Both the position numbers and the translations under genes were made by a program. A model generated the notes under the pieces. That model was given only the letters and a program-made list of their open reading frames with translations, did no database searches and had not been told where the DNA came from. This document shows positions 1 to 64,000 of a DNA stretch of 64,000 nt, piece after piece (positions within the stretch are counted from its first letter, which is position 1; each line of letters opens with the position of its first letter). This DNA is from Meiothermus sp. (GTDB lineage Bacteria > Deinococcota > Deinococci > Deinococcales > Thermaceae). The stretch lies in the NCBI RefSeq assembly GCF_026004075.1, contig NZ_BPIK01000001.1, forward strand, positions 846,041 through 910,040, written 5' to 3'.

Positions 1-192
1 TAGGTGGTCGGCCTCCTCGAACTCGGCGTCGGGCAGCTCGCCCTTGAAGGCGGTAGCCTGCATGAAGCCGGTGCCGTCGCGCAGTTGCAAAAAGTGGATC
101 TTGCCCTTGGAGCGGCGGCCGGTCAGCCAGCCCCGGATGACGACCTCTTGCCCGTCGTACTTTGCGATTTCCTCAATAAAAACCCTTTGCAC
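1..192 (-). CDS. asnS: Asparaginyl-tRNA synthetase, N-terminal part (runs off the window)
   Basis: Class II aminoacyl-tRNA synthetase that charges tRNA-Asn. Read from GTG at 192 the protein begins VQRVFIEEIAKYDGQEVVIRG and continues with WLTGRRSKGKIHFLQLRDGTG, the start of the OB-fold anticodon-binding domain of AsnS. The body of the gene lies before base 1. The frame is closed by a TGA shortly upstream and has no ATG or TTG between it and 192, so GTG is the first possible start. No Shine-Dalgarno is visible. A TACAAT box ends six bases before the GTG, which suggests a leaderless message. Divergent from dnaE. AspS shares the OB fold, but the GRRSKGKIHFLQLRDGTG sequence favours AsnS. Confidence 0.85.
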   Translation of the reverse strand, partial: MQRVFIEEIAKYDGQEVVIRGWLTGRRSKGKIHFLQLRDGTGFMQATAFKGELPDAEFEEADHL

Positions 193-198
193 CCGTTG

Positions 199-228
199 AT
201 TGTAACCATAAAAGACCGCTCTGGTTAA
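199..228 (-). promoter_or_regulatory. asnS promoter, leaderless type
   Basis: On the minus strand TTAACC (228-223) is followed after 18 bases by TACAAT (204-199), then six bases, then the GTG start of asnS. That spacing would put transcription start at or next to the first base of the start codon. Prediction from sequence only. Confidence 0.55.
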
Positions 229-302
229 TCACGAGCGCCAGCAGCCCGTCGCCCCCTTCGCTTGGCCGCGCCCGACTTCACCATTGGGTTCCCGGTTTAC
301 GT

Positions 303-308
303 TATGAT
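303..308 (+). promoter_or_regulatory. dnaE -10 box
   Basis: TATGAT lies nine bases before the dnaE ATG and no Shine-Dalgarno is visible, so a very short or absent leader is likely. No convincing -35 box is present at 16-18 bases upstream. Confidence 0.4.
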
Positions 309-317
309 GCCCGCATA

Positions 318-3300
318 ATGGCGACCGAGCTTAATTCATCCGGGCAACCGCACAATCCCAACACCTGCCCAACCTGTAAATTCGCCCACCTGCACCAGCA
401 CACCCAGTTCAGCCTGCTGGATGGGGCGGCCCGGCTCAAAGACCTACTGAAATGGGTCAAGCAGGTCTCGCCCGAGGAGCCCATGCTGGCCATGACCGAC
501 CACGGCAACATGTTTGGGGCGGTGCAGTTTTACAAATACGCCACCGAGCTGGGGGTCAAGCCGATCATCGGCTACGAGGCCTATGTGGCGGCGGAGTCGC
601 GCTTCGACCGCAAGCAGGGCAAGGGGCTGGATGGGGGTTACTTTCACCTCACGCTGCTGGCGCAGAACATGGAGGGCTACCAGAACCTCTCCCGCCTGGC
701 CAGCCGGGCCTACCTCGAGGGCTTCTACGGCAAACCCCGCATCGACCGCGAGATTCTGCGCGAACACAACGCCGGCATCATCGCGCTTTCGGGCTGCCTG
801 GGGGCCGAGATTCCCCAGTTCATCCTGCAGGAGCGCTTCGAAGACGCCGAAAAGCGCTTGCAGGAGTACCTGGCGATTTTTGGCCCGGAACGCTACTTTA
901 TCGAGATTCAGGACCACGGCCTGGCCGAGCAGCACAAGGTGAACAGGGTTCTGAAGGAGTTCGCCGATAAGTACGGCCTGGGCCTGGTGGCTACCAACGA
1001 CGGGCACTACGTCAAGAAAGACGACGCCGAGGCCCACGCGGTGTTGCTGGCGGTGCAGTCCAAGGCCACCTGGGACGACCCCAACCGCTGGAAGTTTCCC
1101 TGCGATGAGTTCTACGTCAAGAGCCCCGAGGAGATGCGCCAGACCTTCGAGGACGAAAAAACCCTCTGGGGCAGCCGCATGGATGAGCTGTTCGACAACT
1201 CGGTGAACATCGGGCGGATGTGCGAGGTGGAGCTGGTGCCCAAAAAGGTGCAGTACCGCATCCCCAAGTACCCTTTGCCCGAGGGCCGCACCGAGGTGGT
1301 CTACTTCCGCGAGCTGACCTTTAACGGGCTGCTCAAGCGCTACCCCGACCGGGTAACCCCCGAGCTGTACCGGGAATTCCTGCGCAAGCTAGGCCGGCCT
1401 GTGCCCCACGGGGATGGGGAGGTGCTGGCCCTCGAGCTGGCCCGCATCGAGGACCTCGAGGCCACCCGGGCCCACCTGCCCGAACTCAGCGAAGGCATCC
1501 AGTGGGACGGCTGGGCCATTCTGTCCCGCGCCATCTACGAGCTGACCGTGGTGGAGCGCATGGGCTTTCCGGGCTACCTGCTCATTGTGGGAGATTTCAT
1601 TAACTGGGCCAAGGACAACGGCATCTCGGTGGGGCCGGGCCGCGGCTCGGCGGCGGGCTCGCTGGTGACCTATGCCACCCGCATCACCAACATCGACCCC
1701 CTGGAGTACAACCTGCTCTTCGAGCGCTTCCTCAACCCGGCCCGGGTCTCCATGCCCGACATTGACACCGACTTCTCGGACGTGCGCCGGGGCGAGGTGA
1801 TTGAGTACGTGCGCCAGCGCTACGGCGACGAGATGGTGGCCCAGATTGGCACCTTCGGTACGCTGGCCTCCAAGGCGGCCATTAAGGACGCAGCGCGGGT
1901 GTTTGGCCTCCCAGTTAAAAAAGCTGACGAGCTGGCCAAGCTTATCCCGGTGACCTTCGGTAAGCCGATGCCGCTGGACAAAGCCGTTGAAACCATTCCC
2001 GACCTGCGGGCCGAGATGGAAAAAGATCCCCTGGTGAAGCGGGTGCTCGAGGTGGCCCAGAAGCTCGAGGGCCTCTCGCGCCAGAGCAGCGTACACGCCG
2101 CCGGGGTGGTCATCTCGGACGTGCCTTTGCGCGACTACATCCCCCTGATGCGGGCCGGGGACACCGGGGCCAAGGTCACCCAGTACGACATGGGCTCGGT
2201 GGAGGCCCTGGGCTTCCTCAAGATGGACTTTCTGGGCCTGCGCACGCTCTCGTTTTTGGACGAGTGCAAGCGCATCATCAAGGAGTCCAAGGGGGTCGAG
2301 CTCGACTACGACAACCTGCCCATCGACGACGCCAAAACCTTCGAGCTGCTGGGCCGGGGGGAGACCAAAGGGGTCTTCCAGCTCGACTCGGCGGGCATGA
2401 CCAGCGCGGTGCGGGGGCTCAAGCCGCGCCGCATCCAGGACATCATCGCCCTGGGGGCGCTGTACCGGCCCGGCCCCATGGAGAACATCCCCACCTACAT
2501 CCGCCGCCACCACGGCCGGGAGGAGGTGAGCTACCCGCAGTTCCCCAACGCCGAGAAGTTCATCCGCCCCATCCTGGAGGAGACCTACGGGATTCCGGTT
2601 TACCAGGAGCAGATCATGCAGATTGCCACCGCGGTGGCCGGCTACAGCCTGGGGGAGGCCGACCTGCTGCGCAGGGCCATGGGCAAAAAGAAGATGGAGG
2701 AGATGGTCAAGCAGCGGGCGCAGTTCAAGGAAGGGGCCGCCAAAAACGGCATCCCCGCCGAGGAAGCCGACCGGCTGTTCGATTTGCTCGAGGCCTTCGC
2801 CAACTACGGCTTCAACAAGAGCCACGCCGCGGCCTACGCCATCCTGACCTACCAGACCGCCTACGTCAAAGCCCACTTCCCGGTGGAGTTCTTCGCTGCG
2901 GTGCTCACGGTGGAACGCCACGACTCCGACAAGGTGGCCGAGTATATCCGGGCGGCCCGCACAGCCGGGGTGGAGGTGCTGCCCCCCGATATCAACCAGT
3001 CGGGTTTTAGCTTCCGGGCCCTGGAAAAGAGCGTGCTGTTTGGGCTTTCGGCGGTTAAGAACGTGGGCGAGACCCCCACCGAGCTCATTTTGCGGGAGCG
3101 CGAGCGGGGCGGGCCCTACAAATCGCTGCCGGACTTCCTGCGGCGGCTCGACGGCACCGTAGCCAACAAGCGGGTGGTGGAGTCCTTGATCAAGGCCGGG
3201 GCCTTTGATGCCTTTGGGCCTCGAGGCCCCATGCTGGCCGCCCTCGACGACCTGCTCAAGTGGGCCCAGGCCGAGCGCGAACAGGCCCAGTCGGGGATGA

Positions 3301-4091
3301 TGGGGCTGTTTGGCGAGTCGCTCGAGCCGGTGATTCCGGCAGTGCCGCAGTTAGACGCCATCACCCAGCTTCGCATGGAGAAAGAGGCCCTGGGCATCTA
3401 CGTGACCGGGCACCCCCTCTCGCGCTACCAGGGCCTGCGCGAGGCCGCGAGCTGCACGATAGAGGAACTGCCCCAGGCCTTTGCCGAACACAAGGGAAAC
3501 CGCAACCGCGCGCGGCTGCTGCTGGCCGGTATGGTGGAGGGCATTGTACGCAAGCCGACCAAATCGGGGGGGATGCTGGTGCGCTTCACCCTGGCCGACG
3601 AGACCGGCGCGGTGGAGGTGGTGGCCTTTGGCCGGGCCTACGACAAAATATCCCCGCGCATTGCCGAGGATGCCGCGGTGCTGGTGGTGGTGGAGGTGGA
3701 GCCCGACGGCGAGGGGGAGACCCTGCGGGTGGTGGCGCAGGAGGTGTTTCCCTACCACGAGCTCGAGGGCCTGCCCAAGGTGCTGGAGCTCGAGCTGGAC
3801 ATGGCCCTGATGGATGAGGAAAAACTGATGGACTTGCGCAGTCGGCTCGACGAGGTGGCCGGGCCGTTGCCGGTGCAGCTCAAGGTGCGGGGGCCGGGCG
3901 GCTGGGCGCTGGTGGAGGCCCGGGAGGTGCGGGCCGCCGAGGAGGCCCTGCCGGTGCTGCGGGAGCTGGACTGGCTCGAGGCCCGCCTGATCCCCGACCG
4001 CGAGATGCTGCTGGGCTATGGCAAACCGGCCGAGGGCAACGGCTTCAGAAACCCTAAAGGGCCCGACCAGGGGCCGGTGGTGCCGTTCTGA
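318..4091 (+). CDS. dnaE: DNA polymerase III subunit alpha
   Basis: Replicative C-family DNA polymerase that elongates both strands as part of the Pol III holoenzyme. The 1257 residues follow the DnaE order: PHP domain at the N-terminus (HLHQHTQFSLLDG, MTDHGNMFG), palm with PDIDTDF (D481 and D483, two catalytic aspartates), GPGRGSAAGSL, thumb/fingers, helix-hairpin-helix region, and an OB fold near residues 1070-1150 (LLLAGMVEGIVRKPTKSGG). PHP metal ligands such as HxH are retained, as in Thermus DnaE, where this domain is an active exonuclease. Length is close to the Thermus enzyme. No intein interrupts it, although some Thermus dnaE genes carry inteins. Convergent with the kynurenine-formamidase gene, 13 bases apart. 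Confidence 0.97.
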   Translation: MATELNSSGQPHNPNTCPTCKFAHLHQHTQFSLLDGAARLKDLLKWVKQVSPEEPMLAMTDHGNMFGAVQFYKYATELGVKPIIGYEAYVAAESRFDRKQGKGLDGGYFHLTLLAQNMEGYQNLSRLASRAYLEGFYGKPRIDREILREHNAGIIALSGCLGAEIPQFILQERFEDAEKRLQEYLAIFGPERYFIEIQDHGLAEQHKVNRVLKEFADKYGLGLVATNDGHYVKKDDAEAHAVLLAVQSKATWDDPNRWKFPCDEFYVKSPEEMRQTFEDEKTLWGSRMDELFDNSVNIGRMCEVELVPKKVQYRIPKYPLPEGRTEVVYFRELTFNGLLKRYPDRVTPELYREFLRKLGRPVPHGDGEVLALELARIEDLEATRAHLPELSEGIQWDGWAILSRAIYELTVVERMGFPGYLLIVGDFINWAKDNGISVGPGRGSAAGSLVTYATRITNIDPLEYNLLFERFLNPARVSMPDIDTDFSDVRRGEVIEYVRQRYGDEMVAQIGTFGTLASKAAIKDAARVFGLPVKKADELAKLIPVTFGKPMPLDKAVETIPDLRAEMEKDPLVKRVLEVAQKLEGLSRQSSVHAAGVVISDVPLRDYIPLMRAGDTGAKVTQYDMGSVEALGFLKMDFLGLRTLSFLDECKRIIKESKGVELDYDNLPIDDAKTFELLGRGETKGVFQLDSAGMTSAVRGLKPRRIQDIIALGALYRPGPMENIPTYIRRHHGREEVSYPQFPNAEKFIRPILEETYGIPVYQEQIMQIATAVAGYSLGEADLLRRAMGKKKMEEMVKQRAQFKEGAAKNGIPAEEADRLFDLLEAFANYGFNKSHAAAYAILTYQTAYVKAHFPVEFFAAVLTVERHDSDKVAEYIRAARTAGVEVLPPDINQSGFSFRALEKSVLFGLSAVKNVGETPTELILRERERGGPYKSLPDFLRRLDGTVANKRVVESLIKAGAFDAFGPRGPMLAALDDLLKWAQAEREQAQSGMMGLFGESLEPVIPAVPQLDAITQLRMEKEALGIYVTGHPLSRYQGLREAASCTIEELPQAFAEHKGNRNRARLLLAGMVEGIVRKPTKSGGMLVRFTLADETGAVEVVAFGRAYDKISPRIAEDAAVLVVVEVEPDGEGETLRVVAQEVFPYHELEGLPKVLELELDMALMDEEKLMDLRSRLDEVAGPLPVQLKVRGPGGWALVEAREVRAAEEALPVLRELDWLEARLIPDREMLLGYGKPAEGNGFRNPKGPDQGPVVPF

Positions 4092-4104
4092 GTTTCGGCT
4101 GGGC

Positions 4105-4905
4105 TCAAAGCCTTAGGAAGGGCTCCCACAGCGGGCTATTGGTGTCGGTGAGCGCATCCAGCGCGTTGAAGTGATGGCAGTTGGGCAGGGCGATAACCTC
4201 TGTGCAGATCGCCGGCCAGGCCTCCTTGAGCAGTCGGCTCTGGCGGTGGAACTCACCCGACTCGAGCGCCCCCACTGCCAGCACCAGGGGGGCCTGGACG
4301 GTCGGTGGCTTGTGGGCGGGGCTGCAGGCCCTGGCCCTGGCGGCATCGAGCTGCAGGTCGCTGTTGAACGATACCTGGATCAGGGGCTCCAGATCGAAGA
4401 GGCCGCTGATGGAAATTCCGCCCACGATGGCCCCGGCGGGCAGGCCGTAGTCGGCCCAGGGGGTGGCGAACATCTCGCCCGTCAGGTGCCCCCCCGCCGA
4501 GTGGCCGCTGATGATGAGCGGCTGGGGGTGCGCCCGGTAGAGCCAGGCCACGGCCCGGCGGCACTGCTCGGTAATTTCGGCGATGCTCACACTGGGGCAG
4601 AGCGCATAGTTGATAACCGCCACGCTGAAGCCGGCCCGTACCAGCGGGGGTGCGATCCAGGAGAAGTCGTCCTTGTCGAAGGCCCGCCAGTACCCGCCGT
4701 GGATGAAGACCAGCAGCGCCCGGCTGTGGGGGGCGGTAAATAAATCGAGGGTTTCCTTGGGGCCGGGGCCGTAGGGCAGGGTTTGGTATTCCAGGCGCTG
4801 GCGGGCCTGCCGGGCTTCCTGGGCCCAGCGCTGGAAGAAATCGGCGAAGTTGGGGACGGAGAGCCGGGGGTTGTACTGCTGCTCGTACCAGGCAGGTTCG
4901 GGCAT
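4105..4905 (-). CDS. Kynurenine formamidase (alpha/beta-hydrolase type)
   Basis: Probably hydrolyses N-formylkynurenine to kynurenine and formate, step 2 of tryptophan catabolism. The 266-residue protein has the oxyanion-hole motif HGGYW (about residues 69-73), the nucleophile elbow GHSAGG and a C-terminal CHHFNALD that can supply the catalytic histidine. HGGYW plus GHSAGG is typical of the arylformamidase branch of the esterase/lipase superfamily. It is the last gene of the operon that also encodes tryptophan dioxygenase and kynureninase, 15 bases after the ATPase gene livF, which strongly supports the assignment. A general carboxylesterase is the alternative. Confidence 0.78.
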   Translation of the reverse strand: MPEPAWYEQQYNPRLSVPNFADFFQRWAQEARQARQRLEYQTLPYGPGPKETLDLFTAPHSRALLVFIHGGYWRAFDKDDFSWIAPPLVRAGFSVAVINYALCPSVSIAEITEQCRRAVAWLYRAHPQPLIISGHSAGGHLTGEMFATPWADYGLPAGAIVGGISISGLFDLEPLIQVSFNSDLQLDAARARACSPAHKPPTVQAPLVLAVGALESGEFHRQSRLLKEAWPAICTEVIALPNCHHFNALDALTDTNSPLWEPFLRL

Positions 4906-4920
4906 AGCCAGAGCGCCTCC

Positions 4921-5631
4921 TCAGACACTAAGGTACTGCTTCCACACCTCGGGCCGCTGGGCCAGGGCGCGGGAATCGCCCTGCCAGACCACCCGCCCCC
5001 GCTCCAGGATGGTGTGCTGGTCGGCCAGGGGCAAGAGGCGCTCGAGGTACTTGTCAATCACCAGAATGGTCTGGCCGTTTTCCTTCAGCAGCCGCAAAAC
5101 CCGCCAGATCTCCTCGCGCAAAAGGGGAGCCAGCCCCTCGGTGGCCTCGTCCAGAATCAGGAGCCGGGGGTTGGTCATCAGGGCCCGGCCAATGGCCAGC
5201 ATCTGCTGCTCACCGCCGGAAAGCTGGTATCCCAGGTTGTTGCGGCGCTCTTTCAGGCGTGGAAAAAGCGCCCAGATGCGCGCCAGCGTCCAGGGCTCGG
5301 GGCTCTGGTTGCGGTTGGCGGCAAAGGCGATCAGGTTTTCCTCCGCCGTGAGGTTGGGGAAGATCTGCCGCCCCTCAGGGACGAGGGCCACGCCCAAAGC
5401 CGCGATCTGCTCGGGGGCCAGGGCCAGGGTGGATCGCCCGGCCAGGCGTATCTGACCCCTGCGGGCCGGGGTCAGGCCCATAATCGAACGCACCGTGGTG
5501 GTTTTGCCCATGCCGTTGCGGCCCAGCAGCGTGGCGACCTGGCCCTCTTCCACCCGCAGGCTTACCCCAAACAGCACCTGGCTGGGGCCGTAGAAGGTCT
5601 CGAGCTGCTCAATTTCCAGCAAGGCGCTCAC
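4921..5631 (-). CDS. Branched-chain-type amino-acid ABC transporter ATPase (LivF-like)
   Basis: Cytoplasmic ATPase of a HAAT-family importer. In 236 residues it shows Walker A GRNGMGKTT, the signature LSGGEQQM and Walker B LLILDEATEG, with the LivF-typical start LLEIEQLETFYGPSQVLFGVS. Its ATG overlaps the end of livG by four bases. Within an operon for tryptophan/anthranilate breakdown, the importer probably brings in tryptophan, kynurenine or a related aromatic compound. That substrate is inferred from context, not from sequence. Confidence 0.9.
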   Translation of the reverse strand: MSALLEIEQLETFYGPSQVLFGVSLRVEEGQVATLLGRNGMGKTTTVRSIMGLTPARRGQIRLAGRSTLALAPEQIAALGVALVPEGRQIFPNLTAEENLIAFAANRNQSPEPWTLARIWALFPRLKERRNNLGYQLSGGEQQMLAIGRALMTNPRLLILDEATEGLAPLLREEIWRVLRLLKENGQTILVIDKYLERLLPLADQHTILERGRVVWQGDSRALAQRPEVWKQYLSV

Positions 5632-6380
5632 TTTGCACCCCCTTCGTCGCCCAGGTAGGCCTTGTGCACCTCGGGGTTGGCCCTTATCTCCGCGGGGCTG
5701 CCCGAGGCGATGACCTGCCCGTAGACCAGCACCGAGATGCGCCGGGCCAGCCGGAAAACCGCCCCCATGTCGTGCTCGACCAGCAGGATGGTGTGGTGCT
5801 GTGCGAGCTGGGCGATGAGCGCCACCATGCGCTCCGACTCCTCGGCCCCCAGGCCGGCCATGGGCTCGTCTAAGAGCAGCAGCCTGGGCCGGGAGGCCAG
5901 GGCCAGGCCCACCTCGAGCTGGCGTTGCTCGCCGTGGGAGAGCTGGCCCACCACCCGCTCGAAGCGCCCGGCCAGCCCCACCTGCTCGGCCACGGCCAGG
6001 GCGGCTTCGGTCAGGTGCTTTTCCCGTGCGACCGGCTGCCAGAAGCGGAAGCTGCTGCCCGCGCGGGCCTGCACGGCCAGCTCGAGGTTGGTGCGCACGG
6101 TGTAGTTTTTGAACAGGTTGGTGATCTGGAAGGTGCGGGCCAGGCCCCGGTGCACCCGCTGATGGGCCGGCAGGTGGGTGATGTTTTCCCCCTGGAAGCG
6201 AAGCTGCCCCCGGCTGGGGGGGAGCATCCCTGCAATCAGGTTGATCAGGGTGGTCTTGCCAGCCCCGTTGGGGCCGATGAGGGCATGGATCTCACCCGCC
6301 TCGATGCTCAGGTTGCAGTTGTTCACCGCGGCCAGGCCGCCGAACTGCTTGCTGAGGCCCTCGAGCACCAGCAGACTCAT
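5628..6380 (-). CDS. Branched-chain-type amino-acid ABC transporter ATPase (LivG-like)
   Basis: Second ATPase of the importer, expected to pair with the LivF-like subunit. The 250 residues carry Walker A GPNGAGKTT, signature LSHGEQRQLE and Walker B LLLLDEPMAGLG, plus the LivG hallmark HQRVHRGLARTFQITNLFKNYTV. The start codon overlaps the livM-like stop by four bases (ATGA), indicating translational coupling. Confidence 0.92.
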   Translation of the reverse strand: MSLLVLEGLSKQFGGLAAVNNCNLSIEAGEIHALIGPNGAGKTTLINLIAGMLPPSRGQLRFQGENITHLPAHQRVHRGLARTFQITNLFKNYTVRTNLELAVQARAGSSFRFWQPVAREKHLTEAALAVAEQVGLAGRFERVVGQLSHGEQRQLEVGLALASRPRLLLLDEPMAGLGAEESERMVALIAQLAQHHTILLVEHDMGAVFRLARRISVLVYGQVIASGSPAEIRANPEVHKAYLGDEGGAK

Positions 6381-7291
6381 GATCCCCTCCGCATCAGCCC
6401 GGCCAGGCCCTTGGGGGCAAAGAGCACGATGAAGAGCAGAATCAGGCCCACCCCAAGCTGCCAGTGGATGGTCAGGTCTTGCAGAATCTCCTCCACCAGA
6501 GAAAGCACCAGCGCCCCCAGCACCCCGCCCCAGAACTGGCCCACCCCGCCCAGAATCACCATCATCATCAGGTGGCCCGACTGCTGCCAGGCCAGCAGGT
6601 TGGGTGAGGCGTACTGGGTGTAGTGGGCCATCAGCACCCCGGCCAGCCCGGCCAGGGCCCCGGCCAGCACAAAGGCCACCAGTTGAAAGTGGAAGACCGG
6701 GTAGCCCAGGGCCAGCGCGCGGGCCTCGTTCTCCCGGATGGCCTGCAAGACCCGCCCAAACCTCGAGTGCACCAGCCGGTAGAGCAGGTACAGCGCGGCC
6801 AGCAGCACCCCCAGGGTCAGGTAGTACAGGGTGGTGTCGTTCAGCTCGAACAGGCCAAACTCGGGCCGCCGGGCCCGGAGGCCGTCCTCGCCGCCGTACT
6901 GTTTGAAGGAGACCACCAGGTAGTAGATCATCTGGGCGAAGGCCAGGGTAATCATGATGAAATAAATGCCCCGCGTTCGGAGGCTGATGGCCCCGATCAG
7001 CAGGGCCAGGAGCGCGCTGAGCCCCACCGCCACCGCCCAGATGACCCAGCCCGAGGTCACCCCTTCGCGCATCAGGATAGCCACCGTATAGGCCCCCAGC
7101 CCAAAGTAGGCGGCATGCCCGAAGCTCACCATGCCGCCGTAGCCCAGAATCAGGTTGAGGCTGCTGGCGGCCAGGGCGAAAATCATAATTTTGGTCAGGA
7201 GGCCCTGGTAGAACTCGAGGCCCATCGCCGCCGCAATGGGGGGGAAGGCCAGCAGCAGGCCCAGCAGGACAGTCGGGAAAATCCAGCGCAT
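6377..7291 (-). CDS. Branched-chain-type amino-acid ABC transporter permease (LivM-like)
   Basis: Integral membrane permease of the importer, 304 residues, starting MRWIFPTVLLGLLLAFPP with eight to ten hydrophobic segments. The LivM family sequence LNLILGYGGMVSFGHAAYFGLGAY is present, as is the cytoplasmic loop RSRFGRVLQAIRENEARALALGYPV-like region that contacts the ATPase. The reading frame is open far upstream, but the ATG at 7291 fits the family start and follows the livH stop by 11 bases. GTG codons at 7294 and 7297 are alternatives. Confidence 0.9.
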   Translation of the reverse strand: MRWIFPTVLLGLLLAFPPIAAAMGLEFYQGLLTKIMIFALAASSLNLILGYGGMVSFGHAAYFGLGAYTVAILMREGVTSGWVIWAVAVGLSALLALLIGAISLRTRGIYFIMITLAFAQMIYYLVVSFKQYGGEDGLRARRPEFGLFELNDTTLYYLTLGVLLAALYLLYRLVHSRFGRVLQAIRENEARALALGYPVFHFQLVAFVLAGALAGLAGVLMAHYTQYASPNLLAWQQSGHLMMMVILGGVGQFWGGVLGALVLSLVEEILQDLTIHWQLGVGLILLFIVLFAPKGLAGLMRRGS

Positions 7292-7302
7292 CACCACTAC
7301 CC

Positions 7303-8223
7303 CTAGGTGCGGGCCGGGAAGAGCCCCTGCGGCCTGAAGAACAGAACCACCGCCATCAGCAGATAAATCAGAATCGAGGCCAGGGCCGGCCCCAGGTTGG
7401 AGGCCACCTCCGGCGAGGCCACCCGCGAGAGTAAAAGCGGCAGGAAGGCCCGACCAGCGGTGTCCACCAGGCCCACCAGCAACGCCCCCACCAGGGCCCC
7501 CTTGATGGAGCCGATGCCGCCAATCACAATCACCACAAAGGCCAGAATCAGGATGCTCTCGCCCATCCCAATCTGCACCGCCAGAATGGGCCCTAAAAAG
7601 GCCCCCGCAATGGCGCAGAGCCCGGCCCCCACCCCAAACAGCAGGGTAAAGAGGGGCTTGATGGGGACGCCCATGGCCTGGGCCATCTCGCGGTTGGAGG
7701 CCCCGGCCCGCAGCCACATGCCCACCCGGGTGCGGTTCACCAGCCAGAACAAAAGCAGCGCCACCAGCAGCCCCACCCCGATAATTACCAGCCGGAAGGC
7801 CGGGTAGTACAGGCCGGGAAGAATCTCCACCGGCCCCGAAAGCGCCTCCGGGGCCGAGAGCAGCAGGGGCTGGGAGCCCCAGATCATCCGCACCACCTCG
7901 TTGATGATGAGAATCAGCGCGAAGGTGGCCAGCACCTGGGAAAGGTGGTCGCGCCGGTAGAGCTGGCGCAGCACGCTGAGCTCGAGCAGCATCCCAATCA
8001 GGGCCGTGCCCAGCACAGCGCCCAGCACGGCCAGCCAGAAGCTGCCGGTGGCCCCCACCAGGGTGGCGGTCAGGTAGGCCCCGATCATGTACAGCGAGCC
8101 GTGGGCCAGGTTGATGGTGTCCATGATGCCCAGAACCAGGGTCAGGCCAGCGGCCAGCAAAAAGAGCATCAGGCCGAACTGGAAGCCGTTGAGCACCTGC
8201 TCGATGAACAGTGAGGGCGGCAT
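7303..8223 (-). CDS. Branched-chain-type amino-acid ABC transporter permease (LivH-like)
   Basis: Partner permease, 306 residues, very hydrophobic. Family landmarks include GLTLVLGIMDTINLAHGSLYMIGAYL near the N-terminus and RTRVGMWLRAGASNREMAQAMGVPI in the coupling loop, then VIVIGGIGSIKGALVGALLVG. It lies 16 bases after the binding-protein gene. Substrate is unknown from sequence. The catabolic operon argues for an aromatic amino acid or kynurenine-type compound. Confidence 0.92.
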   Translation of the reverse strand: MPPSLFIEQVLNGFQFGLMLFLLAAGLTLVLGIMDTINLAHGSLYMIGAYLTATLVGATGSFWLAVLGAVLGTALIGMLLELSVLRQLYRRDHLSQVLATFALILIINEVVRMIWGSQPLLLSAPEALSGPVEILPGLYYPAFRLVIIGVGLLVALLLFWLVNRTRVGMWLRAGASNREMAQAMGVPIKPLFTLLFGVGAGLCAIAGAFLGPILAVQIGMGESILILAFVVIVIGGIGSIKGALVGALLVGLVDTAGRAFLPLLLSRVASPEVASNLGPALASILIYLLMAVVLFFRPQGLFPART

Positions 8224-8239
8224 AGGCTGGGCCTTTGAT

Positions 8240-9409
8240 CTATCTCAGCTTGCACCTGTCTACGTAGGCGTCGCGGTGGTTGGTGAAGATGGTGCCCACC
8301 TGGCGGTTCACAATCTCCCCGCCCGGCTGCTGGATTACCTGGCGCAGGTAGTAGTTCTGGATGGGGTAGCCGTTGGGGCTGAAGCGGATTGGGCCGCGAG
8401 TGCTGTTGAAGCCGGCCAGCATGGCCTTGCGCAGCTCGTCTTTCTTGCTCAGGTCGCCCCCCACAGCCTTGATGGCGGCATCCAGCAGGAGCGCAGTGTC
8501 GTAGCCCTGCGAGGCGTAGAGGGTGGGGATGCGGTTATAGGTTTTGCGGAAGTCCTCCACGAAGCGCTGGTTGATGGGGTTGTTGAGTTCCAGGGTCCAC
8601 TGCGAGCTGTTGTAGATGCCCACCATGCCCCGGCCCACTGCCCGGATGACGTCGGCATCGGCCGAGAAGCCCGGCAGGAAGAGGGGAATTTCCCGCAGCA
8701 GCCCGGCCTCGGCGTACTGCTTGATGAAGTTGACGCCCATGGCCCCCGGCTCAAAGGCATACACGGCTTTGGGGCGCGCAGCGCGAATCTGCGCGATTTC
8801 CGCCGAGAAATCGAGCTGGTTGAGCCGGTGGTAGACCTCGGCCACCACCCGGCCCTTGAAGTAGCGCTTGAAGCCGGTCAGGGCGTCGCGCCCGGCGGGG
8901 TAGTTGGGCGCCAGCAAGAACACGTTCTCGAAGCGGCGGGTCTGCACGTACTGGCCCATGGCCTCGTGCAGGTTGTCGTTTTGCCAGGCCACGTTCACAA
9001 AGTAGGGGCTGCACTGCTCCCCGGCGTACTCCGAGGGGCCGGCGTTGGGGCTAATGTAGAAGACCTTTTCCTCGAAGATGGCGTCGCCTACTGCGAGCAG
9101 GATGTTGGAAAAGATGATGCCGGTGAGGAAGTCGACCCGGTCGCGCTTGAGCATACGATCCACGGCCTGGCGGGCCACGTCGGGGTTCTGCTGGTCGTCG
9201 GCCACGATAACCTCGACCGGCAGGCCCCCGAGCTGGTTGTTGAGGTGGCGCAGGGCCAGGTTGAAGCCGTCGCGAACGTCAATCCCCAGGGCTGCCCCAC
9301 CGCCCGAGAGGGTGCTTACGAAGCCAACCTTGACCGTGCGGGGCTGGGCCAGCGCGAGAGAAAAACCCATCAACCCCAGGAAAACCATCAGCCAAACTGC
9401 TTTTTTCAT
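8240..9409 (-). CDS. ABC transporter substrate-binding protein (type I periplasmic, LivK-like)
   Basis: Exported ligand-binding component of the importer. The first about 21 residues (MKKAVWLMVFLGLMGFSLALA) form a signal peptide with a probable AxA cleavage site and no lipobox cysteine. The mature part begins VKVGFVSTLSGGGAALGIDVRDGF, typical of the Peripla_BP_6 fold that binds amino acids. Length 389. AAGGAGG stands about five bases before the ATG. Ligand specificity cannot be read from the sequence. Confidence 0.9.
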   Translation of the reverse strand: MKKAVWLMVFLGLMGFSLALAQPRTVKVGFVSTLSGGGAALGIDVRDGFNLALRHLNNQLGGLPVEVIVADDQQNPDVARQAVDRMLKRDRVDFLTGIIFSNILLAVGDAIFEEKVFYISPNAGPSEYAGEQCSPYFVNVAWQNDNLHEAMGQYVQTRRFENVFLLAPNYPAGRDALTGFKRYFKGRVVAEVYHRLNQLDFSAEIAQIRAARPKAVYAFEPGAMGVNFIKQYAEAGLLREIPLFLPGFSADADVIRAVGRGMVGIYNSSQWTLELNNPINQRFVEDFRKTYNRIPTLYASQGYDTALLLDAAIKAVGGDLSKKDELRKAMLAGFNSTRGPIRFSPNGYPIQNYYLRQVIQQPGGEIVNRQVGTIFTNHRDAYVDRCKLR

Positions 9410-9433
9410 CCTTCCTCCTTTCCTGCGCTCGAG

Positions 9434-10261
9434 CTAGAGCGCGGTGCGCACCTGCCATAACTCGGGGAAGAGTACGATGTCCAGCGCCCGCTTGAGATAA
9501 GGAACCCCAGCGGTGCCGCCGGTGCCCTGCTTGTAGCCGATGATGCGCTCCACTGTGGTCAGGTGGTTGAAGCGCCAGCGGCGGAAGTTGTCCTCCACGT
9601 CCAGCAGTTTTTCGGCCAGGTAGTACAGATCCCAGTAGAGGGCGGTCTGGCGGTAGATTTGCAGCCAGGCATTGCGGATGGCCTCGCTGGGCTGGTAAGG
9701 CTGGCTGTAGTCGCGTTCCAGCACCTCGGCGGGAACTGCCAGGCCTCGAGCCGCCACCAGGCGCAAGGCCAGGTCGTAGAGGCTGGGAGACTTCAGGGCC
9801 TCTTCCAGATGCTGGTACTGCGCGGGTTTGTGCTGGTGGGGTTTCATCATGAAGGGTTCTTTGTTGCCCAGCAGGAACTCGATCAGGCGGTACTGGTACG
9901 ACTGAAACCCCGAGGCCCGGCCAAAGGCCGAGCGGAACTCGAGGTAGTCGGCAGGGGTCATGGTCTTGAGCACCTCCCAGCTCGAGCTCATCTGCTCCTG
10001 GGCGCGGCAGACCCGGGTCAGCATCTTGAGGGCGGGGTCAATGACGCCCTGCGCCAGAAGGCCCATGGCGCTTTGCAGCTCGTGGATGATCAGCTTCATC
10101 CACAGCTCCTGTACCTGGTGGATCACGATGAAGAGCATCTCGTCGCGGGCCTCGGTAAGGGGCTGCTGGGCCGCCAGAACTTCTTCCAGGTGCAGGTAGT
10201 CGCCATACGAGAGGTCGTGGCGGAAATCGGTGTGGGCAGCTTGGTAGGTCGGGTCTTTCAT
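9434..10261 (-). CDS. kynA: Tryptophan 2,3-dioxygenase
   Basis: Haem enzyme that opens the indole ring of L-tryptophan to N-formylkynurenine, step 1 of the kynurenine pathway. 275 residues from ATG at 10261. The frame is open upstream, but this ATG overlaps the kynU stop by one base (TGATG) and gives the family N-terminus MKDPTYQAAHTDFRHDLSYGDYL. FIVIHQVQELWMKL contains the distal active-site histidine, and FNHLTTVERIIGYKQGTGGT holds the haem-ligand histidine and the substrate-carboxylate region. Followed after 24 bases by the transporter genes. Confidence 0.95.
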   Translation of the reverse strand: MKDPTYQAAHTDFRHDLSYGDYLHLEEVLAAQQPLTEARDEMLFIVIHQVQELWMKLIIHELQSAMGLLAQGVIDPALKMLTRVCRAQEQMSSSWEVLKTMTPADYLEFRSAFGRASGFQSYQYRLIEFLLGNKEPFMMKPHQHKPAQYQHLEEALKSPSLYDLALRLVAARGLAVPAEVLERDYSQPYQPSEAIRNAWLQIYRQTALYWDLYYLAEKLLDVEDNFRRWRFNHLTTVERIIGYKQGTGGTAGVPYLKRALDIVLFPELWQVRTAL

Positions 10262-11490
10262 CAGGTCACCTTGGCCCTTTCCTGGAAGCGCGCCTCCTGC
10301 CACAGCCCGCTCTGCATGACCTGGGCCAGCCTTTGCACCGCGTGGTAGACATCCTCGTAGCGCAGGTACAGTGGGGTGAAGCCAAAGCGCATAATGTCGG
10401 GGGCGCGGAAGTCGCCGATCACGCCCTGGCTGATTAGGGCCTGCATAATGGCGTAGCCCTCAGGGTGCCGGTAGGCCACCTGGCTGCCTCGGCGGTGGTG
10501 TTCGCGCGGTGTGGCGAGCTGGAAGCCATAACGGGCGGCCAGCGGCTCCATCAGCTCGATGAAGAGGTCGGTAAGCTGGAGCGACTTTTGCCGCACCTGC
10601 TCCATGTCCACGCCCTCGAAAACCTCGAGCGCTGCCTCCAGCGCGCTCATCGAGAGCACGCCGGGCGTCCCCACCGTCAGGCGCCGGATATCCAGGGCGG
10701 GCTGGTACTTGGGTACAAAAGCGAAGGGAGCTTTGTGCCCCATCCAGCCGGTCAGGAAAGGCCGGGTAGCCCCCTGGTGTCGCCGGGCCACGAACAGAAA
10801 AGCCGGTGCGCCCGGGCCACCGTTGAGGTACTTGTAGCCGCAACCCACGGCAAAATCCACCCCGTGCCGGTTGAGCTGTACCGGAAGGGCCCCCGCGCTG
10901 TGGGCCAGATCCCAGATGGTCAGGGCCCCTTTCTGCTGGGCCAGCCCGGTGAGCCGGGCCATGTCGTAGAGGTAGCCGGTGCGGTAGTCCACCTCGGTTA
11001 GCAGGAGCACCGCGGTCTGCTCGTCGAGAGCGTCCTCGAGCTGGTCTTTCTTTACAAAGCGCAGCTCGTACCCGCCCCGAAGCTCGGCGATGCCCTGGGC
11101 GATGTAGAGGTCGGTGGGGAAGTTGTCGATGTCCGAAACGATAACCCTACGCCCCGGGCGCAGCTCGAGGGCGGCCAGCAGCACCTTGAACAGGTTGACC
11201 GAGGTCGAGTCGGCGGCGATGACCTCGTCGGGCTCGGCCCCAATCAGCCGGGCGATCTTGGCCCCCACCCGCTGGGGCAGGTCAATCCAGCCGTGCAGGT
11301 TCCAGCTCTTGATCAGGCTCTGGCCCCACTCGGCCTGTACCACCTGTTCCATGCGGGCCACCACCCGCTTGGGCAGGGCCCCCAGCGAGTTGCCGTCGAG
11401 GTAGATGACCCCTTCGGGGAGCAGGAACTCAGCCCGTTTGGCGGCCAGGGGGTCGGTGCGGTCGAGGGCTTGCAGCTCGGCTAAGGTCAT
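10261..11490 (-). CDS. kynU: Kynureninase
   Basis: PLP enzyme that cleaves kynurenine to anthranilate and alanine, step 3 of the pathway. 409 residues. N-terminal YLDGNSLGALP and the PLP-lysine region GCGYKYLNGGPGAPAF are characteristic of KynU, a fold-type I aminotransferase-like enzyme. The product anthranilate is the substrate of the CoA ligase encoded just upstream in the same operon. Starts eight bases after the RidA-family gene. Confidence 0.95.
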   Translation of the reverse strand: MTLAELQALDRTDPLAAKRAEFLLPEGVIYLDGNSLGALPKRVVARMEQVVQAEWGQSLIKSWNLHGWIDLPQRVGAKIARLIGAEPDEVIAADSTSVNLFKVLLAALELRPGRRVIVSDIDNFPTDLYIAQGIAELRGGYELRFVKKDQLEDALDEQTAVLLLTEVDYRTGYLYDMARLTGLAQQKGALTIWDLAHSAGALPVQLNRHGVDFAVGCGYKYLNGGPGAPAFLFVARRHQGATRPFLTGWMGHKAPFAFVPKYQPALDIRRLTVGTPGVLSMSALEAALEVFEGVDMEQVRQKSLQLTDLFIELMEPLAARYGFQLATPREHHRRGSQVAYRHPEGYAIMQALISQGVIGDFRAPDIMRFGFTPLYLRYEDVYHAVQRLAQVMQSGLWQEARFQERAKVT

Positions 11491-11498
11491 AGGTCTCC

Positions 11499-11912
11499 TT
11501 ATTCGGGGATCACGGCGGTGGCTTCGATCTCCACCCGGGCCCGGTCTTCGATCAGCGCCCTCACCTCCACCACCGACATGGCGGGGTAGTGGCGGCCCAT
11601 TACCTCGCGGTAGGCCAGGCCCAGGGCGTCGAGCTGGGCCAGGTATTCCTGTTTGCTGAGGATAAACCAGGTGAGCCGCACCACGTGTTCGGGGCGGCCG
11701 CCCGCCTGGGCCAGGGTTTCTACAATGTTTTGCAAGGCCTGGCGGGCCTGTTCAACAAAGTTGTCGGACTCAAAGACGCCCTGATGATTCCAGCCCACCA
11801 TTCCAGCCAAAAACACCATGCGCCCTCTGGCCGCGATGCCGTTGACGTATCCCCGGGGCGGCTTCCAACCAGGGGGTTGCAGGATTTGCCAGCTATCCTC
11901 GAGCTTCTCCAT
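11499..11912 (-). CDS. RidA/YjgF-family protein, possible enamine/imine deaminase of the anthranilate branch
   Basis: RidA-family trimers hydrolyse enamine/imine intermediates, and aminomuconate deaminases belong to the same superfamily. The 137-residue protein shows the family pattern: VFLAGMVGWNHQGV, QARQALQNIVETLAQAGGRPEHVVRLTWFI, and a C-terminal VEVRALIEDRARVEIEATAVIP that contains the conserved arginine. It sits between the anthranilate-CoA ligase and kynU (gaps of 2 and 8 bases). The anthraniloyl-CoA route yields amino-cyclohexene thioesters that must lose nitrogen, so a role in releasing ammonia is plausible but inferred. Confidence 0.85.
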   Translation of the reverse strand: MEKLEDSWQILQPPGWKPPRGYVNGIAARGRMVFLAGMVGWNHQGVFESDNFVEQARQALQNIVETLAQAGGRPEHVVRLTWFILSKQEYLAQLDALGLAYREVMGRHYPAMSVVEVRALIEDRARVEIEATAVIPE

Positions 11913-11914
11913 GG

Positions 11915-13534
11915 CTATACCCTATTCTGTTCTGCTTCCTTGCGCAGCAAATACCGCTGTAGTTTACCGGTCTGGGTGCGGGGCAGGCTCTCGCGGAACT
12001 CGATGGCCCGTGGGTACTTGTAGGGGGCAATTTTCTGCTTGACGAAGTCCTGTAGCTCCTTCACCAGCGCCGCCGAAGGCTCTACACCGGCCCGCAGCAC
12101 CACGTAGGCCTTGACGATCTGGCCCCGCTCGGGATCGGGGGCCCCCACCACCGCGCACTCAGCCACCGCCGGGTGGAGCAGCAGGGCATCCTCCACCTCG
12201 GGGCCGGCGATGTTGTAGCCCGCCGAGACAATCATATCGTCGGTGCGGGCCTGGTAGACGAAGTAGCCCTCCTCGTCCACCAGGTAGGCATCCCCGGTGA
12301 TGTTCCAGCCGTGCTGTACGTAGTTGCGCTGGCGCTCGTCGGCCAGGTAGCGGCAGCCGGTGGGACCCTTCACCGCCAGGCGGCCCACCTGCCCTGGGGG
12401 AAGCGGCTGGCCTGCCTCGTCCAGCACGCAGGCCTGGTAGCCCGGAACGGGCTTGCCGGTGGCCCCCGGCCTGGCCTCTTCCTCAGTGTGGGAGATGAAG
12501 ATGTGCAGCATCTCGGTGGCCCCGATGCCGTCGATGAGCTCAATGCCGGTGGCCTCTTTCCAGAGCTTACGCGTGGAGGCCGGCAGGGGCTCCCCGGCCG
12601 AAACGCACTTGCGCAGCGAGGCGAGGTCGAACTTTTGGGCCTGGGCGGCCATGGCCCGGTAGGCGGTGGGGGAGGTGAAGACCACGCTGGCCCGGTACTC
12701 GGCAATGGCCGGGAGCAGAAGATCGGGGCTGGCTTTTTCCAGCAAGACCGAGGAAGCCCCGATGCGCATGGGGAAAAGCACCAGCCCCCCCAGCCCAAAG
12801 GTGAAGGCCAGCGGTGGGCTGCCGATGAACACGTCGTCGGGGGTGGCCCGCAGGATGTGCTTGCCAAAGGTGTCGCAGATGGCTAGCACGTCGCGGTGGA
12901 AGTGCATGCAGCCCTTGGGCTGGCCGGTGGTGCCGGAGGTGAAGGCGATCAGGCAGGTGTCGTCGCTGGCCGTCTCTACGTTGGCGAAGTGCGTGGGTTT
13001 ATGGGCCATCCGGGCTTCCAGGCTGCCCCCTTCGCCCCAGTAGATCACCTGTTGCAGGGTGGGGCAGTTGGGTCGCGCGTGCTCGAGCTCCTCCCGCAGC
13101 CGCCCGTCGCACAGGGCATGCGAGACCTGGGCCTTGTTCACTACTTCGGTAAGCTCCTTGGCCCGCAGCAAGGGCATGGTGGTGACCGCTATGCCCCCCG
13201 CTTTCATCACCGCAAACCAGGCCGCCACCAGCATGGGGTGGTTGGGGGCGCGCAGCAGCACCCGGTTGCCGGGCACCAGGCCCATATCCTGGGTCAGCAC
13301 ATGGGCGATGCGGTTGGCCTGCTCGAGCAGCTCGGCGTAGCTCCAGCGGAGGCCTGCACCTTGCAGGCAAAGGCGCTCGGGGTGCCGGGCCGCCATCCGG
13401 TCGAGCAGCTCGCTGGCGCAGTTGAGCCGCTCGGGATACTGGAGTTCGGGCAGGCTGAAGACCAGCTCCGGCCACTCCGACCTGGGGGGTAGATGGTCGC
13501 GGGCAAAGGTGTCAATGTGGGCGCTGTACCCCAT
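11915..13534 (-). CDS. Aryl-CoA ligase, probable 2-aminobenzoate (anthranilate)-CoA ligase
   Basis: ANL-superfamily enzyme that adenylates an aromatic acid and transfers it to CoA. 539 residues from ATG at 13534, which follows AAAGGAGG. The frame extends further upstream, but that part overlaps the preceding gene in another frame. Motifs: [15 protein letters not shown] (ATP loop), [18 protein letters not shown] and [18 protein letters not shown], and [10 protein letters not shown] with the catalytic lysine. This matches the benzoate/2-aminobenzoate-CoA ligase group. Its position between the dearomatising enzymes and kynureninase points to anthranilate. Overlaps the acyl-CoA dehydrogenase gene by 23 bases. 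Confidence 0.85.
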
Positions 13535-14725
13535 CTCCGGTGCCTCCTTTCGTGGTCTGGGTTTCCTTGTAGCGTTTGAGCAATTCGCGGGCGATGATGA
13601 GCTGCTGCACCTCGCTGGCCCCTTCGTAGATGCGCAGGGCGCGAATTTCGCGGTAGAGCGACTCCACCACCTGCCCCCGGGTAATGCCCAGCCCACCCCA
13701 TAGCTGCACGGCCCCGTCTATCACCTGCTGGGCGTACTCGGTGGCGGTGAGCTTGGCCATGGCGGCCTCCTGGGTAACCCGCTGGCCCTGGTCGCGCAGC
13801 CAGGCCGCGCGGTAGGTGAGCAGGGCAGCGGCCTCAATCTTCACGGCCATATCGGCCAGGCGGGCCTGGGTGAGCTGGAAGTCGGCCAGGGTCTGGCCGA
13901 ATAGGGGTCTTGTGGTGGCGCGAAAAAGCGCCTCGTCCAGCGCCCGCCGGGCAAAGCCCAGCGCGGCGGCGGCCACCGAGGTGCGGAAGATGTCGAGGGT
14001 CTGCATGGCGATTTTGAAGCCCTGACCTTCCTCGCCCAGGCGCTGGCGGGCCGGAATCCGGCAGTGCTCGAACCTGAGCCTTGCCAGCGGGTGGGGGGCG
14101 ATGACCTCGAGGCGCTCGGCGACCTCGAGCCCCGGCGTACCGGCCTCCACCACAAAGGCCGAGATGCCCTTGGCCCCCTGGCTGCCCGGCGCGCGGGCAA
14201 AAACCACGTAAAAATCGGCAATGCCCCCGTTGGAGATCCAGGTCTTCTGCCCGTTCAGGATGTAGTCCTGGCCCTCGGCCCGCGCCTCGGTGCAGAGGGC
14301 CCCCACATCCGAACCCGCCTCCGGCTCGGAGAGCGCAAAGGCCGCAATGGACTCGCCCCTGGCTACCGGGCCCAGGTAGCGGGCTTTCTGTTCGGGGCTG
14401 CCGTGCAGGGTGATGGCCCCCGAGCCCAGGCCCTGCATAGCAAAGGCGAAGTCGGCCAGGCCCTGGTGGTAGGCCAGGGTCTCGCGGATGAGGCAGACGG
14501 CGCGGGTGTCTATCTGCTCGTACACCCCCCCGTGGGCCTGGCCCCCCACCGCGTAGCGCGTCCAGCCCCCCGCGCCCAGCAGCCGGACGAGCCGGCGGCA
14601 GGCCTGGTCGGTGTCTTGCGTGGGGTGCACGGCGAGGTGATGCCTGGCCCAGGCTTCCAGGTCGCGCGCCAGCTCGCGGTGCTGGGGCTCAAAGAAGGGC
14701 CAGTCCAGGTGGGTTTGATCCCGCA

Positions 14726-14726
<1 letters not shown>
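13512..14726 (-). CDS. Acyl-CoA dehydrogenase family protein
   Basis: FAD-dependent oxidation of an acyl-CoA, here probably an alicyclic intermediate of anthraniloyl-CoA breakdown. 404 residues beginning [19 protein letters not shown]. Family motifs are [29 protein letters not shown] and the C-terminal [19 protein letters not shown], where the glutamate of YEG is the usual catalytic base. Its ATG overlaps the crotonase stop by one base (TGATG). A similar dehydrogenase occurs in the described Azoarcus 2-aminobenzoate clusters (established knowledge). The actual substrate is inferred. Confidence 0.9.
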
Positions 14727-15531
<805 letters not shown>

Positions 15532-15535
<4 letters not shown>

Positions 15536-16020
15536 CGGCGGGCCTCCTTTCCGTTGAGGTGGGTTTTGAGTTTGCCCAAAAGCGTGTACATCTGTTCTTT
15601 TTCGCTGCTGGAGAGCCCCTCGAAAAGCTCGATCACCCAGCCTTCGTGCTCCTGAGCCATCCGGGCGAACACCTGGCGGCCCAGAGGGGTGAGCTTGACC
15701 GTGAAGGCCCGCCGATCCTGAGGGTCGGGCTCGCGCCGCACCAGGCCCTCGGCCTCGAGCTGGTCGGTAATCCCGGTGACGTTGCCGGTGGTCACCATCA
15801 TGCGCTTGGACAGCTCGCTCATCTTGAGGCCCTCGGGGTGGCGCTCGAGCTGGGCTAGCAGGTCGAAGCGGGGCAGGGTGGTCTGGAAGTGCTCCCGCAG
15901 CCGGGTGCGAATCTGGCCGGTGATCAGGTTGGTGCAGGTGAGCAGGCGCAGCCACAGCTTGATGGCCTGGTGGTGGTCTTCGGCCAGGCGGGTCTCGAGG
16001 TCGGGCTTGACCGCCGGCAT
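15532..16020 (-). CDS. MarR-family transcriptional regulator of the catabolic operon
   Basis: Winged-helix dimeric regulator, 162 residues. [66 protein letters not shown] covers the helix-turn-helix and the wing (DRR motif). MarR proteins in aromatic-CoA pathways (such as BadR, PaaR or HcaR relatives) are commonly released from DNA by an aryl-CoA thioester, so anthraniloyl-CoA is an attractive inducer here (inference). It is encoded inside the operon it would control, directly after the SDR gene with no gap. A palindrome at 19181-19205 is a candidate operator. Confidence 0.9.
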
Positions 16021-16788
16021 CTACATCACCTCCCCGCCCGCCACCGCGATGGCCTGCCCGGTCAGGGCCGCCGACCCGGGCATGCACAGCCACAGCACAG
16101 CCTGGGCCACCTCCTCGGGCTCGACCAGCCGGCCCTGGGGGTTGTGCCGCACCAGTTCGGCCCGGGCCTCGGCGGGGCTGCGCCCGGTCTTCTGCACGAT
16201 GGCGGCCAGGCTGGCCTCGAGCAGCTCGGTCTGAGTGAAGCCGGGGCAGACCGCATTCACGGTGATGTTTTTCCGGGCCAGCTCCAACGCCAGCGCGCGG
16301 GTCAGGCCGATCACCCCGTGCTTGGCCGCGCAGTAGGCGCTCACGTAGGGGTAGCCCCTGAGCCCGGCGGTGCTGGCGATGTTGACGATGCGCCCCCAGC
16401 CCGCGGCCAGCATGCCCGGCAGGGCCGCCTGGGTGCACAGAAAGGTTCCGGTGAGGTTCACTTCGATCATGGTTCTCCACAGCCTCAGGTCGGTTTTGCC
16501 GAAGGGCCGGCTCTCGGCCTGGCCGGCGTTGTTGACCAGGATGTCTACGTTCCCCAGGGCGCGGGACGCGCCCTCGAAGGCCTGCTGCACCTGGGCGGGG
16601 TCGGTCACGTCGCAGGTTTCCACGTGAACTTCCGTTGCCAGTTTGCGGGCCTGGGCCTCCAGCTGCGCCCGGCTGCGCCCCAGCAGGGTGAGGCGGGCCC
16701 CCGCACCGGCCAGCGCCGTTGCAATCGCGGCCCCGATGCCGCGCCCGCCGCCGGTTACAACTGCGTGCTTGCCCGCCAGCGGTTTCAT
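16021..16788 (-). CDS. Short-chain dehydrogenase/reductase
   Basis: NAD(P)-dependent oxidoreductase of 255 residues, [23 protein letters not shown]. It has the cofactor motif [15 protein letters not shown], a catalytic serine region IVNIASTAG and YCAAK (Y-x3-K). The ATG at 16788 overlaps the monooxygenase stop (ATGA). Likely a 3-hydroxyacyl-CoA dehydrogenase or a reductase acting on the hydroxylated/oxo cyclohexene-CoA intermediate. The family sequence alone does not decide. The open frame extends further upstream, but that part lies inside the upstream gene. Confidence 0.92.
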
Positions 16789-19112
16789 CGGATGGCCAGC
16801 TCCTCGGCCCGCTCGAGCGAGGCCCGGGCCAGGTTGCGCTCGAGCTGGGCCTTGCCGGATAGGTACTGCTTGGGCCAGCTTATCTCGGTGTAGCCGAGCC
16901 GCGCGGCCTGGTTCAGCGTCCAGTGAGGGTCGGCCAGGTGGGGCCGGGCGATGGCGCACAGGTCGGCCCGCCCGGCGGCGATGATCGAGTTCACGTGGTC
17001 GGCCTCGTAGATGGCCCCGACCGCCATGGTGGCGATGCCCACCTCGTTGCGGATACGGTCGGCGAAGGGGGTCTGGTACATGCGCCCGTACACCGGCCTA
17101 GCCTGGCGGGTGGTCTGCCCCGAGGAGACGTCAATCAGGTCGCAGCCGGCCTCCTTGAATAATCGGGCGATCTCTACCGCGTCGTCGGGGGTGTTGCCGC
17201 CGGGGGCCCAGTCGTGGGCGGAGATGCGCACCGAGATCGGCAGGTGCTCCGGCCAGACCGCACGCAAGGCCCGGAAGACCTCGAGGGGGTACCGGCAGCG
17301 GTTCTCCAGGCTGCCGCCGTACTCGTCGGTGCGCTGGTTGGTGAGGGGGCAGATGAAGGCCGAGAGCAGGTAGCCGTGGGCGCAGTGCAGCTCGAGCCAG
17401 TCGAAACCGGCCTCCACCCCCCACTGGGCGGCCCGCACAAACTCAGCTTTGACCCGCTCCATATCCTCACGGGTCATCGCGCGGGGGATCTGGTTGTGGG
17501 GGCCGTAGGGGATGGGGGAGGGGGCCAGCAGCGGCCAGTTGCCCTGCGGCAGCGGCTCGCTCTCGTCCTCCCAGCCCACCTGGGTCGAGCCCTTCGGCCC
17601 GGCGTGCCCGAGCTGAAGCGCGATCCTGGCGTCGGAGTTGTGGTGCACAAAGTCCACGACGCGCCGATAGGCCTGCATATGCTCCTCGCTGTACAGCCCC
17701 GCGCAGCCCGGCGTGATGCGCCCGTCGGGGGAAGGGGCGGTCATCTCGGTAAAAACCACCGCCGCCCCACCCAGGGCCCTGGCCCCCAGGTGCACCAGGT
17801 GGAAGTCGCTGACCAGCCCGTCCTGGGCCGAATACATGGCCATGGGCGAGACCACCACCCGGTTCTTGAGGGTCAGGCCCCGCAGCCGGAAGGGGGTGAA
17901 CATGGGCGGGATGGGCCTGGGGGGCAGGCCGGATTTCTGCGCCAGCCAGCGCTCGTAGCCCTCGAGGTACCGCCGGTCGCGCAGGCGCAGGTTCTCGTGC
18001 GAGATGCGCTGGGAGCGGGTCAGGAGGCTATAGGCGAACTGCTCGGCCTCGAAGTGGCTATAGCGCTCGACGTTCTCGAACCACTCGGTGGAGTTGCGCG
18101 CGGCGTTTTGCAGTTTGAGCACCTCCACCTGCCGCACTTTCTGGTAGGCCTCGAGCACCTCGGGCAGGTGCGCCGGCGTATCGCCCAGGCGCTCGATGGT
18201 GCGGGCCAGCTCGATGGCGTCCTCGAGGGCCAGCTTGGTGCCGCTGCCAATGGAAAAGTGCGCGCTGTGGGCGGCGTCGCCCATCAGCACCACCGGCACC
18301 GGGCCGTTCCAGTGCACCCAGTTCTGGCAGACCACCCGGGGAAACCGGATCCAGATGGCCGAGCCCCGCAGGTGGGCGGCATTGGAGATCAGCCGGTGCC
18401 CCCCCAGGTACTTGGCAAAAAGCCGCTCGCAAAAGGCGATGCCCTCCTCCTGGCTCATCCTGTCCAGGCCGGCCTTCTGCCAGACCGTTTCCGGCGTCTC
18501 CACGATGAAGGTCGAGGTGTGCTCGTCGAACTGGTAGGCGTGGCCCTGAAACCAGCCCCACTCGGTTTTCTCGAAGGCAAAGGTAAAGGCCGGGAACGGC
18601 TGGTGGGTGCCCAGCCAGACAAAGCGGCACTTGCGCAGCTCAATATCGGGCTGGTACGAGGCTTCATACTTTTTGCGGATGCGGCTGTTGATGCCGTCGG
18701 AGGCGATCACCAGGTCGGCCTGGTAGGCCTGGGCCACAGCCTCGTCGTCGGTGACCTCGGTCTGGAAGACCAGGTTCACGCCCAGCTCCCGGCAGCGCGC
18801 TTGCAGGATGTTCAGCAGCTTCTTGCGCCCGATGCCGATAAAGCCGTGCCCCTCCGAGCGGATCACCCGGCCCTTGAAGTGCACCTCGAGCGCGTCCCAG
18901 TGGTGAAAAGCCCGGCTGATCTGGAGGTAGGTGGGGTGGTCGGCCTTTTCCAGGTTGCCCAGGGTCTGGTCGGAAAACACCACCCCCCAGCCGAAGGTGT
19001 CGTCCGGGCGGTTGCGCTCGAGCACCGTGATCTGGTGGGCGGGGTTTTGCTTTTTCATCAGCAGGGCGAAGTAGAGCCCCGCCGGCCCGCCGCCGATGCA
19101 GACAATCCTCAC
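16785..19112 (-). CDS. Two-domain flavoprotein: 2-aminobenzoyl-CoA monooxygenase/reductase type (or salicylyl-CoA 5-hydroxylase)
   Basis: First gene of the operon, 775 residues. Residues 1 to about 395 are an aromatic-ring FAD monooxygenase (GGGPAGL at 7-13, [22 protein letters not shown]-type FAD motif around 278-299). Residues from about 404 form an Old-Yellow-Enzyme FMN reductase ([46 protein letters not shown]). This fusion is the architecture of 2-aminobenzoyl-CoA monooxygenase/reductase, which hydroxylates and dearomatises anthraniloyl-CoA. Salicylyl-CoA 5-hydroxylase is homologous. Kynureninase and the aryl-CoA ligase in the same operon favour the aminobenzoyl-CoA reaction. GTG start is set by AAGGAGG five bases before it. 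Confidence 0.88.
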
Positions 19113-19162
19113 CGCCGCCTCCTTAACGCCGCTTGCTGGTTGGCCCCCTGGGTGTGCTGCAT
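19109..19162 (-). other. Possible 17-codon upstream ORF overlapping the monooxygenase start
   Basis: On the minus strand an ATG at 19162 opens a frame of 17 codons (M-Q-H-T-Q-G then glutamine- and arginine-rich) that ends with TGA overlapping the GTG start of the next gene (GTGA). The arrangement would allow translational coupling. Initiation signals are weak and the frame may be chance. Confidence 0.2.
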
Positions 19163-19180
19163 GGTAACCCCGCTTTTGCT

Positions 19181-19232
19181 TTAAGCCTAAAATATTTAGC
19201 TATAAGATAAAAGATTGCAAGACAGGTTACAA
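19181..19232 (-). promoter_or_regulatory. Promoter and candidate MarR operator of the tryptophan/anthranilate operon
   Basis: An unusually AT-rich stretch in front of the 15-gene operon. On the minus strand TTGTAA (19232-19227) is followed after 17 bases by TATCTT (19209-19204). Overlapping and just downstream is an imperfect palindrome, 19181-19205, with perfect core CTAAA-ATA-TTTAG (19187-19199) and outer TTA/TAA. A repressor bound there would block RNA polymerase. The only regulator gene in the operon is of the MarR family, whose operators are of this size. Confidence 0.5.
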
Positions 19233-19258
19233 ATCACGGGAAATAAACACCACCCTGG

Positions 19259-19293
19259 GGGCGGTCGGCGGAGCCTGTCGAAACCGACCGCCC
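19259..19293 (-). terminator. Hairpin after the molybdenum-hydroxylase gene
   Basis: Perfect 10-base stem GGGCGGTCGG/CCGACCGCCC with a 15-base loop containing GCCTGTCGAAA. It lies 16 bases past the stop of the minus-strand coxL-like gene, so it may end that transcript. It lacks a clear uridine tract. A second hairpin with CCTGTCGA in its loop occurs at 45655-45690. Confidence 0.45.
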
Positions 19294-19309
19294 AAACAGG
19301 CTAAGCGGG

Positions 19310-21568
19310 TTAGCGCCGGAGGGCCCGCCAGACCTTCTCGGGGGTGAGCGGCATGTCCAGGTGGGCGATGCCCAGCGCGTCCAGCACCGCATTAACCACC
19401 GCCGGGGTGGCGGCGATGGCCCCGGCCTCGCCCACGCCCTTCACCCCCAGGGGGTTGGTGGGGGAGGGGGTCTGGTGGCGGTGGGGTTCCAGCGGGGGCA
19501 TCTGGTCGGCTTTGGGCAGGGCGTACTCCAGGTAGTTGCCGGTGCGGTTCTGCCCTTCCTCGTCGTAGACGACGCCCTCGTAGAGGGCCTGCCCGATGCC
19601 CTGGGCGATGCCGCCGTGCTGCTGGCCCTCGAAGAGCAGCGGGTTGACCACCACCCCGCAGTCGTCCACCGCGATGTAGCGCAGAATGCGCACCAGGCCG
19701 GTCTCGGGGTCTACCTCCACCAGGGCCAGGTGGGCCCCAAAGGGGTAGTTGGCCTCCCTGAGGGCAAAGCTGGCGTGGCCCTCGAGCCCCGGCTCCAGGC
19801 CGGGCGGCAGCTTGCGGGGGTTGAAGGCGGTGGCGATCACCTGCTCCAGGGGCACGGCTTTGTCGGTGCCGCGCACCCCCCAGCCCTGCTCGAGCAGCTC
19901 GATATCCTCGGGGGCGGCCTCCAGGAGGTGGGCGGCGATTCGCGCCACCTTGTCGCGCACCAGGTCGGCGGCCTTCAGTACGGCCGAGCCTCCCACCGAG
20001 AGGGTGCGGCTGCCGGCGGTGCCCATGCCGTAGGGAACCGCCAGGGTATCGCCCTGCACTACGCTGATGCGCTCGGGGGGCAGGCCCAGCCGCTCGGCCA
20101 CGATCTGCACAAAGGCGTTCTGGGTGCCCTGGCCGTGGGGTGAGGTGCCGGTGAAGATCACCGCGCTGCCGTCGGGGTTGATGCGCACGCCGCCGGTCTC
20201 CCAGCCATACCCGGTGATCTCCACATAGCTACAAAGCCCGATGCCCAAGAGCCGGCCCTGGCTTCTGGCCTCGGCCTGCAGGGCCCTGAGCCGGGGGTAG
20301 TCGCTGACCTCGAGCAGCTTTTGCAACACCTCGCCATAGGCCCCGGAGTCGTACTTGGCGCCGGTGCGGGTTTTGTAGGGGAACGGCCCGCTGATGAAGT
20401 TTTTGCGGCGGATCTCGGCGGGGTCGAGGCCCAGCGCCCGCGCGCCCATGTCCATCAGGCGTTCGAGGTAGTAGGTGGCCTCGGGCCGCCCGGCCCCCCG
20501 GTAGGCCCCGGTGGGGGTGGCGTTGGTGTACACCCCCAGCATCTCCAGCTCCACCGCTGGAATCTCGTAGGGGCCCTGCAGCATCAGGATGGTGCCGGGG
20601 GCGTTGCCCAGGGTGGTCTCGAGGGCGTAGGCGCCCAGGTCGGCCACCACCCGCCCGCGCAGCCCCAGGATTTTTCCCTCGGCGTCGAAGGCCATCTCCA
20701 GCTCGGCCACCTGGGCCCGCCCGTGGATGGTGGCCCCAAAGCTTTCACTGCGCCCCTCCACCCAGCGCACGTTCCGCCCCAGGCGACGGGCCAGGTAGGC
20801 CACCAGAATTTCCTCGGGGTAAACGTTAATTTTGGCCCCAAAGGCCCCGCCCACGTCGGGGGTAATCACCCGCACCTGGTTCTCGGCCAGGCCCAGCCGC
20901 TCGGCTACCGCGCTGCGCAGGTCGTGGGGCATCTGGGTGCTCGACCAGACCGTGAGGGCCTCGCGGATGCCGTCCCAGCTTGCCAGAACCCCCCGGGGTT
21001 CCATGGCGCTGGGGGCCACCCGCTGCTGTACCAGCCGCCCGCCCACCACCGTATGGGCGCGGGCGAAGGCCTCGGCTACCTCGCCCGCAACGGTCTTGCG
21101 GGCCAGGGCCACGTTGCTCGGGAGCTGGGGGTGGATGGCGGGGGCGGCCTGGGCCTGCAGGGGCTCGGGGTAGGCCGGCAGTGGCTCGTAGTCCACAAAC
21201 ACCTGCTGGGCTGCCTCGTGGGCCAGGGCCTCGGAGGTCGCCAGCACCGCCACCACCGGCTCCCCCGCGTAGCGCACCCGCTCGCGGGCCAGCAGTGGGT
21301 GCAAAGCGCCCTGGGCATCGCGCGGTACCGAGGCCGGTGCGTACAGCTCGGGGAGGTCGCTCGAGGTGTATACCCCCACCACACCGGGGAGCTCTCGGGC
21401 CTCGGTGGTGTCCACCGAGACCAGCCGGGCGTGCGCGTAGGGGCTGCGCACCAGGGCCAGGTGCAGCAGGTTTTCGGAGGGCAGGTCGGCCAGGTACTGC
21501 CCCTGGCCCCGCACCAGCTTGCCGTCCTCTTGGCGCTTCATGGGTTGACCGATGTAGCGGTTCGACAT
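19310..21568 (-). CDS. Xanthine dehydrogenase/CO dehydrogenase-family molybdenum large subunit, orphan
   Basis: Molybdopterin-binding hydroxylase subunit, 752 residues. N-terminal VRGQGQYLADL, DVGGAFGAK, AYRGAGRPEA and the C-terminal GVGEAGAIAATPAVVNAV (with the catalytic glutamate) define the XDH/CoxL family. The active-site loop reads AYRGAGR, not the AYRCSFR of true form I CO dehydrogenase, so CO oxidation is unlikely. The FAD and 2Fe-2S partner subunits usually encoded next to it are absent from this neighbourhood, so they must come from elsewhere if the enzyme is active. Substrate unknown, possibly an N-heterocycle or aldehyde. TAACAT lies six bases before its ATG. Confidence 0.85.
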   Translation of the reverse strand: MSNRYIGQPMKRQEDGKLVRGQGQYLADLPSENLLHLALVRSPYAHARLVSVDTTEARELPGVVGVYTSSDLPELYAPASVPRDAQGALHPLLARERVRYAGEPVVAVLATSEALAHEAAQQVFVDYEPLPAYPEPLQAQAAPAIHPQLPSNVALARKTVAGEVAEAFARAHTVVGGRLVQQRVAPSAMEPRGVLASWDGIREALTVWSSTQMPHDLRSAVAERLGLAENQVRVITPDVGGAFGAKINVYPEEILVAYLARRLGRNVRWVEGRSESFGATIHGRAQVAELEMAFDAEGKILGLRGRVVADLGAYALETTLGNAPGTILMLQGPYEIPAVELEMLGVYTNATPTGAYRGAGRPEATYYLERLMDMGARALGLDPAEIRRKNFISGPFPYKTRTGAKYDSGAYGEVLQKLLEVSDYPRLRALQAEARSQGRLLGIGLCSYVEITGYGWETGGVRINPDGSAVIFTGTSPHGQGTQNAFVQIVAERLGLPPERISVVQGDTLAVPYGMGTAGSRTLSVGGSAVLKAADLVRDKVARIAAHLLEAAPEDIELLEQGWGVRGTDKAVPLEQVIATAFNPRKLPPGLEPGLEGHASFALREANYPFGAHLALVEVDPETGLVRILRYIAVDDCGVVVNPLLFEGQQHGGIAQGIGQALYEGVVYDEEGQNRTGNYLEYALPKADQMPPLEPHRHQTPSPTNPLGVKGVGEAGAIAATPAVVNAVLDALGIAHLDMPLTPEKVWRALRR

Positions 21569-21628
21569 GGCGATATGTTACCCACAAACCTCGAGGAAAT
21601 GTGGGGCTGGGCGTATGCTGGGGGCGCT

Positions 21629-22591
21629 ATGCCAACCCACACCTTCGAACCCACCCACTACCACCACACCCTGGGTACCCACCCGCCGGTCTTGCGCATT
21701 GCGCCGGGCGATACCGTGCAAACCACCTGCGTGGATGCAGCCGGCCAGGATCGGGATCTGCGGCAGGTTACTCCCCGGGGGAACCCCATGACCGGGCCTT
21801 TTTACATCGAGGGCGCCGAGGTGGGCGACACCCTGGTGGTTCGGCTGGAGAAGCTCAGGCCCAACCGCCACCGCGGCTGGTCGGGGGTGGTGCTGACCGC
21901 CAACGTGGTGGATCCCGAGGACGTGCCCCGGCTGGCCCAAGCCCAGGGGGCGCAGCGCTGGCTGGACTGGGACGTAGATCTGGAGAAGCAGACCGCCCGG
22001 CTGGCCTCGCCGGTGAGGGGTTTGGAGGGGCTCGAGCTGCCCCTCGAGCCCATGCTGGGCTGCTTTGGGGTGGCCCCCAGCCGGGGCGAGGCCATCTCCA
22101 CCGCCACTTCGGGGCCGCACGGGGGCAATATGGACTACCGGGGCTTCAAAGAGGGGGTCACGGTCTATTTTCCGGTAGGGGTGGAGGGGGCTCTGTTCTT
22201 CCTGGGCGACGGGCACGCCCTGCAAGGGGATGGTGAAATCGCCGGGACTGGCATTGAAATTTCGATGGACGTGCAATTTTCGGTGGATCTCATCAAGGGA
22301 CAGGCCATCCGCTGGCCCCGGGGCGAGGACGCGGCGTACATCTTCACCGTGGGCAATGCCCGCCCCCTCGACCAGTGCGTCCAGCACGCCACCAGCGAGA
22401 TGCTGCGCTGGCTTACCGGCCCCTACGGCCTGGACATCCAGAGCGCCTCACAGCTGATGGGGCAGTGCGTCCGGTACGATCTGGGCAACATCTTCGACCC
22501 GGCCTACACCATGGTCTGCAAGATGCCCAAGAAACTTCTGGAGCGCCTAGGCTCTACTTCGGCATCGTACGGCGCAGCAAGTCCTGGATAA
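21629..22591 (+). CDS. Acetamidase/formamidase family protein
   Basis: Hydrolyses small amides to acid and ammonia. 320 residues: FYIEGAEVGDTLVVRLEKLRPNRHRGWSG, PMLGCFGVAP, SGPHGGNMDYRG and FLGDGHALQGDGEIAGTGIEISMDV are the conserved FmdA/AmdA blocks. The frame is open far upstream, but ATG at 21629 gives the family start and follows a TATGCT box by nine bases. Divergent from the molybdenum-hydroxylase gene (60 bases between starts). Its last 38 bases overlap the convergent moxR-like gene. Confidence 0.88.
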   Translation: MPTHTFEPTHYHHTLGTHPPVLRIAPGDTVQTTCVDAAGQDRDLRQVTPRGNPMTGPFYIEGAEVGDTLVVRLEKLRPNRHRGWSGVVLTANVVDPEDVPRLAQAQGAQRWLDWDVDLEKQTARLASPVRGLEGLELPLEPMLGCFGVAPSRGEAISTATSGPHGGNMDYRGFKEGVTVYFPVGVEGALFFLGDGHALQGDGEIAGTGIEISMDVQFSVDLIKGQAIRWPRGEDAAYIFTVGNARPLDQCVQHATSEMLRWLTGPYGLDIQSASQLMGQCVRYDLGNIFDPAYTMVCKMPKKLLERLGSTSASYGAASPG

Positions 22592-23462
22592 TCTGTTCTA
22601 CCCGCAGGCCCTCGAACTGGGCCTCCTCGGTCAGGAGCAGCCGGTGGGAGAGGGCCGGCCTGGCTGCGTTGCGCAGGTCGTCCCACTCGAGGTGGGCCCG
22701 GCCTGCCAGGTAGGCCAGGGCTTTAGCCAGATGGAGCCAGGCCTTGGCCCCGCGTGGCGATAGGCCCATGCGCAGGTGTTTTTCCTCGCTGGCGAGCTGG
22801 GCGGTGTTGGCGATGGCCTCGAGGGCGGGCTGGCTCACCACCACCTGCTGGGACTCGGCACGGGCTTTTAGCAAGTCCAGGCCTTCTACGGGCTGGGGGG
22901 CGACGGGCTCTTCCGAAAGAATCCGGATCCAGGTGGCCCGGGGGGGAGCCTGGACGGTAATCTTGGACATAAAGCGGTCGAGCTGGGCCTCGGGCAGGGG
23001 GTAGGTGCCCTCGAGCTCCAGAGGGTTCTGTGTAGCCAGCACCAGAAAGGGCTCGGGCAGGGCGTAGCGGGTTCCACCCACCGTGACCCCCCGTTCCTGC
23101 ATGGCCTCCAGCAGCGCCGACTGGGTTTTGGGGGTGGCCCGGTTGATCTCGTCGGCCAGCACCACCTGGGCGAAGAGGGGCCCCTGTCGGAAAACAAACT
23201 GCCCATCCTCCAGAATCTCGGTTCCGGTCACGTCGGCGGGAAGGAGGTCGGGGGTGAACTGGATTCTCCGGTACGAAAGCCCGCTGGCCTCGGCAAAGGC
23301 CCTGGCCAGCAGGGTTTTGCCCAGCCCCGGCAGCCCCTCCAGCAAGGCGTGCCCGCCAGCTACGGCGGTTGCCAGCAGCTCGCGGATGACCTGCTCCTGC
23401 CCAAACAGCACCTGAGCGAGTGCGGTTTGTAAGGCGGTTAAGTGAACTCGAGCGTCGCTCAC
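22554..23462 (-). CDS. MoxR-family AAA+ ATPase
   Basis: Chaperone-like ATPase, 302 residues, with Walker A GLPGLGKT, Walker B VVLADEINRA, sensor 1 LATQNPLE and the MoxR lid domain. MoxR proteins usually help mature metal-containing or VWA-domain partner complexes. Here no VWA or DUF58 gene is adjacent, and the nearest VWA protein lies at 33.9-35.3 kb. GTG at 23462 follows a TAGTAT box by six bases, so the message may be leaderless. Divergent from tsaD. Confidence 0.9.
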   Translation of the reverse strand: MSDARVHLTALQTALAQVLFGQEQVIRELLATAVAGGHALLEGLPGLGKTLLARAFAEASGLSYRRIQFTPDLLPADVTGTEILEDGQFVFRQGPLFAQVVLADEINRATPKTQSALLEAMQERGVTVGGTRYALPEPFLVLATQNPLELEGTYPLPEAQLDRFMSKITVQAPPRATWIRILSEEPVAPQPVEGLDLLKARAESQQVVVSQPALEAIANTAQLASEEKHLRMGLSPRGAKAWLHLAKALAYLAGRAHLEWDDLRNAARPALSHRLLLTEEAQFEGLRVEQIIQDLLRRTMPK

Positions 23463-23526
23463 GGGCCCATACTACCCGCAGCCTGCCGCCCCCATACAGG
23501 CCCCAACCCGCAATTGGGTCTGTGGC

Positions 23527-23555
23527 TTGACCCGTGGGGCCTGGGCGGGCAGAAT
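23527..23555 (+). promoter_or_regulatory. tsaD promoter, leaderless type
   Basis: TTGACC (23527-23532), a 17-base spacer, then CAGAAT (23550-23555), six bases, and the GTG start of tsaD. This fixes the start codon in a frame that is otherwise open 40 codons further upstream. Confidence 0.6.
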
Positions 23556-23561
23556 CGGGCT

Positions 23562-24539
23562 GTGTGGATTTTGGGCATAGACACCTCCTGCGACGATACC
23601 GGGGTGGGCCTGGTGCGGGATGGGGTGGTGGTGGTGAACCGGGTGGCCTCGCAAACCCTCCTGCACCAGCGCTACGGGGGGGTGGTGCCCGAGCTGGCCT
23701 CGAGGGAACACACCCAGGTGATTGACGGACTGGTGCAACAAGCCCTGGACGAGGCTGGCCTGAAGGCCGCCGATCTCGACCTGATCGCGGCTACCCGCGG
23801 GCCCGGCCTGATCGGGGCCTTGCTGGTGGGCTACACCTACGGCAAGGGACTGGCCTTCGCCCTGGGCAAACCCTTTGTGCCGGTGCACCACCTCGAGGGC
23901 CACATCTACGCCGCGCTGGCCGAGCACCCCGAGGTCGAGCCCCCGTTCCTGGCCCTGATCGCCTCCGGCGGCCACACCCACCTGTTCGAGGTGCCCGCGT
24001 GGGGCACCTACAGGCTCCTGGGGGCCACCCTGGACGATGCCGCCGGTGAGGCTTTCGACAAGGCTGCGCGGCTTTTGGGCCTGGGCTATCCGGGGGGGCC
24101 GGAAATCGAGCGACTGGCCAGACAGGGCGAGCCCAGCAAGGTGCCGCTGGCCGTGCCGCTCCAGGGCCAGGAAGGGTTTGCTTTCAGCTTCTCGGGCCTC
24201 AAAACGGCGGTGGCCCGGGCCCTGGAGAAAGGCTACGCGCCCGCCGATATCGCCGCCCGGTTTCAGCAGGTGGCGGTGGAGCACATCGTGCAGGTGGTGA
24301 CCCGGGCTGCCCGGCACACCGGCCTTTCGACCGTGCTGGTGACCGGCGGGGTGGCGCAGAACACCGCGCTAAAAACCCAGTTACAGGCGGCGGGCCTTCG
24401 GCTCATGTTCCCCCCCAGGGGCCTCGCCACCGACAACGGGGCCATGATCGCCCTGGCGGCCTGGCGCACCCACGCGCGCAACCTACACAACCCCATGGCC
24501 CTTCCGGCGGCGGCCTACCTGCCCCTGGGCGCTGGCTAA
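23562..24539 (+). CDS. tsaD: tRNA N6-threonylcarbamoyladenosine transferase TsaD
   Basis: Transfers the threonylcarbamoyl group to A37 of ANN-decoding tRNAs together with TsaB and TsaE, which are not encoded here. 325 residues from GTG at 23562, start VWILGIDTSCDDTGVGLV. Metal-binding HHLEGH, SGGHTHLFE, DDAAGEAFDKAARLLGLGYPGGPEIERLA, SFSGLKTA and the C-terminal ATDNGAMIA are all present. The 3' end overlaps the convergent DUF3108-like gene by four bases. Confidence 0.95.
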   Translation: MWILGIDTSCDDTGVGLVRDGVVVVNRVASQTLLHQRYGGVVPELASREHTQVIDGLVQQALDEAGLKAADLDLIAATRGPGLIGALLVGYTYGKGLAFALGKPFVPVHHLEGHIYAALAEHPEVEPPFLALIASGGHTHLFEVPAWGTYRLLGATLDDAAGEAFDKAARLLGLGYPGGPEIERLARQGEPSKVPLAVPLQGQEGFAFSFSGLKTAVARALEKGYAPADIAARFQQVAVEHIVQVVTRAARHTGLSTVLVTGGVAQNTALKTQLQAAGLRLMFPPRGLATDNGAMIALAAWRTHARNLHNPMALPAAAYLPLGAG

Positions 24540-25225
24540 CCGCCCTTGCGCAAGGCCACCAGCTCGGTTACGTTTTCGCCATCGCGGGTTTTCTGGATGC
24601 TTCTGACCAGGCCCACGTTTTCGGCATACCAGCTTGTGCCCTGGCTTTCAAAGTTGAAGGGGAGGCTCAGAGGGCCGGCTTGGGCGCGCAGGCGGGTGGC
24701 AAAGGTGGTTTGCAGCTTGTAGGCCACAAAGCGGCCCGCCGGGGTGGTAACGGTCTCCTGCGCCACCACCCGGTAGGTGGTCTCGAGCGTCCCGCTGATG
24801 TTGAAGCGCAGCGGCCCCTGCTGCCCGGTGCCCTGTACCTCCAGCACCAGCTTCCAGCTACCGCCCACCGCCCAGCGGTCGTAGTCGGGGACGGCCACGC
24901 CCGTTACCTTGACCACCTTCAGGTCGTAGCTCACTGACTGAGCCCCGGCTTCTACCCGGCCACCCCCCTGGGTGCCGAAGTCCACCGGGGCGATGCCCTC
25001 CGGGGTGCAGCGGTAGGTGGTCTCTTCCTTTCCACCGGCGCTCTGGCGCACCTGTACAAAGCTGCTCTCGGTAATGCTGGTTTTGCGAATCGAGTAGGCG
25101 CCGGGGCGTTCCCCCGTCACCCGGTACTGCCATTCCCAGCCGGGGCGGGCGGGGGCGAAGGGCTGGTCACAGAGCTGGGCCAGGGCCGGACTGCCGAGTA
25201 GCAAGACCCACAATAGGGCGCGCAT
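24536..25225 (-). CDS. Exported DUF3108-like protein of unknown function
   Basis: 229 residues with a short signal peptide (MRALLWVLLLGSPALAQ) cut after ALA. The rest is beta-rich with the repeating pattern of periplasmic DUF3108/TapB-like proteins (TTPAGRFVAYKLQTTF and GTSWYAENVGLVRSIQ). Function unknown. No lipobox. TACACT ends six bases before the ATG, so translation is probably leaderless. Transcribed divergently from secA. Confidence 0.7.
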   Translation of the reverse strand: MRALLWVLLLGSPALAQLCDQPFAPARPGWEWQYRVTGERPGAYSIRKTSITESSFVQVRQSAGGKEETTYRCTPEGIAPVDFGTQGGGRVEAGAQSVSYDLKVVKVTGVAVPDYDRWAVGGSWKLVLEVQGTGQQGPLRFNISGTLETTYRVVAQETVTTPAGRFVAYKLQTTFATRLRAQAGPLSLPFNFESQGTSWYAENVGLVRSIQKTRDGENVTELVALRKGG

Positions 25226-25269
25226 ACACCCAGTGTATACGCGACCGCGCTATTCTCATCCAGGCAGGG

Positions 25270-25275
25270 TACAAT
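25270..25275 (+). promoter_or_regulatory. secA -10 box
   Basis: TACAAT, 11 bases before the secA ATG. No Shine-Dalgarno is evident between box and start, so the 5' leader should be only a few bases. No clear -35 box. Confidence 0.4.
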
Positions 25276-25286
25276 CGCTTTTGGTT

Positions 25287-28310
<3,024 letters not shown>

Positions 28311-28386
28311 CGCTTTGTGCCCCTTGGCCCGGGCTCGGTTTGAAAACGACACCCTCGGTGCAATTTAGGGCGTACACTGAGCCCCT

Positions 28387-29253
28387 ATGCTGACCCGGCG
28401 GCGCTTCCTGACCCTACTTGGCTGGGGTGGACTGGGTCTTCTGGGTACGGCTGGGCTGGCCGTAGGCAGCAGCTACCAGTTCGGGATTAGCCGGCATAGG
28501 AGGGTTTTTCCTGGGCTGGAGCAGCCTTTGCGGGTGGTACAGCTAAGCGATCTGCACTATGGCCCCTGGGTGCGCGCAACCACGCTACAGTCCTGGGTGC
28601 GGGCGGCCAATGCCGAGCGCCCTGACCTGATTGTCATCACCGGCGATCTGATCGAGTCTGGGATGCGGCTGGATCGGCTCAAAGCACTTTATCGCGCGAT
28701 CACCCCCGACCTCGAGCACCTGGTGGCAGTGCTGGGTATGCTACAGGCCCCCTTGGGGGTATATGCCATCTGGGGTAACCACGACAATAGCCAGCCAGCG
28801 GCCAAGCGCTACCTGGGCCGACACCTACCAAAGCACGGCATATCGGTGCTGGTCAACCAGGGGCTGTGGGCGCGGGACGATCTTTTTTTGAGTGGGGTAG
28901 ACGACTACTGGGCCGAGGAGGCCAATCCCAAAGTCTCGCTCGCCGGCTACCGAAAAGGCAAAGCCAGCCTGGCCTTGGCCCATAACCCCGATTTCTGGGA
29001 TTACTACAGGGATTTGCCGGTCGGCCTGGTTTTGAGCGGCCATACCCACGGCGGCCAGGTGTATCTTCCAGGGGTCGGGGCCCCCTGGACGCCCTCGAGA
29101 TACCACGAGCGCTATCTGGGGGGATGGTACAGCCCTGCGCTGGGCGCACCCGTCTCGGGTTATGTTTCGCGGGGCCTGGGTACGACGGTGCTGCCGCTGC
29201 GGGTCAATGCCCCGGCCGAGCTGACGGTATTTGAATTTACGCCAGAAGACTGA
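28387..29253 (+). CDS. Metallophosphoesterase with N-terminal Tat-like signal (YkuE-like)
   Basis: Calcineurin-type phosphoesterase, 288 residues. The N-terminus MLTRRRFLTLLGWGGLGLLG looks like a twin-arginine signal or anchor. Metal motifs in order: LSDLHYG, TGDLIES, GNHDN, AHNPDF and SGHTHGGQ. Substrate unknown. YkuE-like enzymes are associated with membrane or cell-wall metabolism. TACACT lies eight bases before the ATG. The next gene is a tandem paralogue, 25 bases later. Confidence 0.88.
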   Translation: MLTRRRFLTLLGWGGLGLLGTAGLAVGSSYQFGISRHRRVFPGLEQPLRVVQLSDLHYGPWVRATTLQSWVRAANAERPDLIVITGDLIESGMRLDRLKALYRAITPDLEHLVAVLGMLQAPLGVYAIWGNHDNSQPAAKRYLGRHLPKHGISVLVNQGLWARDDLFLSGVDDYWAEEANPKVSLAGYRKGKASLALAHNPDFWDYYRDLPVGLVLSGHTHGGQVYLPGVGAPWTPSRYHERYLGGWYSPALGAPVSGYVSRGLGTTVLPLRVNAPAELTVFEFTPED

Positions 29254-29278
29254 TGCTGCTTTCGGTTAGGATAGCGGG

Positions 29279-30097
29279 GTGATTCTCGGGTACGACTTTA
29301 TCATTCAACACTACCGGCGGCCCCTGCGGGGTTTATCGGCTCCTTTACGGGTAGCCCACCTCTCCGACCTGCACATTGGCTTTTTTATACGTCAGGGTTC
29401 AGTCCGGCGCTGGGTAGAAGCCACCCTGGCCCAAGAGCCCGACCTCATCGTGATTACCGGCGACCTGACCGACTCTGGGCGGAGCCACCAGGTGCTGCCT
29501 ACCCTGTCCGAGTTGCAAAAGCTGCGGGCCCCCCTGGGAGCCTGGGCGGTCTGGGGCAACCACGACTACCGTTTTAATGGTTACCAGCCCAAGTACCCAG
29601 AACGGGTATCTGTTTCCGGGAACCGGGGTGCTAGTCCGCCCAAAGTGCCGATGGTGCCGCCACGTGACCTCGAGGCCTCCCTCAAAGAGCTGGGTATCCA
29701 TTTTCTTCACAATGCGGGAACTCAACTCAGAACGGATCTTTACCTGGCCGGCGTGGAAGACCTGTGGCACGGAGAGCCCGACGTGGCCAAAGCCCTGGAA
29801 GGGCATCGGGATTCCTCGGCCTGCCTGCTTATCTGCCACAACCCGGACTACCTGTACCAGGTGCCCAGGTCGGTTGACCTTACGCTCTGCGGCCACACCC
29901 ACGGGGGTCAGGTGGTGCTGCCCTGGTATGGCCCGGTCTTTACCTCCTCGCTGTACGGGCAGAAGTTTGCCGGGGGCTGGGTAGACGACCCGGTTCCCGC
30001 TTTTATCTCGCGGGGCCTGGGCTTATCCACCGCGCCTTTACGGGTGGCCTGCCCCGCCGAGCTGGTGATTCATGATTTTGTTCCGCTCGAGCACTAA
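29279..30097 (+). CDS. Metallophosphoesterase, tandem paralogue without signal
   Basis: 272 residues, same fold as the preceding protein with LSDLHIG, TGDLTDS, GNHDY, CHNPDYL and CGHTHGGQ, but no signal sequence, so it should act in the cytoplasm. A proline/serine-rich insert follows GNHD (around residues 100-125). GTG start. TAGGAT ends exactly six bases before it. Likely arose by tandem duplication followed by a change of location. Confidence 0.88.
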   Translation: MILGYDFIIQHYRRPLRGLSAPLRVAHLSDLHIGFFIRQGSVRRWVEATLAQEPDLIVITGDLTDSGRSHQVLPTLSELQKLRAPLGAWAVWGNHDYRFNGYQPKYPERVSVSGNRGASPPKVPMVPPRDLEASLKELGIHFLHNAGTQLRTDLYLAGVEDLWHGEPDVAKALEGHRDSSACLLICHNPDYLYQVPRSVDLTLCGHTHGGQVVLPWYGPVFTSSLYGQKFAGGWVDDPVPAFISRGLGLSTAPLRVACPAELVIHDFVPLEH

Positions 30098-30107
30098 CAT
30101 AAACCTG

Positions 30108-30614
30108 ATGAAAAGCCGCGCCGGATGGGTCTGGGTGGGGGCCCTGCTTGCAGGGCTATGGTGGCTTACTGCTATGCTTTATCCAAGATTGCCCGATCGC
30201 ATTCCCGGGCATTTTGGCCCGCGCGGAGATGTGACTCGCTGGGCCGACCGGGTGGAATTCTGGTGGATTCCCGTGGTAGCTACGGGTCTTGTGCTGCTGG
30301 TGTTTGCCCTCACGCGGCTGGCCTTTCGCTATCCAGAAATTTTGAACCTGCCGCAAAAAGAGCGGTTTTTGTCACTCCCAGAGTACCTGCGACATAAGTT
30401 AGTGCGTGTGCTGGACTTCTATCTGGCTTTTTTGACGGGCTACTTATGCGTCTTGTTCGGCTACCTCCAGTGGAACACTTATTTAGTTGCGCTGGGAGCA
30501 GCTAAAGGCCTGGGCTGGGAGATATGGCTATTTTTTGCCATAGTTCCTTTGCTGATAGGTTGGATGATCTGGGACACCAACCGCAGGCTGCGGCTAGTTC
30601 AGCGCACCTTATAG
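30108..30614 (+). CDS. DUF1648 membrane protein
   Basis: 168 residues with four hydrophobic segments and the DUF1648 signature MLYPRLPDRIPGHFGPRGDVTRWADR after the first helix. This domain occurs in SdpI-type immunity proteins and in membrane proteins of unknown role. ATG at 30108 fits the family start, and TAACAT lies seven bases before it. An in-frame ATG upstream would begin inside the preceding gene. Overlaps the convergent tyrA by 16 bases. Confidence 0.8.
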   Translation: MKSRAGWVWVGALLAGLWWLTAMLYPRLPDRIPGHFGPRGDVTRWADRVEFWWIPVVATGLVLLVFALTRLAFRYPEILNLPQKERFLSLPEYLRHKLVRVLDFYLAFLTGYLCVLFGYLQWNTYLVALGAAKGLGWEIWLFFAIVPLLIGWMIWDTNRRLRLVQRTL

Positions 30615-31681
30615 CCGATGCCCTGCAAAATCTGGCGGGCCTGCTCGCGTTCCTCGGGGGTGGCAAAGCCTATGCGGATGGCCCCCCCTTCGTCGCGGAT
30701 GGCCAGCACCTCGAAGTTTTTGATGTTGACCCCGGCGTTGCCCAGCGCGGTGGAGACGGTGGCAATTTGACCCGGCTTATCAGGAACCTGCACCACCAGT
30801 TCGTTCATCACCGGCAGCAGGCTGCGCTTGACGATGGGCAGCGCGTCGCGGGTGCGCTTGGCCTCCAGGGCCGCCTCGAGCAACGCTTCGGGTTGCTCGA
30901 GCAGGTTTTCCAGCTCCAGCATCACCGCGCGCAGGTCTTCGATGGCCGCGCGCAGGGCCTCTTTGTTGGCCACCACCATGTCCCGGCTCATGCGGGGCGA
31001 GCCCGAGGCTACGCGGGTCAGGTCGCGGAAGCCCCCCGCAGCCAGGAACATCAGCAGATCCTGGTGGGGATCCTGGGCCACCAGCCGGTTCAGTCCCACT
31101 GCCAGCAGGTAGGGCAGGTGCGAGATGCGGGCCACCAGCCGGTCGTGCAGCTCGGGGGCCATCTCCAGGGGATAGGCCCCCAGGTTCTGCACCAGGCTGC
31201 GCACGGCCTCGAGGGCACTCGGGACAGTGCCGGTGGTTGGGGTAATGACCCAGACGGCATTCTGCAGCAAACCGGCGTGGGCGGCCTCCACGCCGGCTTT
31301 TTCGCTACCGGCCATGGGGTGGGAGCCCACAAAGTTGGGCAGAACCCCCGTCAGGGCCTCCACCACCGGCTGCTTGACGCTGCCCACATCGAACCAAACG
31401 GTGTGTGGGCTAGCAAACTGTGCCAGCTTCCGGCCCTCGCTGACCAGCACCCCCACCGGGGCGGCCAGCACCCCGAGCTCGAGGTCGCCCACCCAACTGC
31501 CCAGCGAGGCGTGTACCCTGTCCACCACCTGAAGGGCCAGGGCATCCTCGAGGGCTCCAGGGTCGGGGTCGTAGGCGTGAATTTCCTCGGCTAAAAAGCG
31601 TTCACGTAGCCCCAGGGCCACACTGCCCCCCAGGAGACCAATGCCGAAAATGCCGACTTTGCCAAACAGAGGCTTCATCAT
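30599..31681 (-). CDS. tyrA: Prephenate dehydrogenase with C-terminal ACT domain
   Basis: Oxidative decarboxylation of prephenate to 4-hydroxyphenylpyruvate in tyrosine synthesis. 360 residues: NAD-binding GIFGIGLLGGSVALGL, VGSHPMAGSEKAGVEAA and a C-terminal ACT domain from about residue 290 (LVVQVPDKPGQIATVSTALGNAGVNIKNFEV) that usually binds the feedback inhibitor tyrosine. It lies downstream of the DAHP synthase gene in the same direction with 102 bases between, so it may be co-transcribed and share its attenuation control. Two adjacent ATG codons are possible starts. Confidence 0.93.
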   Translation of the reverse strand: MMKPLFGKVGIFGIGLLGGSVALGLRERFLAEEIHAYDPDPGALEDALALQVVDRVHASLGSWVGDLELGVLAAPVGVLVSEGRKLAQFASPHTVWFDVGSVKQPVVEALTGVLPNFVGSHPMAGSEKAGVEAAHAGLLQNAVWVITPTTGTVPSALEAVRSLVQNLGAYPLEMAPELHDRLVARISHLPYLLAVGLNRLVAQDPHQDLLMFLAAGGFRDLTRVASGSPRMSRDMVVANKEALRAAIEDLRAVMLELENLLEQPEALLEAALEAKRTRDALPIVKRSLLPVMNELVVQVPDKPGQIATVSTALGNAGVNIKNFEVLAIRDEGGAIRIGFATPEEREQARQILQGIGYKVR

Positions 31682-31783
31682 AAAGTTACGGGTTTGTGTT
31701 TAAAGGTCGTGCTTTTAGTCGTGGTTTCCCCGAGGCCTCGGACAGCCGATGGTAGGGGGTTTTTTTAGATTTCCGGCTGAGGA

Positions 31784-32821
31784 CTAGGCGGGCTCGAGGG
31801 CGCGGGTTAGCCGGCGCCCCAGGGCGGGCAAAAGGGCCTTTATCCGGCTCATCATATCGGCAAACTGGGCTTCGTTGAGCTGCTGGGCCGCATCGGACTG
31901 GGCCTTTTCGGGGTCGGGGTGGGTTTCCACAATCAGCCCGTCAGCGCCGGCGGCCAGACCCGCCAGCGCCAGGGCGGTCACCCAGTCGCGCTTACCGGCG
32001 GCGTGCGAGGGGTCAATCCAGACCGGCAGGTGGGTCAGGCTTTTCAGTACCGGCACCGCCGAGACATCCAGGGTGAAGCGGGTAGACTTCTCGAAGGTGC
32101 GTATGCCGCGCTCCACCAGAATGACCCGCATGTTGCCCTGGGCCAGTACGTACTCGGCCGACATCAGAAACTCCTCCAGGGTCATGCTCATGCCCCGCTT
32201 CAGCAAAACCGCCCGCCCGGACTGCCCGGCGGCCTGCAAAAGGGCGAAGTTCTGCGCGTTGCGCGCACCAATTTGCAGCACATCGGCGTAGGTGGCTACC
32301 AGATCGACCTGCTCGGGTGAAACCACCTCGGTCACCACGGGAAGGCCGGTCTGCCGCCGGGCCTCGGCCAGAATTTCCAGTCCCTCCTGGCCCATACCCT
32401 GGAAACTGTAGGGCGAGGTGCGGGGTTTGAAGGCCCCACCCCGAAGCATCTGCGCCCCGTGCTTCTTTACATAGTGGGCGGCGGTCAGGGTTTGCTCGAG
32501 GCTCTCTACCCCACAAGGCCCCGCCGCAATCATTACCTCACCGCCACCGGTGGCCCCGGTATCCCAGCGCAGTACGGTGGGTTTGGGGGAGATTTCCAGC
32601 GAGGCCAGCTTGTAGGGTTTGGAGATGGGGATAACGTCCTGCACGGCAGATAGTGCGCGGAAATGCTCAATCAGCTCTGGGGTTGGCCCCTTGCCAATGG
32701 CCCCGATCAAGGTGGTGTGCTCCCCCTCGGAAACGTGGGGCCGGTAGCCAACCCGGCGCACCTCGGCCACCACCGACTCCACTTCTTGAGGCCCTGAACC
32801 ATGTTTCATGATAATTAGCAT
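31784..32821 (-). CDS. aroF: DAHP synthase, type I-beta (3-deoxy-7-phosphoheptulonate synthase)
   Basis: First committed step of aromatic amino-acid synthesis, from PEP and erythrose 4-phosphate. 345 residues from ATG at 32821, preceded by GGGAGG. Residues 1-75 form the ferredoxin-like regulatory domain (MLIIMKHGSGPQEVESVVAEVRRVG) seen in Thermotoga-type enzymes, followed by the barrel with MIAAGPCGVES, LRGGAFKPRTSPYSFQGMG, IGARNAQNF, LLKRGM and WIDPSHAAGKR. A leader peptide and terminator lie upstream, so expression is probably attenuation-controlled. The symbol aroF follows the usual naming of this type. Confidence 0.94.
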   Translation of the reverse strand: MLIIMKHGSGPQEVESVVAEVRRVGYRPHVSEGEHTTLIGAIGKGPTPELIEHFRALSAVQDVIPISKPYKLASLEISPKPTVLRWDTGATGGGEVMIAAGPCGVESLEQTLTAAHYVKKHGAQMLRGGAFKPRTSPYSFQGMGQEGLEILAEARRQTGLPVVTEVVSPEQVDLVATYADVLQIGARNAQNFALLQAAGQSGRAVLLKRGMSMTLEEFLMSAEYVLAQGNMRVILVERGIRTFEKSTRFTLDVSAVPVLKSLTHLPVWIDPSHAAGKRDWVTALALAGLAAGADGLIVETHPDPEKAQSDAAQQLNEAQFADMMSRIKALLPALGRRLTRALEPA

Positions 32822-32841
32822 TGCCTGACCTCCCTGCACAC

Positions 32842-32875
32842 AAAAAACTTCCGGGGATTTGGAACTCCCCGGAAG
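32842..32875 (-). terminator. Intrinsic terminator in the DAHP synthase leader (attenuator)
   Basis: On the minus strand a perfect 10-base stem CTTCCGGGGA/TCCCCGGAAG with an 8-base loop is followed directly by six T. It stands between the aromatic leader peptide (stop at 32894) and the DAHP synthase start (32821), so it cannot serve as the terminator of a complete gene. The 5' arm contains CGGGGA (32871-32866), complementary to UCCCCG inside the leader coding region (32913-32908). That pairing could form an antiterminator. Confidence 0.88.
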
Positions 32876-32893
32876 CATTGGTGCGATAAACGC

Positions 32894-32980
32894 CTACACA
32901 GGCCTCACGGGGACAACAGGCCAATAAAAATACCCAAAAAAGTAGGTATTTTGGCTTGTGACACCCCTCGAGGTCTGCAT
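32894..32980 (-). CDS. Aromatic-rich leader peptide of the DAHP synthase gene
   Basis: A 28-codon frame, ATG at 32980 to TAG at 32894. After a neutral beginning, codons 13-20 read Y-F-F-G-Y-F-Y-W (seven aromatic residues in eight), then a valine/proline tail. It is followed 18 bases later by an intrinsic terminator, and then by the DAHP synthase gene. This is the classical layout of ribosome-mediated attenuation, here sensing charged tRNA-Tyr, tRNA-Phe and perhaps tRNA-Trp. A near-leaderless promoter precedes it (TATGCT nine bases before ATG). Too short to be found by length-based gene callers. Confidence 0.85.
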   Translation of the reverse strand: MQTSRGVTSQNTYFFGYFYWPVVPVRPV

Positions 32981-32989
32981 ATAAAGGTG

Positions 32990-33019
32990 AGCATATTGGC
33001 CCGGCCTTGGGTTTGTCAA
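32990..33019 (-). promoter_or_regulatory. Promoter of the DAHP synthase leader
   Basis: Consensus -35 TTGACA (33019-33014), 18-base spacer, -10 TATGCT (32995-32990) on the minus strand. The leader peptide ATG follows nine bases later. The -35 box overlaps the stop codon of the upstream thioesterase gene. This is one of the best promoter matches in the window. Confidence 0.75.
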
Positions 33020-33423
33020 CTCGTGCGAATGGGGGTGATGGCTAAGGTGCAGCGGGAGATGCAGACCAGGCGCCCTTGCTCATCGCGAATCTCGATACCC
33101 CAGACTGCGCTGGTGCGGCCAGTATGGATAGGTGTACCGGTGGCCGTGACCTTGCCCGACTGCATGGAACGCAAGTGGTTGGCATTGATCTCCATCCCAA
33201 AGCTGGTATGGCCCTCGGGCGCGGCCAGATACGCGCCGATACTGGCTACGGTTTCGGCCAGCGCCACCGAGGCCCCGCCGTGCAGGTAGCCAAAGGGCTG
33301 GTGCAACCTGGGGGTTACTTCCATCTCGGCCACCACTTTTTGGGGGGTGGCCTCCAGGATGCGGATGCCCAGGGTCTTGACCAGTGAGTCGCGCTCGAGC
33401 CGGGTAGGGTCGATCTTGCTCAT
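33016..33423 (-). CDS. PaaI-type hotdog thioesterase
   Basis: Acyl-CoA thioesterase of the hotdog fold, 135 residues. FGYLHGGASVALAETVASIGAYL is the PaaI signature: H-G-G at the active site and the helix with a conserved acidic residue. Substrate not determinable, with aryl- or 1,4-dihydroxy-2-naphthoyl-CoA as common family substrates. TAGGCT lies seven bases before the ATG. Its 3' end carries the -35 box of the next transcription unit. Confidence 0.85.
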   Translation of the reverse strand: MSKIDPTRLERDSLVKTLGIRILEATPQKVVAEMEVTPRLHQPFGYLHGGASVALAETVASIGAYLAAPEGHTSFGMEINANHLRSMQSGKVTATGTPIHTGRTSAVWGIEIRDEQGRLVCISRCTLAITPIRTS

Positions 33424-33443
33424 GGCTTATAGCCTACCGCACC

Positions 33444-33472
33444 TTTCCAAAAAGCAAGAAACCTGCTACAAT
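33444..33472 (+). promoter_or_regulatory. tmRNA promoter
   Basis: TTTCCA (33444-33449), 17 bases, TACAAT (33467-33472). Transcription would begin near 33479, a few bases before the mature 5' end of tmRNA at about 33485, consistent with RNase P trimming. A second possible -10, TATGTT, lies at 33474-33479. Confidence 0.55.
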
Positions 33473-33484
33473 CTATGTTTGCCT

Positions 33485-33840
33485 GGGGGCGTTCCGGTTT
33501 CGACAGGGGCCCTTGAAGGCAGTACGGCGTGTCGAGGTAGCCCATGGCCTCGTAAAAATGGGCAAAGCCATAACTGGCAACGCTCGTAGCAACAGCTACG
33601 CTCTCGCTGCTTAAGTCAGCGACGTTCTTCAGAAGCCCAGCCGATGGCGTACTGAACGAACGACCTAAAGTCGGCTAGCTCGAGGCAAGGCTCCGTAGCC
33701 AAGAGCGAACTTCTCGCGGAGCTTGGTCTGGGCCCGCTGTTGGTGGCGCAAGCCTAGGCGACAAGCAAACACCAACTACACACGTAGATGTCTGCTGGAT
33801 GGGTCTCTGGACGCGAGTTCGACTCTCGCCGCCTCCACCA
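33485..33840 (+). ncRNA. ssrA: tmRNA (transfer-messenger RNA)
   Basis: Rescues stalled ribosomes by trans-translation with SmpB. The 5' end GGGGGCGTTCCGGTTTCGACAGGGG and the 3' end GGACGCGAGTTCGACTCTCGCCGCCTCCACCA are the canonical tRNA-like halves, with an encoded CCA at 33838-33840. The tag frame ends ...NSYALAA followed by TAA (33612-33614). Read from GGC at 33561 the tag would be GKAITGNARSNSYALAA, longer than most. The exact resume codon is not certain. About 356 bases, one piece. Followed by an intrinsic terminator. Confidence 0.97.
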
Positions 33841-33844
33841 AATG

Positions 33845-33868
33845 CCACCCGATAAGGGTGGTTTTTTT
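33845..33868 (+). terminator. tmRNA terminator
   Basis: CCACCC, loop GATAA, GGGTGG, followed by seven T, starting five bases after the CCA end of tmRNA. Classical intrinsic terminator. Confidence 0.92.
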
Positions 33869-33917
33869 GTCCTGGTAGCAGCTTCGAGCAAGGCTTCGAA
33901 CAAACCCGAAGAGTGTT

Positions 33918-35336
33918 TTATGACGTGGGGGTTGCTTGCGCTTCCAGCCGCTGGCGCAGTATCCGATACTGGAAAAAGTAAAACTCCGCTACCAGCAAAA
34001 GCGCGGCCAGCAAAGCCAGCCAGGGGGCCATTTGCATAGTGTGCATGGGGGGTAGAGGCTGGTTCGGGCTTGGGCGGGGTAGCAGGGTTTCGTCGTGGTT
34101 AAGCAGGCCGCTCCGCTGTTCACCTCGGGGCGCAATCAGGTTATAAACCAGAACCGGAAAGGCTGGTATATTCTGCAGGCTTTCGGCGGGGGGTAGGTAC
34201 AGCCCATTGGGATGATACCAGGCCAGGGCCTGTCCGGTCTCACTGATAGCAAGAGGCCGCCAGCCTGGGGCTGCTGGGCGGGGTGGAGTGGGCAGGTTGT
34301 AGCCTACGAGTTCGACCCCGCGCAAATAGGGGAGGATGCGCTCGACATCGAAAACCAAAGCCTGACCGCTGGCTTGTTCGGCAAAAAACACTGTGAAGCG
34401 GCTGGGCGACCGGCGGGGGGTGCCGATCTCGATAGCGATTTCGCCGGGACTGCCGCGGCTGGTGCCTAAGAGTGCCAGAAGACGCTCGAGGGCTGGTGAA
34501 CGCCCCGATAGCTCTACCCTGACCAGCCGCCTCGAAAAACCGGCTTGGTTATCCAGGGCCAGCACATCGCTGCTTAAAATGCGTGCGCTGGGTGTGCTCG
34601 AGGGCACCTCGAGGCTGCTGAAGCCACCTGCGGGCACTTCTAGCGCATACCGCTGACCATCCACCCATACCTCTCCCTGCCACAAGCCCGGCCCTGCGTT
34701 GGCCAGCGCCACAAAGCCAGGCCCAATGGCTGTGATGCCCACATTGGCACCGTTTCCGGCCACATTGAGGTAGCCATCTGTTTCGGGTGGGGGTGCTTGG
34801 TCAGCTATAGTCAAAACCCTGGCGCCCGGTAGTAGAGCCCGACCTTTGACAATGGCCTGCCGGAGATTGGCGCTGGTTGCTGTGGGCTGTAGGCCCTCGA
34901 GGTGGCCTAGTAGGTTTTTTCCTGGGGCTGGGCCAAAGGTCTGAACCTGGTTCCCAGCCACGGCCAGAACAGCTCTGGGCGAGGCTGCTAGATACTCACG
35001 AGCTAGGGTTTTGGCGCGCTCGAGGCGGCTCGGATTAACATCGGTGGCTGCCATAGAGGCCGAGACATCCAGCACCAAGACCAGTTCGCCGGGCCAATCC
35101 AGCGAGACCTTAGGCGCTGTCAGGGCAAGTGTAACCAGTAAAGCGGAAAACAACAGCACCACCAGCCGCAGGTCGAAGCGACGCCGGGCCCGGCCTTTGC
35201 GAACGGCTTTTTGCCAGAGCCATAGCCCGGCTGCGTGACGCACCGGAGGCTGTCTGCGCCGATACCACAACCATACCAGTCCCAGCACTGGGGGTATAAG
35301 CCACAACAGCCAGGGCAATCCAAAGGCAACCTGCAC
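33918..35336 (-). CDS. BatA-like VWA-domain membrane protein
   Basis: 472 residues. Two N-terminal hydrophobic helices (residues about 5-25 and 57-75, with a basic segment RRRQ...RKGRARRR between) are followed by a von Willebrand A domain with the metal-site motif DVSASM, a beta-rich C-terminal region, and a final membrane helix (WLALLAALLLVAEFYFFQY). This is the BatA/aerotolerance layout, normally partnered with MoxR and DUF58 proteins. None of those is adjacent, and a moxR gene lies 10 kb away. GTG start supported by TTGAGT-17-TATGCT-6-GTG. Confidence 0.82.
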   Translation of the reverse strand: MQVAFGLPWLLWLIPPVLGLVWLWYRRRQPPVRHAAGLWLWQKAVRKGRARRRFDLRLVVLLFSALLVTLALTAPKVSLDWPGELVLVLDVSASMAATDVNPSRLERAKTLAREYLAASPRAVLAVAGNQVQTFGPAPGKNLLGHLEGLQPTATSANLRQAIVKGRALLPGARVLTIADQAPPPETDGYLNVAGNGANVGITAIGPGFVALANAGPGLWQGEVWVDGQRYALEVPAGGFSSLEVPSSTPSARILSSDVLALDNQAGFSRRLVRVELSGRSPALERLLALLGTSRGSPGEIAIEIGTPRRSPSRFTVFFAEQASGQALVFDVERILPYLRGVELVGYNLPTPPRPAAPGWRPLAISETGQALAWYHPNGLYLPPAESLQNIPAFPVLVYNLIAPRGEQRSGLLNHDETLLPRPSPNQPLPPMHTMQMAPWLALLAALLLVAEFYFFQYRILRQRLEAQATPTS

Positions 35337-35342
35337 CCCCTT

Positions 35343-35371
35343 AGCATAGGGTGATGGAGCCGGACACTCAA
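35343..35371 (-). promoter_or_regulatory. Promoter of the VWA protein gene, leaderless type
   Basis: Minus strand TTGAGT (35371-35366), 17-base spacer, TATGCT (35348-35343), then six bases and the GTG start codon. Confidence 0.6.
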
Positions 35372-35451
35372 AGACCCCTATCCAAAATTGATGATATACG
35401 CTGTTCTGGACGCTATTATATGCGACTTATGCAGAGATCTGAAATCGGGCT

Positions 35452-35471
35452 TATCCACCGATTGGTGGATA
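35452..35471. promoter_or_regulatory. 20-base palindrome upstream of the oligopeptide-transport operon
   Basis: TATCCACC-GATT-GGTGGATA, a perfect inverted repeat in the 279-base gap between the VWA gene and the transporter operon, about 31 bases before the -35 box of the latter. Position and symmetry suit a regulator-binding site. No regulator gene is nearby. A hairpin-forming transcript is the alternative. Confidence 0.4.
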
Positions 35472-35501
35472 TAGTCTTGGGTGCTTTGAGTCCTCGAGGC
35501 C

Positions 35502-35530
35502 TTGACAGCCGCATGATGGCTTTATAGCTT
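35502..35530 (+). promoter_or_regulatory. Promoter of the oligopeptide ABC operon
   Basis: TTGACA (35502-35507), 17-base spacer, TAGCTT (35525-35530), giving a leader of about 80 bases that ends with AGGAGG six bases before the ATG at 35616. Unlike many genes in this window it is not leaderless, in keeping with a strongly translated binding protein. Confidence 0.5.
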
Positions 35531-35615
35531 TGTACCAAGTCCATCTCGCTCAGATGCTTTCTTCAAAAGAGAGCGAAGGTGGTGAACTGTCCAATAAACA
35601 CGTAGGAGGCTAGAA

Positions 35616-37349
35616 ATGAAGAAACTGTTGGTCTTAGGAATGCTTGCCCTGGCCGGGTTGGCCCTGGCCCAGCCCAAGGTGTTCAAGGGCACTGAGCCAG
35701 GACGTGCGGGCGGCGCTTACCGAATTACATCGATTTCCGATCCGCGTACCTGGAACCCCTTTGTGGCTCGTGAGACCTCGTCTACCGATATCATCAAGCT
35801 CTTTTTGCCTTACCTGACCACCTACGACCCCTACACCCAGGCCCCCGAGGGTCGGCTGGCCAAGTCGTGGGAGGTTCGTAACAACGGCCTGACGGTTATC
35901 TTTAAACTACGCGAAGGGGCCAAGTGGTCAGATGGACAGAACATTGACGCCGACGATGTAGTCTTCAGTGCCACTGTACACGCCGATCAGCGGGTCAACT
36001 CTAACTCCCGCAGCAGCTTCATCCTGGATGGCCAGCCCATCCGCTGGACCAAGGTAGACCAGTACACGGTGCGGGCCGACTTCCCCAAGCCCTACGCTCC
36101 AGCGCTAATCCAGAGCTGGTATATCGTGCCCGAGCACATCTTTGGCCCGGCCTACCGCGCGGGCGTGCAGCAGCTCCAGGCCCTGTGGAACCTGGACACC
36201 CCGCCGGCCCAGGTGGTCTCGGGCGGCCCCTTCAAGCTTGACAGCTACGTAAAGGGCGAGCGGGTAGTGCTGGTGCGCAACCCCAACTACTGGGGGGTGG
36301 ACGAACGCAACAACCCGGTGGCCTACCTCGAGCGCTATACCGTGCAGATTGTGCCCGACCTCAACGCCCAGCTTGCCCGCTTCCTGGCGGGTGAGGCCGA
36401 TACCTTTGCCGCCGCCAACGCCGACCAGGTGGCCCAGGTGCTGGAGCGCATCCGGGGCAACCGTCTGCGCGCTGAGATTTTCCCTAACGCCGACGTAACC
36501 CTGGGTACCAACTTCATCGTTTTCAACTGGAACCACAAAGATTCCTTCAAGGAAAGCCTCTTCCGCCAGGTGAAGTTCCGCCGGGCCATGGCCCACCTGA
36601 TGGACAAAAAGTCCATGATCGAGGTGGCCCTGGGCGGCCTGGGCCAGCCCCAGTGGAGCCCCATCTCCATCCCCAACAAGGCCTTCTTCACCGACGATGT
36701 GGCTAAGTTCGAGTTCAGCCCGCAAAAAGCCGCTCAACTCCTGGCCGAGCTGGGCTTCCGCAGCAAGAACCGCGACGGTTGGTTGGTGAACGCCCAGGGT
36801 AAGGTGCTGGAGTTCAACCTGGTCACCAACCAGGGCAACAACGTGCGTGAGCGTATTGCCCAGATCTTCCGCGACGAGGCCCGCAAGATTGGGGTCAAGG
36901 TGGAGTACCGGCCCATCGACTTCAACGAGCTGGTGCGCCAGCTTACCAGCCCCGCCGCCGATGGCACCCGCGAGTTCGACGCCATCCTGATCGGCCTCAC
37001 CGGCGGTATCGAACCGGCCTTCAGCCGCAACGTCTGGGAGCTTAACGGCTCGTTGCACATGTGGAACCTGGGCACCGGTGGTAAAAACCCCGCTAAGGTT
37101 GAGGCCTTTGAGGTGCTGATCGACACCCTCATGAAGCGCGGTGCGACCACCCTCGACCAGGCCCAGCGCCGCCAGATCTACGTGCAATTCCAGAAGGTGG
37201 TGGCCGAGAACCTGCCCATCATCTACACCGTGGCCCCGGCCTACAACCCGGCCCGGCTGACCCGCCTGGGTGGGATGTTCCCCAAAGAGCAGATCAACTC
37301 CATCAACGAGCAGTACCCGTACATCGAGACCGTTTTTGCTAAGGAGTGA
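35616..37349 (+). CDS. Oligopeptide/dipeptide ABC transporter substrate-binding protein
   Basis: Exported SBP_bac_5 (OppA/DppA) protein, 577 residues. Signal peptide MKKLLVLGMLALAGLALAQ with cleavage after ALA and no lipobox. Mature domain contains the family pattern LAKSWEVRNNGLTVIFKLREGAKWSDGQNIDADDVVFS and ends with LPIIYTVAPAYNPARLTRLGG. Peptides are the usual ligands, and some members bind sugars or other solutes. First gene of a five-gene importer operon. A stable hairpin follows it. Confidence 0.93.
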   Translation: MKKLLVLGMLALAGLALAQPKVFKGTEPGRAGGAYRITSISDPRTWNPFVARETSSTDIIKLFLPYLTTYDPYTQAPEGRLAKSWEVRNNGLTVIFKLREGAKWSDGQNIDADDVVFSATVHADQRVNSNSRSSFILDGQPIRWTKVDQYTVRADFPKPYAPALIQSWYIVPEHIFGPAYRAGVQQLQALWNLDTPPAQVVSGGPFKLDSYVKGERVVLVRNPNYWGVDERNNPVAYLERYTVQIVPDLNAQLARFLAGEADTFAAANADQVAQVLERIRGNRLRAEIFPNADVTLGTNFIVFNWNHKDSFKESLFRQVKFRRAMAHLMDKKSMIEVALGGLGQPQWSPISIPNKAFFTDDVAKFEFSPQKAAQLLAELGFRSKNRDGWLVNAQGKVLEFNLVTNQGNNVRERIAQIFRDEARKIGVKVEYRPIDFNELVRQLTSPAADGTREFDAILIGLTGGIEPAFSRNVWELNGSLHMWNLGTGGKNPAKVEAFEVLIDTLMKRGATTLDQAQRRQIYVQFQKVVAENLPIIYTVAPAYNPARLTRLGGMFPKEQINSINEQYPYIETVFAKE

Positions 37350-37360
37350 ACGCCTTCTGG

Positions 37361-37388
37361 GGCAAGGGGTGGCCCACCACCCCTTGCC
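37361..37388 (+). other. Intercistronic hairpin after the binding-protein gene
   Basis: Perfect 12-base stem GGCAAGGGGTGG/CCACCCCTTGCC with a four-base loop, between the binding-protein stop and the first permease. There is no T-run, so it is more likely an mRNA-stabilising or attenuating element that keeps the binding protein in excess over the permeases. TATGCT at 37391-37396, eight bases before the next ATG, may be an internal promoter. Confidence 0.6.
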
Positions 37389-37404
37389 TTTATGCTGAGG
37401 TTCT

Positions 37405-38601
37405 ATGTTTGCTTACGTCGTAAGAAGGCTGCTCCAGCTCATTCCTACCTTCTTTGGGGCTACCCTGCTGGCTTTTCTGGTGATTCAGCTTGCGCCAGGC
37501 GATTTTGTGACCCGGCTCGAGCTCGACCCCACCCAGGACCGCGAGTCCATCGCTAACCTGCGTCAACAACTCGGCCTCGACCAGCCCCTACCGGTGCAGT
37601 ATGCCAAGTGGCTCTCCGGCATCCTGCAAGGCTATCTGGGCCTGTCCCTTTCCTACAAGACTGACGTCTGGAACGTAATCGGCCAGCGCATCCTGAACTC
37701 CATGGTGCTGGTGGTGCTGGCTACCCTGATGATCTATCTGATTGCCATTCCCATCGGGGTGTACTCGGCTATTCGCAAATACACCTGGCCCGACCGTACT
37801 TTTACGGTGCTGGCCTTTCTGGGCCTGGCCATCCCCAACTTTTTCTTTGGCCTGATCATGCTGTTTCTGGCGGTCTGGCTCAACGACCTGACCAATATGC
37901 GCATCCTGCCCATTGGGGGCATGACCACCGAGTTTATTCATCTGGGCAACCTGACCCGCACGGCCCAGATTCTCTTCCCATTCGCCTTGCTGGGAACCCT
38001 GATTTTTGCTGGGCTCTTCTGGCAGCGAAGCCGGCGTGGGCAGGCCGCCACCTTTGGCATCTGGGTGGGGCTGGTGCTGTTTGGCATGAGCACCCTTTTG
38101 ATGCTGGCGCCCTTGGTGCAAGGGCCGGGTTTGCCTGAGCGGCTACCCTACAGCGATTCGCCCCTTTGGGCCCGGGCTACCAATGTGCTCTGGCACGCCT
38201 TCCCGGTGGTGATTGTGGTGGGCACCTCAGGTCTGGCCGGGTTGATGCGGGTGATGCGGGGCCAGATGCTGGATGTGCTCTCACAGGACTACATCCGTAC
38301 CGCCCGTGCCAAGGGCCTGAACGAGCGGGTGGTGATTTACAAGCACGCTCTGCGCAACGCGGTGATCCCCTTTATCGCCGGCATTGGGGGGCTTTTGCCG
38401 GGCCTGATCGGCGGAGCTGGGCTGGTGGAGGTGACCATGGCCTGGCCTGGAATCACCCCGGCGCTGCTCGAGGCCATCTCGGCCATTGACATTTATGTGA
38501 TTATGGGCCTCATCACCATTACCACCGTTTTGTTGATGATTGGCAACGTGGTCTCGGATCTGCTGCTGGCCTTGGTGGATCCGCGTATCCGGTACAGCTA
38601 G
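37405..38601 (+). CDS. Oligopeptide ABC transporter permease (DppB/OppB-like) with extra membrane segments
   Basis: 398 residues, longer than the usual 310-340. Starts MFAYVVRRLLQLIPTFFGATLLAFLVIQLAPGD. The C-terminal coupling region DYIRTARAKGLNERVVIYKHALRNAVIPFI is the EAA loop. Compared with typical DppB there is an insertion around residues 178-250 holding two additional hydrophobic segments (about 190-206 and 218-238). The insertion lies between helices 3 and 4 of the core. Confidence 0.92.
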   Translation: MFAYVVRRLLQLIPTFFGATLLAFLVIQLAPGDFVTRLELDPTQDRESIANLRQQLGLDQPLPVQYAKWLSGILQGYLGLSLSYKTDVWNVIGQRILNSMVLVVLATLMIYLIAIPIGVYSAIRKYTWPDRTFTVLAFLGLAIPNFFFGLIMLFLAVWLNDLTNMRILPIGGMTTEFIHLGNLTRTAQILFPFALLGTLIFAGLFWQRSRRGQAATFGIWVGLVLFGMSTLLMLAPLVQGPGLPERLPYSDSPLWARATNVLWHAFPVVIVVGTSGLAGLMRVMRGQMLDVLSQDYIRTARAKGLNERVVIYKHALRNAVIPFIAGIGGLLPGLIGGAGLVEVTMAWPGITPALLEAISAIDIYVIMGLITITTVLLMIGNVVSDLLLALVDPRIRYS

Positions 38602-38613
38602 GGGGGGATGGGT

Positions 38614-40185
38614 ATGCTACGAAGAGTGCAAATGAATACCGCCCCGCAGGCCAACCGCAGTTTTTTTCAGCAAGCCTGGATTCGCTTCAAGCGGCATCCC
38701 CTGGCCCGGCTGGGTGCCGTGGTGCTGCTGGTGTTTTATCTGGGCGCCCTGTTTGCCGATTTCCTGGCGCCTTATCCAGAAGAGAAAAGCTTCCGCGATT
38801 TTTCTTTTGCCTCGCCTACCCAGATTTTCTGGCGCGACGAGCAGGGGCGTCTGACCCGGCCTTATGTGTGTGCTTCTGAGCGGCGCCGGAACCTCGAGAC
38901 CTTCAAGGTCGAGGTCATCACCGACTGTGAGAAAGGCCGCTATCCCATCTACTTTTTTGTGAAAGGGGAGCCTTACCGCTTCCTGGGGCTCATCCCTACC
39001 GACCTGCGCTTGATGGGCGGGCCTTGGCTGCTGGAAGACCAGGCCAAGCTTTTTCTGTGGGGCACCGACGACTTTGGCCGGGACATCTGGGGCCGTATCT
39101 GGTTTGGCGGTCGTATCAGCCTGACCATTGGTATTTTTGCGGTAGCCCTGGCCCTCATTATCGGTATCTTCATGGGCAGTATCTCCGGCTACTACGCCGG
39201 TCGTCCGGTTACGTTCAGTATCGGGATACTCAACCCACAGTTCTGGGCTTTTATTCGGGGCAGTCCCTGGTACACCCACCTGTTGGCTGCTTTGGGGCTG
39301 GTGCTCATCGCTGGCCTGCTGCTGGGCATGGGGTATGGTTACCAGAACTACATCCGCCCCGACCTTCAGCGGGTTAGCACGCTGGCTCTGGGCGCGCTGG
39401 GCCTGGTGGTCGGGTTGGTGTTGCTTGGGGGAATACTGTACGCCTTGGTCTGGAAAAGCCACCTGGCCAGGGCTTTGCTCTGGCTTTCGGCCTGGGTGGG
39501 CATCGCCTGGCTGCTCTGGATTACGGTCTGGGGTTTCTGGCAGAGCAGCCGGGGCCTCGAGGCCATCGTAGCGGCCTTGATTGGTGCGGTGTTGCTCGGG
39601 GCAATCGGCTATATTCTGCTCTGGCCCCGGATCGAATTTGACCTCGACACCATCATCATGCGCACGGTCGAGGTGCTGGCGGCCATCCCCGACCTCTTCT
39701 TGCTGATCATCCTCTCGGTGCTGATTCCCATGGAAATGCCGCCGGCGGTGCGCTTTGTGCTGGTGGTGACGATTCTCTCCTTTGTGAACTGGGGTGGGCT
39801 GGCCCGCATCATCCGCAGCCAGGTGCTGCAACTGCGCGAGATGGAGTTTGCCCAGGCTGCGCAGGCCCTGGGCGCTGGCGATGCCCGCATCATCATCCGA
39901 CACGTGTTGCCGGGAACCTACACCTATCTGATTGTTGCCGTTACCCTGGCCATCCCTGGGTTCATCCTGGGCGAGTCGGGCCTCTCCTTTTTGGGGCTGG
40001 GCATTCAGGAGCCCGCTACCTCCTGGGGCCTTATGCTTTCCAAGGCCCAGGCCACCGGTATCACAGCCTTTACCGAGCGGCCCTGGCTTCTGATCCCAGG
40101 GGTATTCATCCTTTTGGCGGTTTTGGCGTATAACTTCATGGGTGATGGCCTGCGCGATGCGCTTGATCCTCGCACCAAGGTGTAG
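38614..40185 (+). CDS. Oligopeptide ABC transporter permease (DppC/OppC-like) with a large membrane insertion
   Basis: 523 residues, against about 280-350 for the family. The DppC core is clear: first helix with RFKRHPLARLGAVVLLVFY, WGTDDFGRDIWGRIWFGGRISLTIG, and the coupling loop EMEFAQAAQALGAGDARIIIRHVLPGT. Two additions are seen: a loop of about 95 residues between helix 1 and the GTDDFGRD motif, and about 145 residues with four hydrophobic segments inserted between SGYYAG and DTIIMRTVEVLAAIP. ATG at 38614 is chosen because a run of seven G ends six bases before it. ATG at 38608 is possible. Confidence 0.9.
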   Translation: MLRRVQMNTAPQANRSFFQQAWIRFKRHPLARLGAVVLLVFYLGALFADFLAPYPEEKSFRDFSFASPTQIFWRDEQGRLTRPYVCASERRRNLETFKVEVITDCEKGRYPIYFFVKGEPYRFLGLIPTDLRLMGGPWLLEDQAKLFLWGTDDFGRDIWGRIWFGGRISLTIGIFAVALALIIGIFMGSISGYYAGRPVTFSIGILNPQFWAFIRGSPWYTHLLAALGLVLIAGLLLGMGYGYQNYIRPDLQRVSTLALGALGLVVGLVLLGGILYALVWKSHLARALLWLSAWVGIAWLLWITVWGFWQSSRGLEAIVAALIGAVLLGAIGYILLWPRIEFDLDTIIMRTVEVLAAIPDLFLLIILSVLIPMEMPPAVRFVLVVTILSFVNWGGLARIIRSQVLQLREMEFAQAAQALGAGDARIIIRHVLPGTYTYLIVAVTLAIPGFILGESGLSFLGLGIQEPATSWGLMLSKAQATGITAFTERPWLLIPGVFILLAVLAYNFMGDGLRDALDPRTKV

Positions 40186-40266
40186 CTAGGGGCCCGGATC
40201 GCGACAAAGGTGCTTTCCCAGGTTGCATGATCCGTGATGTTCAGGCCAAGCTAACCCAGTTGGCGA

Positions 40267-40272
40267 TATAAT
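40267..40272 (+). promoter_or_regulatory. Possible internal promoter before the ATPase genes
   Basis: A perfect TATAAT lies 36 bases before the first ATPase gene, within a 123-base gap. No matching -35 box was found, so support is weak. Confidence 0.35.
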
Positions 40273-40308
40273 GGCAAAATCTGCGGTTGCAGTGCTCTAG
40301 GAGTTGGA

Positions 40309-41333
40309 ATGGACGAGAAACGGCTGGTGGATGTAAAAGACCTCAAGGTTCACTTCTTTACCGACGACGGCGTGGTCAAAGCCGTGGATGGGGTGTCCTT
40401 TCACATTGACAAAGGCGAGACCCTGGCGGTGGTAGGGGAGTCGGGCTCGGGCAAATCGGTCACGAGCCTGGCCATGATGCGCCTGATTCCCAACCCACCG
40501 GGCAAGATTGTGGGCGGGCAGATGCTCTTCCGGGGCAAAGATGGCAAGGTGCGCGACCTGGTCAAAGAAGACGAGGCCACCATGCGCAAGATTCGTGGCA
40601 ACGACATCGCCATGATCTTTCAGGAGCCCATGACCAGCCTCAACCCGGTCTATACGGTGGGCGATCAGATTGCCGAGGCCATCGTGCTGCACCAGGGTAA
40701 AAGCAAAAAGGAGGCGCTCGAGCAGGCCGCCGAGATGCTCGACCTGGTGGGCATCCCCGAACCCAAAAAGCGCCTGGCCAACTACCCCCACCAGATGTCG
40801 GGGGGTATGCGCCAGCGGGTGATGATCGCCATGGCGCTGTCCTGTAACCCTTCGCTCCTCATCGCCGACGAGCCCACCACCGCCCTGGACGTGACCATCC
40901 AGGCCCAGATTCTGGAGCTCATGAAAAAACTCCAGGAGGAGATCGGCATGAGCATCCTGTTCATTACCCACAACCTGGGCGTGGTGGCCGAGATGGCCGA
41001 CCGGGTGGTGGTGATGTACGCAGGTCGGGCCGTCGAGGAAGCCGATGTGGTGCCCACCTTCAAGAAGCCCCTGCACCCCTACACCATGGGCCTCTTAAAC
41101 TCGGTGCCCCGGCTCGATCTGGCGGCCACACACCAGCAGCGCCTGGAGGCCATCCCGGGCAACGTACCCAACCCGCTCAACCTGCCCCCGGGCTGTGCCT
41201 TCCACCCGCGCTGCAAGTTCTTCAAACCGGGGTTGTGCGACACCGAGACTCCCGTGCTGCAGGATGCTGGAGAGGGACATATGGTGCGCTGCGTGCGCTG
41301 GGCTGAGATTCAAAAAGGCGAGGCGGTGGGAGC

Positions 41334-41337
<4 letters not shown>
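40309..41337 (+). CDS. Oligopeptide ABC transporter ATPase (DppD/OppD-like)
   Basis: 342 residues: Walker [10 protein letters not shown]-loop [18 protein letters not shown], signature [12 protein letters not shown], Walker [14 protein letters not shown]-loop FITHNLGVV. The C-terminal oligo_HPY extension has four cysteines ([16 protein letters not shown] ... VRC), a pattern that can hold a 4Fe-4S cluster in DppD-type ATPases. Its stop overlaps the start of the next gene by four bases. Confidence 0.95.
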
Positions 41338-42344
<1,007 letters not shown>

Positions 42345-42361
42345 CCACAGCCCATGAGAAG

Positions 42362-42385
42362 AGCGCCCTCATTGGGCGCTTTTTT
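42362..42385 (+). terminator. Terminator of the oligopeptide ABC operon
   Basis: AGCGCCC, loop TCATT, GGGCGCT followed by a T-run (42380-42385). Intrinsic terminator just after the last ATPase gene. Confidence 0.92.
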
Positions 42386-42458
42386 GTTTGGAGGTCAGTT
42401 CAATGCGCAATGAGCCTTCTCTCATCCTGGTAGATAGGGGGGATGATTTACTGGGCAC

Positions 42459-43733
42459 ATGCGAAAACAGTTGTTGTTAGGGGCAATGGCGCTGCTGGGT
42501 GCAGTAGAGGCCCAGGAAGCGGTCATTTACCGGGGCTTTGCCGAGCTAAGGCAGCCGCAAACCTTACCGCAAAACGAGTGGGTCTGGGAGCCCGGCGAGG
42601 CCCTGTTTCAAAGCCTGGTTCCGGGAACCCTGCGCTTGATTGGGGTGGCCGAACAGTCGCGGCGTGTGGAGGTAGCGGCCCAGCCGAACCCTCTACTGGC
42701 TTATGTGGGCAAGGAGGTGCAGTTTTTCTGGGAGGGCCAGTGGCGCAAGGCCACCCTGGTGAGCGCCGAGCGGAATCTATACCTGTACGAGGGCCGCTAC
42801 CTGGTGGGGCTGCCCGGAACGGTGGCCTACCCCGACCCCAGCGGGTTTAGCGCTGCGCCCGGCCCCAGGGTTACCTTCCTCTACCAGGGGGCAGGGGCGG
42901 CCACGCTGGCCTACCTGACTCGAGCCCTCACCTGGAGCCTGCGCTACACCCTCGAGGATGGCGAACTCACGGGCTGGGCCACCCTGACCAACGCGCTGGG
43001 CCGCCCCTTGCAGCTGGGCCGAACCGAACTGGTAGCGGGGAGCGTGCCCTTGCTGGAGGGAGGGTTCAACGTACCGGCCCCCCGCCCCGAGACCCGGATG
43101 CTACAGGCCGCCCCTGCCATGGCCGACGCTACAGAAGCAGAGTTTGTGGGGGAGACAGCCGGCACCTACCGCTACCGCCTGCCAGGGGTGGTGAGGCTCG
43201 AGCCCGGCCTCACCGAGCTGCCCTTTATGAGGGCCCGGGTACAGCCGGTATATTTGTGGCGCTTGCAAACGGGTTTTAGCACCGGGCGGGAGCTGGCTTT
43301 CGTGCGGGGTTTCCGCTTCGTGGCACCAGAAAACCTGGCTGCCGGGGTGGTGAGCATCCGCGAGCAGGGGGTGTTTGTGGGGCAGGCCAGCACCGGCGAT
43401 ACCGCCAAAGGCAACAACGTGACCTTGATACTGGGCGCCGATCCCGAGGGCCGGGCCACCCGACAGGTGGAGCAACAGACCCGCAACCGCTTCCGTGTGA
43501 CCACCAGCGTGCGCAACCCCAAGTCCTATCCGGTTGAAGTCGAAATCCAGGAGACAATGCCACAGCCCTTCACCCTGGAAGTGCTAGATTCCGCCTCGGG
43601 ACAGACGGCTAACGCCGCTGTTCAGCCAGGGGAGGGCCTCGAGCGCACCCCTGAGGGCTACCGCATCCGCTTTACCCTGGCCCCAGGCCAGAGCCGTTCA
43701 TATGTCTATACCCTCACCCTGCAACAGCGTTAG
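42459..43733 (+). CDS. Exported DUF4139-like protein
   Basis: 424 residues with signal peptide MRKQLLLGAMALLGAVEAQ. The middle region ALTWSLRYTLEDGELTGWATLTNALGRPLQLGRTELVAGSV matches the DUF4139 pattern (W-x-Y-x-L and LxAG), and the C-terminal part (VTTSVRNPKSYPVEVEIQETMPQPF) resembles the same family. Function unknown. All-beta, probably periplasmic. TTTACT ends six bases before the ATG. Confidence 0.68.
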   Translation: MRKQLLLGAMALLGAVEAQEAVIYRGFAELRQPQTLPQNEWVWEPGEALFQSLVPGTLRLIGVAEQSRRVEVAAQPNPLLAYVGKEVQFFWEGQWRKATLVSAERNLYLYEGRYLVGLPGTVAYPDPSGFSAAPGPRVTFLYQGAGAATLAYLTRALTWSLRYTLEDGELTGWATLTNALGRPLQLGRTELVAGSVPLLEGGFNVPAPRPETRMLQAAPAMADATEAEFVGETAGTYRYRLPGVVRLEPGLTELPFMRARVQPVYLWRLQTGFSTGRELAFVRGFRFVAPENLAAGVVSIREQGVFVGQASTGDTAKGNNVTLILGADPEGRATRQVEQQTRNRFRVTTSVRNPKSYPVEVEIQETMPQPFTLEVLDSASGQTANAAVQPGEGLERTPEGYRIRFTLAPGQSRSYVYTLTLQQR

Positions 43734-43752
43734 GTGTTTTAAGGGTATGCAC

Positions 43753-43781
43753 TTCGTACTGACCCGTGGGTCAGGTAGAGT
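43753..43781 (+). promoter_or_regulatory. Promoter with internal palindrome before the S9 peptidase
   Basis: TTCGTA (43753-43758), 17-base spacer, TAGAGT (43776-43781), then six bases to GTG at 43788. The spacer is largely a perfect palindrome, CTGACCC-GT-GGGTCAG (43759-43774), placed where a repressor would block RNA polymerase. Confidence 0.5.
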
Positions 43782-43787
43782 ATGGGG

Positions 43788-45638
43788 GTGACAACCGACC
43801 TGCTCTATCAACTCCGTTTTCTGTCCGACCTGACCGAAGGCCCCGCCGGTAAGCCGCTCTTCGTCTATACCGATATCGAGCGGCCCGAAAAAGACCCGCC
43901 CCGCTACCGCAGCCGCCTGGCTACCTGGGACGGCGGATTGCGCCTTCTAACCCAGGGCGAGGCCAAAGCGCCGTTCTGGCGCGGTGATTACATCTACTTC
44001 ACCCGCAAGGTGGACAAGGCCAGCCAGCTTTTTCGCCTGCCCCTGTCGGGCGGCGAGGCCGAACAGGTGACCCAGTTCAAAGCTGGTATCGAGGGCTATA
44101 AGGTAAGCCCGGATGGCCGCCGGATTGCCTTGCTGACTCGAGGGGAGTACGAGCCGCCCAAACCCGACGCGCCCCGCATCTACGAGACCTGGCCGGTCAA
44201 GTTCGATGGCAGGGGCCTGCTGCCGGGGCAGCCCAGGGAGCTCTGGCTGTGGGAAAACGGACAGGCCAAACCCCTGGTCAAGCTGGCTCAGGACGTGGAG
44301 GAAGTGGTGTGGGATCTGGCGGGCACGGGGCTGTATTTTACGGCCTCGAGCACGCCGCAGGAGCGCTGGGGCTGGATCCAGCGGGCCTACCACGTGGGTT
44401 TGGACGGCCAGATCAACGAACTGTTTGGGGGCGTGGGGCCCATCGTCGGCCTGGAACCCACCCCCGACGGCGGCCTGGTCTACCTGGCCCACGCCTGGGA
44501 GCGGGGGGGTGGCACGGAACACAAGCTCCACTACCGCAGCGTGGATGGGCAGGTGCGTGTGCTGGCCCAGGGTTCTTTTTTGAACTCGGTCAACTCGGAT
44601 GTGCGCATCGGCGCGGGAACCCAGACCCCCAGGATGGGGCCCGATGGGCGGATTTATGTGGTGGTCACCCAGGAGGGGTCGGCCCGTCTCTTGGCGGTGA
44701 CGCTCGAGGGCCAGGCTGAGTTCGTCAGCCCAGCAGAGGCTAGCATTCTGGGCTTCTCCTTTTGCGCTAACAAGCTCTACACCCTTTCGGAAAACTTTAC
44801 CCGTGGGGCTTGCCTGGCCCAGCAGGGAACGGTGCTCTTCGACCCCAACGCCGATGCGCTGCCCATCCTGCCCGTCCCCCTCGAGGTGCGCTACAAGGCC
44901 CCGGAAGGCCATACCGTGCAGGGCTGGGTGCTGCTTCCGGAAGGCGACGGCCCCCATCCGCTGATTCTGTACATCCACGGGGGCCCCCACACAGCCTTCG
45001 GCAACGCACTGATGCTCCAGCTCCAGCTCTTCCGCGCCGCCGGGTTTGCGGTGGCCTACTGCAACCCCCGGGGCTCCACCGGCTACGGGCAGGACTATAC
45101 CGACCTGGCCCGGCGCTGGGGCGAAATTGACGAGCAAGACCTGCTGGGCTTTTTAGACCACGTGCTGGGCCAGTTTCCCCTGGATTCTAACCGTGTTGCG
45201 GTGGCCGGGGGGTCGTATGGGGGTTACATGACTAACTGGCTCACCGCCCGCCACCCCGAACGCTTCAGGGCCGCTGTTACCGACCGCAGCATCTGCAACT
45301 GGACGAGCTTTTACGGTGCTGCCGATATTGGGCCGCGCTTTACTTACCTACAGCTTGGGGCTAAACCCTGGGAGAACCCCGAGGTGCTGTGGCAAAAAAG
45401 CCCGCTCTCGCTGGCCCACCAGGTACAAACTCCCACTCTGGTGGTGCACTCCGAGCAAGACCATCGCTGCCCCATAGATCAGGGCGAAACCTGGTACACC
45501 GTGCTTCTGCAAAAGGGCGTGCCCACCCGGTTCTTCAGGGTTCCCGAGGAGGGACACGAACTGAGCCGCTCAGGACGGCCCGACCGCCGCATCGCCCGGC
45601 TGGAGGCCTACCTGGAGTGGTTTAAGAAGCATCTGTGA
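43788..45638 (+). CDS. S9-family serine peptidase (acylaminoacyl-peptidase type)
   Basis: Prolyl-oligopeptidase family exo/oligopeptidase, 616 residues. The N-terminal part (about residues 10-360) is a beta-propeller. The C-terminal alpha/beta-hydrolase has IHGGPHTAFG (oxyanion), GGSYGGYM (nucleophile serine), SEQDHRCP (aspartate) and EEGHEL (histidine). Cytoplasmic, no signal peptide. GTG at 43788 is preferred over ATG at 43782 because the -10 box abuts that ATG, while its distance to the GTG equals the six-base spacing seen elsewhere. Confidence 0.92.
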   Translation: MTTDLLYQLRFLSDLTEGPAGKPLFVYTDIERPEKDPPRYRSRLATWDGGLRLLTQGEAKAPFWRGDYIYFTRKVDKASQLFRLPLSGGEAEQVTQFKAGIEGYKVSPDGRRIALLTRGEYEPPKPDAPRIYETWPVKFDGRGLLPGQPRELWLWENGQAKPLVKLAQDVEEVVWDLAGTGLYFTASSTPQERWGWIQRAYHVGLDGQINELFGGVGPIVGLEPTPDGGLVYLAHAWERGGGTEHKLHYRSVDGQVRVLAQGSFLNSVNSDVRIGAGTQTPRMGPDGRIYVVVTQEGSARLLAVTLEGQAEFVSPAEASILGFSFCANKLYTLSENFTRGACLAQQGTVLFDPNADALPILPVPLEVRYKAPEGHTVQGWVLLPEGDGPHPLILYIHGGPHTAFGNALMLQLQLFRAAGFAVAYCNPRGSTGYGQDYTDLARRWGEIDEQDLLGFLDHVLGQFPLDSNRVAVAGGSYGGYMTNWLTARHPERFRAAVTDRSICNWTSFYGAADIGPRFTYLQLGAKPWENPEVLWQKSPLSLAHQVQTPTLVVHSEQDHRCPIDQGETWYTVLLQKGVPTRFFRVPEEGHELSRSGRPDRRIARLEAYLEWFKKHL

Positions 45639-45654
45639 GCCAGAGCGTAAAGGG

Positions 45655-45690
45655 CCAGGGGCCGGTTGAACCTGTCGAGGCCGGCCCTGG
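45655..45690 (+). terminator. Hairpin after the S9 peptidase gene
   Basis: CCAGGGGCCGG/CCGGCCCTGG stem with one bulged G and loop TTGAACCTGTCGAGG, followed by TTATTTT. Probably ends the peptidase message. The loop shares CCTGTCGA with the hairpin at 19259-19293. Confidence 0.6.
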
Positions 45691-45752
45691 TTATTTTCTA
45701 GAACGGTTGTACCCCTCAAAGAGCAAACACTTTTGCCAGCCCCGATCTACCC

Positions 45753-45782
45753 AAAAAGAAAAAGGCGGGCAGGCCCGCCTTT
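45753..45782 (-). terminator. Terminator of the Roadblock operon
   Basis: Ten-base inverted repeat AAAGGCGGGC/GCCCGCCTTT with a 2-base centre. On the minus strand the stem is followed by TTTTTCTTTTT. Lies 15 bases past the stop of the DUF3467 gene. May also work weakly on the plus strand. Confidence 0.85.
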
Positions 45783-45796
45783 CGTGTTCGCTACGA

Positions 45797-46090
45797 CTAG
45801 GCTTTGGAGGTGTCCATGGCCTCGGGGATGACCCCGTAGGTCTCCTCGTAACGCTGGATGTTTTCGGCCAGACTGCGCAGCAGGGCCTTGGCGTGCTGGG
45901 GGCTGGTGATAATCCGGCTGGTCACCACCGCCACCACCTGATTGGGCTGTCCGCCGGGCTGCATCAGGGCAAAGTCGAGGTAGAACTCGTTTTTTTGATG
46001 GGAGAAAATGGCAAAGTTGGCATATTTGCCAAGGGCGGTTTCGCGATCGATGTCTACGCGCAGCTCGGGTACCTGTGAAACTTCACTCAC
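45797..46090 (-). CDS. DUF3467 family protein
   Basis: 97 residues. The pattern LRVDIDRETALGKYANFAIFSHQKNEFYLDFALMQPG and VAVVTSRIITSPQHAKALLRSLAENIQRYEETYG matches DUF3467, small beta/alpha proteins of unknown function. Overlaps the end of the upstream Roadblock gene by four bases (ATGA), so the products are probably made together and may interact. Confidence 0.8.
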   Translation of the reverse strand: MSEVSQVPELRVDIDRETALGKYANFAIFSHQKNEFYLDFALMQPGGQPNQVVAVVTSRIITSPQHAKALLRSLAENIQRYEETYGVIPEAMDTSKA

Positions 46091-46440
46091 GATAAAGCCT
46101 CCTGGAGGCGTGGAATACTTTTTTTGAGCTGGAAGCGTACTCGACCCAGGCTTTGCATGGAGTCTATCAGCACAACCAGCAGGTATCCACCCTCGAGCGG
46201 AACCAGCAAAACTGGCCCCTCGGGGTACTCTACCATGACTTCTTCTACCTCGCCGCGCTCGAGCTCCTGCGACAATGCCCTGGCAGAAGCTAAAGCGGTA
46301 GAAGCCGCGCTACCCAGAAAATCTATGTCCGGGGCCTGTTCGGTGCGTAGGCTTTCCACCACAAACCCGTCCTCGGCAACAAGCGCCGAGGCCACTACCC
46401 CCTGGGTTGCTTGTAGCTCTCGAATTACTTCTTGAACCAT
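46087..46440 (-). CDS. Roadblock/LC7 (MglB-like) protein
   Basis: 117 residues with the Roadblock fold: helix VQEVIRELQATQGVVASALVAEDGFVVES, then LLVPLEGGYLLVVLIDSMQSLGRVRFQLKKSI. Such proteins dimerise and act as GTPase-activating partners of MglA-type small GTPases in polarity and motility. No GTPase gene is adjacent. Starts 11 bases after the stop of a second Roadblock gene. Confidence 0.88.
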   Translation of the reverse strand: MVQEVIRELQATQGVVASALVAEDGFVVESLRTEQAPDIDFLGSAASTALASARALSQELERGEVEEVMVEYPEGPVLLVPLEGGYLLVVLIDSMQSLGRVRFQLKKSIPRLQEALS

Positions 46441-46451
46441 ACCATCACTCC

Positions 46452-46784
46452 CTAAATGGTTTGTGCCAGGCGCATGGCCAGACGGGAAAGCTCGAGCCCG
46501 ATATTTCTACGATCGGCACCTTTCTCAACTACAGCCCCCAGGCAGTAGCCATTGAATACCACAACCAGCACCTCCCGGTGTTCGGTAGCGAGGGTGAAGC
46601 GCCGGAGTTCACCGCCCAGGCCATGGGCAAGGGTGCGACTGGCTCGAGCCAGGGTGGCTAGCTCAGCAGCCAGCAACTCGGGTTCCGGCGTGCCTTTGCC
46701 AACGCTTTCGATGACCAAACCATCCTGGCTGGCCAACACGACCTGACGCACACCCAGCGGTACTAGGGTCTCGAGCATTTTCAT
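46452..46784 (-). CDS. Second Roadblock/LC7 (MglB-like) protein
   Basis: 110 residues from ATG at 46784 (MKMLETLVPLGVRQVVLASQDGLVIESVG). Same fold as its neighbour but with low identity, which may allow a heterodimer. A TTG at 46808 is a less likely start, as GGGGG lies about six bases before the ATG. First gene of a three-gene unit with the other Roadblock and the DUF3467 genes. Confidence 0.83.
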   Translation of the reverse strand: MKMLETLVPLGVRQVVLASQDGLVIESVGKGTPEPELLAAELATLARASRTLAHGLGGELRRFTLATEHREVLVVVFNGYCLGAVVEKGADRRNIGLELSRLAMRLAQTI

Positions 46785-46876
46785 GCACGGCCCCCGCAAT
46801 CGTTCCAAACCATACGGGATTTAGCCTAGCACAGAGCTCACCAGGGTTTTGTCCAATTGCACAAGGGAGCAGCCTT

Positions 46877-47464
46877 TTACTGATATCCGCGCCGGTTCTC
46901 CAGCGCCCTAGCCAGGGTAACTTCGTCGGCGTACTCGAGGCTGCCCCCTACCGGCAGGCCGTAAGCGAGCCGGGTCGAGCGAATATTTTGCTGATTCAAG
47001 CGTTCGGCCAGGTAACCTGCAGTGGCCTCACCCTCGACGGTCATTCCTGTTGCCAGGATCACCTCACGAACACCTTCCAGGCGAGCAAAAAGTTTTTCCA
47101 GATTAAGCTGCTCTGGCCCGACGCCCTCCAAGGGATTCAAGGCCCCGCCCAGCACATGATATAGGCCATTGTACTCGCCGCTGCGCTCGATAGCCATCAG
47201 ATCCGAGATGGTCTCAACCACGCAGATTACCGATGTATCCCGCTCGGGGTCGCCGCAGATGGGGCACAATTCGCTCTCGGCCAGATTGCCACACCGTGGG
47301 CAGGGGTGCAGGGCTTGTGCAGCCTGCAGGCTGCTTTGTAGCTCCGCCGCCACATCGGGGTTTTGTACCAAGAATAGTCCTAGCTTTTGTGCGCTCTTAG
47401 GCCCCACCCCCGGCAGACCTGCCAGGGCGCGAACGAGCTTGAGGAGCCTTTCAGGATAGCGCAT
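46877..47464 (-). CDS. recR: Recombination protein RecR
   Basis: RecFOR-pathway protein that helps load RecA onto gapped DNA. 195 residues from ATG at 47464 (MRYPERLLKLVRALAGLPGVGPKSAQKLG, helix-hairpin-helix). A C4 zinc motif CPRCGNLAESELCPIC and a Toprim domain (ICVVETISDLMAIERSGEYNGLYHVLGG) follow. The C-terminal RLAYGLPVGGSLEYADEVTLARALENRR is typical. Lies 28 bases after ybaB, the usual pairing. Confidence 0.96.
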   Translation of the reverse strand: MRYPERLLKLVRALAGLPGVGPKSAQKLGLFLVQNPDVAAELQSSLQAAQALHPCPRCGNLAESELCPICGDPERDTSVICVVETISDLMAIERSGEYNGLYHVLGGALNPLEGVGPEQLNLEKLFARLEGVREVILATGMTVEGEATAGYLAERLNQQNIRSTRLAYGLPVGGSLEYADEVTLARALENRRGYQ

Positions 47465-47492
47465 AAGATTTACCGCTGTTTGTGGAATACCG

Positions 47493-47807
47493 TTAGAACA
47501 TGTTGCCCAGCATATTACCAATGCCGCCCAGCTCGCGGCTCATCTCTTTTTCCGAAAGGTCGTGGGCTTTTTTCTGGGCATCCTGAATAGCCACCAAGAG
47601 CAAGTCTTCCAGGGCCTCGAGGTCGTCCTTATCCACGGCCTCGGGCCTGAGCTTGACACCTTGAATCTGCCCATGCCCGTTGGCGGTGATCTCTACCAAG
47701 CCCCCGCCTGCGCTGCCTACTACCGTCATCTGCCCCAGGCGCTCCTGAACCTCTGCTGCTTTTCGCTGGGCCTTCTGGGCCTCCTTCATGAGTTTTTGAA
47801 TGTTCAT
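47493..47807 (-). CDS. Nucleoid-associated protein YbaB/EbfC
   Basis: Small dimeric DNA-binding protein, 104 residues from ATG at 47807 preceded by GGAGG. N-terminal coiled coil MNIQKLMKEAQKAQRKAAEVQERLGQ, then EITANGHGQIQGVKLRPEAVD. Probably influences nucleoid structure or RecR-linked repair. The inverted repeat ACACCTA-9-TAGGTGT (47839-47861) lies upstream, with a GATAAT box next to it. Confidence 0.93.
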   Translation of the reverse strand: MNIQKLMKEAQKAQRKAAEVQERLGQMTVVGSAGGGLVEITANGHGQIQGVKLRPEAVDKDDLEALEDLLLVAIQDAQKKAHDLSEKEMSRELGGIGNMLGNMF

Positions 47808-47879
47808 CTGTTTCCTCCGCAACAACTTCTCTATTATCACACCTACATAGGCTTTAGGTGTAGACAAGAGGTGGGTGAA

Positions 47880-49079
47880 CTATGCCTGTGTACGTTCTGC
47901 TACGGGACGGGGAATGCCTCCCCGCAAAATAACCGTGAAGACCACCAGGAATACTGTAAAGCCCGACAGCCACAATACGGTTAGTACCCCCAGACGCGGT
48001 TCCAAGAGTCCGGCCAGAAGCGTTCCGAGTAGCACAGCGCTTTGCATGGTAGCACCAAAAGCCGCCATGATGCGCCCCCGCAACTCGACCGGGGCTGATA
48101 GCTGAATAATTGAGCGAGCAGGGACGATGAACATGGTATTGAGCAGGCCCATCAGTAGGGTGGCAATACCGGCCCAGATGGGGTTGGGAAACAACCCTAA
48201 GGAGGCGAAAACAATCCCCCACAGGGCCAGGCTGCGTATGAACACCACCTCCCGCGTCCAGCGCTTGATGAGCGGCATGGTGACCCATAACCCCAGCACG
48301 GCCCCCGCGGCCATCAGAGCCTCGAGTACACCGAAGCCTTGCACACCGATTTTCAGTGCCCCCACAGCATATACAATGCCCAGAGCGCCTTCTACCGAGC
48401 CAAAGGCGGCTGCCAGGGCTAAGGTTCCAATAGTGCGACTGAGCACGGGGTTTTGCCACAACGGCTGAATGCCTTCGGCCACGGCTTTAAAATAACTGCC
48501 CCTGCCTGCTTTGCCCGAGAGCACAGGCAGAAAAATAAGGAACCCGGCGGCAATCAGGTACGATAGAACGTTGATCCAGAAGGCTGGTACGGGGCCCACA
48601 GCAGCCACCAAAGTACCTGCAAGCGCTACAAAGGCGATCTCAGAAAAACGCTGGATGAACATCATCAGCCCATTGGCGCTATCAAGTGCCGATTCGGGCA
48701 CCATATCGGGAATGGCGCTGTTGCTGGACGAGTTGTATAGTGCTTCGAAAACAGCCATTAGAAAGGAGATCGCCATCAATATCGGCATCGAATCCATGGC
48801 GAAAAGCGGAATGCCAGCCACCAGCACGGCTCGAGCCAGATTGGAAATTGCCATGAGAGTGCGGCGATCGTAGCGGTCGGCCAGCGGGCCCATTAACGGT
48901 CCCAGCACTGCGCTTGCAAAAAACTGTGCACCCAGGATGAGCGAGATCCAGACTGCATTCTGGGTTTCCTGGTAGGCCACAAACAGTAGGGCAATGCGAT
49001 GAATTTTGCTGGCTGCAAAGGAAAACAAGGTAGATACAAAGAGCCATCGAAATGCTGGGTGCTGTAGCGCGCTCCACAT
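47880..49079 (-). CDS. MFS transporter (exporter-like)
   Basis: 399 residues, twelve hydrophobic segments. GPLMGPLADRYDRRTLMAISN is the MFS loop 2-3 motif, and the layout resembles the EntS/MFS_3 efflux group. Substrate unknown. A 16-base palindrome CATAGGT-TG-ACCTATG overlaps its start codon. No regulator gene is adjacent. Confidence 0.88.
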   Translation of the reverse strand: MWSALQHPAFRWLFVSTLFSFAASKIHRIALLFVAYQETQNAVWISLILGAQFFASAVLGPLMGPLADRYDRRTLMAISNLARAVLVAGIPLFAMDSMPILMAISFLMAVFEALYNSSSNSAIPDMVPESALDSANGLMMFIQRFSEIAFVALAGTLVAAVGPVPAFWINVLSYLIAAGFLIFLPVLSGKAGRGSYFKAVAEGIQPLWQNPVLSRTIGTLALAAAFGSVEGALGIVYAVGALKIGVQGFGVLEALMAAGAVLGLWVTMPLIKRWTREVVFIRSLALWGIVFASLGLFPNPIWAGIATLLMGLLNTMFIVPARSIIQLSAPVELRGRIMAAFGATMQSAVLLGTLLAGLLEPRLGVLTVLWLSGFTVFLVVFTVILRGGIPRPVAERTQA

Positions 49080-49092
49080 AGGTTGACCTATG
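49077..49092. promoter_or_regulatory. Palindrome over the MFS gene start
   Basis: CATAGGT-TG-ACCTATG, a perfect inverted repeat that includes the ATG of the MFS gene (49079-49077). TATCAT lies ten bases before the start. A repressor bound here would block transcription or translation start. Confidence 0.4.
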
Positions 49093-49185
49093 ATATGGAA
49101 TCAACAACGAGTAGTAAATATAAACGTGGTTTAGGCGAGCGGTTGCAACGATAATAACCCAGGAGCGAATGCCGAAGTCTCAAGA

Positions 49186-50973
49186 TTAAACCTCACGGAT
49201 AGGATCGATAGCAACCAGGCTGTGGGCTACCCGTGCGCCTTCTCGAGCCAGCACCAACCCGCCTTCGGGCACCCGCCAGACCAAGAGGTCTTGCAGCTTG
49301 CGCGGGATTAGGCCGGTGGATGAAACGTAGACGCTATCGTCCTGATAGCGCAGCGATAGCACGGTGCTGCCTGCTTTAATGGTGCTAGGGCTATCGCCAA
49401 CCGTGGTCGAGTTAACATCGCCCAAAGTATCGCGGGAAGGCGGGCTGAAGCCCAGCCACTCGTTTAGCTCACGGTGCAGTACCTGGGCATAGTCCTCGAG
49501 CCCTAGCATCTGCGCTATTTCGGCCAGGCGAGCTGTCCACTGCGGGTTACGCTCCATGCGCCCCCGAACCACCTCGAGGCCCTTGCGGGCAAAATCCTGG
49601 AGGTTGTCTATCGGCGCCTCGCCGTATTTGTTGGCCGACTCCGGGCCAAACTGGGCATAGTTGATCTCACCCTTGAGGCGTGCTGAAAGGGCCCGTAGCA
49701 GACGCAGGTAAGCAAAGTGGTGTTCGGGCCACATTAGATAAGCGAGGACGCGTCCTTCGGCCAGCAGGCTGGATATGCTTGCGGCTTCCCGGGGACCAAT
49801 GCGAAGGTGGAGATAGTCCTTGTACCGAACCACGTGCAGTTCGGCGTCGGGTAGAGTTAGGCTAAAGGCTGCATCCTCCTCGATGATTCGTTCCTGCTGC
49901 GCTACGCTGATACCAAAAACTTTCCCCGCTTGTGAGATGCCTACCTCGTGGTTCCAGAAATAGAAGCGCTGGGGCATCAGGCGAAGATTGAGCGCTCTGG
50001 CCTCACGCGGAACAGCCTCGAGGGCGTACTCGGGATTTTGGCTACCCAGAATTTTTTGAGGGATTTGCGGCCAGCTTGCTTCTCCCATAGGACTGGGCAG
50101 GTAGCGGGTGAGCAAAGCGATCAGGTGCTCGATAGCTGCCGAGAAGCGCGCCCGGTCTTCTTCCATGACCAAAGCCATGCGTCGCTCCTCGGCGGCGGCA
50201 TTGTGCAGGCGCTCTTCTAGAGCTCGAATCTCGCCAACGCTCAGGTTTTGGCGATGGGCTTCCTCGAGCGCCCGGCGCAGGGCCTCGAGGCTGGGCCCGC
50301 GGGTGCTGGTGCGGAGCGAGCCTTCGCTTTCCAGTATCCGTCGAGCAAACCGTCTGATATAAGGTACCGTTTCTTCTTGCGGCAGCTTGAGTTTGTTGGA
50401 AAGAGCGAAAGCCTCACGAAACAGCTCGAGGAGTAGATTTTTAGCGATAGTTAGGTTATCGAGGTGAACCCTGGGGTCTGAGACGCCCGGAATGGGGTGG
50501 GCTAGCGTGAAGCGTGAGAGGTTGTAGTCCTGGGAAAAATGGGGGCTTTTGGAATAGGCCTCGAGGTTTTGCAGGATGGCATAGGCCATGCGGAGTTCAT
50601 CGCGCTTGCCCTGGTTAAGCGCCTTGGCTACACGAAGCAGATCACGATCTAGACGGCTCCAGTACACTGCCTCGGCCAGCTTATCCAGGGCTTCCCGTTC
50701 GGGGCTAAACGAAGCCCCCTCATCTTCAACCAGAATTGCGCTGAGATCTGGAACGTTTTCGTCTACGACGGTTTTGTAGCCAGGCCGATGAGCCTTAAAG
50801 CGTCCGTCGATGTCGCGAAACTTCTTGGCCAGGGGGCCGGGCAGGTTGGCCTGAATTAAGGTTTGTCGCAAACGGGTTAGGCCGGCCATTCCCCCCTTGG
50901 GTTCGTTGCCTGCTACAAGGTCATCTACCTTGTATTCATAGAGCTCGAGTAATTCAACCAAGCCTGCCTTCAT
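49186..50973 (-). CDS. Protein of unknown function (595 residues), divergent from the PP2C/kinase pair
   Basis: Not recognised. Soluble, no signal peptide or membrane segment. Mostly helical and charged to about residue 400: a region with RYLPSPMGEASW and a probable coiled coil near 225-270 (LEALRRALEEAHRQNLSVGEIRALEERLHNAAAEERR). The C-terminal about 90 residues look beta-rich (STVLSLRYQDDSVYVSSTGLIPRKLQDLLVWRVPEGGLVLAREG). It shares a divergent promoter region with a PP2C phosphatase and a kinase, so it may be a substrate or regulator of that pair (inference). TATAAT lies nine bases before its ATG. Confidence 0.75.
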   Translation of the reverse strand: MKAGLVELLELYEYKVDDLVAGNEPKGGMAGLTRLRQTLIQANLPGPLAKKFRDIDGRFKAHRPGYKTVVDENVPDLSAILVEDEGASFSPEREALDKLAEAVYWSRLDRDLLRVAKALNQGKRDELRMAYAILQNLEAYSKSPHFSQDYNLSRFTLAHPIPGVSDPRVHLDNLTIAKNLLLELFREAFALSNKLKLPQEETVPYIRRFARRILESEGSLRTSTRGPSLEALRRALEEAHRQNLSVGEIRALEERLHNAAAEERRMALVMEEDRARFSAAIEHLIALLTRYLPSPMGEASWPQIPQKILGSQNPEYALEAVPREARALNLRLMPQRFYFWNHEVGISQAGKVFGISVAQQERIIEEDAAFSLTLPDAELHVVRYKDYLHLRIGPREAASISSLLAEGRVLAYLMWPEHHFAYLRLLRALSARLKGEINYAQFGPESANKYGEAPIDNLQDFARKGLEVVRGRMERNPQWTARLAEIAQMLGLEDYAQVLHRELNEWLGFSPPSRDTLGDVNSTTVGDSPSTIKAGSTVLSLRYQDDSVYVSSTGLIPRKLQDLLVWRVPEGGLVLAREGARVAHSLVAIDPIREV

Positions 50974-50981
50974 TCAAACGG

Positions 50982-50987
50982 TATTAT
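50982..50987. promoter_or_regulatory. Shared bidirectional -10 element
   Basis: TTATAA-centred sequence in a 22-base gap between two divergent start codons. Read on the plus strand it gives TATTAT eight bases before the PP2C ATG. On the minus strand it gives TATAAT (50988-50983), nine bases before the ATG of the 595-residue protein. Both -10 boxes overlap almost fully, so the two directions should compete for RNA polymerase. Confidence 0.55.
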
Positions 50988-50995
50988 AAGGTGTC

Positions 50996-51754
50996 ATGCG
51001 ATTGGCACGGCTCGAAATTGCCACAGAATCCAACATTGGTCGGCGTCGCCGGAACAACGAAGATTTTCATCGTGTGGCAGTACATCCGACCCCGGCTGGA
51101 AACCTGGTGTTGCTGGCCGTGGCCGATGGTATGGGTGGGGCCGAGGCGGGTGAACTGGCCAGTAAACTGGCCATCGAGGGGGTTAGCTCGGCGGCTAAGT
51201 CGTATGCTGAGCACGCAGCAACAGGTCGCCCTGGCGTCAGCCTCAACCTGGTCATGGACAAGGCTTTCAAGCTCTCCCAGAGGCGAATTTTGCAAGAAGG
51301 TGAGCGGGTGCCCTCGCGCAAGGGTATGGGCACCACCCTAACAGCCGTGATGCTAACCGAATGGAACCGGCAGGCTGTGATCGGGCACGTAGGAGATACC
51401 CGTGCCTACCGATACTCCTCGGGTCGCTGGACGCTTTTAACGCAGGATCACTCCTGGGTAGCTCAGCAGGTGCGCCAGGGTGTGCTGAGTGCCGAACAAG
51501 CCGAAGACCACCCCTGGAAGCATATGCTTACCCAGGCCCTGGGGCTTTCGGATGTTAAACACGACATCATCTCGGTCAATTTTGCCCCTGGCGAGGTGTT
51601 GGTGCTGGCAACCGATGGCTTGTACGGGCTAGTGCCCCCCGAGGAGTGGAACATTACCGGGGATCTTAAATCGGCCTTGGAGAGCTGGGTGGCCAAGGCA
51701 CTGATGCGCGGTGGCACCGACAATATCACGGTAGTAGCGGCGAGGTTCAGATGA
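50996..51754 (+). CDS. PP2C-type Ser/Thr protein phosphatase
   Basis: Metal-dependent phosphatase, 252 residues. Motifs: RRRNNEDFH, VADGMGGAEAGELASKLAIEGV, GMGTTLTAVML, GHVGDTRAYRY, TQDHSWV, LATDGLYGLV and GGTDNITVVAARF. Cytosolic, no extra domain. Its stop overlaps the kinase start (ATGA), so phosphatase and kinase are co-translated, the usual pairing of a bacterial signalling couple. Confidence 0.95.
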   Translation: MRLARLEIATESNIGRRRRNNEDFHRVAVHPTPAGNLVLLAVADGMGGAEAGELASKLAIEGVSSAAKSYAEHAATGRPGVSLNLVMDKAFKLSQRRILQEGERVPSRKGMGTTLTAVMLTEWNRQAVIGHVGDTRAYRYSSGRWTLLTQDHSWVAQQVRQGVLSAEQAEDHPWKHMLTQALGLSDVKHDIISVNFAPGEVLVLATDGLYGLVPPEEWNITGDLKSALESWVAKALMRGGTDNITVVAARFR

Positions 51755-53766
51755 GTTACTTGCTGGCTTTATTGTTGGTTGCTATTTCCACGGCCCTGAT
51801 GCTGCGCCTTGGGCGCACCTGGCCGATGATGGCCGTGCTGGCTTTACTGCTGGGGGGTTTGGGCGTGCTGGGGGCCGAGCTCTGGGTGCTGGCAACCGCT
51901 TTTGCTCTGGGGTTGGGGGCGATGTGGCTGCCCAAGACCACCCGGGTTAACTTCAAGCCGCGGCCCAAACCGGCTTCCCGAAAACCCAAAGAAAAAGCAA
52001 AGGCTTCCACAGGGAACAATGTTCCTGGCCTCGAGGCCCTCTATGAGATTCAGGAAAAAGTGGGTATTGGGGGTATGGCTACCGTTTACAAGGGCCGAAG
52101 CAAAAAAGATGGGCGCCTGGTTGCGCTCAAAATTCCCCAAGAAAAATACGTGGGCGACCCTCGGTTTGTGCGCCGCTTCCACCGCGAGGCTGAACTGCTA
52201 GCCCACCTTGATCACCCCGGAATCGTCAAGGTCTACGACCACGGCAACCAAGGTGATACTCATTACATTGCCATGGAGTACCTCGAGGGGGAAGGGCTTG
52301 ACCGTCTTATTGAAAACAAGCGCCTTTCCATCAAAAGCATCGTGCAGATTATGGGTCGGGTGGCTGAGGCCCTGCAGCACATTCATGCTCAGGGTATCAT
52401 TCACCGCGATATCAAACCCGGCAACATTATGGTGCTCAAAAATGCTCTGCGCGACGATGGCAGTGTAGATCCACGTGGGGTTCGCCTGATGGACTTTGGG
52501 ATTGCCGCAGGCAAGGTGCTGACCCGTCTGACCATTACCGGGGCCCGCATTGGAACCCCGGTCTACATGAGTCCCGAACAAGCCAAAGGCCAGCGCATTG
52601 ATCACAAGTCGGATATCTATAGCCTGGGGGTGGTGTTTTACGAAGCCCTGTGTGGACAGCCCCCATTCCAGGGCGCCTATGAAGCGGTCATCCACCAGCA
52701 GATCACCCAGATGCCTACACCCCCTAAGCAGGTCAACCCCGAGATTCCCCAGGTGCTTTCCGACCTGATTTACCGGATGCTGGAGAAAGACCCCGAAAAG
52801 CGTCCCGGCCTCGAATCGGTGCTGGAGGTGTTGCGTGGTAAATGGGAGGAAGACCCGGGCCTTGCGGCTCCTTCTTACCTGGCCTTGGCGGTCGAAACAA
52901 AAAAAGGCACCCTTCGACTGATGGATCTGAATGGTACCCTCATGCGGATGTGGAGTGGGGTGGGAAGTGGGCGGGGTATGTTCCCATCTCCACCGCTTGC
53001 CCTGGCTGTGGACAAACATGGAGGCTTCTGGATCAGCTTGTTTGAGTATGGTGGGGGGGCAGTGCGCTTACTGCACCGCTTCGATGTAGAAGGCGAAATC
53101 ACCCACTCGATAGCGCCTTATGGTATGAAGCTGGGGGAGCTACTTTATCCGGTTTCACTGGCCGCTATGCCAGATGGCCTGCTGGTGCTGGACGGTGAAG
53201 CCTGCACCATTACCCGCTTTGATCTCGAGGGCAACCCCATGGGTCGTTTTGGTGGTGCCGGGCCGGGCCGGGGTACCTTCGATTCGCCAAAAGTCTTGCT
53301 AAGCAGCCCAAATCACATCTTCGTGCTTGACTACGGCAATCGCCAGGTGCAGCGCCTCGACCATAAGGGGCAGTACATTTCTCGTTACGCCTTCCGCAAG
53401 AGCCGGGAGTCGCAAGAGCTACGCCTGCTGGGTGGCCTGGGCCTGACGCCACAAGAGGAGCTTTTGATCTACGATGTGGACAGCCAGAAAATCCGCAAGC
53501 TTTCCCTCGAGGGCGAGGTGCTTCAATCGCTGCCTCTGCCTGTGGCCGAGGGTGAGGACCCCAACAGTCAGGTGGAGATGGTGGTGCTGGAGGATACCAT
53601 TTACGCCATGCGGCGGGGCGGTACCAAAATTCATCGCATCAAGCTGGGGGGTCAGGCACTGCCCAGCCTAGAAGTGTATGCCCCCTTGCGCGGAATTGCC
53701 ATCTGGCACAATACCTTGCACGCCAAAGCCGAAGCGTCCGCCAGCCGCTCGGCCCGAGGCGTGTGA
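51751..53766 (+). CDS. Ser/Thr protein kinase with N-terminal membrane anchor and C-terminal NHL-like propeller
   Basis: 671 residues. Two or three hydrophobic segments in residues 1-60 anchor the protein, followed by a basic proline-rich linker. The Hanks-type kinase domain spans about 98-360: GIGGMATVYKG, K127, HRDIKPGN (218-220 HRD), MDFG (248-250) and TPVYMSPEQ. From about 375 to 665 there are repeats such as RFDVEGEI, RFDLEGNPMGRFGGAGPGRGTFDSP and RLDHKGQYISRY, as in NHL/six-bladed propellers. No membrane segment separates kinase and propeller, so both should be on the same side, the cytoplasm. Confidence 0.92.
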   Translation: MSYLLALLLVAISTALMLRLGRTWPMMAVLALLLGGLGVLGAELWVLATAFALGLGAMWLPKTTRVNFKPRPKPASRKPKEKAKASTGNNVPGLEALYEIQEKVGIGGMATVYKGRSKKDGRLVALKIPQEKYVGDPRFVRRFHREAELLAHLDHPGIVKVYDHGNQGDTHYIAMEYLEGEGLDRLIENKRLSIKSIVQIMGRVAEALQHIHAQGIIHRDIKPGNIMVLKNALRDDGSVDPRGVRLMDFGIAAGKVLTRLTITGARIGTPVYMSPEQAKGQRIDHKSDIYSLGVVFYEALCGQPPFQGAYEAVIHQQITQMPTPPKQVNPEIPQVLSDLIYRMLEKDPEKRPGLESVLEVLRGKWEEDPGLAAPSYLALAVETKKGTLRLMDLNGTLMRMWSGVGSGRGMFPSPPLALAVDKHGGFWISLFEYGGGAVRLLHRFDVEGEITHSIAPYGMKLGELLYPVSLAAMPDGLLVLDGEACTITRFDLEGNPMGRFGGAGPGRGTFDSPKVLLSSPNHIFVLDYGNRQVQRLDHKGQYISRYAFRKSRESQELRLLGGLGLTPQEELLIYDVDSQKIRKLSLEGEVLQSLPLPVAEGEDPNSQVEMVVLEDTIYAMRRGGTKIHRIKLGGQALPSLEVYAPLRGIAIWHNTLHAKAEASASRSARGV

Positions 53767-54074
53767 CAAAAAGACGGTCGCCAAATAATTCCGTTTCCGC
53801 TTGAATCCTTCACCGCCATGCGCAGTCAGAGGTGGAGGATTCAAACCGACCGAAGGGAGTAGAAAAGCATTTCGGCAGTATTATTTAGGCTTTCAAAAGT
53901 GAACGATACTGTTGGAATGCGTATAACTTCAACAAGAGGATGTTCTTCTTCCTTGACCGCTCGTCAATGAAGCAACCGAGACTGGTAGGACACTTTTTTC
54001 CACAAGGCCTGACCTCGAGGCCAATGTTGTGCTGTCCTACAGCCAGTTCTGCTTGAAGAATAGATACTAGGCCT
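53767..54074. other. 308-base gap with two structured inverted repeats
   Basis: No credible coding frame. It contains the 53801-53844 hairpin and a second imperfect inverted repeat: ACTGG-T-AGGACA (53981-53992) pairs with TGTCCT-ACAG-CCAGT (54033-54047), enclosing GGCCT/AGGCC (54006-54022). GATACT at 54063-54068 lies six bases before the peroxiredoxin ATG and is its probable -10 box. Confidence 0.5.
53801..53844 (+). other. Long hairpin after the kinase gene
   Basis: TTGAATCCTTCACC/GGTGGAGGATTCAA, a 14-base stem with one T-G pair and a 16-base loop, 34 bases past the kinase stop. GGTCG and CGACC flank it and could extend it. No T-run follows, so it may be a 3' stabiliser, a non-canonical terminator or part of a small RNA. 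Confidence 0.5.
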
Positions 54075-54599
54075 ATGATGCTAAAACCCGGTGATTCCGC
54101 CCCGCTTTTGCAAATACAGGATGCCTTAGGGCGAACTGTAGACCTGGCTGAACTGGTGCGACAAGGGCGTTATGTGGTGTTGTGGTTTTATCCAAAAGCC
54201 AACTCTCCCGGCTGCACGGCCCAAGGTAAGAAGTATGCGGAGTTACACGAGGCCTTCCGGCAAATGGGTGCCGAGGTGTTTGGCGTGAGCAGAGACCCTG
54301 CTTCGGCTCAGTGCGACTTTATGGATAAACTGGCGCTCGAGGGCGGCCTGATCCCCGATTTGTCGGGCCGGCTGGGTCGGGCGTTTGGAGTGGGGGGATT
54401 CCTGGGCCTAGGCTCCTTGTTGGGTTTATACAACCGCGATACCATTCTAATCAACCCCCAGGGCAGGGTCGAGCAAGTTTGGCGCAACGTCAATCCCTTC
54501 CGCGACGCCGAGGTGGTGCTGGACTATCTGAAGTCGAGGATATCCAACCTCGAGGCCCCCGCACCGGCCCAGCCTGCCACTGACCCAAAAGGTTTGTAA
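54075..54599 (+). CDS. Peroxiredoxin (AhpC/TSA, BCP-like), cytosolic
   Basis: Thiol peroxidase, 174 residues. FYPKANSPGCTAQGKKYAEL is the BCP/PrxQ-type site, with the peroxidatic cysteine in PGCT. A second cysteine occurs in SAQCDFMDK and could resolve the disulfide. The C-terminal region GLYNRDTILINPQGRVEQVWRNVNPFRDAEVVLDYL is typical. No signal peptide. An exported paralogue follows 260 bases later. Confidence 0.9.
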   Translation: MMLKPGDSAPLLQIQDALGRTVDLAELVRQGRYVVLWFYPKANSPGCTAQGKKYAELHEAFRQMGAEVFGVSRDPASAQCDFMDKLALEGGLIPDLSGRLGRAFGVGGFLGLGSLLGLYNRDTILINPQGRVEQVWRNVNPFRDAEVVLDYLKSRISNLEAPAPAQPATDPKGL

Positions 54600-54859
54600 A
54601 TATTTGCAGGTGTGCTCGAGGCAAAGTTGCTTGTGCGATTCCGACGGAGATGCAACCTATCTGATGCGGTAGGCGGACGGCGCTTCATTAAAAAGCCGCC
54701 ATCCTCATGGCACTGAGCTTGCCGAAGCAGAACACACCCCCCAGGATGCTCGCCGAAAAAGCGTCTCTCATTGCTCGGAGCGTGGTAGTGCAGGCAGAGT
54801 TGACACAAGATGAAGCCTAGCCTACAGCCGATGGCACAATTTGCCATCAAACTTTAGTC

Positions 54860-55357
54860 ATGCGGCATTTTTTGTGGGTACTGTTGCTGCTGGCTCCGGT
54901 ACTAGCCCTAGCGCCCGGCGATCCAGTTAATCTGCCCAAAATACAAGATGCCTATGGCAAGTCGGTAGATCTAGCGGCCATGGCTAAGGAAGGAAAGTAT
55001 CTCCTGTTTTGGTTTTATCCCAAAGCCAATTCGCCTGGATGTACCGCTCAGGGTAAGCGTTATGCAGAACTATACAGCGAGTTCGAAAAGCTGGGTGTGG
55101 AAATTTTTGGTGTGAGCGCCGATCCTGCTGCCGAACAGTGTGCTTTCATTGAACAAATGGCCCTCAAAGGGGCCATGCTCCCCGACCGGGATGGCAGTCT
55201 GGCCCGGCTGTTCAAGGTGGGTGGTTTGTTTGGGTTTTACAACCGCGATACCATCCTGGTGAACCCCCAGGGCCGTATCGAGCGCATATGGCGCAATGTA
55301 AACGCTTTTCGTGATGCCGATACGGTGCTGGCTTATGTGCGTGGATTAAAACGCTAA
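54860..55357 (+). CDS. Peroxiredoxin (BCP-like) with signal peptide
   Basis: 165 residues, a clear paralogue of the preceding gene (same PKANSPGCTAQGK, EQCAFIEQ and FYNRDTILVNPQGRIERIWRNVNAFRDAD), but starting with a signal peptide MRHFLWVLLLLAPVLALA. It should detoxify peroxides outside the cytoplasm. The 260-base gap before it shows no credible gene. It holds an imperfect GGCGCTT/AAGCCGCC hairpin near 54677-54705. Confidence 0.9.
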   Translation: MRHFLWVLLLLAPVLALAPGDPVNLPKIQDAYGKSVDLAAMAKEGKYLLFWFYPKANSPGCTAQGKRYAELYSEFEKLGVEIFGVSADPAAEQCAFIEQMALKGAMLPDRDGSLARLFKVGGLFGFYNRDTILVNPQGRIERIWRNVNAFRDADTVLAYVRGLKR

Positions 55358-55380
55358 GGTATGGGCTTGCATAGGTGGGT

Positions 55381-56871
55381 ATGAGGGTTGTGGTTATTGG
55401 AGCGGGCGTGGGTGGACTTACCGCGGCTGCTCTACTAGCGAAAGCGGGCCTCGAGGTTACGGTTTTGGAACACCACACCTATCCTGGGGGCTTGGCGGGA
55501 ACCTTTTGGCACCAAGGTTTCCGCTTCGACGCTGGAGCTACCCTGCTGGCCGGTTTCGACGAAGATGGAATTTTTACTCGCTTGGAGCGCCAGCTGGGGG
55601 CTTGTTTTCCAGTGCGCAGACTGCCTCCAGGTGAACCCCTAATGGAGGTTTGGCTGCCTGGCGGAAAGGTGGTAACCCGCCCGGTGGGCCGTACCTACGA
55701 ACTGGAAGCCCAGCAGGCTGCTTTTGGCAGACCCGTACAGGGTTTTTGGCGATGGCAGGAAAAACGGGCGCTGGCCTTGTGGAAGATAGCCCAGGGTTTG
55801 CCATTTCCACCCGCCAACACAACGGAATTGCTAAGCCTGACCCAAAGAGGATTTTCCTGGGCTCTGGAACACCGAGCCGATCTGCTGGGCCTCCTGGCCG
55901 ACCTGGTGCGGCCTACCCTGGCCTACGCCCCGTCCCACACAGGCTTCCGGCGTTTCCTGGACGCACAGCTTCTGATTGCTTCTCAGGCCGATGCCCGGCA
56001 TACCTATGCGCTGTTTGGAGCTGCCGCCCTGGATCTACCCCACCGCGGCCCGGTGATGCCGCAGGGGGGCATGGGGGCCGTAGCGGAAACCCTGGCCCAG
56101 GCAGTGGTACGGCACGGTGGCCGGGTGCTTTATCGTCATCGTGTGGACAAGCTGCGAATTAGAAATGGGCGTTTGGCGGCGGTCGAGGTGGTACTAGGCG
56201 GGCGTCGGCGGGGGGAGCGGGAGGTGCTCGAGGCCGACCTTTTCATAGCCAACCTCACTCCGGGTGATCTGACCGCCCTGATTCCCGGTGCAGTAAAGCA
56301 GGCTCCACCTCACGATGGCTGGGGGGCATTTGTGCTGCATGCGGCGATTCCTGCGTCGGCGGTTCCGCCGGGGGCCTATTACCGGCAGTGGGCTGGCGAG
56401 GGTGACTGGGTATTTTTGAGCTTGTCCGACCCGGGCGATACCTTGCGGGGTTCACCAGATATACGGGTGTTGTCTGCTTCAGTGCATACCCGGTTGGCCG
56501 ACTGGCAAGGGCTTTCTAAAGAGGTGTACCAGGCTCAGAAAATGGCCTGGCAGGAACGGGTGGTGCGCCAGGTTGAGCGCCTGATTCCGGGCTTTAGGGA
56601 ATCGGCGGCGCTGATCTTGGGGGCTACCCCACGCACCTACCAGTTCTACACCCGGCGGCAGGATGGCTGGGTGGGAGGGTATCCGCAGGTGCATCCTCTG
56701 CGTACCCCGAGCCCCAGAACCCCTTTTTCCAACCTCTGGCGGGTGGGGGAGACCATCTTTCCAGGCCAGTCGGTGCCGGCAGTGGCGATGAGCGGTGAGC
56801 GAGTTGCTGCGTTGGTGCTGGGGCTTACTGCTCAGCGAAAGGCTGCCCGACTTTCCAGTACGCGGCCATAA
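55381..56871 (+). CDS. CrtI-family FAD-dependent oxidoreductase (carotenoid desaturase-like)
   Basis: 496 residues. Rossmann start MRVVVIGAGVGGLTAAALLAKAGLEVTVLEHHTYPGGLAGTF with GxGxxG, a middle region MPQGGMGAVAETLAQAVVRHGGRVLY, and C-terminal NLWRVGETIFPGQSVPAVAMSGERVAALVL, as in phytoene dehydrogenase/CrtD/CrtO relatives. Carotenoid modification or a retinol-saturase-like reaction is likely. No other carotenoid gene is adjacent. The 3' end overlaps the convergent PBP2 gene by 47 bases. Confidence 0.85.
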   Translation: MRVVVIGAGVGGLTAAALLAKAGLEVTVLEHHTYPGGLAGTFWHQGFRFDAGATLLAGFDEDGIFTRLERQLGACFPVRRLPPGEPLMEVWLPGGKVVTRPVGRTYELEAQQAAFGRPVQGFWRWQEKRALALWKIAQGLPFPPANTTELLSLTQRGFSWALEHRADLLGLLADLVRPTLAYAPSHTGFRRFLDAQLLIASQADARHTYALFGAAALDLPHRGPVMPQGGMGAVAETLAQAVVRHGGRVLYRHRVDKLRIRNGRLAAVEVVLGGRRRGEREVLEADLFIANLTPGDLTALIPGAVKQAPPHDGWGAFVLHAAIPASAVPPGAYYRQWAGEGDWVFLSLSDPGDTLRGSPDIRVLSASVHTRLADWQGLSKEVYQAQKMAWQERVVRQVERLIPGFRESAALILGATPRTYQFYTRRQDGWVGGYPQVHPLRTPSPRTPFSNLWRVGETIFPGQSVPAVAMSGERVAALVLGLTAQRKAARLSSTRP

Positions 56872-58582
56872 CTTTTCGAGCCGCCGGGAGCGCCACACCG
56901 CTGCCTTCGCCACCATTTTCGAAGAAGGCCACCACTACCAGCGGGGGTCGTGGGTCGGTGGGGTCTACCGGCCCGTAGCCCATGTACCAGGCGTGCTCGA
57001 GGCCTGGGGTAAGGGTTTCATTCTGAGCTGTTCCGGTTTTACCTGCGGTTGCCACTGGGAAATTCCCCAACACGTGCCGAGCGGTGCCCCAGGTCACGGT
57101 TTTGCGCATTCCCTCCTGAAGCTCTTTCCAGAACCGACCGGATACGGTGGTGATGGGACGCTGCAGCTCCTGATTGCCGATTCGCCGCACCAGATGCAGT
57201 TCGGGCTGCTGGCCATTCTGGGCGATGGTCGCCAGCATTCGGGCAATTTGTACCGGGGTGGCTTTGTTGTAGCCCTGCCCAATCATGATGGAAAGAGTCT
57301 CGCCCGGCCACCAGCGGGGGTCGTGGGGGAGGTTCGTTTTCTTCCACTGCAGCGAGGGCACAATCCCGCTCTGCTCGCCAATTTCCAGACCCGTAGGCCG
57401 ACCCACGCCGAGCTCGAGGGCTCGCTTGTGCAGCTTGTTCACCATACCGATGGGGTCGAGCATCGCTACCTGGTAGTACCAGGTGTTGCAACTTTGCGCG
57501 ATGGCCTCTTTAACGGTCATCATGCCCATATCCACTCGAGCCCAGTTACGCCGTATACCCCCAAAAACAATGTAGGGGCTACAACGGAAGGTGGTGTTGG
57601 GTGTTACATAGCCGCTTTCTAAAGCCATGCTCGAGCTTACTAGCTTATAGGTGGAGCCTGGCGGATAGGCGTTGACGGCGCGGTTCAGGGTAGGGCGATC
57701 CTTATCGCTAAACAACTCGCGGATTTTATCGTTTGGGCGTGGCCTGCGACCAAACAGATTGGGATCGAAGGCGGGGGCTGTGGCCATGGCCAAAACCTCT
57801 CCATTGCGCGGGTCAAGCGCTACGATGGCGCCTTTGGCCTGGCGAACCAGGGGAAGCCCATAGCGCTGCCGGATACGATTGATGTCCGCAGCAGCTTCCT
57901 GTAAGGCCTGCTCGGCTGCTTTTTGCAGATCCAGATCCAGGGTGAGATAAACATCGGTACCTGCCTGGGGTTCTCTAATTTCTTCGAATCGCACCCGCTG
58001 GCCTCTGGCATTGACCTCGGCCAACACCAGCCCCTTGATTCCCCTCAGCTGCTGCTCCAGGGCGGCCTCGAGGCCCGAAGCCCCCACCAATTCCTCTGGT
58101 TCGTAGCCTTCTTTTAGTTGCTCCTGATTGGGTAGGGCGGTATAACCGATGACCGGCCCCGCAATTGGATTGGGATAAATACGTTCGATACGCTCGAGCA
58201 GTTTCAGGTTGGGCTCGCCTGCTGAAAGCTCAGCCAACGTAGGAATCAGTGACTCGGGGACGTTGATCATTAACTCGACCGGCCCATTCTTGGCCTCGGG
58301 GAGTTCTTTGAGTCCGGTGAGGGCGAGGATCCGCTCCTTGAACAGCACCTCACCGCCTAAGTACAGCAAATCTACCGCTAGCCGGTTGGTTGCGATGATC
58401 CGACCGTTGCGATCAAGAATGCGACCTCTTGAAGCCAGGGTGGTTTCGGTGCGTAGATAATTGCCCTGGCTTCGGGTAGCGTACTGCTCATACTGCACTA
58501 CCTGGAGCTGCCATAGACGGGCTGCAAATAGCACCAGCAAAAGGTAAAAGACCCCTAGCAGAATCCAGATCCGGCTGTTCAC
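56825..58582 (-). CDS. mrdA: Penicillin-binding protein 2 (peptidoglycan transpeptidase)
   Basis: Class B PBP that cross-links peptidoglycan in the rod-elongation complex. 585 residues: N-terminal membrane helix (WILLGVFYLLLVLFAARLW), dimerisation domain with RGRILDRNGRIIATN, and transpeptidase with YPPGSTYK (S-x-x-K), SCN and KTGT motifs. GTG start with GGAG six bases before. Follows mreD by nine bases, the classical mreC-mreD-mrdA order. mreB and rodA are not in the window. Confidence 0.94.
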   Translation of the reverse strand: MNSRIWILLGVFYLLLVLFAARLWQLQVVQYEQYATRSQGNYLRTETTLASRGRILDRNGRIIATNRLAVDLLYLGGEVLFKERILALTGLKELPEAKNGPVELMINVPESLIPTLAELSAGEPNLKLLERIERIYPNPIAGPVIGYTALPNQEQLKEGYEPEELVGASGLEAALEQQLRGIKGLVLAEVNARGQRVRFEEIREPQAGTDVYLTLDLDLQKAAEQALQEAAADINRIRQRYGLPLVRQAKGAIVALDPRNGEVLAMATAPAFDPNLFGRRPRPNDKIRELFSDKDRPTLNRAVNAYPPGSTYKLVSSSMALESGYVTPNTTFRCSPYIVFGGIRRNWARVDMGMMTVKEAIAQSCNTWYYQVAMLDPIGMVNKLHKRALELGVGRPTGLEIGEQSGIVPSLQWKKTNLPHDPRWWPGETLSIMIGQGYNKATPVQIARMLATIAQNGQQPELHLVRRIGNQELQRPITTVSGRFWKELQEGMRKTVTWGTARHVLGNFPVATAGKTGTAQNETLTPGLEHAWYMGYGPVDPTDPRPPLVVVAFFENGGEGSGVALPAARKVMAAYWKVGQPFAEQ

Positions 58583-58591
58583 GCGACACTC

Positions 58592-59065
58592 CTACTGGTT
58601 ATGGCCCATAAGCTGTCGATACGCCTGAAGCACAAAGGGCGCGATTATCAGCGTCAACACCATCTCCGGTACGATAACCGACCAAAGGGTGAGAGGGTTG
58701 AACTCCCCAAGCCGTAGCCACAGAGCTACCAGCAGTATGCCCAGCCATTTGGCTGCAAAGCTGCCTCCAAGAATTACTGCCTGCCCAGCCAGTTCGTCCC
58801 AGTGCACCAGGCGCGATAGCCGGTAGTAGGCATATGCGGACAGCAATAAGCCCACCGCATGTAGGCCGGGGTACCCCGCCGAAAGCAGATCTTGCAATAA
58901 GCCCACCGCAAAAGCCAGCGGTAAGCCCAAAAAAGGCGATACAGAAGCAACTATTCCCAGGGTGGCTAGATAAATTAGATCGGGTGGCGGGACGGTCTCA
59001 CCCAATAGCCCGGATACGAAACCTTGAAGGAGAAACGCAGCTGCAATCAGCAAAATTAGTCGCAT
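58592..59065 (-). CDS. mreD: Rod shape-determining protein MreD
   Basis: Small membrane protein of the elongasome, 157 residues with five to six hydrophobic segments. GLPLAFAVGLLQDLLSAGYPGLHAVGLLLSAY is the MreD pattern. Lies between mreC and mrdA. Confidence 0.9.
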   Translation of the reverse strand: MRLILLIAAAFLLQGFVSGLLGETVPPPDLIYLATLGIVASVSPFLGLPLAFAVGLLQDLLSAGYPGLHAVGLLLSAYAYYRLSRLVHWDELAGQAVILGGSFAAKWLGILLVALWLRLGEFNPLTLWSVIVPEMVLTLIIAPFVLQAYRQLMGHNQ

Positions 59066-59135
59066 AAAATTGAGTTCAGCAAAGAAACAGCCGCGATTGG
59101 CGGGGCTTTATGCCTTCCGGATGCCCATCTATTAG

Positions 59136-59927
59136 TCATAGTGGTCGCAACACCTGTACTTCCTCGAGCAGCGAAAGCTGGACAGCAGGGCGCACCAGCA
59201 AAACTTTCTTTAGAGCGCCTGGGGCTACCGGAAGCACCTGCTCGACAGTGCCCACCGTAATCCCAGCAGGATAAAGCCCCTGTATAGCACCTGAAACCAC
59301 CTTATCGCCGGGCTTGACGCTCGCCTCCGGTGCAATTTCAACCCGTAGCATTCGGGGTGGTGCACCATAGGCAACCCCCCGACCGGGCGCATTTGCCAGC
59401 CGGACTCCCACCCTCGACTCGGGATCCAGGATGGTGCGAACAACAGCCTGGTTGGGCGTAACCTCGGTGATAACCCCTACCAGCCCACTGGCAGTTGTGA
59501 CCGGCATACCAACCCGGAGCCCCTGGCTCGAGCCGGCTCCCAAAAAAAGCCTGCGGTATAGCCCCGAGGGATCATCGTCAATGACGGGTGCTACTGCAAC
59601 TACCCCTAGGCCCTGAACAGCCTGCACCCGCAGCGTGGCCTGTAATCGACGGTTCTCCAGGATTAGGCGCTGGTTTTCTTGGCGCAACTGCTGCAACTCG
59701 GCTTGCATGCGGCGCTGTTCGGCCCGCAGGTCGCGCCGGTCAAAAATGGCGGCCAGGCTGGCTCTGGCGTTTTGGCCCAGACGAAAGGAAAACCCAAAAA
59801 TGGGTGCAATGCTCGCAGCAAACTCCCCCGGCAAGGTTGGAGCCGACTGTCGGGTGACGGTGGCTAGAAGGATACCGATTACCAATAATCCAGCTAACAA
59901 CACCCGACGCAATAAGGCGCTGCTCAC
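59136..59927 (-). CDS. mreC: Rod shape-determining protein MreC
   Basis: Elongasome scaffold, 263 residues. One N-terminal helix, a coiled coil (RRDLRAEQRRMQAELQQLRQENQRLILENRRLQATL, about residues 66-102), then the two beta-barrel domains with GLVGVITEVTPNQAVVRTILDPESRVGVRL. GTG start preceded by GGGAGG. mreB, often next to mreC, is not present upstream here. Confidence 0.93.
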   Translation of the reverse strand: MSSALLRRVLLAGLLVIGILLATVTRQSAPTLPGEFAASIAPIFGFSFRLGQNARASLAAIFDRRDLRAEQRRMQAELQQLRQENQRLILENRRLQATLRVQAVQGLGVVAVAPVIDDDPSGLYRRLFLGAGSSQGLRVGMPVTTASGLVGVITEVTPNQAVVRTILDPESRVGVRLANAPGRGVAYGAPPRMLRVEIAPEASVKPGDKVVSGAIQGLYPAGITVGTVEQVLPVAPGALKKVLLVRPAVQLSLLEEVQVLRPL

Positions 59928-60392
59928 AACCTACCGCCTCCCAGATCGTGTAACAATTGAACGAGATTTGCCATTAGGCTTTTCAATTAACTAACTCCCA
60001 AACAAGAGTTTAGCCCATCTCACGGTAGCTGGCTCCATGCCGCAGGTTTCCCAGAGCGGCATAGAGCAGTAACATATTACTCAGTAAGAGTTTGAGAAAA
60101 GTCTTATTTGCGCGACCTTACTAGCGAAGCCTGCGAGGCCACGTTTGAGCGAGCAGCTCCGGAGTGGGGGTAGCTTGTGCCGGTCTGTTCACCCAAGAAA
60201 CAGTCTGCTGGTGAGGAACGGCTGAGGCTTTTGGTGGCATCAGTTCAGTATTGGTGAGAAGTTTTGTGCAGCCAATCTCCTGGCTTGTTAGAGATTTCTC
60301 ATAGGTTTGGAGTAGCCTACTACACATCAGCTCAGGATACCGTTAGACTGTGGTAAATCCTGTAAGTGGAGATACAAGGCTGGGAGGCCGGG
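59928..60392. other. 465-base gap between mreC and the PfkB kinase
   Basis: No convincing gene. A minus-strand frame of 68 codons (60121-60327) has no recognisable similarity and unconvincing codon use. TACACA (60321-60326), 17 bases and TAGACT (60344-60349) may be the promoter of the kinase gene, with GGGAGG (60382-60387) as its ribosome-binding site. AATTGAA/TTCAATT repeats flank the mreC leader near 59962-59990. Confidence 0.4.
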
Positions 60393-61310
60393 ATGCGATT
60401 TTTTGTCGTAGGAGACGTATCGGTTGACCTAATCTACTTCCTCGAGCGAATCCCCGAGCCAGGTGAGGAGATTCCGGCTCAGCGCGCCCTCATGAGGCCA
60501 GGGGGCGCAGGGGGCACTTTGGCGGCACACCTGGCTAGTCTGGGCAACAAAGTTTATCTGGCCAGCCGGGTGGGCGATGATCCCTTTCGCAGCGTAGCTC
60601 TGTCGCAACTCGAAAAAGTTAAGGTTGACCTCAAATACCTACAAACCGACCCGGAGCAGACCACCTCTTCAATCCTGATTCTGCTAATACCTGGCGGCGA
60701 ACGCTCCATGATTTCGGCGGGGGGCGCCAGCCGCTATCTGGATGCCGCCGAGTTTAAGCCCAAGATGCTCGATCAGGTTGATGCGGTGGTTTTCTCGGCT
60801 TACGGGTTTGTGGGTGGGCCCCAGCGACAGTACGCCATTAACGCCCTGGATGCTGCGCGCAAGCGCGAGCTACCCATTTTTGTCGACCTGGGTACTGGTG
60901 CGGTACGGGCAGCCGGAAAAGAGCTGTTGGGTATCCTGCGTGGGGTTCCTTACCTGCTGATGAACCAGGTGGAGCTGCTAGCTCTAACAGATACTTCCTC
61001 CATTAGCGATGGGGTTGCTGCACTGAAAGACTGGGGCCTCGAGACGGTGGTGGTCAAGGTTGGGGCTATGGGCTCTATCGTGATTACCCCCACCCGACAA
61101 GAGCTCATCGAACCCTATCCCCTCGAGGAAGTCGTGGACACCACCGGCTCGGGTGATGCTTTTACTGCCACCTTTGCTCATGCCATCCTGCAGGGCAAAG
61201 ACCCCTTTGTGGCCGCCCGCCTCGGCAATCTGGCTGGATCACTGGCTGCCACTGCCATTGGTGGGCAGGGTCGCCTTATCACCGAGGAAGACCTTTTGCA
61301 GGCCCGGTAG
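60393..61310 (+). CDS. PfkB-family carbohydrate/nucleoside kinase
   Basis: Ribokinase-superfamily kinase, 305 residues from ATG at 60393 (preceded by GGGAGG), start MRFFVVGDVSVDLIYFLERIPEPGEE. GGAGGTLAAHLASLGNKVYLASRVGDD (substrate side) and VDTTGSGDAFTATF (ATP/anion hole with the catalytic aspartate) are conserved. Substrate (ribose, fructose phosphate, adenosine or other) cannot be assigned. Confidence 0.9.
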   Translation: MRFFVVGDVSVDLIYFLERIPEPGEEIPAQRALMRPGGAGGTLAAHLASLGNKVYLASRVGDDPFRSVALSQLEKVKVDLKYLQTDPEQTTSSILILLIPGGERSMISAGGASRYLDAAEFKPKMLDQVDAVVFSAYGFVGGPQRQYAINALDAARKRELPIFVDLGTGAVRAAGKELLGILRGVPYLLMNQVELLALTDTSSISDGVAALKDWGLETVVVKVGAMGSIVITPTRQELIEPYPLEEVVDTTGSGDAFTATFAHAILQGKDPFVAARLGNLAGSLAATAIGGQGRLITEEDLLQAR

Positions 61311-61502
61311 GCTTTAGCCGCCCAGCCTGGGGCTTTGCCGGTACTTTTGGCCTCGACGACTTTTGTTCTCATCGCCGAGGTTTATGCATCACGCGCTCGA
61401 GTCTGCCCTGCTTGTAGACTCGTATCTGCAGTGCTCAACCACACAACCACAGCAACAAGCACCGCGCTGGTATATACGTGGGTTGCACAAGAGGGGTGAC
61501 AA

Positions 61503-62738
61503 ATGAGGCGCATAGTGGCAGCAGGGCTCTTGTTTATTGGTCTGGCTTTTACTCAGTCATTGCCTGAAGTGCCGGCAAGCGAAGTCCAGGCCTTTGTGGC
61601 CCAGGCCCAGCGGGGCGGGCGGGTGGCGTTGCGCGCGGGCATCTATCGGCTTACCCGGCCGCTGACCCTCAATAACCCTGTCGAGCTGGTTGGAGCAGGA
61701 AGCACTCAAACGGTGATCACTTCTACGGCAGAGGGGTATGTGGTCAGCTTTCGCGGAGGCGGTAAGTCCAGCGCAACCGGCCTTGCATTTGAGTATCAGG
61801 GCAAGGCCCAGGCCTACGTGGTCTATATTCAGGAGGGCGAGGTCATCCTAACCGATGTAGCTGTTAGTGGGGCCGTGCGGGATGCGGCCAACAAGCAGGG
61901 TGGTTCGGGCATCATTGTCTGGAACGATAGTAAGCTGACGCTCAACAAAAGCGTGGTGTGGAGCAACGAACTCGAGGGCGTGGCCGTGTTGGATAAGAGC
62001 CAGGTTGTAATCAAGGACAGCGATCTTTCAGAGAATGTTGGAAGCGGCCTATCCTTATACGACGGTAGCGCCGGACAGGTAGATAACACCCTATTCGAGC
62101 AGAACGAAGCCAGCGGCATAGAGCTGTTTGACCGTAGCCAGCTAACCCTGGAAAACAGCGACCTCCAAATGAACGGCGAGTTTGGCTTGTATGTGGCGGA
62201 TGCTGCCAGCGCGACAGCCAGAGAGAACTCCATTCAACAAAATACCTTTAGCGGCGTGCTGGCTCGAGACCAGGCCCAGGTGACCCTGGAAAACAACGAC
62301 ATCCTGAGCAACAAGGAGGCCGGCATTTTGTGTGTGGGTCTGGCCACAAGCGTCATTCGCAATAACCTAATCGAGAAGAACGCAACCAACGGCATCGGCG
62401 TTAGCGAGAAAGCCCGTGTGCTGGCTATTAACAACCTCGTTCGCGGCAACGCCGAGTTTGGGCTAGCCGCCAGCAAAGAGGCTGTAGTATCAGCTCAACA
62501 AAATACGATTGAATTCAGCGGTTATAGCGGCATTTTAGCCCGCGACAATGTGCAGGTCATCCTCGAGCGCAACCTCCTGCAAAACAACGGCGAACACGGG
62601 ATTTTCTTCGTGGGCAATGCGGGGGGCCGGGCCCAGGGCAACGAGTGCAAGCAGAACAAGCTCACCGACCTCTATCTGGAAAAGAGCAGCAACCCCACCC
62701 TAGGCACAAACGCCTGCAAGGTCGAGCGGCAGCCCTAG
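61503..62738 (+). CDS. Secreted right-handed parallel beta-helix protein
   Basis: 411 residues with signal peptide MRRIVAAGLLFIGLAFTQS. From about residue 100 on there are at least ten repeats of 22-24 residues of the PbH1 type, such as SGIEL-F-DRSQLTLENSDLQMN, FGLYVADAAS-A-TARENSIQQN and SGVLARDQAQVTLENNDILSN. The fold is that of NosD/pectate-lyase-like proteins. No catalytic residues could be identified. Possible roles are polysaccharide binding or a surface stalk. AGAGGGG lies about seven bases before the ATG. Confidence 0.8.
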   Translation: MRRIVAAGLLFIGLAFTQSLPEVPASEVQAFVAQAQRGGRVALRAGIYRLTRPLTLNNPVELVGAGSTQTVITSTAEGYVVSFRGGGKSSATGLAFEYQGKAQAYVVYIQEGEVILTDVAVSGAVRDAANKQGGSGIIVWNDSKLTLNKSVVWSNELEGVAVLDKSQVVIKDSDLSENVGSGLSLYDGSAGQVDNTLFEQNEASGIELFDRSQLTLENSDLQMNGEFGLYVADAASATARENSIQQNTFSGVLARDQAQVTLENNDILSNKEAGILCVGLATSVIRNNLIEKNATNGIGVSEKARVLAINNLVRGNAEFGLAASKEAVVSAQQNTIEFSGYSGILARDNVQVILERNLLQNNGEHGIFFVGNAGGRAQGNECKQNKLTDLYLEKSSNPTLGTNACKVERQP

Positions 62739-62739
62739 G

Positions 62740-63339
62740 CTACAGCCGGGAAGCGAAATACCGCCGGATGGCCTCGAGCAAAGCCAAACCCACAGCCCCG
62801 CTCTTTTCTGGGTGGAATTGGGGAGCTACCACGTTACCCTGGGCATAAAGCGCGGTAAAGCAGGTTCCGCTGTAGTCGGTGACGCCCACGCTCCCCTCCA
62901 CCAGCGGGGCAAAGTAGGAGTGCACAAAGTAGAAGTAGCGGCCCGATAGGTGCTGGAAGTGGGCGCTGTACTCCACCGTGTTCCACCCCATCTGCGGCAC
63001 CCGTGCGGCCTGGAAGCGGGCCAGCCGGCCCCGCACCAGGCCCAGCCCGGCGGTTTGGGGGGCTTCTTCGGAGCTTTCGAACAGGATTTGCATCCCCACA
63101 CAGATGCCCAAAAAAGGCTTGCCCAAGGCAATGTGCGCCCGCACCCCTTCCTCGAAGCCGGAGGCCTGAAACGAGCGCATGACCTGCCCAAAATGGCCCT
63201 GTCCCGGCAGCACCAGCAGGTCGTGCCCTACTACCTGGCGGGGGTCGTCCGAGACCGTGACCCGGTAGCCCGTGGCTTGCAGGGCCTTGGCGGCGCTGTG
63301 CAGGTTGCCCGAGCCGTAGTCAATCAGGAGGGTCTTCAT
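62740..63339 (-). CDS. hisH: Imidazole glycerol phosphate synthase subunit HisH
   Basis: Glutamine amidotransferase subunit that feeds ammonia to HisF in histidine synthesis. 199 residues from ATG at 63339: MKTLLIDYGSGNLHSAAKAL, LPGQGHFGQVM, nucleophile GICVGMQILFESSEE and the catalytic His-Glu pair in APQFHPEKS. The frame is open further upstream, but that part lies inside hisB. Starts four bases after the hisB stop. Confidence 0.95.
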   Translation of the reverse strand: MKTLLIDYGSGNLHSAAKALQATGYRVTVSDDPRQVVGHDLLVLPGQGHFGQVMRSFQASGFEEGVRAHIALGKPFLGICVGMQILFESSEEAPQTAGLGLVRGRLARFQAARVPQMGWNTVEYSAHFQHLSGRYFYFVHSYFAPLVEGSVGVTDYSGTCFTALYAQGNVVAPQFHPEKSGAVGLALLEAIRRYFASRL

Positions 63340-63343
63340 GGCG

Positions 63344-63928
63344 CTACAGCACTTCCTTGGTGCTGGGCAGGTCGGGCCGGGTGAGGCGGGTGGCTTGGTA
63401 GAGGGCCCGGGCCAGGGCTTTGAAGGTGGCCTCGAGCACGTGGTGGGCTTCCCGGCCAGCCAAAAGCCGCACGTGCAGGGTGAGCCCCGCATGGTTGCAA
63501 AGCCCGCGCAAAAACTCCCGCAGGTGGTAGGCATTGAGGCCCCCGGCGCTCCCTTCGATGCCCAGTTCCTCGGGCACAAAGGCCAGGTGGCTGCGCCCGG
63601 ACAGATCCAGCACCACCTGCACCAGGGTTTCGTCCATGGGCACGCTGGCCTCGCCGTAGCGTTCGATACCCCGGCCCTCCCCCACGGCTTGCCGCAGGGC
63701 CATCCCCAGCACGATGCCCACATCTTCCACCAGGTGGTGCACGTCCACGGCCAGGTCGCCCGTGGCTTTGACCTCGAGCCCCAAGCGCCCGTGCCGCTGC
63801 AAAGCCAGAAGCATGTGATCCAGAAAGCCCAGCCCGGTCGAGATCTCTCCGCTCGAGGGTGCATCGAGGTTCAGGCTGAGGCGGATCTGGGTCTCGGCGG
63901 TGTTGCGTTCGATGGTAGCGCTACGCAT
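63344..63928 (-). CDS. hisB: Imidazoleglycerol-phosphate dehydratase HisB
   Basis: Manganese-dependent dehydratase of histidine synthesis, 194 residues, stand-alone (no phosphatase domain). GLGFLDHMLLALQRHGRLGLEVKATGDLAVDVHHLVEDVGIVLG contains the DHM and HHxxED metal motifs, and the second HH motif region (HHVLEATFKALARAL) is also present. Overlaps hisC by eight bases. Confidence 0.96.
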   Translation of the reverse strand: MRSATIERNTAETQIRLSLNLDAPSSGEISTGLGFLDHMLLALQRHGRLGLEVKATGDLAVDVHHLVEDVGIVLGMALRQAVGEGRGIERYGEASVPMDETLVQVVLDLSGRSHLAFVPEELGIEGSAGGLNAYHLREFLRGLCNHAGLTLHVRLLAGREAHHVLEATFKALARALYQATRLTRPDLPSTKEVL

Positions 63929-64000
63929 GGGGCACCTCGGCCAGGGAAAAGGCGGCTTCCAGGAAGCGCTGGTTCTCCTGGGGCGCGCCCACCGAGACCC
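63921..64000 (-). CDS. hisC: Histidinol-phosphate aminotransferase, C-terminal end (runs off the window)
   Basis: The last 25 codons of a minus-strand frame, VSVGAPQENQRFLEAAFSLAEVPHA, end with TAG at 63921 inside the hisB start. The pattern VSVGxPxENxRFLEA is the usual end of HisC. Position upstream of hisB and hisH agrees. Only this fragment is visible. Confidence 0.75.
   Translation of the reverse strand, partial: VSVGAPQENQRFLEAAFSLAEVPHA

Follow-up and report, generated by a model that had tools for sequence, protein, structure and literature searches.

The DAHP synthase genes of Escherichia coli are controlled by repressors and are not known to be attenuated. The attenuator leaders of Corynebacterium glutamicum are reportedly leaderless transcripts, a description attributed to Neshat et al. 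2014. In C. glutamicum, the leader peptide aroR, with Phe-Tyr-Phe, precedes the DAHP synthase gene aroF and is reported to respond to limitation of Phe, not of Tyr (PMC11802643, PMC4046766). At ilvBNC of the same species, the transcript starts 1 nt from the leader ATG without a Shine-Dalgarno sequence; an anti-antiterminator (H1) shields the start region, and H2 and H3 are the antiterminator and the terminator (PMC11857589). Leaderless mRNAs are common in Deinococcus (PMC9031893). No report of an attenuator in Thermus, Deinococcus or Deinococcota was found in the open-licence literature. The preliminary description of the present locus likewise knew of no described case in this phylum; the principle is already known from aroR before a DAHP synthase gene.

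We analysed a stretch of 64,000 nt (the window) from a Meiothermus close to M. taiwanensis, whose aroF is 98% identical to the window copy. The genus containing the window genome (g1) has among its named members M. taiwanensis, M. hypogaeus, M. luteus, M. rufus and M. granaticius. Between a 4HBT thioesterase gene and aroF, a minus-strand cassette of promoter, short ORF, terminator and Shine-Dalgarno sequence was found (Table 1). The promoter, the 28-codon frame with YFFGYFYW at codons 13-20, the stop codon, the terminator, the ribosome-binding site and aroF itself, all named in the preliminary description, were recovered at these minus-strand positions. Taking the sequence comparisons and RNA modelling together, we consider it very probable that the aroF-tyrA unit is under ribosome-mediated transcription attenuation by charged tRNA-Phe and tRNA-Tyr, with charged tRNA-Trp in addition in Meiothermus.

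Table 1. Features of the aroF leader cassette and adjoining genes, in window positions
Feature	Position	Strand	Remarks
4HBT thioesterase gene	33016-33423	minus	upstream neighbour
-35 element TTGACA	33014..33019	minus	overlaps thioesterase stop codon; TTGACA/G kept in 45/45 orthologues
-10 element TATGCT	32990..32995	minus	TANNNT in all orthologues
Leader peptide ORF, 28 codons + TAG	32894..32980	minus	MQTSRGVTSQNTYFFGYFYWPVVPVRPV; gaps inside the ORF are multiples of 3, unlike those outside
Control codons 13-20	32921..32944	minus	Tyr Phe Phe Gly Tyr Phe Tyr Trp
Region 1	32964..32979	minus	UGCAGACCUCGAGGGG; partner of region 2 and stop-codon region; anti-antiterminator, sequesters start region
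Region 2	32902..32913	minus	UCCCCGUGAGGC; partner of region 1 or, as antiterminator, of region 3
Region 3, terminator 5' arm	32866..32876	minus	GCUUCCGGGGA
Region 4, terminator 3' arm	32842..32857	minus	UCCCCGGAAGU, with six-U run
aroF Shine-Dalgarno AGGGAGG	32829..32835	minus	outside terminator hairpin
aroF	31784..32821	minus	ATG at 32821; type I-beta DAHP synthase with N-terminal ferredoxin-like regulatory domain; Pfam PF00793, PF18152
tyrA	30599..31681	minus	next after aroF; prephenate dehydrogenase with ACT domain

The best solved relatives of the window aroF product are 1rzm, 3pg9, 1vr6 and the chimera 4grs. On the minus strand, no terminator-like site was found in the 102-nt gap between aroF and tyrA, and there is a weak promoter-like match at the tyrA start; co-transcription of the two genes is likely from this arrangement. 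The gene order, aroF followed by tyrA, fits the proposed attenuator in function.

The promoter has an 18-nt spacer and 10 of 12 consensus matches, and the leader ATG lies 9 nt past the -10 element. The transcript start is predicted at about 32983, 2-4 nt before this ATG. We then compared 50 Thermaceae genomes, 45 of which have this aroF, the other five having only an AroQ-fused DAHP synthase. The full cassette, comprising the promoter, near-leaderless ATG, aromatic ORF, stop codon and hairpin in one order, was present at all 45 aroF orthologues in Meiothermus, Calidithermus and Thermus, a count that covers related genomes and does not represent 45 independent observations. An alignment of this region across Meiothermus and Thermus had been proposed in the preliminary description, and it bears out the retention of both the aromatic ORF and the hairpin. 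The genera differ in the gene that lies upstream, and the cassette nevertheless stays with aroF. The distance from the -10 element to the leader ATG was 8-11 nt in all 45 orthologues, which implies a 5' leader of about 0-4 nt and leaves no room for a Shine-Dalgarno sequence. The leader stop codon and the hairpin were separated by 14-21 nt in the same set (17 nt in the window).

Across Thermaceae, the core of the leader peptide is G-Y-F-Y-W or G-F-Y-Y. All 17 Meiothermus/Calidithermus leaders carry G-Y-F-Y and 15 of them G-Y-F-Y-W, while G-F-Y is found in 28/28 leaders of the Thermus group, a typical one being MRTLGRYFGFYYPAGGALRSA. Scanning Thermaceae with the core sequence gave no consistent second copy of the leader, the scan pattern being one that misses the Thermus core. 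No leader was found at the paralogous AroQ-DAHP synthase fusion in those Thermaceae copies with a locatable start. In family f3, a near-leaderless MQNAYWYTT frame followed by a hairpin with UUUU was seen before an AroQ-DAHP synthase gene (L083). Families f4 and f5, which belong to the same order, have a different leader before aroF (L046-L059, L061-L065). Most of these have an ORF with a near-leaderless ATG; they also have a strong internal Shine-Dalgarno sequence and a second in-frame start, after which a conserved Tyr-coding peptide of the (M/V)(E/D)DGY(P)GY type is encoded. In L064, the first ATG is not in frame with the second. No clear intrinsic terminator was recognised in the f4/f5 aroF leaders. 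In the bacillotan Tepidibacillus decaturensis (L226), an aromatic-rich ORF, MLTNIKKGNRFYNYFFSWGFYFSAGFLGYKK..., and a terminator lie about 80-205 nt before an aroF-like DAHP synthase gene; Bacillota are better known for T-box control.

Several lines of evidence indicated that the leader ORF is maintained as a coding sequence. The ORF ranges from 21 to 33 codons among the orthologues, and its start and stop codons remain in frame. Within the Meiothermus-group ORF, all alignment gaps are multiples of three, whereas gaps of 1, 2, 4, 5, 19 nt and other lengths occur outside it. The aromatic core is invariant, and the flanking codons drift. When the window ORF was shuffled with its dinucleotides preserved, seven aromatic codons in eight were reached in only 1 of 20000 shuffles. 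A scan of the genome for two plus three Tyr/Phe codons returned six places including the window leader, fewer than the reversed control, and this scarcity indicates that an aromatic run is not a genome-wide habit.

Codon choice within the core was also distinctive. The control codons are fixed as TTT and TAT, which are otherwise disfavoured in Thermus. At the conserved Tyr position, 27 of 28 Thermus leaders use TAT, compared with 7 of 156 Tyr codons in the aroF genes, and for Phe the corresponding values for TTT are 28/28 and 46/283. Either slow decoding or a requirement for RNA that is rich in A+U and unstructured could explain this fixation.

We next examined the capacity of the leader RNA to form alternative structures. 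The window leader folds with z = -6.5 relative to shuffled sequences, and mutually exclusive helices 1:2, 2:3 and 3:4 were found in all groups. Helix 1:2, the anti-antiterminator, links the start-codon region with the stop-codon region. The window terminator stem (32876-32847), described previously as ten bases followed by six U, has eleven pairs when the terminal G-U is counted, with an 8-nt loop; the run of six T (32847-32842) was confirmed. The antiterminator segment UCCCCG (32913-32908) had likewise been placed correctly, but its pairing is longer: UCCCCG-u-GAGGC (32913-32902) pairs with the entire terminator 5' arm through 11 pairs and a one-base bulge. In Thermus, region 2 within the ORF is GGGGGCGCCC and region 3 is GGGCGCCCCC. 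Since region 4 repeats the region 2 sequence, the Thermus 2:3 and 3:4 pairings are perfect helices of equal length.

The sequences of regions 2-4 differ between Thermus and Meiothermus, and their complementarity is kept. In the antiterminator, 95-100% of cells were paired, and in the terminator 94-100%; values for slid partners were far lower. Within genera there was little true covariation: Thermus had no pair with changes in both partners, and the Meiothermus antiterminator had two. Within-genus covariation was dropped as a proof of structure, as there was too little variation, and for the same reason we used cross-genus swaps and synonymous shuffles as controls. The mean energies of the region 2:region 3 duplex were -28.3 and -19.8 kcal/mol within genera, compared with -19.2 and -11.4 kcal/mol when partners were swapped. 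Upon synonymous recoding of 11 leaders, with the peptide kept, the 2:3 complementarity alone arose in 0-107 of 1000 sequences and the 1:2 and 2:3 pairings together in 0-3 of 1000. A search of the window against Rfam at the gathering score gave no T-box, amino acid leader or other match except tmRNA, and matches of the leader at E values up to 10 were at chance level. The tmRNA gene (RF00023) lies nearby on the plus strand at 33485-33840.

To relate these helices to the ribosome, nine leaders were folded with the ribosome footprint (A site -16 to +12) forced unpaired, the transcript being truncated where region 3 ends. For the window leader at 60 °C, region 3 paired with the ORF at a probability of 0.24 when no ribosome was present and of 0.76-0.95 when the A site occupied an aromatic codon of the run (codons 13-20). 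In four Thermus-group leaders, the antiterminator rose from about 0.01-0.4 without a ribosome to about 1.0 with the A site on any core codon except the last Tyr, at which it fell back. This dependence on ribosome position was seen in most of the leaders tested. In L005, and by near-identity in L006, almost no antiterminator formed with the ribosome stalled on the core codons; it appeared only at an earlier Phe codon. In L012, the antiterminator was already likely at 60 °C without a ribosome. When the ribosome stood on the stop codon, the truncated RNA gave an ambiguous picture: pairing of region 3 to the ORF persisted at 0.4-0.8, in part through bases 5' of the ribosome, an arrangement that may be sterically impossible. 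At equilibrium, 3:4 is favoured almost without exception in the full-length RNA, which means that the switch has to be kinetic and decided during RNA synthesis, as in classical attenuators. As a model, the ribosome-position calculation supports attenuation without being decisive.

From these results we infer the following scheme for transcript start, ribosome stalling, termination and the response to amino acid supply. RNA polymerase would start 2-4 nt ahead of the leader ATG, and a ribosome would load on the near-leaderless mRNA without a Shine-Dalgarno sequence. When the tRNAs for Phe and Tyr (and, in Meiothermus, Trp) are charged, the ribosome would reach the stop codon with region 2 covered or re-paired, helix 3:4 would form, and transcription would end about 140 nt from its start. 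Should any of these tRNAs lack its amino acid, the ribosome would halt on the aromatic codons, covering region 1 and freeing region 2; helix 2:3 would then form before region 4 is synthesised, and RNA polymerase would continue into aroF. If no ribosome loads, the 1:2 pairing would hold the start region and termination would follow by default. The analogy with the pheA and trp attenuators drawn in the preliminary description is supported, and extended by the 1:2 anti-antiterminator joining the start- and stop-codon regions. The joint control by Phe, Tyr and Trp that it proposed agrees with the leaders of Meiothermus/Calidithermus, but not with those of Thermus, whose core encodes Phe and Tyr, mostly without Trp. 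Furthermore, as any single shortage would relieve termination, full repression would need all the sensed amino acids, making the control concerted rather than additive.

The output of the leader might differ from intrinsic termination, with RNA polymerase pausing, Rho or aroF translation being regulated by the same leader. This is most plausible for the Thermus orthologues, in which the stem is perfect but the U run starts 3-5 nt after it (AAGGYUUUU), a poor match to a canonical terminator, and the aroF Shine-Dalgarno sequence comes next. Because the U run begins beyond the stem, the downstream step in Thermus may differ from that in Meiothermus. The retention of a Tyr-coding leader at aroF in f4 and f5, where no intrinsic terminator is recognisable, points in the same direction. 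However, the terminator is canonical in the window and throughout Meiothermus/Calidithermus, with 4-7 consecutive U, and the aroF Shine-Dalgarno sequence lies outside the hairpin, so that we regard another output as very unlikely overall. The notion that the terminator simply belongs to the thioesterase gene, about 140 nt past whose stop codon it lies, and that the U-rich run became an aromatic ORF by chance, has a negligible probability. A promoter sits between the thioesterase gene and the terminator, the cassette persists next to unrelated upstream genes in Thermus, and the frame-conserved ORF with its fixed aromatic residues contradicts a chance origin across genera.

Attenuation by codon starvation also has to be weighed against an effect of the peptide itself. 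Gly precedes the aromatic run in 45/45 leaders, and Pro follows it in 16/17 Meiothermus/Calidithermus and 28/28 Thermus leaders, which exceeds what codon counting needs. An arrest of the ribosome by the G-aromatic-aromatic-aromatic-P nascent chain, which would sense free Phe/Tyr or slow the ribosome at Pro in place of simple codon starvation, nevertheless appears highly unlikely. The Thermus Gly codon also lies within the 1:2 helix and serves it, leaders differ in how many aromatic codons they have and in what order (YFFGYFYW, FSFGYFYFYW, RYFGFYYP), and the disfavoured TTT and TAT codons suggest control through decoding rate. It is very unlikely that the invariant Gly-aromatic-aromatic-aromatic-Pro acts as a nascent-chain arrest motif through which the peptide itself, in addition to its codons, senses or amplifies the aromatic signal.

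Beyond aroF, a scan of the window genome for promoters with a close ATG returned 23 places. At three further ones, before trpB, leuC and asd, a short ORF contained a run fitting the next gene, with an intervening terminator: trpB is preceded by KWHHQRWW, leuC by a run of Leu that has CTA codons, and asd by MVWYTTTT. We compared the 30 best loci per gene. Outside Thermus, most of the trpB leaders keep KWHHQ(R/K)W and nearly all of the asd leaders keep VWYTTT; every leuC was preceded by a short near-leaderless ORF in which the number of Leu codons varied. Thermus trpB leaders had at most one or two Trp, and at asd of Thermus no leader of this kind was seen. As a like layout precedes trpB, leuC and asd, the sequences suggest that attenuation may be a general regime in Thermaceae.

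The trpB leader MRPRTPRSYKWHHQRWWRRPA, located in the window genome at G000:C1 ~1323400 on the minus strand, is near-leaderless, with three Trp codons and a terminator. It is kept in Meiothermus, Calidithermus and g2 (L111-L128, L130, L131), and its Trp codons are mostly lost in Thermus. The asd leaders with MVWYTTTT, which supplies Thr codons (L141-L162), and the Leu-containing leuC leaders, often with CTA codons (L171-L200), are likewise near-leaderless, and a hairpin with a U run was present in most copies read. A palindrome near TTTGGTATACCAAA was observed in several amino acid gene promoters, including those of AroQ-DAHP synthase (L068-L072, L075, L086). At leuC it lies between the -35 and -10 elements (L171, L173, L174, L185, L191), and at asd it overlaps leader codons 2-5 (L141 and others). 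It is likely a repressor site.

These findings would extend leader-peptide attenuation, in a near-leaderless form, to Deinococcota, family-wide at aroF and again at trpB, leuC and asd. Should leaderless attenuators prove general here and in Actinobacteria, ribosome loading at the 5' end may be a recurrent means of timing the ribosome relative to the polymerase where bacteria have many leaderless mRNAs. The Thermus ribosome and RNA polymerase are widely used in structural work, so it could be feasible to reconstitute and image the two coupled on a natural attenuator.

With the pheA (pheL), pheST and trp (trpL; Rfam RF00513) attenuators of E. coli, the Thermaceae leaders share codons for the end products, the 1:2/2:3/3:4 helices and an intrinsic terminator, but the E. 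coli leaders have a Shine-Dalgarno sequence, for which those of Thermaceae appear to have no room. The first hairpin of C. glutamicum ilvBNC shields the start region as in the window leader, and its transcript starts close to the ATG, as is predicted for the window leader; there, however, branched-chain amino acids are sensed, in another phylum. C. glutamicum aroR is alike in placing a Phe-Tyr-Phe leader at a DAHP synthase gene under ribosome-mediated transcription attenuation. The Thermaceae leaders differ from aroR in phylum, in their longer run (up to 7 of 8 codons), in preceding a type I-beta aroF with tyrA and, in Meiothermus, in including Trp. The two are likely convergent. New here are the phylum, the degree to which the leaders are conserved and their occurrence as a set; the principle was already known.

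Follow-up and report, generated by a model that had tools for sequence, protein, structure and literature searches.

PASTA kinases sense the cell envelope from outside. The Mycobacterium tuberculosis kinase PknD consists of a kinase domain, a membrane helix, and an extracellular NHL propeller; NHL domains frequently serve as docking platforms, and a RING/B-box is typical of the TRIM proteins. For the Deinococcus radiodurans kinase RqkA (DR2518), PQQ motifs and a WD40 domain have been described (PMC11007091). Phosphoproteins are also known in Thermus, where the kinases for the sites studied were not identified by the authors (PMC12667214). A literature search that covered few subscription journals found no paper on the locus described below.

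ORF calls delineated a three-gene divergent locus at positions 49186-53766 of the window, i.e., the whole 64,000-nucleotide stretch of Meiothermus sp. DNA that was analysed. The minus strand encodes a 595-residue protein without a recognised domain, here called Big (49186..50973), and the plus strand encodes a 252-residue PP2C-type Ser/Thr phosphatase (50996..51754) followed by a 671-residue Ser/Thr kinase with a C-terminal NHL propeller (51751..53766), whose ORF overlaps that of PP2C by 4 bases (ATGA). An MFS transporter gene (47880..49079, minus strand) is the next gene past Big in most Thermaceae and family f4 loci. Big, PP2C, and the kinase appear to make up one signalling switch across most Deinococcota genomes examined. 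Arguing from sequence, we give a probability of about 0.5 to the reading in which the kinase and PP2C form a phosphorylation switch and Big is their dedicated client, under phosphorylation control.

The catalytic domain of the kinase (residues 98-359; 52042..52827, plus strand) matches Pfam Pkinase at 1.3e-56 and has the Gly loop, the VALK lysine, and the HRD, DFG, and (S)PE motifs intact, which places it among the Hanks-type Ser/Thr kinases; the solved structures closest to it are PknB, PknA, and StkP. The Stk1/PknB PASTA kinase family (NF033483) was rejected at 297.5 bits versus 450, with the kinase part alone matching and the NHL propeller replacing PASTA. Residues 1-60 (51751..51930, plus strand) are predicted to form an anchor of three hydrophobic helices, located at 2-20, 23-39, and 44-59 in the AlphaFold model, where the kinase domain and then six blades follow. 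Hydropathy confines the strong hydrophobic segments to residues 1-62, and past residue 95 no 19-residue window exceeds 1.6 in 15 of 15 aligned kinases. A PknD-like kinase with an external propeller was rejected on these grounds and because no helix of this kind stands between kinase and propeller in the model. Both the N-terminal membrane anchor and the lack of a membrane segment between kinase and propeller had been claimed in the initial annotation, and hydropathy and AlphaFold bear them out. Past the anchor helices lies a Lys/Arg-rich stretch. Given an N-terminal anchor and a propeller directly after the kinase, we infer by the positive-inside rule that the propeller faces the cytoplasm, in support of the orientation proposed earlier.

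The six-bladed propeller spans residues 366-653 (52846..53709, plus strand). Its Pfam NHL match in the window kinase (0.15) falls below the cut-off, which all 5 of the more distant orthologs that were scanned exceed (4e-10 to 5e-16); in the PDB, TRIM2/3/71 and Thin match the window propeller through their NHL domains at 1e-18 to 1e-12, and its fold matches Thin/TRIM71. These three lines of evidence identify it as an NHL-repeat propeller. It could conceivably be a structural cap instead of a sensor or dock, with the kinase controlled only by association of its membrane anchor, which is indeed retained among the kinases despite being their most variable part in sequence. The propeller, however, is strongly conserved and is kept in lineages that have neither Big nor PP2C, so that we consider a mere cap very improbable and prefer a docking or ligand-binding role.

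The phosphatase matches Pfam PP2C_2 at 2.5e-15 and belongs to the PP2C (PPM) family, with the NEDF, ADGMGG, GD[ST]R, DG, and TDN motifs intact; its closest model is Stp1/IreP, at 187 bits versus a cut-off of 230. Big has no membrane segment by hydropathy, and Pfam gave no family above threshold for it. The best match (E 0.36) was the CATRA-associated small protein family (CATASP, PF20271), rejected at 11.2 bits versus the 29 needed. We judged the CATASP, PhyR_sigma2, and Dps matches to be due to chance; all Pfam matches to Big and the 23 members of A1 were sub-threshold and inconsistent. No NCBIfam match was found, and PADLOC and PHROGs gave sub-threshold, inconsistent matches at most. Single-sequence and profile searches of the PDB returned no significant match, Foldseek returned none in the PDB and BFVD at E 0.001, and the best VIA-align result (Z 6.1 over 72 residues) is inside the tool's stated noise. 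Thus, the earlier description of Big as a protein with no recognised domain held in Pfam, NCBIfam, and PDB sequence searches, and the structure prediction and remote-homology search that had been proposed for it, once run, produced only sub-threshold, inconsistent matches; none of the libraries and fold searches used revealed a relative of Big. In the AlphaFold model, Big is modular, with helical parts and two predicted eight-stranded beta modules (residues 327-393, 49795..49995; residues 521-588, 49210..49413; both minus strand). The second is possibly a repeat of the first, as hhalign gave E 0.0014 in one comparison with a probability of only 17.6. A contig scan with patterns tuned to near relatives located Big at 16 loci, all in Meiothermus, Calidithermus, or Thermaceae, and 72,556 plasmid records held no match, a weak test of its presence outside Deinococcota.

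Among 111 Deinococcota genomes, 96 carry Big, 92 the orthologous PP2C, and 103 the kinase; kinase absence was scored in G003 and G005, whose contigs end there, and in G045, where none was found near the split contigs, and the G103 match is partial, with a stop. Judged from these genomes, the presence of Big in 96 of 111 is more than chance. PP2C and the kinase form a same-strand pair nearly everywhere, and G049 was scored as having them apart only because a trimmed match missed the 400-bp limit. Of the 90 genomes that carry both, 58 have Big divergently adjacent to PP2C: 49/49 in f1 (Thermaceae), 7/7 in f4 without genus g19, 2/3 in f2, 0/27 in f3, and 0/4 in f5. This adjacency survives even where identity has dropped to ~45% (f1/f4) or, in a single f2 genome, to 31%. 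The genes that recur beside Big in f3 encode a class III aminotransferase, an M20 peptidase, and secreted Ig/dockerin proteins, and nothing consistent was found beside it in f5; with no consistent partner among them, these neighbours were rejected as functional partners and are read as location only.

The start codons of Big and PP2C are just 22 bp apart (50974..50995), which suggests leaderless transcripts. Within this gap lies the palindromic TATTATAA (50982-50989), -10-like on both strands (TATTAT on plus, TATAAT on minus). It was found in the gap at 24 of 33 linked loci read, after dropping the locus duplicates L031-L033, L035, and L036, and at 17 of 17 in the window's own genus; at g5/g3 loci, the Big start is extrapolated and gap lengths are unsure, and 23 more g5 genomes with Big were left out of both this count and the threonine count below. 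Exact GGTATTATAAGG occurs once in the window, its matches at up to 2 mismatches are not above chance there (2 found versus 1.42 expected), and a promoter scan at the gap gave no two-hexamer sigma-70 site. The conservation of TATTATAA supports a putative divergent promoter common to Big and the PP2C-kinase pair, in agreement with the shared promoter element noted initially.

Big and PP2C also tend to be missing together: 90 genomes have both, 6 Big only, 2 PP2C only, and 13 neither, so that 13 of the 15 genomes without Big are also without PP2C (raw counts, with kinship considered via tree reading alone and several genomes incomplete). The 13 joint absences fall in at least four separate clades with the kinase mostly retained, ten genomes having it without both other genes. 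In an rpoB tree of 29 genomes, which leaves out G095 (no rpoB match), the f3 absences occupy three separate places (G042 and G109; G103 and G110; G107), and genus g19 of f4 is a fourth clade. In two g19 genomes the MFS gene still adjoins the kinase, at ~100 bp in the locus measured. Since the two genes are not linked in f3, the family to which three of these clades belong, their joint loss was not a single deletion. Big might instead be a phylum-core protein unrelated in function, which merely shares a symmetrical promoter with the pair in a single branch, while general loss or incomplete genomes account for the joint absences. Prokaryotes commonly have bidirectional promoters (PMC12825309), and none of the f3 (27) and f5 (4) genomes that carry both has Big next to the pair or beside a consistent functional partner; such an account nevertheless appears improbable in view of the 58 adjacencies at the identities given above and of the joint absences from at least four clades, in three of which the genes are unlinked.

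A candidate phosphosite lies in the linker of Big that carries P-S-R-D-T-L-G (residues 508-519; 49417..49452, minus strand), where predicted confidence is low (pLDDT <50 at 510-519). All 29 distinct f1/f4 sequences have threonine at position 516 (codon 49426-49428, minus strand), and 27 of them fit P-[ST]-R-[DE]-T-L-G; L001, which is identical with the window, and L030, which encodes the L029 protein, were dropped before counting, as were fragments spanning <450 residues. Since none of 14 aligned homologues from f2, f3, and f5 has this threonine, T516 cannot be a phylum-wide mechanism.

The persistence of the kinase where Big and PP2C are both gone indicates that Big is tied most strongly to PP2C, not to the kinase, and its persistence without Big in g19 and four f3 genomes means that it must have other targets. 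The earlier proposal of Big as a candidate substrate or scaffold is indirectly supported by conserved divergence and by co-absence with PP2C, but the strongest genomic tie of Big is to the phosphatase. Big may be a partner of PP2C (an adaptor, inhibitor, or scaffold directing it) and no substrate, while the kinase also acts on other proteins. We view this as possible yet doubtful: the tracking of PP2C and the modular build of Big agree with it, but Big is present without PP2C in G046, G057, and G108, and the linker threonine, though conserved in two families only, suits a modified protein better. G080 (67% complete), G092, and G093 also appear to be Big-only, and no kinase ortholog was detected in the latter two either.

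In the favoured client reading, the locus would act as a reversible Ser/Thr phosphorylation switch: the N-terminal helices would hold the kinase at the inner side of the membrane, the cytoplasmic NHL propeller would be its docking or ligand-binding platform, and the adjacent PP2C would undo its action. Transcribed from the same symmetrical promoter, Big would be the dedicated client of the pair, in Thermaceae and f4 probably phosphorylated at T516, in a flexible linker before the last beta module, and reset by PP2C. Divergent adjacency, joint absences, TATTATAA, the conserved T516, topology, the NHL fold, and intact motifs argue for this reading; counted against it are the limitation of T516 to f1/f4, the Big-only genomes, kinases without Big, unlinked genes in f3/f5, and the promoter scan that gave no two-hexamer sigma-70 site at the gap. 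The kinase/PP2C pair is widely kept in Deinococcota, and its sole extra domain is predicted to point inward, implying a different, intracellular input. Quite tentatively, Big may found a new class of phosphorylation-controlled effectors (so far Deinococcota only), switched by an inward-facing kinase whose propeller would recognise a cytoplasmic ligand, protein, or RNA; if true, this would be a core signalling circuit of the phylum unlike the cell-wall-sensing PASTA kinases.

Compared to described systems, the gap resembles the symmetrical bidirectional promoters of Warman et al. (PMC12825309) in that the two divergent genes are separated by -10-like elements which overlap on the two strands, whereas the element here is putative and known from sequence. 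RqkA shares a propeller-type domain on a kinase and the phylum, but its published description, by which alone we compare it, is of a quinoprotein kinase responsive to PQQ (PMC11007091). The window kinase has no PQQ family match in Pfam, and relatives carry separate soluble kinases with PQQ-type propellers (PQQ_2), which look like better RqkA counterparts. Given these soluble kinases and the PQQ/WD40 description of RqkA (PMC11007091), a cytoplasmic propeller is not unique to this kinase. TRIM-NHL proteins (TRIM2/3/71, Thin) share the propeller fold and a sequence match, but here the propeller is fused to a bacterial kinase without RING/B-box. The PknB/PrkC/StkP kinases with Stp/PP2C share the same-strand pair and the closest kinase and phosphatase matches; in contrast to them, the kinase here has no PASTA, is anchored before and not after the kinase domain, and ends in an NHL propeller predicted to be intracellular. 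In M. tuberculosis PknD, too, a six-bladed NHL propeller comes after the kinase, but no membrane helix separates the two here, so this propeller should face the cytoplasm.

All three genes that the initial annotation had placed at a divergent signalling locus are present: Big (49186-50973, - strand), encoding a 595-residue protein, and, on the + strand, genes for a PP2C phosphatase (50996-51754) and a kinase (51751-53766), whose ORFs overlap by four bases and whose products each carry their Pfam domain with intact catalytic motifs. Nearby, a pair of Roadblock/LC7 (MglB-like) ORFs (46087-46440 and 46452-46808, -) adjoins a DUF3467 ORF (45797-46090, -), and tandem AhpC/TSA-type peroxiredoxin genes (54075-54599 and 54860-55357, +) lie 3' of the kinase; several relatives likewise have one or two peroxiredoxin genes after it.

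Kyte-Doolittle analysis confined the hydrophobic segments of the kinase to residues 1-62, and past residue 95 no 19-residue window exceeded a mean of 1.6 in any of 15 aligned orthologs. In the AlphaFold model (mean pLDDT 72.8) the kinase domain is preceded by three helices at the N-terminus and followed by a propeller of six blades, in agreement with the hydropathy and with the earlier claim that no membrane segment separates kinase and propeller. The third helix is weakly hydrophobic in the window kinase (1.38), and several orthologs display three clear peaks. Because a Lys/Arg-rich stretch follows these helices, the kinase domain and propeller should be cytoplasmic according to the positive-inside rule, which supports the orientation proposed previously from the N-terminal anchor. 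The propeller is of the NHL type as judged by Pfam matches above cut-off in five of five distant orthologs and by matches of the window propeller to the NHL domains of TRIM2, TRIM3, TRIM71 and Thin, both in sequence (1e-18 to 1e-12) and in fold. NHL domains of TRIM-NHL proteins bind protein or RNA, and NHL structures in complex with RNA were among the fold matches; the propeller may serve in substrate docking or ligand binding.

Big, with identity up to 87% in near relatives named Meiothermus, yielded no domain over threshold in any library searched and no significant fold match with Foldseek (PDB and BFVD) or VIA-align, as its description as a protein without recognised domain had implied. 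Its AlphaFold model, built from 15 sequences, has a mean pLDDT of 82.7 and a pTM of 0.51, so single parts are better defined than their mutual arrangement. Two eight-stranded beta modules (residues 327-393 and 521-588) alternate with helical regions and are a possible repeat, with an E value of 0.0014 in one profile comparison at a probability of only 17.6. The pLDDT falls below 50 in an acidic linker (64-87) and in linker 510-519, which contains T516. Threonine occupies this position in 29/29 distinct sequences from Thermaceae (f1) and family f4, 27 of them with P-[ST]-R-[DE]-T-L-G around it, and in 0/14 from families f2, f3 and f5. A conserved threonine in a flexible linker is what phosphosites typically look like, and T516 is a candidate phosphosite.

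The start codons of Big and PP2C are separated by 22 bp containing TATTATAA, which reads TATTAT on the + strand and TATAAT on the - strand; both -10-like readings appear positioned for transcription to start on or beside the ATG. No two-hexamer site emerged in the gap from a simple sigma-70 scan. According to PMC12825309, symmetrical promoters are found in all prokaryotes, most commonly with 18 bp between the two start sites. At the sequence level, the proposed shared promoter element is supported by conservation of TATTATAA in 24 of the 33 linked loci read, comprising all 17 from the window's genus, five f4 loci in which the gap length varies, and L020 and L021, which are Calidithermus-like; the other seven f1 loci and the two f2 loci lack it.

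Among 111 Deinococcota genomes, Big was found in 96, orthologous PP2C in 92 (called at E <= 1e-50, the remaining PP2Cs of the phylum being at 3e-43 or weaker) and the NHL kinase in 103. PP2C and kinase adjoin on one strand in nearly every genome with both, and Big and PP2C are divergently adjacent in 58 of the 90 genomes carrying both (f1 49/49, f4 outside genus g19 7/7, f2 2/3, f3 0/27, f5 0/4). In f2 and in a single f5 genome, Big has a small same-strand neighbour, an ORF of 116-137 residues (L037:10100-10513, L042:7257-7646, L040:9834-10181, and L044); one member has a weak SAD/SRA match below cut-off.

Beyond these 90 genomes, six carry Big only, two PP2C only and 13 neither (Fisher 8e-11, kinship between genomes ignored). 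In an rpoB phylogeny built from 27 f3 genomes plus two outgroups (29 in all), joint absence occurs at three separate places (G042 with G109, G103 with G110, and G107); since Big and PP2C are unlinked in f3, joint loss there needs more than one deletion. The seven g19 genomes represent a fourth case, while G012 (84% complete), without Big, PP2C and kinase, was left out of the clade count. In g19 loci L081 and L089, the kinase sits directly beside the MFS gene that as a rule comes after Big (~100 bp away in L089), and Big and PP2C, which separate the two in other f4 genomes, are missing. Counter to the pattern, G046, G057 and G108 have Big without orthologous PP2C, as apparently do G080 (67% complete) and G092 and G093, where no kinase ortholog was found. 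PP2C alone was seen in G049 (58% complete) and in G082; in G088, a near-identical sister of G082, Big is split across contig ends.

The best reading is that kinase and PP2C would form a phosphorylation switch with Big as its dedicated client. As the strongest genomic tie of Big is to the phosphatase, a role as adaptor of PP2C stays a serious rival to the client role. The kinase persists in 10 of the 13 genomes without Big and PP2C, counting the partial match with a stop in G103, and must therefore have further roles.

The kinase/PP2C pair would work like PknB/Stp pairs, and the kinase falls outside the definition of PASTA kinases. M. tuberculosis PknD has a membrane helix ahead of its propeller, unlike the window kinase. 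Nor is the latter the sole kinase with an inward propeller: relatives encode soluble kinases, distinct from the NHL kinase, that lack a membrane segment and carry a PQQ-type propeller at the C-terminus (L071:1872-3728, L072:3281-5095, L073:2124-3971 and L125:361-2283; PQQ_2 matches in the first three, repeats similar by eye in L125), probably including a candidate RqkA counterpart. One f2 genome (G041, contig C7, 35608-49870) holds four kinase domains in ~14 kb (L128, L129, L131, L132). The point of interest is Big, an orphan partner family of an otherwise known kinase/phosphatase type.
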